A stretch of 23,398 nucleotides of DNA, from the IMG/VR virus record IMGVR_UViG_3300010430_000464, positions 1 through 23,398 of that record. One strand, 5' to 3'. The notes beneath the pieces were generated by a model, which saw only the letters and a program-made list of their open reading frames with translations, was not told the DNA's origin and searched no databases. Below, piece after piece: positions 1-23,398 of this stretch (the stretch's first letter is position 1; each line of letters begins with the position of its first letter). Position numbers and translations under genes: made by a program. Source of the DNA: a virus.

Positions 1-1
1 A

Positions 2-469
2 CAAGAATTAACAATTGAAGCAAAAAGATTATTTACTAACGGTGGAACATTTGAAACTGTTTACGAAGGTTTAAAAGTTTACAGAGAAAAAAATGGTTTA
101 TCACATGATATTAATTTAGATGCAATTCAATATTTAGCTAATCCTAAAAGAAATGAAAGTAGCAACTTAATTAATTGGAACGGAATCACCATTACAGAAT
201 TAGAAATTAAAGTTTTAAAAGAATATTTACCCGAACAAGATTGTTTTGATAGTGGGTCAGGAGTTTTCGATTTTAACGAAGTATCTCAAATGACAAACAT
301 ACCTATAACACAACTAAAAGGCGTTATAGGGTCGTTAGTTAAAAAGAACATCTTAAGCGTTGAGTCTACTGACAATGCATTTAGCAAAGAGAGTTATAAA
401 TTGATTTACATAGGTCGGTTGATCGATTGTAATGAAGATAATTTCAATAGCTTAATTGAATTAATTTAA
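2..469 (+). CDS. Unknown protein, C-terminal part (5' truncated by window)
   Basis: An open frame runs from the window edge to TAA at 467-469, giving the last 155 residues of a protein whose start lies upstream. I do not recognise it. The second half looks helix-rich, with a turn-containing segment (VSQMTNIPITQLKGVIGSLV) that resembles a winged-helix or helix-turn-helix fold, followed by a beta-like tail; this resemblance is only visual. A strong terminator follows at once, so it is the last gene of its transcript. It cannot be the directly continuous end of the methyltransferase at the other window edge, because joining the two ends gives a stop codon. Confidence 0.75.
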   Translation, partial: QELTIEAKRLFTNGGTFETVYEGLKVYREKNGLSHDINLDAIQYLANPKRNESSNLINWNGITITELEIKVLKEYLPEQDCFDSGSGVFDFNEVSQMTNIPITQLKGVIGSLVKKNILSVESTDNAFSKESYKLIYIGRLIDCNEDNFNSLIELI

Positions 470-480
470 TAAAACACTAA

Positions 481-517
481 TATGGCAATCTCTTTATTTG
501 GGGTTGCCATTTATTTT
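481..517 (+). terminator. Intrinsic terminator
   Basis: An 11-bp stem with two G-T pairs (482-492 with 500-510, core ATGGCAA/TTGCCAT) and a 7-nt loop is followed by a T-rich tract. It lies between the stop of the truncated first gene and the start of the Mom-like gene. Confidence 0.8.
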
Positions 518-522
518 AAAAC

Positions 523-1233
523 ATGAGCATTAAAAAGAAATACAGAGTTATAAGCGTAAAAACTGAAACAGTTAAAGAATGGTTTATTGCTAAACATTAC
601 GCTAAAAGAATGCCAAGTATTAGCTACTGCTTTGCTCTACAAAATGAAAATCAATTAACAGTTGGGGTCTGTTCTTTTGGTAGACCAATGGCTCACCCAC
701 TAATACAAAATGCATTTAATGGTCATTATCAAAATGATTTCCTAGAGCTTAATAGATTAGTTACAAATGACGATTTAGAAAAAAACACAACATCTTATTT
801 TGTAAGTTCTTGCTTAAAAGCATTGCCAAAACCGAAAGTAGTTGTTAGTTATGCAGACACATCGCACAACCATAATGGGTATATTTATCAAGCTACTAAT
901 TGGATTTATACGGGGTTATCTGCTGAGTTTAAAGATTACATGGTAAAAGGTTACGAGCATATGCACGGCGCAAGTGTTATAGATATGGTTGGTAGAAGTG
1001 ATACTAACGGACATTTAAACAAAGTTGAGCTTTTAAAAATCAGATTTGGTAAAGAAAACGTTTATCAAGTGGATAGGCCACGAAAACATAGATATTTTTA
1101 CTTAATAGGTAGCAAAAATCAAGTTAAGCACATGAAAAACAATTTAAAGTACCAAGTTGAGCCATACCCAAAAGGGCGAAATATTAATTACGATGCTAGC
1201 TATGCGCCTAGTATTCAAACCGAACTATTTTAA
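523..1233 (+). CDS. Mom-like DNA adenine hypermodification protein
   Basis: This 236-residue protein resembles the Mom family. In phage Mu, Mom converts adenine in phage DNA to N6-(methylcarbamoyl)adenine and so blocks many host restriction enzymes. Family-type blocks visible here are an N-terminal HYAKRMP segment (25-31), a strand ending in FG (52-53), ELNRLV (75-80), and the core SYAD...YIYQATNW.Y.G (109-131), where family members carry a very similar S-(F/Y)-A-D...G-IYQA-NW-Y-G run. The fold is GNAT-like. It stands alone between two intrinsic terminators and I see no clear promoter, so it may rely on readthrough or an unrecognised promoter. A related GNAT-like protein of other function is possible but less likely. 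Its target sequence and exact modification cannot be read from the DNA. Confidence 0.85.
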   Translation: MSIKKKYRVISVKTETVKEWFIAKHYAKRMPSISYCFALQNENQLTVGVCSFGRPMAHPLIQNAFNGHYQNDFLELNRLVTNDDLEKNTTSYFVSSCLKALPKPKVVVSYADTSHNHNGYIYQATNWIYTGLSAEFKDYMVKGYEHMHGASVIDMVGRSDTNGHLNKVELLKIRFGKENVYQVDRPRKHRYFYLIGSKNQVKHMKNNLKYQVEPYPKGRNINYDASYAPSIQTELF

Positions 1234-1259
1234 ATTAATCGAACTTATCCTTCTCATTT

Positions 1260-1289
1260 AGCCGCGATTGTTACGAGTCGCGGCTTTTT
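1260..1289 (+). terminator. Intrinsic terminator after the Mom-like gene
   Basis: A perfect GC-rich stem GCCGCGA (1261-1267) / TCGCGGC (1278-1284) with a 10-nt loop is followed by TTTTT. It is 26 nt after the stop of the Mom-like gene. Confidence 0.88.
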
Positions 1290-1311
1290 AAAACAAGTAA
1301 ATAAAACAAAA

Positions 1312-1617
1312 ATGATAGTCAAAGAAAAAAGCATTATTGAGTTCTTTAGGAATCACGTTATAGGATTTGAAGAACTAAAACAAGACCAACACTATAACCC
1401 GTACTACCTTATGCAAGATCAACTATTTGTCCGTGGTCTTAAATTCACAAATAAAAAAGATGAATTTGTTGTAGAATTTGTAATATCTGACAAAGCAAAA
1501 AATACACACACTATGCTTACAAACTATTACCAATACACTCTATTGTCTTATGACGATGTGTCTGACGTTTTACAATTATCAGACTATAAAGTTGAAATTT
1601 CAGATATAACGAAATAG
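1312..1617 (+). CDS. Hypothetical protein
   Basis: This is a 101-residue acidic protein of unknown function. It begins at ATG behind an A-rich leader, as expected for Bacteroidetes, and ends just ahead of an intrinsic terminator. There is no signal peptide, membrane segment or cysteine pattern. The predicted mix of helices (1-30) and strands (middle and end) gives no family match I recognise. It sits alone between two terminators, like the Mom-like gene, so it is probably an accessory gene rather than part of the structural operon. Confidence 0.65.
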   Translation: MIVKEKSIIEFFRNHVIGFEELKQDQHYNPYYLMQDQLFVRGLKFTNKKDEFVVEFVISDKAKNTHTMLTNYYQYTLLSYDDVSDVLQLSDYKVEISDITK

Positions 1618-1644
1618 CATTCTTCTTATCATTTCCATTGTTGG

Positions 1645-1671
1645 CCCTACTTTAGCGAGTAGGGTTTTTTT
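1645..1671 (+). terminator. Intrinsic terminator before the structural operon
   Basis: Stem CCCTACT (1645-1651) / AGTAGGG (1658-1664) with a 6-nt interval is followed by seven T. It separates the accessory genes from the head-gene promoter. Confidence 0.9.
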
Positions 1672-1697
1672 ATGCGCTTAACTATCAATTTTATCAA

Positions 1698-1731
1698 TTC
1701 GTCGAATATTATTTGCTAATAACTATATTTG
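1698..1731 (+). promoter_or_regulatory. Promoter of head operon with palindromic operator-like box
   Basis: TATATTTG at 1724-1731 is an exact match to the Bacteroidetes -7 consensus TAnnTTTG. The box TTCGTCGAA at 1698-1706 lies about where a -33 element would be and recurs in the divergent control region near 21720-21781. There is no clear TTG -33 element, so a bound regulator could either activate or repress here. It directly precedes the capsid-protease operon. Confidence 0.65.
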
Positions 1732-1735
1732 TACT

Positions 1736-1831
1736 ATGGCAAAGAAAAAAAGTGCAAAGCAAAAGGAAGCTGAAAAAGAGCTAACTAAAAAGCTAGAAGC
1801 GCTAAAACGTCACGAATTAGTAAAGAAATGA
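1736..1831 (+). CDS. Lysine-rich 31-residue protein
   Basis: A short frame starts at ATG 1736 and overlaps the protease start by ATGA (1828-1831). The product is almost entirely Lys, Glu, Ala and Leu and should form one charged helix. The overlap with the next start argues that it is translated and coupled to the protease. The promoter -7 box ends only four bases before the ATG, so the transcript would have almost no leader, or would begin inside this frame. Function is unknown; a capsid assembly role is possible only from position. Confidence 0.5.
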   Translation: MAKKKSAKQKEAEKELTKKLEALKRHELVKK

Positions 1832-2595
1832 TACTTAAAGAGCTTTTAGAAATAGACGAAAACAAGCGCTTAGAGTTCGTTAAAGCGAATAAAGCAGCTA
1901 TTTTAAAGGCGAAAAAAGGTCAGCTTAAAACTTGTGACGCTGTCTATTCTATACCTAGACATACCAAGACAACAGCAACGAAAGCAGACGGCACAAGCGA
2001 AAGCGGTATTTATGAAATAGTAGGCAATTCAGTTGGTTTTTTAGATTCGCATCAAGACGTTTCTATGCGTGGCAGTTTTGATAAGACAGTTCAAGAGCGC
2101 GGAAACCAAGTGCCAATACTAATTAATCACGACCACACACCTAAGAGCATCTTTGCCCGTAATATGTGCGTTGAGATTAAAGAAATACCAATTAAGCAAT
2201 TAGGCTATGACATGGTAGGAACTACGCAAGTAGTAGCTGCTAAGATAGCGCCCGTTTATGACGGCCACATGGCTACTCTATACGCTAACGGCGAAGTTAA
2301 GCAACATTCAATCGGGCTAAAATATGTTAAGATTGAGCTTGCAATGAATGATGACAGCGATAACGAAGCCTATGCTAATTGGAATAAATACCTACCCGAA
2401 GTAATTAACAGATCCGAAGCCGAAAAGCTCGGCTATTTCTTCGCGGTAAAAGAACAACAACTATTTGAGATTAGTGCCGTAATATTCGGTTCAAATCAAT
2501 ATACTCCTACCTTATCACTTCAAGAAGAGCCGCGAAAAGCACTCAAGACGTTGAAGCCGATTGATTGGAAAGCAAAATTTTTATCAATTAATTAA
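1828..2595 (+). CDS. HK97-type prohead protease
   Basis: This 255-residue protein matches the HK97 prohead protease family (peptidase U35), serine proteases that cut the scaffold domain from the capsid protein during head maturation. The catalytic His lies in the INHDH block (99-103) and the Ser in QHSIG (159-163); the C-terminal strand block with FEISAVIFGSN is typical. About 35 N-terminal residues form a charged helical extension, possibly used as scaffold. It overlaps the small upstream gene by 4 nt and is 8 nt from the major capsid gene, the standard family order. The portal gene that usually precedes it is not here. Confidence 0.92.
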   Translation: MILKELLEIDENKRLEFVKANKAAILKAKKGQLKTCDAVYSIPRHTKTTATKADGTSESGIYEIVGNSVGFLDSHQDVSMRGSFDKTVQERGNQVPILINHDHTPKSIFARNMCVEIKEIPIKQLGYDMVGTTQVVAAKIAPVYDGHMATLYANGEVKQHSIGLKYVKIELAMNDDSDNEAYANWNKYLPEVINRSEAEKLGYFFAVKEQQLFEISAVIFGSNQYTPTLSLQEEPRKALKTLKPIDWKAKFLSIN

Positions 2596-2603
2596 CTTAA
2601 AAC

Positions 2604-3872
2604 ATGAGTGAAGAATTTGTAACTCCTGTACAGCTTGAAAGAGAAGTAGAAGCAGGTATTAAGCAACTAAAGTCTTATATTGACGAAACAAATAAGACAG
2701 CAGAAAAGAAATTTGATAACGTAATCGACAAAGATACGTATGCCAAAATCGAAACATTAACCAACGAACTAAGCGAGAAATCTAAGAAATTGGAAGGAGC
2801 TTATGAAAAGATGGATGTTGAGTTTAAGAAGTTTCAAAAGGAAGGTTCTAACAAATCAACAGCGGGTTTATTCGCGGCTGAATTTGAGAAGTCAATAGCC
2901 GAAAAAGGCGGTAACATTAAGGAATTGTTCCAAAGTGGCGGCAACAAATTAAGCCTTAAAATGCCTAACATCACAGGCAAGGCAGTAGGTACAATGACCA
3001 CAAGCGCGAGCTTAACAAACGAAGTTATTGCAGCCGATTACATACCTTCAATCGTAGAGATTGCTAGAAGGTCAATTTACACTAGGCAGCTATTCAGACA
3101 AGGTAGCACAAGCTCTAACACTATGCGTTTCATTCGTGAAATAGCGGGCGAAGGTGCTGTTGCAACAGTAGCCGAAGGTAATGCTAAGCCACAAGTGGAT
3201 AGAGATTTCACCGCTTACGATGCACCAGTGGAAACTATCGCGGGCTTTGTAAGAATTTCAATGCAGTTGCTTGATGACATGAGTACTTTGCGTTCTTTCT
3301 TGCCTAATATGTTGCAAAAAGACATTAGAGAAGAAGAAGATGCTCAATTCCTTTACGGTGACGGTTCAACTCCTAACTTAGGCGGTCTTTCAAAAGCGGG
3401 CAACTTTACAGCCTTCGCAGCTTGGGAAGCAGATGCTAACGCTCAACTTTTAGACTTGTTAATGTCGGCAGTTGTTCAGTTAGAAAGCGCTAACCACGCA
3501 GCTAACGGTATCTTATTGCACCCTAAAGATTGGTTGACAATGTATAACTTGAAAGACAGCACTAACGCTTACTTGCGTGGGCTTTCTATCGACACAAGCT
3601 CAAACCAATTGAACTTGTTAGGTGTACCATTAATCAAATCAAACGCGGTTACGCAAGGGCAGTACTTTGTTGCTGATTGGACACGTAACGCAATGATATT
3701 TGACAGAATGGGTATAGATATTCGTTTCTTCGAGCAAGATGCGACTAACGTAACCACTAACCTAATCACGGTAAGAGCTGAAGAAAGATTAGCCTTCCCT
3801 GTATTAGATGCAACGGCTAGTATCTACGGTGTAATAGCCACAGATATTGCTAAGATAGTTAACTACTCTTAA
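2604..3872 (+). CDS. HK97-fold major capsid protein
   Basis: This 422-residue protein fits the HK97 major capsid family. Residues 1 to about 85 are charged, helical coiled coil and correspond to the delta (scaffold) domain that the upstream protease would remove. The fold proper follows, with a long N-arm near 100-130, the segment around residues 175-195 rich in Arg and Glu, the LLDDMS helix, and GDGSTPNLGGL near 250. Length is usual for an uncleaved precursor. Its transcript is followed 10 nt later by a strong hairpin terminator, which could raise capsid mRNA relative to the downstream genes. Confidence 0.95.
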   Translation: MSEEFVTPVQLEREVEAGIKQLKSYIDETNKTAEKKFDNVIDKDTYAKIETLTNELSEKSKKLEGAYEKMDVEFKKFQKEGSNKSTAGLFAAEFEKSIAEKGGNIKELFQSGGNKLSLKMPNITGKAVGTMTTSASLTNEVIAADYIPSIVEIARRSIYTRQLFRQGSTSSNTMRFIREIAGEGAVATVAEGNAKPQVDRDFTAYDAPVETIAGFVRISMQLLDDMSTLRSFLPNMLQKDIREEEDAQFLYGDGSTPNLGGLSKAGNFTAFAAWEADANAQLLDLLMSAVVQLESANHAANGILLHPKDWLTMYNLKDSTNAYLRGLSIDTSSNQLNLLGVPLIKSNAVTQGQYFVADWTRNAMIFDRMGIDIRFFEQDATNVTTNLITVRAEERLAFPVLDATASIYGVIATDIAKIVNYS

Positions 3873-3878
3873 ACTGAT

Positions 3879-3904
3879 TAAGGGGGTGTAACAGCCCCCT
3901 TTTA
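3879..3904 (+). terminator. Terminator directly after the capsid gene
   Basis: Stem GGGGGT (3882-3887) / GCCCCC (3894-3899), extended by A-T pairs on each side, with a 6-nt loop and TTTT. It follows the capsid stop by 10 nt. Since the structural genes continue with no obvious new promoter, it is likely partial and sets the level of downstream expression. Confidence 0.85.
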
Positions 3905-3914
3905 TACTTTAATT

Positions 3915-4091
3915 ATGGATGAATACATAGTTATTAACACACACTACAACAGCACGGGACACCATAATATTGGTGAAACTGTAAGCTATCCAAAAGGGCA
4001 AGCGGAAAGGCTATTAGAATTGAAGGCGATTGCAAGAAAGCCTAAGCCAATTCTAAAAGAGATAAAAAAGAAAACAAATAAAAAGAAATAG
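3915..4091 (+). CDS. Small basic protein of 58 residues
   Basis: The frame runs from ATG 3915 to TAG 4089-4091, and the next ATG follows with no gap. The N-terminal half looks like a small beta domain; the C-terminal third is very Lys-rich and could touch DNA or the capsid surface. I do not recognise a family. Position just after the capsid gene fits a head-associated protein. Confidence 0.65.
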   Translation: MDEYIVINTHYNSTGHHNIGETVSYPKGQAERLLELKAIARKPKPILKEIKKKTNKKK

Positions 4092-4337
4092 ATGGCAAAT
4101 GACGGCGGTATTTTCGGGCGTTACGGTTACGACGAAATAACAACAAGTGACGGTAATTCAGGATCTTGGTTTGCAATTAAAGCGGTTGGCGGTGCTGATG
4201 CAGAAGTTGACATAACAAACACGCAAGGCGATAGCTCAACAGCGCTAACTATAATTAGCGGCGACGTTATTTATTGCTCGGCTAGTTCAATAGATGTAAA
4301 CAGCGGTACTATTCACGCTTACAGAAACAAGCCATAG
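4092..4337 (+). CDS. Small head-region protein, possibly head decoration
   Basis: This 81-residue protein is rich in Gly, Ser, Thr, Asp and Ile, with alternating strand-like segments and no helix of note, as in small beta-sandwich decoration or spike proteins. It starts directly after the preceding stop and ends one base before the connector gene. Small beta proteins at this place in Bacteroidetes and other phages are often capsid decorations, but I have no motif that proves it. Confidence 0.6.
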   Translation: MANDGGIFGRYGYDEITTSDGNSGSWFAIKAVGGADAEVDITNTQGDSSTALTIISGDVIYCSASSIDVNSGTIHAYRNKP

Positions 4338-4338
4338 T

Positions 4339-4905
4339 ATGAATTACTTTGTTGACGTAGAAAAAACACAAGCAGCGGGTACACACTTAACCAACGCGCA
4401 AGTAGACAACTACTTGAAGGTTGAGTATGACGTGACGGCTGAAAATACGTTAATTGATACGTTGACTAAATCGGCAGAAGAGCAGGCCGAAGAAATAACC
4501 AACCTTTGCATTAACCAAAAGGATGTAACGCTAAGAATTACCGATGCGATACGAGAAGAACTTAGCTATCTTAGTTTTAATCTACCTTATCGCGGTACTA
4601 TTAGTTCATTGGTTGTTAAGACAGTTGACGAAGGTACAGATACAACTCTTACAAGTTCTCAATACTATATTCAAGGGCGAAACACCTTAATAATAAAAGA
4701 CCTTAACACGGTTGCGGGGTCGTGGATAATTACTTACACGGTAGCACCTTCTAATTTACCAATAGGCTTAGACGTGGGCATCTTTAAATTGATTGGTGAC
4801 TATTACGTTAATAGAACGAATGATAGCATTGTACCAATTAGCCGAATTAGTGAAAGCACAAGATCTATCTTATCACCTTTTGAAGATACAAAGGCATGGC
4901 TTTAA
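4339..4905 (+). CDS. Head-tail connector protein, gp6-like
   Basis: This 188-residue protein fits the gp6-like head-tail connector (adaptor) group, which forms a ring under the portal. The typical N-terminal block with LKVEYDVTAENTLIDTLTKS (25-45 region) is followed by a helical bundle and a beta insert (about 85-140) before the C-terminal helices. The extra beta insert makes it longer than the minimal family of about 100 residues. It overlaps the next gene by 10 nt. Confidence 0.78.
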   Translation: MNYFVDVEKTQAAGTHLTNAQVDNYLKVEYDVTAENTLIDTLTKSAEEQAEEITNLCINQKDVTLRITDAIREELSYLSFNLPYRGTISSLVVKTVDEGTDTTLTSSQYYIQGRNTLIIKDLNTVAGSWIITYTVAPSNLPIGLDVGIFKLIGDYYVNRTNDSIVPISRISESTRSILSPFEDTKAWL

Positions 4906-5576
4906 GATTAGCGACTTGCGTTTATAAGCGCCCTGAAATAACTAAAGCCTTCTTGCATCATATAGAATGGCTGAGAGAAGAAACGGGCTTAGAGTTGCCT
5001 TTATCGGTGGCTTATAGCACGGATGAAGATTTGGCGATATTAAACGAAAACGACCATCTTATTAAGTTGCCCAATTTAACAGTTGGCAAAAAGTGGAATG
5101 ATTTATACAAGGCCATTTATAACGAGAAAACAGAAAGCCACATTATAGGGATAGGAAGCGATGACTTTTTAAGCGCTGAATATATTACTTATTTAAACGA
5201 TAACAGATACCATCATGCGGGGGTAGACAACTTCCTTATTTATAGCCCTATGCATGGTAAGGTGGTAGAACATAATTTAAGCCGTAGCCCATTTGTTTTA
5301 ACGGGTGCGGGGCGAATGATTAGCCGCGAAGCACTAAGCGCAATATTTGACAATAAGAAAGACCTTTATTGCGTAAAGCTAAACGGTGGCCTAGACAACA
5401 ACAGCGAGCTAGTATTAAAAAAGCATGGCTTTGAGCCGACTTTATTAGACTTTAAAAATGCTTTTGTTGACGTTAAAAGCGAAACTAATATTCACAGCTT
5501 CGATGAGTTTGCAGTTAATGACGAAGCGAGCTATTCGCTATTGAGTGAGATAATGCCTAATGTAACATTTGAATGA
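4896..5576 (+). CDS. Glycosyltransferase-like protein (GT-A type)
   Basis: This 226-residue protein looks like a GT-A fold glycosyltransferase of the family 2 type. It opens with a strand and ATCVYKRPE (6-14), the usual nucleotide-sugar binding start, has NLTVGKKWND (60-69), and a DxD-like metal site GIGSDDF (85-91); a later GAGRMISREAL block resembles the acceptor side. It overlaps both neighbours (10 nt with the connector, 4 nt with the joining gene), so it is expressed with the head-tail genes. It could glycosylate a virion protein or a nucleotide in phage DNA. The donor, acceptor and activity cannot be read from sequence. Confidence 0.7.
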   Translation: MALRLATCVYKRPEITKAFLHHIEWLREETGLELPLSVAYSTDEDLAILNENDHLIKLPNLTVGKKWNDLYKAIYNEKTESHIIGIGSDDFLSAEYITYLNDNRYHHAGVDNFLIYSPMHGKVVEHNLSRSPFVLTGAGRMISREALSAIFDNKKDLYCVKLNGGLDNNSELVLKKHGFEPTLLDFKNAFVDVKSETNIHSFDEFAVNDEASYSLLSEIMPNVTFE

Positions 5577-5902
5577 GACCAAAAGGCATAAGTATAGGAG
5601 ATTTTAACCAACGGGTTACTTTTTACACGCAAACAACAAGCGGTGTTAATGCGTTTGGTAATCCTGAACTTAGCACGGGTACGGGCGTCGTAAGGTGGGC
5701 AGATGTAGCTGAAAAGATGAATACTTATACCCGTGAAGATGGCGGTATTGAATACAAAAACGAATATAAAATAACGGTACGTAGGCCGTTGACAGTATCG
5801 GAAGGTGATAGAGTAGATTATAATGGCTTAGAGTGCCATATTACGAGCGTAGAAGTAACACAAGCTACCTACTACATATTAAAAGCAGTTGCGATAAAGT
5901 GA
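5573..5902 (+). CDS. Head-tail joining (head closure) protein
   Basis: This 109-residue protein fits the phage head-tail joining family (Phage_H_T_join, SPP1 gp16-like), which closes the connector and forms the tail docking surface. Typical features are an N-terminal GDFNQRVTFYT block, the central WADV segment, and the C-terminal YNGLECHITSVE part of a small beta barrel. Length is normal. It overlaps the upstream gene by ATGA and the downstream gene by GTGA. Confidence 0.87.
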   Translation: MRPKGISIGDFNQRVTFYTQTTSGVNAFGNPELSTGTGVVRWADVAEKMNTYTREDGGIEYKNEYKITVRRPLTVSEGDRVDYNGLECHITSVEVTQATYYILKAVAIK

Positions 5903-6276
5903 AACAGATACAGCTAACCATATCGAAAACAGAGCTAAAGAAATTTAGAAAAGGCGTTGACCTATTCGGGCTTAATGTTGCTAAGAAAACTAAGATAGCT
6001 TTAGCATCGGCAGGGTTGGAAGGTGAAAGCGTGGCGCGTAAAAAGTCACCCGTTGGGACTCCTGAAAGTACGGGAATTCGCGGTTATGCGGGTGGTAACT
6101 TAAAGGCTTCTAACGGTTGGCGAACAATACTTAACGGATTTGGCGTTGAGATATTCAACAATGCGGAATATGCCCAATATGTAAACGATGGCACAAGCCG
6201 AATGAAATCAAGGCCATTTTTTCAGAAAGGATTTAACGCGGCAGTTGGTAAATTTAAAAGACTTATGCGCTCGTGA
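5899..6276 (+). CDS. HK97 gp10-like head-tail component
   Basis: This 125-residue protein fits the HK97 gp10 family, which acts at the head-tail interface. The family hallmark is a basic helix followed by SPVGTP...GYAGGNLKAS near residues 49-72, then strands around the YAQYVNDG segment and a basic C-terminal helix. I chose GTG at 5899 because it forms a GTGA overlap with the upstream stop; a longer frame beginning at 5833 would overlap the joining gene by 70 nt and is not likely. Confidence 0.85.
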   Translation: MKQIQLTISKTELKKFRKGVDLFGLNVAKKTKIALASAGLEGESVARKKSPVGTPESTGIRGYAGGNLKASNGWRTILNGFGVEIFNNAEYAQYVNDGTSRMKSRPFFQKGFNAAVGKFKRLMRS

Positions 6277-6710
6277 AAAATCCTATTCTATACATAAAAC
6301 AAGCGATTTATACAGCGTTAAATGTAGCGAGTGTAACAACCGTAAGCGGGCAGAGTGTTACTGTTTATACAGATGCACCGAAAGAGCCACCTAATAACTT
6401 TATTTGGGGCGGTTCACTTGGTTACGAAGATTTAGGTACTAAAAACAGCTTTGTAGGTTCTGTTAATTATGAAGTTACGATTGTAACAAAAACGAACGTA
6501 GCACAACCTGACAGCTTACTACTTGATCAGATTACAAACGAAGCGTTACAAGTGTTAGTGGCTAGGGGTAACGGATTGACAGAAGCAACGGGAAACTTTG
6601 ACATTTATAGTGTCGTTTTAAACGATATTACCAACGATAGTACATTGATAGACAACAAACTAGAAATGTACAATAAGATAGATTTAACAATATTATGCAA
6701 CGAACTTTAA
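6273..6710 (+). CDS. Tail completion protein
   Basis: This 145-residue protein has the size, position and fold pattern of tail completion proteins (gp17 or DUF3168-like): an N-terminal helix (IKQAIYTALN), a strand ending in VTVYTDAPKEPP, a long hairpin and a C-terminal strand pair. The start is GTG at 6273, overlapping the upstream stop as GTGA, the same arrangement as at 5899. It would seal the tail tube at the connector. The family call is based on order and pattern, not a single decisive motif. Confidence 0.75.
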   Translation: MKNPILYIKQAIYTALNVASVTTVSGQSVTVYTDAPKEPPNNFIWGGSLGYEDLGTKNSFVGSVNYEVTIVTKTNVAQPDSLLLDQITNEALQVLVARGNGLTEATGNFDIYSVVLNDITNDSTLIDNKLEMYNKIDLTILCNEL

Positions 6711-6722
6711 AATTAAAATAAA

Positions 6723-7130
6723 ATGGCAGTTTTGAACGGGACTCTATACGTTTATTCGGTTGACGGAAACGTAATAGGAGCAACAACTAACGCATCTATT
6801 AGTTTATCGGTAGATTTACCCGATGCAACAACAAAAGATAGCGGTGGATGGGCTGAACACATTCAAGGGTTAAGAAGTTGGGAAGGTAGCTTTGAAGGGC
6901 TATACGATCCGAGCGAAACTTATACCATTAAAGAGATTTACGACCTTATCAACTCGCGTACAGATTGGGCGGTTGTATTCCAACACACAGCAGCAACGGC
7001 AGGTACTATCAGCTTTACAGGTACAGCTAGTTTTGCATCTTTAGAGCTAACTTCTGAAATGGAAGCGAGCATGGGATGGAGTACAAGTTTCACAGGTAAT
7101 GGAGCATTAACAGCCGTAGAATTAACATAG
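6723..7130 (+). CDS. Major tail tube protein
   Basis: This 135-residue beta-rich protein fits the short tail tube family seen in TP901-1-like phages. The block TTKDSGGWAEHIQG (36-49), with a following WEGSF strand, is typical of the tube-protein loop and first sheet. It is placed between the completion protein and the tail chaperones, as usual. Upstream spacing is 12 nt with an A-rich leader. There is no added Ig-like domain. Confidence 0.85.
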   Translation: MAVLNGTLYVYSVDGNVIGATTNASISLSVDLPDATTKDSGGWAEHIQGLRSWEGSFEGLYDPSETYTIKEIYDLINSRTDWAVVFQHTAATAGTISFTGTASFASLELTSEMEASMGWSTSFTGNGALTAVELT

Positions 7131-7131
7131 A

Positions 7132-7491
7132 ATGACTGGCATTTTTGAAATAGAACCGTTGAAAGTTAGGGGGCAGTTTTGTCTCCTAGCTTTTAAAATG
7201 TACTGTCAAGATAAAGGACTTTCTTTGCAGGACTTTGGTAAGCACTTATTTAAAGACCAAACAGTCGATCTATTTGAATTGATAGATTTAATGTACTTTG
7301 GGTGTAAGGCTTACTCTCAATTGAACAGCACAACATTTGAATATTCAAGGGCCAAGTTTGTTAATGACTTTGAAAATGTAGAAGCCGAAGTGATAGGCGG
7401 TTGCGTTGAAAAGGTTTTAGAAGTCAAGTTATTTGGTAAGAGTTTGCTTGAACCCGAAGTAAATTCAAACAAGCCGACTAAAAAAAAATAG
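7132..7491 (+). CDS. Tail assembly chaperone, short form (gpG-like)
   Basis: This 119-residue, helix-rich protein follows the tail tube gene by one base and precedes the tape measure, where the lambda gpG-type chaperone lies. It should coat the tape measure during tail assembly. The frame ends in three AAA codons and TAG (7489-7491). A run of nine A at 7480-7488 allows a -1 shift into the next frame, giving a longer gpGT-like product. Family sequence is poorly conserved, so the call rests on position, size and the shift site. Confidence 0.8.
   Translation: MTGIFEIEPLKVRGQFCLLAFKMYCQDKGLSLQDFGKHLFKDQTVDLFELIDLMYFGCKAYSQLNSTTFEYSRAKFVNDFENVEAEVIGGCVEKVLEVKLFGKSLLEPEVNSNKPTKKK
7480..7488 (+). 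promoter_or_regulatory. Probable -1 ribosomal frameshift site, A9
   Basis: Nine A lie at 7480-7488, read as AAA AAA AAA before the TAG of the short chaperone. Slipping back one base gives ATA GAC TTT and joins the T-domain frame, which stays open to 7811. This matches the conserved G-GT frameshift of long-tailed phages. Confidence 0.8.
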
Positions 7492-7811
7492 ACTTTGACG
7501 AGCTTTATTTTGTAGCTTTAAAGTCGGGTTTGAAACCAAAGGAGTTTTGGTCGATGACTGAAAACGAGTTTCACATTTGGCTCGAAGGTTATCACGAAAG
7601 ACAAGATTTTGAGCGCGATATTATGCGACGAATAATGTGGAGTTCTTTGATTGATGGGAAAGTAAAAAGAAACAAGAAACCCGAAGATTTGTTTCCTTTG
7701 CACTCGGATAGGAATAGGATAAAGCAGTTAGTTGAGCAAGTTAGCAAGGATGAATATTTAATTAAAAAAGCACAAATAGAGAGATTATGCAAGAAAAAAC
7801 CAAATACTTGA
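7488..7811 (+). CDS. Tail assembly chaperone T domain (frameshift extension)
   Basis: This -1 frame runs from 7488 to TGA at 7809-7811 and adds 107 residues to the short chaperone, giving a 226-residue fusion. The extension carries a typical T-domain pattern, with the EFWSMTENEF segment, a basic helix with RRIMWSS, and PEDLFPL near the middle. No ATG precedes its conserved first residues; only a TTG at 7530 is present, and starting there would drop part of the conserved domain. In lambda the T domain recruits the tail tube protein to the tape measure. Confidence 0.8.
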   Translation: MDFDELYFVALKSGLKPKEFWSMTENEFHIWLEGYHERQDFERDIMRRIMWSSLIDGKVKRNKKPEDLFPLHSDRNRIKQLVEQVSKDEYLIKKAQIERLCKKKPNT

Positions 7812-7915
7812 TAATTATGCTTTTGAGTATTCCGTGGATGCTTTGCTTTGGTTTAGGGCTATTGTTTTTTATACCCGCGTTTGCGAAATATAAAGAGTTG
7901 ACCAATGGAGACTAA
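7787..7915 (+). CDS. Small membrane protein of 42 residues
   Basis: The frame starts at ATG 7787 inside the end of the T domain and ends at TAA 7913-7915, overlapping the tape measure start by 11 nt. It bridges an otherwise untranslated 93-nt gap. The product has a short basic N-terminus, a hydrophobic segment of about 25 residues (9-33) and a short polar tail: one or two membrane passes. Function is unknown. It may matter for coupling translation into the tape measure. Confidence 0.55.
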   Translation: MQEKTKYLIIMLLSIPWMLCFGLGLLFFIPAFAKYKELTNGD

Positions 7916-9953
7916 TTTAACGCTAAACGCACAAATAACGGCTGATGTAGGCAAGTTCATTACTAGCTTAGATAGGGTTAATAAATCGGTCGAAAAAGCA
8001 GCAACAAAGATGAAAGACGTAGGCAAAAAAATGTCTACTTATCTTACTTTGCCTCTAGTTGCGGCGGGTGGTGTTGCAGTTGCTAACGCTGTTAAATTCG
8101 AGAAACTAGCTACTAGCTTAAATGTATTGACAGGAAGCGCTGAAGCGGGTGCAAAAGCCTTTGAGCGATTAAAAACATTTAGCGCAAGTACACCTTTTCA
8201 GCTTGATGAGTTGGTTAGTGTCAATAACCAATTAATGGGCTTTGGCTTAACTACTGATAAGGCATTTGAGAGCTTGCAAATGTTGGGCGATGTTGCGAGT
8301 GTTAGCGGGGCAGATTTAGCGCGCGTAGCGGTGGCCTTTGGTCAGTCAGCGGCAGCGGGTCGAGTTATGACACAAGACCTAAATCAGTTTATAAACAATG
8401 GAATACCTATTTATCAATTATTAGGAGATGTAACGGGTAAGAATGTAGGAGAGTTAAGAGATTTAGCAAGTCAAGGTAAAATTACTTTTGATTTATTAGA
8501 GCAAGCATTTAAAAAAGGTACTAGCGAAGGTGGTAAGTTCTTTGGCGGTACTGAAAAACTAAGTCAGACATTAGGCGGTAGGTTATCTACATTAAGAGAT
8601 AATTTTAACCTAATGATGGGTGATATAGGCACATTAATAGGTGACTATTTAAGCCCACTGATAGATGTTGTTACTAAATTAATGAAGGGATTTAAAGACC
8701 TTACACCACTTACAAAAAGTATTATTGTAATTATAGGCGGTATAACCGCAGCTATTGGGCCTTTATTGTTAGGGTTAGGCGCTGTTCTTACAATAATGCC
8801 CGCGCTTATAACAGCTTTCGGGTCTTTGTCTGTAACTGTAAATTCATTAATATGGCCTATTACGGCAGCGGTCGTTGTTATTGCGGCTTTTGCTGCTATT
8901 GCAATAGACCTATGGAATAATTGGGATATAGTAACTCAACACCTTTTAAATGCTTTCACTTATATAAAGAACGGCGTTATTACAATGGTTCAATCTGTTG
9001 TAAAACACTTAGCTTTTTTAGCTCAAGGATTTGTAAATATAGCGAACCTAGCGGGTTTTAATCTGACTAACCCGTTAACTAATCTTTCTGATAAGCTAGA
9101 AGGTTTAAAAGGTACGATAATACCCGTTACTAAAAAGTGGGCAAGTTTAGGCGACTCAATGAAAAATGCGGGCAAAGCGATGGGGCTCGTAAAAGGTGAA
9201 GCGTCAGGAGTTGCAAGTGGCATTAAAAAAATAGGTGACGAAGCGAAGAAAGCAACAGCCGAAATTGAAGGTACAACCGATGCAATGAAAAAGCTAGTAG
9301 GTACTAGCGAAGGCAGAGAAAAAGGAAATAGAAGTGGACAACAAAGCGGGTCAATAGAAGACGAAGTTGTAAATCCTGAGATGTTAGGGAACTTAGATGC
9401 ATTCAACACAAAACTTCAAGAAACACAAGAAATAGCGGGATTAGTTGCTAATTCCGTAGGTAATGCTTTTACAACAATGGGCTATCAAATAGTAGACTCA
9501 TTTGGCGAAGCAACAACGGGCGCGGGTAGATTTCTTCGCGGCATGGCAGATACAGCAACGCAACTAATTGCAATGGCATTAAGTCAGTCAATTGGTAATG
9601 CCATTGTAGGGGCTACACAATCGGGTAATGCAACAGGCCCAGCGGCAGTAGTGGCAACGCCCGCTTTTATCGCTACCGCAATTGGTGGCATTATTGGAGC
9701 GTTCGCAGCAATACCACAGTTCGCAACGGGTGGTATTGTTGGCGGTAGTTCTTTTAGTGGCGACCGCGTAATGGCTCGAGTTAACAGCGGCGAAATGATA
9801 CTAAACAGCGGGCAACAAAGAAACCTATTTAGCATGATTAACGGTGGCGGCAACGGCGGCTCGCAACGACTTGAAGCGGTAATACGTGGCAGCGATATTT
9901 TACTCTCAAACGAAAGAGCAACAAAGCAAAGAACCCGATTCAGGGGATATTAA
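7905..9953 (+). CDS. Tail tape measure protein
   Basis: This 682-residue protein sets tail length and probably enters the cell envelope with the DNA. It has the TP901-type tape measure domain (about 60-230, with the GSAEAGAKAFERLK and NQFINNGIPIY segments), a strongly hydrophobic region (about 268-345) with several possible membrane passes, Lys/Glu-rich coiled-coil linkers, and a Gly-rich C-terminal end. By the usual 0.15 nm per residue the tail would be near 100 nm, which fits a siphovirus. It overlaps both neighbours. Confidence 0.93.
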   Translation: METNLTLNAQITADVGKFITSLDRVNKSVEKAATKMKDVGKKMSTYLTLPLVAAGGVAVANAVKFEKLATSLNVLTGSAEAGAKAFERLKTFSASTPFQLDELVSVNNQLMGFGLTTDKAFESLQMLGDVASVSGADLARVAVAFGQSAAAGRVMTQDLNQFINNGIPIYQLLGDVTGKNVGELRDLASQGKITFDLLEQAFKKGTSEGGKFFGGTEKLSQTLGGRLSTLRDNFNLMMGDIGTLIGDYLSPLIDVVTKLMKGFKDLTPLTKSIIVIIGGITAAIGPLLLGLGAVLTIMPALITAFGSLSVTVNSLIWPITAAVVVIAAFAAIAIDLWNNWDIVTQHLLNAFTYIKNGVITMVQSVVKHLAFLAQGFVNIANLAGFNLTNPLTNLSDKLEGLKGTIIPVTKKWASLGDSMKNAGKAMGLVKGEASGVASGIKKIGDEAKKATAEIEGTTDAMKKLVGTSEGREKGNRSGQQSGSIEDEVVNPEMLGNLDAFNTKLQETQEIAGLVANSVGNAFTTMGYQIVDSFGEATTGAGRFLRGMADTATQLIAMALSQSIGNAIVGATQSGNATGPAAVVATPAFIATAIGGIIGAFAAIPQFATGGIVGGSSFSGDRVMARVNSGEMILNSGQQRNLFSMINGGGNGGSQRLEAVIRGSDILLSNERATKQRTRFRGY

Positions 9954-12274
9954 TGGCGGTAGTATTAACAAGCGAGTTTACAAGTAATCAAGACATAGAT
10001 TATAAGGTTGAAATTATCGACACTTCGGCGGGTAGCCCGTTGGCTAATACTTTTGTAGTTCAAGACGTTAATATTTCTTATTCAACCGATACGGACAACA
10101 TATTAACACCCGTTATTCCTTCGACTTGTGAAGTACAATGTTGGAATCAAGGCGGTTATTTCAATTCAACATTTATACCCGCTTTAATTCAAAACCAACA
10201 AGAGCGATTCCAAGTAAAAGTATATCAAGACACGGGCAGCGGTTACTCGTTGTGGTGGTTTGGTTGGGTATTACAAGACCAAGTAGAAGAAGTTGAAGCG
10301 GCGCAACCTAGACAGTTTATTTTGAAGTGCGCTGATGGGTTGGGTAGGATGCAAGACAAAGATTACGTAGACAACAATATAACGAGTAGTGTGCCACCTA
10401 GAACGCTATTTGTGACCTTGTTAACCAAGTTATTAAGCTATTCAGGATTAGCGGGCCTATTTGCGGCAGCTGATGACTACTTGGTAACTTCTTGCGATTG
10501 GTGGGAAGATACAATGACCTACGGAGCTACAACAGATCCCTTATATTTATCTTATATTGATACTGATATTTTCAGGATAAAGGGCGAAGATGGAAGCGAA
10601 GTGCAATATACAAGTGCTTTTGATGTGCTTGTACAAGTGGCGAAGTTATGGAATTGCAGAGTTTACCAAAGTGAAGGCCTTTGGCGATTTGAGCAATACG
10701 GGCAACGTGATAGCACGACATTGAAAGAGAATGTTTACAGGCAAAACGGGACTACTCAAAACAGCTCAACGAGTTCTGCTACTTATGAAAAAGCAATAGC
10801 CACTAATACAAGCCTTACAAGTGCGCGGGCAATGGGTAACAACGAAGCCTTCTTACCCGCTGCAAAGAAAATACAGCTAACCTACGACCAAGCGTTTTTG
10901 ACAAGCGAAATAGGGCAGTTCTACTTTAAAAATGGGGCTTCAACGGCTCAAAATGTAGGATTAGTTGAAGGGCTAACAAATACAAGTTTAAGCATTCCTA
11001 TAAATTATTTTGCGGGGGCTAGTGGAATTGCTATCGCCGATAGAAATAAAATACACAAAGCTATATTTAAAATAGCGCTAACCTTAGAAACTCAAGGCGG
11101 TACTACTTACTATTACACTAATTCAAATGATGGAGAATGGGTCACATCAGCCGCAACTTATGACTTTGAAACCGAGAAAGAGAATCCTAGCAGTAGTGTA
11201 ATTTTAAATGGTAATTATAACCTTACTACAACAGATATACCCGCAGATGGTTATGTAACTCTAAGAATATACTTAGATGACTTTTACGATTACCATAAAA
11301 TAGGGGGTGCGGGTTGGTTGCCAACTACTTTAAGTAATGAAGGTTGGTCAGTTTTCGGAACTATTGAACTTGAAGGCACGGATCAAAACGTTCAAGCTAC
11401 AATCTATAAAAGCGCTAATTCAAGAACAGAAATAGGCGACGACGAAACAATAGATTTAGGTACTTTAAACATTGGTGATTCGTTATTTAACACGGGCCGA
11501 CTAATGGTAAACAACGGCGGTACTTATGAAGGGACATCGAATTGGAGAGAAGGCAATAGCGGTACTTATACAAGTATCTTACAGCTGCTTTGCAATGAAG
11601 CATTAGCCTATTATGACCAACCAATTAGCATCTATGACGGCGAATTGTACTACTCGAATAGCTTTCAATATCGCGTTAATTGGGATAGTCAGTTCTATAT
11701 TCCGATGGATGTCTCATTTAGCTGCAATCAAGGTACTTGGTCGGGTAGATGGTGGCAGATTTACCGCGATAAAACGAACATAAGCGCTGAAACGAAATAC
11801 GAAAAGCGACGAAGGCTATTTAGAAAAAGACGAGCTAACGCAAACGAAGGAGACTTACCTAACGGTGTATTAGGTGGCGTACAGATGACCGAAGGAGACG
11901 GACAAATAAGCGGAGTTGTAGATTACGAAATTACACCCGCTTTGATGACAACGGGCGTAACGGGGGCGACGATAGTACCCGCGGGCGGCGCAGATACTTA
12001 CATCGTAGTGACTAAGGTTGTAATTATAAAAACAGACGGTACAATCGACTACGGCAGCGGTAACGCTTCGATTTACTTCGCAAGCGAAACGACCAACGTA
12101 ATAAGCGCGGGCGGGCTATTGACAGCGATTAACACGGGGCTAACGAAGCAATTTAACCCGACTGACGAAACAAAGTTCTTTGCAAATGAAGACCTTTTAA
12201 TTTCGATTGGTAGCGATGCAAGCGGTGATTATGACTTCACAATTAAAGTTTACTATAAATTAATATCTTTGTAA
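9953..12274 (+). CDS. Large tail-tip or baseplate protein
   Basis: This 773-residue protein starts at the last base of the tape measure stop codon. The N-terminal 130 residues look like a beta-rich distal tail domain with many aromatic residues (YSLWWFGWVLQD near 97-108); a middle section with DVLVQVAKLWNCRVYQSEG resembles the hub fold of tail-tip proteins; the C-terminal 120 residues are Gly/Thr-rich strands. Position after the tape measure and length suggest a single protein joining distal-tail and hub functions, common in Bacteroidetes phages. No lytic motif is visible. Confidence 0.72.
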   Translation: MAVVLTSEFTSNQDIDYKVEIIDTSAGSPLANTFVVQDVNISYSTDTDNILTPVIPSTCEVQCWNQGGYFNSTFIPALIQNQQERFQVKVYQDTGSGYSLWWFGWVLQDQVEEVEAAQPRQFILKCADGLGRMQDKDYVDNNITSSVPPRTLFVTLLTKLLSYSGLAGLFAAADDYLVTSCDWWEDTMTYGATTDPLYLSYIDTDIFRIKGEDGSEVQYTSAFDVLVQVAKLWNCRVYQSEGLWRFEQYGQRDSTTLKENVYRQNGTTQNSSTSSATYEKAIATNTSLTSARAMGNNEAFLPAAKKIQLTYDQAFLTSEIGQFYFKNGASTAQNVGLVEGLTNTSLSIPINYFAGASGIAIADRNKIHKAIFKIALTLETQGGTTYYYTNSNDGEWVTSAATYDFETEKENPSSSVILNGNYNLTTTDIPADGYVTLRIYLDDFYDYHKIGGAGWLPTTLSNEGWSVFGTIELEGTDQNVQATIYKSANSRTEIGDDETIDLGTLNIGDSLFNTGRLMVNNGGTYEGTSNWREGNSGTYTSILQLLCNEALAYYDQPISIYDGELYYSNSFQYRVNWDSQFYIPMDVSFSCNQGTWSGRWWQIYRDKTNISAETKYEKRRRLFRKRRANANEGDLPNGVLGGVQMTEGDGQISGVVDYEITPALMTTGVTGATIVPAGGADTYIVVTKVVIIKTDGTIDYGSGNASIYFASETTNVISAGGLLTAINTGLTKQFNPTDETKFFANEDLLISIGSDASGDYDFTIKVYYKLISL
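12264..12271 (+). promoter_or_regulatory. Possible promoter before the fibre genes
   Basis: TATCTTTG matches TAnnTTTG exactly and lies 13 nt before the ATG at 12285. It overlaps the end of the preceding gene, has no clear TTG -33 element, and may be chance in AT-rich DNA. Confidence 0.3.
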
Positions 12275-12284
12275 AAATAACAAC

Positions 12285-12665
12285 ATGGCAACATTATCAC
12301 AATACCTTGAAGATCAGGTTTTAAATTGGCTTAAAGGTTCAACTTTCGCAGCAGCTCCTACTGTGTACGTAGATTTACTTGATAGCGGTTCAAGTTCACT
12401 ATTAACGACATTAACGGGCAGCGCAACGCGACCTTCTGTAACCTTCGGCGCTATTAGCACGGACGGCAACGGACGTATAATGAGCAACAGCGGGGCAGTA
12501 ACATTCACAGCAAGCGCAAGCGCTGGCGGAGTAGTGGCTTATGTGGCATTATACGACGCGGCAACAGCGGGTAATCAATTGAGCGTTGTAGCAAGTGCTA
12601 AGACTATCAACACAGCTGATCCTGTGGAAATTGTAATTGGTGATTTGACCTTTAAAATGGATTAG
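12285..12665 (+). CDS. Tail fibre-type protein
   Basis: This 126-residue protein resembles small phage fibre-associated proteins whose family begins with an N-terminal helix containing NWLKGS and a following strand PTVYVDLL (26-33), then Ser/Thr-rich strands and a YVALYD block (96-101). The fold should be a beta sandwich. It ends directly before the receptor-binding gene, with stop TAG and ATG adjoining. It may link the tail tip to the fibre or form part of it. Confidence 0.65.
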   Translation: MATLSQYLEDQVLNWLKGSTFAAAPTVYVDLLDSGSSSLLTTLTGSATRPSVTFGAISTDGNGRIMSNSGAVTFTASASAGGVVAYVALYDAATAGNQLSVVASAKTINTADPVEIVIGDLTFKMD

Positions 12666-13778
12666 ATGCGCTTAGGCTTAGGAATTGGCATAGACAAGAC
12701 GAATATTGCCGTTATTAACAGCGGCTTAAAGGCGCGATTCTTAGGCACGGGAACGCAATACACTCAACTTGGACCGATAACAAGACAGCTAACTGCTACG
12801 ATGACGGGTGACGGTACGCAAGCGACTGACTTATTGGTTACAAAACGCTTTGCTCCAAATTATACGGGCGACGGTACTTTGGTTGCTGCGGTAACAGCAG
12901 CGGAGTTTGTTTTCGATGAATATTCTGATAGTCTATTTGGAATAAGCGCAAGACAATTAAGGGCTGCCTATTCGGGCGACGACTTAACAATAAGGCGAAG
13001 CAGCGATAACGCAACAGACGACATAGGGTTTGCAAGTAACCTAATAGACAGCGCAACAGCTTCGACATTTATCGGAGCAAATAATGGTCTTGTAACAGAC
13101 TTTTACGACCAGTCGGCAAACGCAAATGACGCAAGCGAAAGCACAGCAGCGAATCAACCTACTTTAATAAGTTCGGGTACATTACAGACAATTAATTCAA
13201 TCGGAGCGTTGAAATTTGATGGTTCGGATGACAGGCTTTTGGTTTGGAATAACACAACAGCACCCGCAGTATTTCAAACTTTAGGAAGTGATTTGACTAT
13301 TGTAGCGCGAATAAATGGAAATGTTTTTTCGGGTTCTGATGTGTCGTGGGCGAGTGCAAACACTATTTTAGAAAGTAGGCAAAACATAGGCTCGGGCGTT
13401 AATGTCCCTTTTTCGTTAGGCGTAAATGCAAGCAGTAAATTGCAAATGGGAATAGACAGCAGCGGCACAGTTGAAACATTTGCAAGCACGGCAACTATAA
13501 GCACTTCAACAGATTATTATTTTGCGGTAACTATAACAGGCACAACTGTAAAACTATTTATAAACGGAACGCTAGACAGCACGCACACCATTACAAGTGC
13601 AACAGGAAGTAGAACAGTAGGCACAACCGCAAGCAGCCTTACAATTGGAGTTAGAACTCGAAACGGAGGGCAAGCCGATGCAAATTATTTTGACGGTAAA
13701 ATAAACGAAATTTTATTATTTAGCGCAGCTTTAAGTGATGCAGATACAAATTCTATTGTAAACGATTCAACACTATAA
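12666..13778 (+). CDS. Probable receptor-binding tail protein with carbohydrate-binding-type domains
   Basis: This 370-residue protein starts with three degenerate repeats of about 20 residues near 21-35, 42-57 and 62-76 (core GDGTQ or GDGTL), likely a stalk. Residues about 85-165 resemble the start of fungal/bacterial AbfB-type domains: ARQLRAAYSG, RRSSD, and DFYDQSANANDAS. The C-terminal half looks like a LamG/concanavalin sandwich, with LKFDGSDDRL and LTIGVRTRNGG blocks. Such sandwiches bind or cut glycans, so host surface recognition is the likely role. Domain calls are by pattern only. Confidence 0.7.
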   Translation: MRLGLGIGIDKTNIAVINSGLKARFLGTGTQYTQLGPITRQLTATMTGDGTQATDLLVTKRFAPNYTGDGTLVAAVTAAEFVFDEYSDSLFGISARQLRAAYSGDDLTIRRSSDNATDDIGFASNLIDSATASTFIGANNGLVTDFYDQSANANDASESTAANQPTLISSGTLQTINSIGALKFDGSDDRLLVWNNTTAPAVFQTLGSDLTIVARINGNVFSGSDVSWASANTILESRQNIGSGVNVPFSLGVNASSKLQMGIDSSGTVETFASTATISTSTDYYFAVTITGTTVKLFINGTLDSTHTITSATGSRTVGTTASSLTIGVRTRNGGQADANYFDGKINEILLFSAALSDADTNSIVNDSTL

Positions 13779-13780
13779 AT

Positions 13781-13978
13781 ATGTATTATATAGGGACATA
13801 CGAAGAATGCTTGGCATATTTAAAACAAGTAAATGAAGGTGAAAACTATGAAGATACAACCTTAACATATGCCGATATTATAGAGACTATGGACGGGTGC
13901 GCGATCATAAAACATATTAATTACACGTGCGAAATGAAGATAATTGAAGTTTTGAACTTACCCGATGCAAGACTATGA
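13781..13978 (+). CDS. Small hypothetical protein after fibre gene
   Basis: This 65-residue protein begins MYYIGTYEECLAY and ends with a short strand pair. Small proteins with a very similar start are common beside tail-fibre genes in Bacteroidetes phages, but their role is unknown to me. It may assist fibre folding or be a small tail component. It overlaps the next gene by 14 nt. Confidence 0.6.
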   Translation: MYYIGTYEECLAYLKQVNEGENYEDTTLTYADIIETMDGCAIIKHINYTCEMKIIEVLNLPDARL

Positions 13979-14261
13979 AGAGTTGATAAAATGGATACTA
14001 GGCGGCGGAGCATTCGGGGCGGTGTTCAAAATAATAGAACTTCGCGGAAAAGGTCGAGTAGATGCGGTTAATGGATTTGAGAAGTTGGTAGTTGTGTTAC
14101 AGAAAGAGCGAGAAGAGTTGCTCAAAGAGCGCGAAGATAATAAAAAGTATATTTCACAAATAAAAGAAGAAAGAAACGAATTAAGAGAATGGCAAAAAGT
14201 TATAAATCAGATGTTGCAAGACGGGAAAAAGATGAGAGATGAGCAAGCTAGGAAGCATTAG
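13965..14261 (+). CDS. Membrane-anchored coiled-coil protein, spanin- or holin-associated candidate
   Basis: This 98-residue protein has a short hydrophobic N-terminal region (about 8-26, with a GGGAFGAVF core) and a long, strongly charged coiled coil (about 45-95). This one-pass-plus-coil layout is typical of inner-membrane spanins (Rz-like), and the gene lies at the start of the lysis region. No partner lipoprotein with a lipobox was recognised. It could also be a tail-related coiled-coil protein. It overlaps the downstream small membrane gene by 23 nt. Confidence 0.55.
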   Translation: MQDYEELIKWILGGGAFGAVFKIIELRGKGRVDAVNGFEKLVVVLQKEREELLKEREDNKKYISQIKEERNELREWQKVINQMLQDGKKMRDEQARKH

Positions 14262-14427
14262 TTTGTTAATCGGGTTAGTTGGTGGTGGTATTTCAGACAT
14301 TTGCGAAATAGGCGTTCCAATACTTAGCTTTGTCATCACTACTTTATTAACTTTGTATTTCAGCTTTCAGATTAAAAGTTGGCTTAAAGAAGTTAAGATA
14401 AAAGTTAAGATTAACGAAATTAAATAA
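14239..14427 (+). CDS. Small membrane protein
   Basis: This 62-residue protein has one or two hydrophobic segments (about 6-20 and 27-47) and a basic C-terminal tail rich in Lys. It overlaps the coiled-coil gene. The layout would suit a small holin or antiholin, but no family is recognised. Confidence 0.6.
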   Translation: MSKLGSISLLIGLVGGGISDICEIGVPILSFVITTLLTLYFSFQIKSWLKEVKIKVKINEIK

Positions 14428-14433
14428 AATAAT

Positions 14434-14667
14434 ATGGCAAAACCTTCGGAATTGGCGAACAGCGCAAACGCATTATCAAGAGCAGAATTAAGGAAGCTAA
14501 ATAATTATTTGTCGGTAGGTATAAGCGAGAGCGAACTTGGTGCTACTTCTGAAATACAGACGTTAGCAAGTAATATAAACGCTTTAAATGGTGCTGATAG
14601 GTTGTCTTTTTCAGATACCTTAGGTACTGTAAGTGGGGGCATTAAAGACAAACATTGGCCTTGCTAA
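14434..14667 (+). CDS. Hypothetical protein
   Basis: This 77-residue soluble protein is rich in Ala, Asn, Ser and Leu, with helix-forming segments throughout and an unusual C-terminal end (GGIKDKHWPC). It has no motif I know. It lies 6 nt after a membrane gene and overlaps the next by 13 nt, inside the lysis region. Confidence 0.55.
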   Translation: MAKPSELANSANALSRAELRKLNNYLSVGISESELGATSEIQTLASNINALNGADRLSFSDTLGTVSGGIKDKHWPC

Positions 14668-15044
14668 TTTATATTTTAATATTATTACTTAGCCTTTTTA
14701 TTAATCACATTGGTTTTTTTTACGATGGTGATTATCGCGCTTATTGGTTTGTCGCAAATAACATTCTTTTAGTGCTATTATCCTATTCAAAGAAGCCGAA
14801 AAGTAAGCTCTTATTAGACACCGTTAACGGTTACTTCTTAGGGCTATTAATTGAGTCGTTTAGAGTTTGGATATTAGATTTAGAAATGTCTCACATCAGC
14901 GAAATATTAATGTTTTCTTTTTTTGTTATTGGCTTTTGTTGGCGCAAGTACAAAGACAATACAATAACAGTTGCAATGATAACAGGACTTAGCACCGCCT
15001 TAAAGTGGGTAGTTACTAAAATTTTAACTATACTATTCTCATGA
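14655..15044 (+). CDS. Multi-pass membrane protein
   Basis: This frame of 129 residues starts at TTG 14655 (or TTG 14661) and encodes four likely membrane passes: about 2-17, 28-44, 53-75 and 81-95, with a further hydrophobic end. There is no ATG in a suitable position, so the start is uncertain. It has no enzyme motif. It ends in an ATGA overlap with the next small gene. A lysis or immunity role is possible only from location. Confidence 0.55.
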   Translation: MALLIYILILLLSLFINHIGFFYDGDYRAYWFVANNILLVLLSYSKKPKSKLLLDTVNGYFLGLLIESFRVWILDLEMSHISEILMFSFFVIGFCWRKYKDNTITVAMITGLSTALKWVVTKILTILFS

Positions 15045-15214
15045 GAAAAATAATACCTTACTTAGTTGGTGGATCTATTGCGCTACTACTATTGGCAGTA
15101 ATAATCGGAACTATTTCGTTTAAATTTGCTGCAATCGGTGCGGTAACTATATTAGTTTGGTTTTATTTATTCAACTTAATAAAAAAACATGGCAGCGATA
15201 TTAATGGTTTTTAG
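15041..15214 (+). CDS. Two-pass membrane protein of 57 residues
   Basis: The frame starts at ATG 15041 in an ATGA overlap with the preceding stop, and ends at TAG 15212-15214, inside the next gene. The product has hydrophobic segments at about 6-26 and 29-47 with a short positive C-terminal tail (IKKH). Overlaps on both sides indicate it is translated. The layout resembles a small holin or antiholin. Confidence 0.6.
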   Translation: MRKIIPYLVGGSIALLLLAVIIGTISFKFAAIGAVTILVWFYLFNLIKKHGSDINGF

Positions 15215-15566
15215 TTACTTTATAGCTAAAGGATTACAAGATGCTATTTTAAGCACGGGGAAAGGCTTTAATAGTGATAACAAGTACAAGTACCCTAAAG
15301 TATTTATTAAGGAGCTTAGCCCTATTTATAAGGCCTACCATCAAGCGATTGGGGCAACGTATAAAGAGAAGTATTTCCTTTCAGCATCGTTGCTTGTTAT
15401 GTTTACCGATTGGTGGCACTTCGCAGGCTTTCTAAGGCATCTTAGCGTGTACGCTATGTGTTTTATCATTACAGACTATAACGTTATTCTAACAGCTATC
15501 ATTTGCACAATGGCATTAATCTGTTTTAATTTCGTTTATAGCGTTACTAAAAGTTTTATGAAATGA
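15189..15566 (+). CDS. Membrane protein next to the endolysin
   Basis: This 125-residue protein has a short hydrophobic N-terminus, a soluble Lys/Tyr-rich middle (about 22-60, containing SPIYKAYHQAIG) and two or three membrane passes after residue 62. It overlaps the two-pass gene upstream and the endolysin downstream by 4 nt (ATGA). The tight coupling suggests joint expression with lysis genes, though the role is unknown. Confidence 0.65.
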   Translation: MAAILMVFSYFIAKGLQDAILSTGKGFNSDNKYKYPKVFIKELSPIYKAYHQAIGATYKEKYFLSASLLVMFTDWWHFAGFLRHLSVYAMCFIITDYNVILTAIICTMALICFNFVYSVTKSFMK

Positions 15567-16012
15567 TACTAAGCGCAAACCTATCTTTAGACGAAGTTGT
15601 AAAGAGCCAAACAGCTATACGAAATGGAATAGACAATAGACCTACTCAAGAACATATAGAAAACCTAAAAGAAATAGCTTTAAATGTATTTCAACCTTTG
15701 CGCGATTGGTACGGTAAGCCGATATTTATAAGCTCAGGTTATCGATCTAAGGCTCTAAATACTGCGATTAATGGAAGTTTAACAAGCCAACATTCTAAGG
15801 GCGAAGCGTTAGATTTAGATGTTGACCTAGACAACTATAAGCTATTCAATTACATTAAGAATAACCTAACCTTTGACCAATTAATTTATGAGTTCGGCGA
15901 TGAGAATTGCCCCGCTTGGGTTCATGTAAGCTACTCTAAAGGCGCTAATCGTGGGCAAATACTTCGAGCCATGAAGGTTAATGGTAAGACTAAATATTTG
16001 AGTTATGAGTGA
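15563..16012 (+). CDS. Endolysin, M15 family zinc peptidase
   Basis: This 149-residue protein fits the M15 (M15_3-type) peptidases that cut peptide cross-links in peptidoglycan. The core is SSGYRS (57-62) and SQHSKGEALDLD (75-86), where His77 and Asp84 are expected zinc ligands, followed by a late WVHVSY block (119-124) with His121 as the third. It has no signal peptide, so it needs a holin for release. It overlaps the next gene, the holin, by 8 nt. Confidence 0.93.
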   Translation: MILSANLSLDEVVKSQTAIRNGIDNRPTQEHIENLKEIALNVFQPLRDWYGKPIFISSGYRSKALNTAINGSLTSQHSKGEALDLDVDLDNYKLFNYIKNNLTFDQLIYEFGDENCPAWVHVSYSKGANRGQILRAMKVNGKTKYLSYE

Positions 16013-16451
16013 TAAACCAAACAAGGTAAAAGACTTTATTAGCTCTGTTGTGGGCGGTGTAACTTCGGGCGGTGTAAGTGGCGCTGTTGATTTAATGTCA
16101 AACGGGGGCGATTTAATAGACCGCTTCTTTGAAACGAAAGACGAAAAGCGCGAAGCATTAATGGAAATTGCAAAAGCACAAATTGCGCAAAATACACAAG
16201 AAGCAAAACATAGTTCCATTTGGGTTGCAGGATGGCGGCCTTTTATCGGTTGGGTTCTAGGCTTAGGGTTGTTCTTTTACTATCCTATTAGATTTGCAGT
16301 AGCAACCTACCTATGGGCAAGAGAAGTCTTAGAATCAGGGTTATTAGTTGATTACCCAATTGATGCAGCCGACATGATACAAATGGTTTTAGCTATGCTA
16401 GGAATGGCGGGGTTAAGGTCTTATGAGAAAAAACAGAAAATAACTAAGTAG
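16005..16451 (+). CDS. Holin, 3TM type
   Basis: This 148-residue protein fits the 3TM holin family (GTA_holin_3TM-like): an N-terminal charged region (1-70), then WVAGWRPFIGW (73-83) opening the first membrane pass, followed by further passes near 84-106 and 125-138, and a short basic tail. It should form the inner-membrane pores that release the endolysin. It is the last gene of the plus-strand unit, facing the minus-strand cluster. Confidence 0.85.
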   Translation: MSDKPNKVKDFISSVVGGVTSGGVSGAVDLMSNGGDLIDRFFETKDEKREALMEIAKAQIAQNTQEAKHSSIWVAGWRPFIGWVLGLGLFFYYPIRFAVATYLWAREVLESGLLVDYPIDAADMIQMVLAMLGMAGLRSYEKKQKITK

Positions 16452-16452
16452 C

Positions 16453-16466
16453 GCCCTAAAAAGGGC
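16453..16466. terminator. Small hairpin between converging genes
   Basis: GCCCT (16453-16457) / AGGGC (16462-16466) with a 4-nt loop sits where the plus- and minus-strand units meet; it overlaps the stop of the minus-strand gene. It lacks a flanking T tract, so terminator function is uncertain. Confidence 0.35.
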
Positions 16467-16680
16467 AGTCAATAGCTTCTACCTTAACCAAGTGTTTTCT
16501 AAGCGTGTTAAGGCTCTTAAAATTACCGTTAATACAATAGCCAACACTTCGACCGCATAACACTTTCCTAATCTTGCGACCCGTCTTTGTGTTAATTAAT
16601 TCTTTAGTATTTGTAAATTGATAATGCGGCGCAAAGTCAATACAATATTTTAGTATGTAATTCCTTGAATATGTGTACAT
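16456..16680 (-). CDS. Hypothetical protein ending in CPF
   Basis: This 74-residue basic protein belongs to a small type often seen in Bacteroidetes phages and accessory islands, as far as I can judge from its layout: a YxF-type start, a central NTKTGRKIRKVL strand pair, a LNTLRKHLV helix, and a short acidic end DCPF. The NTKTGR part recalls the small beta domains that precede DNA-binding or HNH modules, but no nuclease motif exists here. It is the last gene of the minus-strand cluster. Confidence 0.6.
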   Translation of the reverse strand: MYTYSRNYILKYCIDFAPHYQFTNTKELINTKTGRKIRKVLCGRSVGYCINGNFKSLNTLRKHLVKVEAIDCPF

Positions 16681-16723
16681 TGTGCTTTAGTTAAGGTTAG
16701 GATAACCGTAGTTGTGTGTAATG

Positions 16724-17056
16724 CTAGTTATTCCATCCGTTCAAAGACCTTCTAATGTTTTCGTAAGTAGCTTTTTGTATCTCACCCCAACCTTCTGTAT
16801 GTTCACCCAAAATGGTTATTTTATCAATCCCAGTTCCATTTGTAAATATTTTAATCATTGAAGCACTATCACATTTATTTGTGCTTAAGTAGTAATAACC
16901 ATTTTTACGTTCTGCTGTAAAGGTCTTTTCACTACCTATGTACTCGTTATCTATTCGAGTTGCAAGTATTCGCCATTGTTCCTGCGTAAAAGCACTACAC
17001 ACAACATTATGTATAGTGCATGGCTTAATTCCGTAATCATTTAAAGTCTGTATCAT
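16724..17056 (-). CDS. Hypothetical protein
   Basis: This 110-residue protein starts with a helix pair (EQWRILATRI) and ends with a mixed alpha/beta part with several Gly. There is no recognised family, signal peptide or membrane segment. It lies between two intergenic stretches carrying versions of the recurring post-stop sequence described below. Confidence 0.6.
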   Translation of the reverse strand: MIQTLNDYGIKPCTIHNVVCSAFTQEQWRILATRIDNEYIGSEKTFTAERKNGYYYLSTNKCDSASMIKIFTNGTGIDKITILGEHTEGWGEIQKATYENIRRSLNGWNN

Positions 17057-17120
17057 TTTATTAAGTTTTCTTATTAATCAATGTTTCGTGCTATTTGGAT
17101 GCCACGACACCATACATTTA

Positions 17121-17136
17121 CCGTTGTAAAACATTA
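17121..17136 (-). repeat. Post-stop repeat, copy in front of 17134 stop
   Basis: The 16-nt string TAATGTTTTACAACGG (minus strand) begins with the stop codon of the gene ending at 17134. An identical string ends the gene at 17372. Related versions follow other minus-strand stops. Confidence 0.75.
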
Positions 17137-17325
17137 TGCCAAACTAGTCTTTTCGCATTTTGAACAATAGTAGTCTCCAATTTGATGGTAATAACTCATT
17201 TGGCAATTATCGGGTGTTTGGCAAAACGTACCCTTCGGTTTTACAACATTGGCTAAACCAACATTTTTACCTAAGTTATCTGTTCGCCATTGTGCTGATT
17301 TTGATTCTCTTTCTTCTGTTGTCAT
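17134..17325 (-). CDS. Small zinc-ribbon-like protein
   Basis: I place the start at ATG 17325, giving 63 residues (MTTEERES...). A longer frame to 17388 would run through the recurring intergenic element and into the upstream gene, so it is unlikely. The C-terminal part has paired cysteines, CQTPDNC (35-41 region) and CSKC near the end, a zinc-ribbon layout. Role unknown; a regulatory or nucleic-acid-binding role is possible. Confidence 0.65.
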   Translation of the reverse strand: MTTEERESKSAQWRTDNLGKNVGLANVVKPKGTFCQTPDNCQMSYYHQIGDYYCSKCEKTSLA

Positions 17326-17358
17326 ATCTAATTTATTTAAAACGTTGTTTAGCCTTAG

Positions 17359-17374
17359 CCGTTGTAAAACATTA
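17359..17374 (-). repeat. Post-stop repeat, copy in front of 17372 stop
   Basis: Identical 16-nt string to 17121-17136 (TAATGTTTTACAACGG on the minus strand), again starting at the stop codon. It is followed by a second ACAACG a few bases on. Confidence 0.75.
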
Positions 17375-17623
17375 AAATGGAAGGTCATCGCCTAAGTTTA
17401 CTTCGCTCTTTTCTGCAAATTGGTCGGCAGGCAATTGAGTTAAATCAACTTTTAACGGCTTGTACTTACTCATAATATCAAGCAATGTTTCTCGCAAGTT
17501 TTGTAAGGTCCATTCGTTGCAACTACCACAGCAATGTCCTTCCGCTTCATAAACTTTTCGCAAGTCTTGTTCTTTAATCAAGTATAGTTCTTGGTCGATA
17601 ATTAGGTATTTCATAGTTTCCAT
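17372..17623 (-). CDS. Small protein with SSB-like acidic C-terminal tip
   Basis: I place the start at ATG 17623 (METMKYL), 37 nt after the upstream stop, giving 83 residues; a longer frame to 17722 would overlap the upstream gene and a hairpin. The N-terminal part is a small strand-helix unit with CCGSC near 31-35. The last residues are GDDLPF, which closely resembles the C-terminal peptide of bacterial SSB (DDxPF), the docking site for recombination and repair proteins. No OB fold is visible. It may mimic the SSB tail. Confidence 0.62.
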   Translation of the reverse strand: METMKYLIIDQELYLIKEQDLRKVYEAEGHCCGSCNEWTLQNLRETLLDIMSKYKPLKVDLTQLPADQFAEKSEVNLGDDLPF

Positions 17624-17631
17624 TTTAACGA

Positions 17632-17653
17632 TTTTACAACAAAGATTGTAAAA
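17632..17653 (-). repeat. Perfect 8-bp inverted repeat in intergenic element
   Basis: TTTTACAA (17632-17639) and TTGTAAAA (17646-17653) form a perfect stem with a 6-nt loop between two minus-strand genes. TTGTAAAACA, part of it, is also at 17362-17371 and 17124-17133. Confidence 0.65.
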
Positions 17654-17660
17654 CAGTTTG

Positions 17661-17879
17661 CTAGTCATCTCTAACCCTTGCGCCACATTTAGTGCATTTA
17701 GAATGTATTTGGTCAGCTCCAATCCAATGGTGTTGGCAAACCGATTCTACAACAACACCTATACTTAACGCTTCTTTATCTTTTTCAATTGCAGCGTGTA
17801 TTTGCACCATCTCATCAAGCAATGGCGGCTTTTCAAATATATCAAGTAGTGTTTCAAATAAATTTTGCATTCCTTCCAT
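17661..17879 (-). CDS. Small protein with C-terminal zinc ribbon-like motif
   Basis: This 72-residue protein has an N-terminal helical acidic part (1-45) and a C-terminal segment with CQHHW, then CTKCGA (62-67), which could bind zinc as a C-x-H/H...C-x2-C site. The start ATG 17879 (or the internal ATG four codons on) follows an A-rich leader. Function unknown. It belongs to the tight cluster of small genes with shared intergenic sequence. Confidence 0.62.
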   Translation of the reverse strand: MEGMQNLFETLLDIFEKPPLLDEMVQIHAAIEKDKEALSIGVVVESVCQHHWIGADQIHSKCTKCGARVRDD

Positions 17880-17927
17880 TCTATTAATTTTAGTTCTTAA
17901 TTAATCGCGCAAAGCATAGCCAAACCG

Positions 17928-18188
17928 TTAGCGGTAATTATTTATATCAAACTCTCTTGGCTTATTTATACCTGCGCCATCGTTGTATGCTTCTTCCATA
18001 TCTTCAGCGGAAAAACTACCGCTAACATCGGGCATACTTAATTTGGTGGAATAAGTAGGTTGTAGGGCTTTATGATATTCATTTGCAAAAGCGACGATTA
18101 ACATCTCAGCTTTTGTTATTTGCCCATCATTTGGCTCTTGGCCAGTGTTCTCTTTAATTATCTGTTTTGCGACATCTCTTGCTATCAT
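17928..18188 (-). CDS. Hypothetical protein with LSMPDV motif
   Basis: This 86-residue acidic protein has a helical N-terminal half (up to about 45), then KLSMPDVSGSF and a Glu/Asp-rich helix and disordered end. The LSMPDV residues are coded by an 18-nt stretch (18024-18041) identical to one in the gene at 19205-19402. I recognise no family. Its stop codon TAA begins the sequence TAACGG, part of the recurring post-stop motif. Confidence 0.6.
   Translation of the reverse strand: MIARDVAKQIIKENTGQEPNDGQITKAEMLIVAFANEYHKALQPTYSTKLSMPDVSGSFSAEDMEEAYNDGAGINKPREFDINNYR
18024..18041. repeat. 18-nt direct repeat, copy 1
   Basis: AACATCGGGCATACTTAA here is identical to 19268-19285. Both copies lie inside small minus-strand genes in the same reading frame, coding for LSMPDV. 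Confidence 0.85.
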
Positions 18189-18213
18189 TTTATTTTTTTA
18201 GGTTTTGGTTAAA

Positions 18214-18233
18214 AAAGTATGCCCTTATACGTT
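18214..18233 (-). repeat. Intergenic repeat, post-stop type
   Basis: A 20-nt stretch matching 19433-19452 at 19 of 20 positions, directly after the stop of the HTH gene. The minus strand reads AACGTATAAGG then GCATACTTT, with GTAT/ATAC as a short inverted repeat. Confidence 0.75.
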
Positions 18234-18237
18234 GTAG

Positions 18238-18444
18238 CTAATGTTTTTCTAGTAGGGATTGAAGTTTTTTGGCTGCTTCGATTTCATTTTGTAGGCCGTC
18301 AATTAGTTTTTGTTTCATAGCCTTAGAAATTGTGCCGCGAGTGATAATTAAATCTAAATATTGTGGTCTAATACCTAATTCAAAGGCAATACCGCTTTTG
18401 TTAATGGCATTGCGGTTAAGCCATTTTTTAAGTTGGTTAATCAT
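18238..18444 (-). CDS. Small helix-turn-helix DNA-binding protein
   Basis: This 68-residue protein is a compact helical protein of Cro/repressor type. The segment INKSGIAFELGIRPQYLDLI (14-33) matches a helix-turn-helix, with SGIAFELGI as the first helix and PQYLDLII as the recognition helix; a helical tail rich in Glu and Lys follows. It overlaps the upstream gene by 8 nt. It is a natural candidate for binding the TTCG(A/T)CGAA boxes, but this is inference. Confidence 0.75.
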   Translation of the reverse strand: MINQLKKWLNRNAINKSGIAFELGIRPQYLDLIITRGTISKAMKQKLIDGLQNEIEAAKKLQSLLEKH

Positions 18445-18715
18445 TAAAGATAGATTTTATAGTAACATAACAAACAGAATGGTAATTATTTATTTTACTA
18501 AACGCAAATAGCACATCGCTATTATTTATGTAACTGTCTAAAGATTCTTCATGGGTAAACCCTTTTGAAATTAAATGGTAATACCTGAAATCAAATTTAT
18601 CATCAATGTAGTTTATTAAGTCATTGAAATTAAAAGGAATACATTTTATATTTTCAATGGTAACTCTATCTTGAATTATACTTAACCCTGTCTTGTCAAT
18701 AATTGTCAATATCAT
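18437..18715 (-). CDS. Hypothetical protein
   Basis: This 92-residue protein is rich in Ile, Asn, Asp and Tyr, with no recognised motif, signal or membrane segment. It lies upstream of the HTH gene and overlaps it, so the two are coupled. Such a partner could modulate the regulator, but nothing in the sequence demonstrates this. Confidence 0.6.
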   Translation of the reverse strand: MILTIIDKTGLSIIQDRVTIENIKCIPFNFNDLINYIDDKFDFRYYHLISKGFTHEESLDSYINNSDVLFAFSKINNYHSVCYVTIKSIFND

Positions 18716-18728
18716 TCTATAAGTTTTA

Positions 18729-18750
18729 AAGCTGCCCTATTGAGCAGCTT
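18729..18750 (-). terminator. Hairpin between two small genes
   Basis: Stem AAGCTGC (18729-18735) / GCAGCTT (18744-18750) with an 8-nt loop directly follows the stop of the minus-strand gene ending at 18749. The T tract on the minus strand is weak (TAAAAC), so termination may be partial. Confidence 0.5.
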
Positions 18751-18973
18751 ATTTTTCTTCCATTTCAAATTGATAGTCTTTTTTATCTTCTGAAATTAAT
18801 TCGCGTAATTGCTTCATAACTTCGTTTCTAGTCTTAAACTCGCTGCCAAATTCAGTTGCGTAGCCATTTGAACCAGTTATTCCATAACCATTTTCAGTTT
18901 TAACAATCTCGTAACTCACTCTGTATCTGTTTGGTAAGTTGTTTGTGTAGTAGTTTTTTGCTATTTGTGTCAT
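18749..18973 (-). CDS. Hypothetical protein
   Basis: I place the start at ATG 18973 (MTQIAKN), giving 74 residues. A longer frame to 19009 would include the likely -7 promoter box at 18994-19001. The protein has a helical start, a beta middle with YRVSYEIVKTENGYGITGSN, and a Lys/Glu-rich helical tail. The beta part suggests a small single domain. No family recognised. Confidence 0.6.
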   Translation of the reverse strand: MTQIAKNYYTNNLPNRYRVSYEIVKTENGYGITGSNGYATEFGSEFKTRNEVMKQLRELISEDKKDYQFEMEEK

Positions 18974-18993
18974 CGTTTCGTTGTTTGATGATG

Positions 18994-19001
18994 TAAATAT
19001 A
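18994..19001 (-). promoter_or_regulatory. Possible minus-strand promoter
   Basis: On the minus strand TATATTTA lies 21 nt before ATG 18973. It matches the Bacteroidetes -7 consensus at all but the last base (A for G). It follows the structured RNA candidate and would restart transcription of the downstream genes. Confidence 0.4.
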
Positions 19002-19092
19002 CAAATCATTTTGGAATAATGATGTAAAAACTTAAATCTTTTTTTTTAGTAGGTGGAAGGTGGAGAAAAGCACTAGCAACAACATGGCATAT

Positions 19093-19181
19093 AAAAAAGG
19101 GGCGAGCCGTAGTAGTCCGTTATGGCTACTCAAAGAGCTTGTTCGTCTCAAGCCGCAAGCTAACACCAGTGTGCTGCCCCC
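19093..19181 (-). ncRNA. Candidate structured small RNA ending in a T run
   Basis: The minus strand begins GGGGGCAGC and ends GCCCC followed by six T. GGGGC (19099-19103) and GCCCC (19176-19180) close the whole element, with inner hairpins AGTAG-T-CC/GG-CTACT (19111-19130) and GCTTG/CAAGC (19137-19153). It is visibly more GC-rich than its surroundings, and the T run ends only on the minus strand. It could be a small RNA, a structured 3' UTR, or a recombination site. No known RNA family was recognised. Confidence 0.45.
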
Positions 19182-19204
19182 ATTTCATATACTATACCGT
19201 TGGG

Positions 19205-19402
19205 TCAACATTGCTTATAAGCATTTTTACGAAAACAAGAACATCTATTATTAGGCAACGATTGCCCAACATCGGGCATACTTAAAGCCTGTTTTATTTC
19301 TTTAAATTCAATTAGTCTGTCTTTTTCTAGCTCTGAGCAAAAGCCTTTTTCTTTTTTTATTTCAATGCTCTTTATCCAAGTATTTAAGTGTGGTGTTTCC
19401 AT
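19205..19402 (-). CDS. Hypothetical protein with LSMPDV motif
   Basis: This 65-residue protein has a helical charged part (10-40), then ALSMPDVGQS and a Cys-rich end (CSC...C). The motif is coded by the 18-nt stretch 19268-19285 that also occurs at 18024-18041. The last 15 residues look less like a normal coding end, so the gene may have a disrupted or shifted terminus. It is followed by the structured RNA candidate. Function unknown. Confidence 0.5.
   Translation of the reverse strand: METPHLNTWIKSIEIKKEKGFCSELEKDRLIEFKEIKQALSMPDVGQSLPNNRCSCFRKNAYKQC
19268..19285. repeat. 18-nt direct repeat, copy 2
   Basis: Identical to 18024-18041 and in the same coding frame. Confidence 0.85.
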
Positions 19403-19432
19403 TAGTTCTTTTTTAGGTTAATTAATAGGCTC

Positions 19433-19452
19433 AAAGTATGACCTTATACGTT
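19433..19452 (-). repeat. Intergenic repeat, post-stop type
   Basis: Matches 18214-18233 at 19 of 20 positions, on the minus strand shortly after the stop of the 49-residue membrane gene (19456-19605). Confidence 0.75.
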
Positions 19453-19455
19453 AGT

Positions 19456-19605
19456 TTAATAGGTCGAGCTTTCATCATGCCTTTTATTGTCGCGGTGTAT
19501 GTGTTTAACAAAGTTTTTACGCTCCCATCTTGAAAGGAAATAATCAGCGATGTAAAAAAAAGTAACTCCTATAACGCTGCTAGTAATAAAATAAAGTACT
19601 ATCAT
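19456..19605 (-). CDS. Single-pass membrane protein of 49 residues
   Basis: The frame starts at ATG 19605, in an ATGA overlap with the upstream gene, and ends at TAA 19458-19456. It has a hydrophobic segment at about 2-24 and a basic tail. The tail contains FVKHIHRDNKR (32-42), very similar to FEKHIKKDNER in the third gene of the same run (19774-19920). This overlap argues for translation. Function unknown; small membrane proteins in phage early regions may act on host defence or superinfection. Confidence 0.6.
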   Translation of the reverse strand: MIVLYFITSSVIGVTFFYIADYFLSRWERKNFVKHIHRDNKRHDESSTY

Positions 19606-19787
19606 TTCAATGTATTTATATTTGTTTCAATAGGATCAACAACAACGGGGACTTCTTGAATTAGCTTTAGGCGGTCTATCTTTCGCTCTAAGCGACTTTC
19701 TTTCGCTTTAAGTATTAGTACCGCAATAAGTAGGCTTAACGCCGCTATGCGTAGCCAATAGGCTAAATGGTGTTTAAATTCTCTCAT
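19602..19787 (-). CDS. Single-pass membrane protein of 61 residues
   Basis: The product has a short basic N-terminus (MREFKHH), a hydrophobic segment at about 12-27 (IAALSLLIAVLIL core) and a charged helical tail that ends in a Pro/Val-rich part. It overlaps the gene upstream by 14 nt and the one downstream by 4 nt, so the three genes form a translationally linked set. No family recognised. Confidence 0.6.
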   Translation of the reverse strand: MREFKHHLAYWLRIAALSLLIAVLILKAKESRLERKIDRLKLIQEVPVVVDPIETNINTLK

Positions 19788-19920
19788 TATCTTTTTTTAT
19801 GTGTTTCTCAAAGTATTTATCCATTGCCGCGTAACTTAAAAAGAACATAGTGGGCTTATTTGGCCACGTTATTTTATACTTCTTTTTCATGTCGGCCGCA
19901 AGTTCTTTAATGGGTTTCAT
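19774..19920 (-). CDS. Small hypothetical protein of 48 residues
   Basis: The frame starts at ATG 19920 (ATGA overlap with the exonuclease stop, TGA 19919-19917) and ends at TAA 19776-19774, inside the next gene. The product is basic, with ITWPNKPTMFF in the middle and the end FEKHIKKDNERI. It may be a small accessory factor of the exonuclease by location. Its tail resembles that of the 49-residue membrane protein. Confidence 0.6.
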   Translation of the reverse strand: MKPIKELAADMKKKYKITWPNKPTMFFLSYAAMDKYFEKHIKKDNERI

Positions 19921-20510
19921 ATCAAGGTATTAATATAATCTCGGCACTCCAAAACACGCGCTTGTATCGCTTCGTATGCCTTAGCATCAAATTTAACTTC
20001 AAAGCTCTTAATACGTTTATCCATGTCAATATCCGAATAGCTCTGAGCTGACAAATCTAACTCTTGCGGTGTATCTACTAAAACATAATCGACGAATGCC
20101 GTTTTTCGTTCGGTTAACGCCATGTAGCCTTGCATTTGCCAATAATAGGTTTTGTCTAACTCTTTATCGAATAAAGGAAATGTAAAGCAATCCCAACTAC
20201 ATTTAGTGTCACGTATGCAATCGGGTAGAATTAAATCGGGCGTTCCTGTTATAAAGTCGTTTGCAAAGTTCTGTTCATTCTTAATTAAGAAGTCGTAACC
20301 GTAATGAAGCTCAACAAGTTCAATAGCTTCGTTTTCCATGTCTAAGCCTTTTTGCAGGTACTTGTTGTAGATTTCTTTTCGTCGTCCGTAAATCTGCTCT
20401 TTGAGCCACGTTTCGCAATATGTTTGAGCCGTTTTGCTTAGTTGGCCTTTTGTTTTGCTCGCTGTCATTATTTGGCTTATTGCCGAGCATCTTATTTTGA
20501 AGTTACGCAT
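19917..20510 (-). CDS. YqaJ-type phage exonuclease
   Basis: This 197-residue protein fits the YqaJ/lambda-exonuclease family, which degrades one strand of double-stranded DNA ends to expose single strands for annealing. Visible parts are the helix with GLDMENEAIEL (55-65), the acidic GTPDLIL (89-95) with Asp92, the DTK site with Asp101 and Lys103 (PD-(D/E)xK layout), and QMQGYM (125-130). Length is typical. It overlaps the ERF gene by 19 nt, and the two would act as an exonuclease-annealase pair. Confidence 0.9.
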   Translation of the reverse strand: MRNFKIRCSAISQIMTASKTKGQLSKTAQTYCETWLKEQIYGRRKEIYNKYLQKGLDMENEAIELVELHYGYDFLIKNEQNFANDFITGTPDLILPDCIRDTKCSWDCFTFPLFDKELDKTYYWQMQGYMALTERKTAFVDYVLVDTPQELDLSAQSYSDIDMDKRIKSFEVKFDAKAYEAIQARVLECRDYINTLI

Positions 20511-21022
20511 AGTAGTTTTTCGTTTTCAGGTGAAAGAATGTACTTCGCTTTGATTTGTTCAATAGTTACAGTTTTGCCTTCTAGCGCTTTCTTAGCGGCT
20601 GCCCATCCTTTATGATTAGGTGTAAACTCTTCTTTGGCTCTTGTTGCTGTTTGCGGCGGTGTTGCCGCGTCCGTATCCTTATCGGTTACTAATCCTAACA
20701 TTGAGCTTAATTGGTATCTTCTCATGTACGTTATTGCAGATCCTAATACTTGGAATTGGTTCATACCTTTAAGCGTTACATCTTGCGGTATTAGGGCTTC
20801 ATGTGCTATATCTTCGCCACTTTCGCAATGAAATACAACGGTTCTTAAACAAGTACCTTCAACGGCTTGCGTAAAGCCTAAACCATGCTTTTGCAATAGT
20901 GGGTTAATAATACCAAATATGGCAGGAAGGTCGGCGTAAGTGTACCCGTAGCCCGTAGTTCCTTTATGTATTACAGGACATTCTTGTTGAAATGCTGCTA
21001 GTGCTTTGTATAGGTTTTTCAT
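20492..21022 (-). CDS. erf: ERF family single-strand annealing protein
   Basis: This 176-residue protein fits the ERF family (phage P22 Erf-like), which anneals single-stranded DNA during phage recombination and circularisation. The hallmark helix YADLPAIFGIINPLLQKHGL (29-48) and the glycine-rich LGSAITYMRRYQLSSMLGL (93-111) with a following DKDTDA block are clear. The C-terminal 60 residues are a linker plus a small helical end. It starts at ATG 21022, directly after the upstream stop. Confidence 0.92.
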   Translation of the reverse strand: MKNLYKALAAFQQECPVIHKGTTGYGYTYADLPAIFGIINPLLQKHGLGFTQAVEGTCLRTVVFHCESGEDIAHEALIPQDVTLKGMNQFQVLGSAITYMRRYQLSSMLGLVTDKDTDAATPPQTATRAKEEFTPNHKGWAAAKKALEGKTVTIEQIKAKYILSPENEKLLCVTSK

Positions 21023-21023
21023 C

Positions 21024-21299
21024 TTAAAAGTTGTTTAAGGCTTTGTGTAATTCGTTTATAAATACTTCTTTGCTACTCGGTACAGCTTCCCAACGTTCAG
21101 CCCATTTAGCAGCTACCGTATCTACATAAGTGCTAAGTTGCAGTCTAGTTTCAACTTCTGAAGTGTTAATTAATTCTTTCTCGCAAACTTCTGAATATAG
21201 GTATTGATTCCAAACCTTTGTCATTTTCACATCTTCGCCAATCTTTTCAAATTTGCAAAATAGGTTTTCTGTGTACTTGCTTTCTAAATAAATTTCCAT
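21024..21299 (-). CDS. Hypothetical protein
   Basis: I place the start at ATG 21299 (MEIYLES), giving 91 residues; a longer frame at 21323 begins with TTG and would extend into the promoter -7 box at 21321-21328. The product is helical and rich in Lys, Glu and Trp, with no recognised family. It directly precedes the ERF gene and so may belong to the recombination operon. Confidence 0.65.
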   Translation of the reverse strand: MEIYLESKYTENLFCKFEKIGEDVKMTKVWNQYLYSEVCEKELINTSEVETRLQLSTYVDTVAAKWAERWEAVPSSKEVFINELHKALNNF

Positions 21300-21320
21300 T
21301 GTTTTGTTTTTATTATGTTT

Positions 21321-21328
21321 CAAAAATA
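21321..21328 (-). promoter_or_regulatory. Minus-strand promoter of recombination genes
   Basis: TATTTTTG on the minus strand is an exact TAnnTTTG match, 21 nt before ATG 21299. A partial operator-like box, TTCGACAAA, lies 29 nt upstream (21357-21365). Confidence 0.55.
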
Positions 21329-21334
21329 TTATTT

Positions 21335-21371
21335 AGGCAGTTTGCAAACTTTTTAATTCGACAAACTGCCT
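21335..21371. repeat. 10-bp inverted repeat with inner palindrome
   Basis: AGGCAGTTTG (21335-21344) and CAAACTGCCT (21362-21371) are perfect inverted repeats. The inner AGTTTGCAAACT (21339-21350) is also a perfect palindrome and can pair in a competing way. It lies between two minus-strand genes and next to a promoter. Confidence 0.75.
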
Positions 21372-21382
21372 GATTGTGTCGT

Positions 21383-21664
21383 TTAATCGTTACTTAACCA
21401 CTTCGGGTCAGTCTTGTGCGGGTGTAAGTAGCTTTCAGTAATTGAATTGTAAATATCAACATCTTCTAAAGCTAAATCTTCGTTACTGTATGTAATATAG
21501 TTAATTATTATGTCGCCATCGTTGTGAAAATCGTAGTTTAATCTTAAATGCTCTATTTCGTTATTAAAGTAATAGAATACGTCAAAGTCGTAACCACCGT
21601 CGCCATGTCGTCCGTTAATGTGTGACTCAAATTCTTTTTTCAGTTGTGCTAATTGCTTATTCAT
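21383..21664 (-). CDS. Hypothetical protein, first gene of minus-strand unit
   Basis: This 93-residue acidic protein has a helical start (1-17), a beta section with GYDFDVFYYF and further strands around IIINYITYS, and an acidic, partly helical end. I recognise no family. It is the first gene after the divergent control region, preceded by a TAAATTTG -7 box and a 5' leader of about 40 nt, so it should be made early. Confidence 0.65.
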   Translation of the reverse strand: MNKQLAQLKKEFESHINGRHGDGGYDFDVFYYFNNEIEHLRLNYDFHNDGDIIINYITYSNEDLALEDVDIYNSITESYLHPHKTDPKWLSND

Positions 21665-21710
21665 GTTTTTCGTTTTGATGGTTCAAATATCTATTGCCCA
21701 CCAACGCTAT

Positions 21711-21718
21711 CAAATTTA
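21711..21718 (-). promoter_or_regulatory. Main minus-strand promoter
   Basis: TAAATTTG on the minus strand is an exact -7 consensus match. A TTTG lies 16 nt further upstream as a candidate -33, and the palindromic box AATTCGACGAATT abuts the -7 box, so a regulator bound there would block RNA polymerase. The predicted start site is near 21704. Confidence 0.65.
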
Positions 21719-21781
21719 ATTCGACGAATTGCGACAAATCTTCGACGAATGTTTATCGACGTTTTTTCTTAGTTCGTCGAA
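21718..21781. promoter_or_regulatory. Cluster of palindromic operator-like boxes
   Basis: Three full TTCG(A/T)CGAA boxes occur at 21720-21728, 21741-21749 and 21773-21781, with a degenerate ATCGACGTT at 21755-21763. The first is the centre of a 13-bp palindrome AATTCGACGAATT. Full boxes are 21 and 32 bp apart, close to two and three helical turns, so bound dimers would lie on one face. Confidence 0.7.
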
Positions 21782-21809
21782 ATAATTATTTAACAAGTTC
21801 GGGGTAGGG

Positions 21810-21817
21810 TACTTTTG
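21810..21817 (+). promoter_or_regulatory. Plus-strand promoter of helicase
   Basis: TACTTTTG is an exact TAnnTTTG match, 26 nt before ATG 21844, and 28 nt downstream of the third operator-like box. No convincing TTG -33 element is visible. Confidence 0.55.
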
Positions 21818-21843
21818 AAGCCTAATAAAAACGAAACAAAATA

Positions 21844-23211
21844 ATGCACGTAAACTATCAAGAGTTTCTAAAAAAGAAAACGCATCTATTAGGTGACTTT
21901 GGATTTAAATTAAACTATATGCCTGACATTGCTTTTGACTTTCAAGCTGACATAATTGAAAAAGCTGTTAAAAAAGGTCGTATTGCTCTATTCCTTGACA
22001 CGGGTTTAGGCAAAACTTTAATCAGTCTAGCAATAGCAAAAAACATTGTTAATCATACAAATAAAAAGGTGCTAATACTTACACCTTTAGCGGTTGGGCA
22101 TCAATTTATTAAAGAAGCTAAAGACAGATCAATTACGGATGATATTGAAATATCAAAAGATGGTAAGCATACAAAAAAAATAGTTGTATGCAATTACGAG
22201 CGCTTGCACTACTTTAATTCAAATGACTTTGAGTGTGTTATACTTGACGAATCAAGCATACTTAAAAACTTTGACGGTAAAACAAAGTGGGCAGTAACCG
22301 ATTTTATGAAAAAAATAAAATTTAGAATACTAACAACAGCAACTCCAGCTCCAAATGATTACATTGAATTTGGTACAAGTTCAGAAGCTCTTGGATATTT
22401 GCCTTATATGGATATGTTAACTAAATTCTTTGGAAATAATGAGAATAACGTAAGACCGCAAGACATAGGAACAAAATGGTATTTAAAACCACACGCAAAA
22501 AATGAATTTTTTAGTTGGTTAAACCAATGGAGTATTTCAGTTAAAAAGCCTAGTGATTTAGGTTTTTCAGATAATAGATACAAGTTACCTAATTTACAAG
22601 AAAACAAAGTATTTGTAAGAAATGAGCAAAATTGGGTAATAGATGGTCAAATTAAAATGTTTAACGGTATCGCTCGTACAATGTCAGAAGTAAGAGAAGA
22701 ACAAAAAGCTACAACTAATGTAAGATGTGAAAAAGCCTACGAATTAGCCAAAGGTAAAAACTCCGTGTATTGGTGTAATTTCAATCAAGAAGGTGACTTA
22801 TTAGCTGAATTAGATAAAGAAGCATACCAAATAAAAGGCGGTATGAGCATTGATAAAAAAGAAGAAATACTTTTTGCTTTTGCTGATGGAGAAATTAAGA
22901 GAATAATTACTAAACCAAAGATGACTTCATTCGGGTTAAATTGGCAACATTGTCAACACACCGTTTATTTTCCAACATGGAGTTATGAGCAATATTATCA
23001 AGCCATTAGAAGGTTTTGGAGATTCGGACAAACAAAAGACGTTACAGTTGATTTGGTTTTATCTGATGGACAAAAAAGAGTTTTAGATACACTACTTTAT
23101 AAAACTAAAAAAGCTATTGAGTTCAATAATTTAATACAAAAAAACATAAACGGATTAGTAGATTTAAGTACAAAGCAATTTAACAAACAAATAATTAAAC
23201 CAACATGGTAA
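21844..23211 (+). CDS. SNF2-like DEAD-box helicase
   Basis: This 455-residue protein is a two-lobe superfamily 2 DNA translocase. It has a Q-type start (DFQAD 32-36), Walker A DTGLGKT (52-58), the DExx box LDESS (134-138), TTATP (164-168), and a final QAIRRFWRFGQ (386-396), the SNF2-type motif VI. Length is short for chromatin remodellers and typical of phage members. It ends by overlapping the methyltransferase start by 7 nt, a pairing that also recurs in other phages as I recall. It may help replication, or aid methylation by moving on DNA. Confidence 0.88.
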   Translation: MHVNYQEFLKKKTHLLGDFGFKLNYMPDIAFDFQADIIEKAVKKGRIALFLDTGLGKTLISLAIAKNIVNHTNKKVLILTPLAVGHQFIKEAKDRSITDDIEISKDGKHTKKIVVCNYERLHYFNSNDFECVILDESSILKNFDGKTKWAVTDFMKKIKFRILTTATPAPNDYIEFGTSSEALGYLPYMDMLTKFFGNNENNVRPQDIGTKWYLKPHAKNEFFSWLNQWSISVKKPSDLGFSDNRYKLPNLQENKVFVRNEQNWVIDGQIKMFNGIARTMSEVREEQKATTNVRCEKAYELAKGKNSVYWCNFNQEGDLLAELDKEAYQIKGGMSIDKKEEILFAFADGEIKRIITKPKMTSFGLNWQHCQHTVYFPTWSYEQYYQAIRRFWRFGQTKDVTVDLVLSDGQKRVLDTLLYKTKKAIEFNNLIQKNINGLVDLSTKQFNKQIIKPTW

Positions 23212-23398
23212 AAGATCAATTAGTAACCGAAAACTACGCAATTTACAACGGAGATTGCATGGACGTAATTCAAACGCTTGAAGATAATAGTGTTGACCTA
23301 AGTGTTTACTCTCCACCTTTCGCGGGGCTTTATAATTATTCAAGCGATCACCGCGATTTTAGCAACTGTAGTTCAAAAGATGAGTTCATTAGCCAATA
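23205..23398 (+). CDS. DNA methyltransferase, N-terminal part (cut by window)
   Basis: The frame starts at ATG 23205, inside the end of the helicase, and stays open to the window edge (64 residues seen). The block YNGDCMDVIQTL (14-25) and motif IV YSPPF (36-40) identify an amino-methyltransferase; SPPF rather than DPPY is common in N4-cytosine enzymes but also in N6-adenine ones. The catalytic motif lies at the N-terminal end, as in beta-type enzymes. Target base and site cannot be read from this fragment. Confidence 0.85.
   Translation, partial: MVKDQLVTENYAIYNGDCMDVIQTLEDNSVDLSVYSPPFAGLYNYSSDHRDFSNCSSKDEFISQ

Follow-up and report, generated by a model that had tools for sequence, protein, structure and literature searches.

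A repeated box pair in a group of Bacteroidota phages forms a putative composite promoter that resembles LytTR-type sites and recurs in host chromosomes

Regulators of the LytTR type recognize paired repeats, direct or inverse, that measure 9-11 nt and are separated by spacers of 11-13 nt (PMC4847170), and in LytTR regulatory systems the repeats mostly measure 9 bp, with spacers of 12 bp, and lie 4-11 bp upstream of the -35 element (PMC6193735). From upstream of -35 they mostly activate, whereas CoxC, which overlaps -35, represses (PMC11347149). The site of Escherichia coli YpdB (GGCATTTCAT-N11-GGCATTTCAT) likewise has a period of 21 bp, and its core is similar to the phage box described here. 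The AgrA P2/P3, YpdB yhjX and HdrR/BrsR LRS promoters share with the phage promoters reported below their general build (two direct repeats of 9-10 bp, a spacer of 11-13 bp, a location upstream of -35/-33). Activator-dependent promoters with a fixed box-to-promoter distance are also familiar from the phages themselves: the T4 middle promoters carry a MotA box at -30, and lambda CII recognizes direct-repeat sites. Those activators are encoded by the phages and have their boxes at -30/-35, whereas the boxes considered here are found at -45 and -66. Phage action via a host LytTR regulator (AgrA) has also been proposed for phiCDHM1, which has agrB, agrD and agrC yet lacks a response regulator (PMC3901668); that phage sends a signal to its host, while in the present case the sites of the regulator appear to reside in promoters of the phage itself.

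The DNA analysed here (the window) comprises 23,398 nucleotides and represents the entire IMG/VR record IMGVR_UViG_3300010430_000464, a linear fragment, for which related contigs were used in place of a whole-genome test. The exact box TTCGWCGAA occurs in it only at 1698, 21720, 21741 and 21773 (4 copies vs 0.16 expected from dinucleotide shuffling; 4 or more were reached in 0 of 100 shuffles), and all four copies are intergenic. The full boxes reported in the initial annotation are hence borne out, as are its partial box at 21357 (TTCGACAAA) and the broader notion of a phased, promoter-linked regulatory box common to the divergent promoters, of which the head-operon promoter shares a single copy. 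Other details had to be revised: the better reading of the partial box placed at 21755 is TTTATCGAC at 21752, a distance of exactly 21 bp from 21773; from the proposed phasing of two and three helical turns, 21 bp survives as the single conserved period, while the 32 bp between 21741 and 21773 are only the gap separating back-to-back promoters; and although an exact TAnnTTTG does stand beside the boxes at 21711-21718 (minus strand), the conserved spacing points to GATATTTG (21684-21691) as the -7 element. The description of the boxes as palindromic operators did not hold. Their central A/T is non-random (T on the strand of the served promoter in every case), and thus the boxes have a direction; furthermore, the box of relatives reads TTAATCGAA or TTCATCGAA, both non-palindromic, which makes the repeats direct and directed (TTMATCGAA/TTCRTCGAA). 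A literature look-up of the 9-mer returned only unrelated primer or sequence matches.

Alignment of the pairs on the -7 element revealed a composite of constant order: box1 (TTMRTCGAA), 12 bp, box2 (TTCRTCGAA), 28 bp, the Bacteroidota -7 element TAnnTTTG, a leader resembling GAATCATCAAACAAACAAA, and an ATG located 18-32 nt past the -7 element. Scanning the window with TTMRWCGAA-12-TTCRWCGAA-28-TAnnTTTG recovered 4 matches at <=2 mismatches, while 300 shuffles gave 0 at <=3 mismatches. Three of them are intergenic (21752-21817, plus strand; 21684-21749 and 21321-21386, minus strand) and account for all the boxes at 21357-21781. The fourth (20052-20117, minus strand) falls inside the exonuclease gene, in an amino-acid stretch conserved in homologues, and is probably fortuitous.

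Since TAnnTTTG spans -12 to -5 in Flavobacterium psychrophilum (PMC9723704), box1 is placed at about -70 to -62 and box2 at about -49 to -41, which are activator positions. On the plus strand, box1 (TTTATCGAC, 21752-21760) lies 21 bp before box2 (an exact TTCGTCGAA, 21773-21781), followed after 28 bp, as in relatives, by the -7 element TACTTTTG (21810-21817; predicted +1 near 21822); this 2-mismatch composite precedes the ATG (21844) of a DEAD/SNF2-type helicase (21844-23211, plus strand; Pfam and PHROG), the first gene of the plus-strand operon. The divergent, minus-strand promoter carries TTCGTCGAA both as box1 (21741-21749) and as box2 (21720-21728), and, at exactly 28 bp, the -7 element GATATTTG (21684-21691; predicted +1 near 21679; replaced in the same slot by GACTTTTG in the relative G020), after which come a conserved leader (AACCATCAAAACGAAAAACATG) and the ATG (21664) of an unknown 93-aa protein (21383-21664, minus strand) that opens an operon running on to Erf and the exonuclease. 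The third copy, also on the minus strand, joins a degenerate box1 (TTAAACGAC, 21378-21386) to box2 (TTTGTCGAA, 21357-21365, the partial box mentioned above) and the -7 element TATTTTTG (21321-21328), ahead of the gene at 21024-21299 (ATG 21299). A 30-nt inverted repeat (87% complementary) links 21299-21328 with 21810-21839; it represents the same -7 element and A-rich leader on opposite strands, and therefore the transcribed leader is conserved as well. No clear TTTG is seen in the -33 slot of the window composites. The repeat centres (~-45 and ~-66) lie upstream of -33 and overlap neither -33 nor -7, which suggests an activator site; judging by this arrangement, the boxes are almost certainly the upstream half of a composite, activator-type promoter. 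A sigma-70 scan was uninformative, as it is in Bacteroidota.

The protease/capsid (head) operon is preceded by a single box (TTCGTCGAA, 1698-1706, plus strand), located 17 bp before the sequence-predicted -7 element TATATTTG (1724-1731, plus strand), which is kept in three relatives. This places the box at roughly -38 to -30, where, alone among the boxes, it overlaps the -33 region; it could be a repression site or an incidental half-site. The box is retained in the capsid relatives L200, L201 and L202; in the more distant G001, G009, G010 and G019, the protease gene has no box ahead of it. The predicted +1 (1736), in the region 1724-1831, coincides with the A of the ATG of a short ORF (~31 codons) kept in the same three capsid relatives, so the transcript is probably a conserved leaderless mRNA. 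Between the gene fragment at the left end and the head operon, the window also encodes a Mom-like DNA modification protein (523-1233; PF25680, phrog_1384).

The box or a variant of it, in pairs 21 bp apart, was found in the capsid relatives L200 (97%), L201 (94%) and L202 (78%) and in the Erf relatives L203 and L204 (~76%). The helicase relatives (L001-L080; 65-82% identity) are without boxes except for L078, and make a poor synteny guide because the helicase moves between phages. A loose pair scan of IMG/VR (spacer 8-28) returned mostly chance matches, but also L105, a capsid relative with the exact 21-bp pair. The composite scan of 2.9 million viral contigs recovered 16 stretches, nearly all from one phage group, and the reversed pattern gave 0 matches on the same viral records. 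At <=3 mismatches the longer of these contigs hold 4-7 copies each, always co-oriented within a contig. Across 18 contigs (250 kb, <=3 mismatches) the 12/28 spacing was matched 49 times (42 distinct), while first spacers of 10, 11, 13, 14 and 15 bp yielded zero. Beyond the copies of the window, the related contigs carry ~35 distinct ones of identical spacing. The smaller counts at neighbouring second spacings reflect the permitted mismatches together with a few genuine 29-bp copies; composites of 29 bp with the same leader are present in L386 (G016; 3754-3830 and 10995-11061) and L385 (G014 record, 23527-23592). Nearly all copies are followed, after 18-32 bp, by an ATG on their own strand, and in relatives the same composite precedes the helicase and small genes scattered throughout the genomes. 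No composite was detected in OP947161 and the other viral loci scanned, and blastn of the promoter region against phages gave chance matches only. The composite is thus, as predicted from its sequence, a promoter used dozens of times by one group of Bacteroidota phages. A record named as a Rhodobacteraceae phage (L465, OP947161.1, 9218-15167) encodes a helicase and an Erf close to those of the window phage and of Flavobacterium phages, and its host label may be wrong.

The same composite occurs in bacterial chromosomes. Scanning 84,980 genomes of bacteria and archaea recovered 73 stretches, mostly in Bacteroidota, in which the box1 bases left free in the query were T in 57/73, T in 54/73 and A/G in 64/73 cases (p < 1e-10); as these bases are conserved far beyond chance, the stretches are taken as real host sites. 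Within 151 Flavobacteriaceae there were 16 matches vs 0 for the control. Dropping the -7 requirement in 301 Flavobacteriaceae left a weak signal for TTCATCGA pairs (~36 vs ~20 in the control), with spacings clustered near 18-24 and 30-31 bp. In two Flavobacterium loci (L461, 4215-4280, minus strand; L462, 5317-5382, plus strand) the composite lies between the genes of a GAF-type histidine kinase and a response regulator and points into a gap without an ORF of 90 aa or more, which possibly encodes a small RNA or a small protein.

The 543 kb around the 73 host sites hold 8 LytTR genes vs 0.73 expected from 196 LytTR genes in 41 Bacteroidota genomes (p ~1e-6), as counted with a profile built from few sequences, some of them wrong-strand translations, the key matches being confirmed with Pfam. 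Three of the eight belong to operons led by a site (L311, L323 and L361; the first two are related and not fully independent). The order is site, TolC, HlyD, ABC, MacB, His_kinase, LytTR in L361 and site, outer-membrane barrel, His_kinase, LytTR in L323; in L336 the site begins 49 bp past a LytTR gene whose ortholog is found near sites in L340, L369 and G022. Among 146 neighbour genes (a hand-thinned sample in which known LytTR genes were kept) only Response_reg outranked LytTR in frequency among Pfam families, and the top 25 contained no specific DNA-binding domain other than LytTR. For most of the 73 sites, the 8 kb examined contain no LytTR gene, and no composite was found at the 30 top-ranking LytTR loci from random genomes; only some LytTR regulators could therefore use it.

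Since LytTR sites share no common consensus, assignment to this class rests on geometry and gene neighbourhood: repeats of 9 bp with a spacer of exactly 12 bp in the 49 matches, a box2 that ends 28 bp before TAnnTTTG (at about -41, just upstream of -33), and linkage to LytTR genes in the host copies, though not in the phages. As in LytTR-type systems, the sites appear to be promoter-activating, and a LytS-type His_kinase and a LytTR gene are operon-linked to host composites. What sets the phage composite apart from known LytTR sites is its TTCRTCGAA repeat, the Bacteroidota sigma-A -7 element and its repeated use in phages without a LytTR gene. Taken together, the site layout and the company of host copies make it probable that a regulator of the LytTR (AgrA/YpdB) class binds the boxes.

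A LytTR domain was found in 0 of the 18 box-phage records at E-values up to 10 (these records are fragments, and such a gene or another regulator could be missed), nor did the profile search find any in other phage loci. The contig G013 and the head genes of G001 cover nearly the whole phage gene set and order. As the phage appears to be without a LytTR gene, the host's own two-component response regulator is the most likely candidate, and we consider a host-encoded regulator reasonably likely.

The main rival to a host LytTR regulator is a small phage XRE protein (family c31, 66-81 aa), which would bind the repeats as a C-protein-like activator of phage promoters. Promoters of C-protein controlled restriction-modification systems carry tandem near-symmetric sites upstream of -35, and near-palindromy, a frequent trait of XRE sites, is also seen in the 9-mers; yet in most relatives the boxes (TTAATCGAA, TTCATCGAA) are not palindromes. 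The gene, HTH_3 by Pfam, immediately follows the methyltransferase or helicase in each of the four box contigs extending to the locus (G002, G013, G014 and G017, with the methyltransferase adjacency that recalls C-protein systems lying outside the window), is part of an operon that has the composite promoter and is missing from non-box relatives, although within a single clade common descent confounds such an association. While the sites do not differ, the protein of G017 shares just ~30% identity with the rest. Moreover, the composite is used genome-wide, its repeats are directed, and c31 leaves the identical composite beside host LytTR operons unexplained, all of which departs from C-protein systems. 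We consider an XRE activator rather unlikely. Small XRE (HTH_3) genes right behind the helicase or methyltransferase are seen in the box phages L382 (11915-12160, minus strand) and L388 (750-950, plus strand).

The sites could otherwise be bound by a host regulator of another family that uses tandem 21-bp repeats, the LytTR neighbourhood being indirect. The many host sites that lack a nearby LytTR gene would fit such a regulator, as would the lack of Bacteroidota LytTR motifs in the literature searched. The high rank of LytTR in the hand-thinned neighbour sample, with its retained known LytTR genes, and the exact match of site length, spacer and promoter position to LytTR systems argue against it, and we deem it improbable.

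The initial annotation took the boxes for operators that govern a lytic/lysogenic switch, with the 68-aa helical HTH-like protein encoded at 18238-18444 (minus strand) as the candidate regulator. The boxes do flank divergent promoters and the window does contain this protein, but neither part of the proposal fared well. Operators of the lambda/434 type are symmetric and overlap the -35/-10 elements of divergent repressor/early promoters, whereas these boxes occupy activator positions upstream of -33, keep an invariant 12/28-bp spacing and serve many promoters, including those of scattered genes in relatives. A repressor should also be conserved with its operators; no relative of the HTH protein turned up in the other box phages or in the phage collection, its single-sequence (low-depth) structural model gave no significant match, and no link to the boxes was found. 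That it is the only regulator candidate in the window says little, as the window ends inside the methyltransferase gene, just before the position of the relatives' XRE gene. The proteins examined included no recognisable integrase or repressor module, and a switch of this kind seems very improbable. Least credible of all are iterons of a replication origin bound by an initiator at the divergent intergenic region: the repeats are intergenic and adjoin the helicase, and relatives encode a DnaD-like loader and a primase/helicase, but the relatives' 4-7 copies are spread over the genome, each at a fixed distance from a -7 element and an ATG.

We thus favour, as likely, phage promoters built like those of host LytTR regulators, in which a host response regulator would activate from two direct half-sites; LytTR binding, activation rather than repression and host origin are what we infer from the DNA. 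A dimer of the LytTR-type response regulator would bind box1 (-70 to -62) and box2 (-49 to -41), half-sites that, being 21 bp (two helical turns) apart, would present the same DNA face. Once bound, it would recruit RNA polymerase to a sigma-A promoter endowed with a good -7 element (TAnnTTTG) but no clear TTTG at -33. The phage carries this composite before the helicase operon, the Erf/exonuclease operon and many small genes.

Whether the phage lineage put replication, recombination and many accessory genes under a single host LytTR two-component response regulator is, in our judgement, evenly balanced, and so is the corollary that, with the promoter copied 4-7 times per 13-28 kb, expression is gated by the envelope/export signal of the host sensor. 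If true, TTMRTCGAA-N12-TTCRTCGAA-N28-TAnnTTTG would provide a sequence definition of a Bacteroidota LytTR-type promoter, absent from the literature searched, and these phages would offer a clear case of phage transcription relying on a host signal-response regulator instead of an activator of their own. The success of the phage would then depend on the signalling state of its host.
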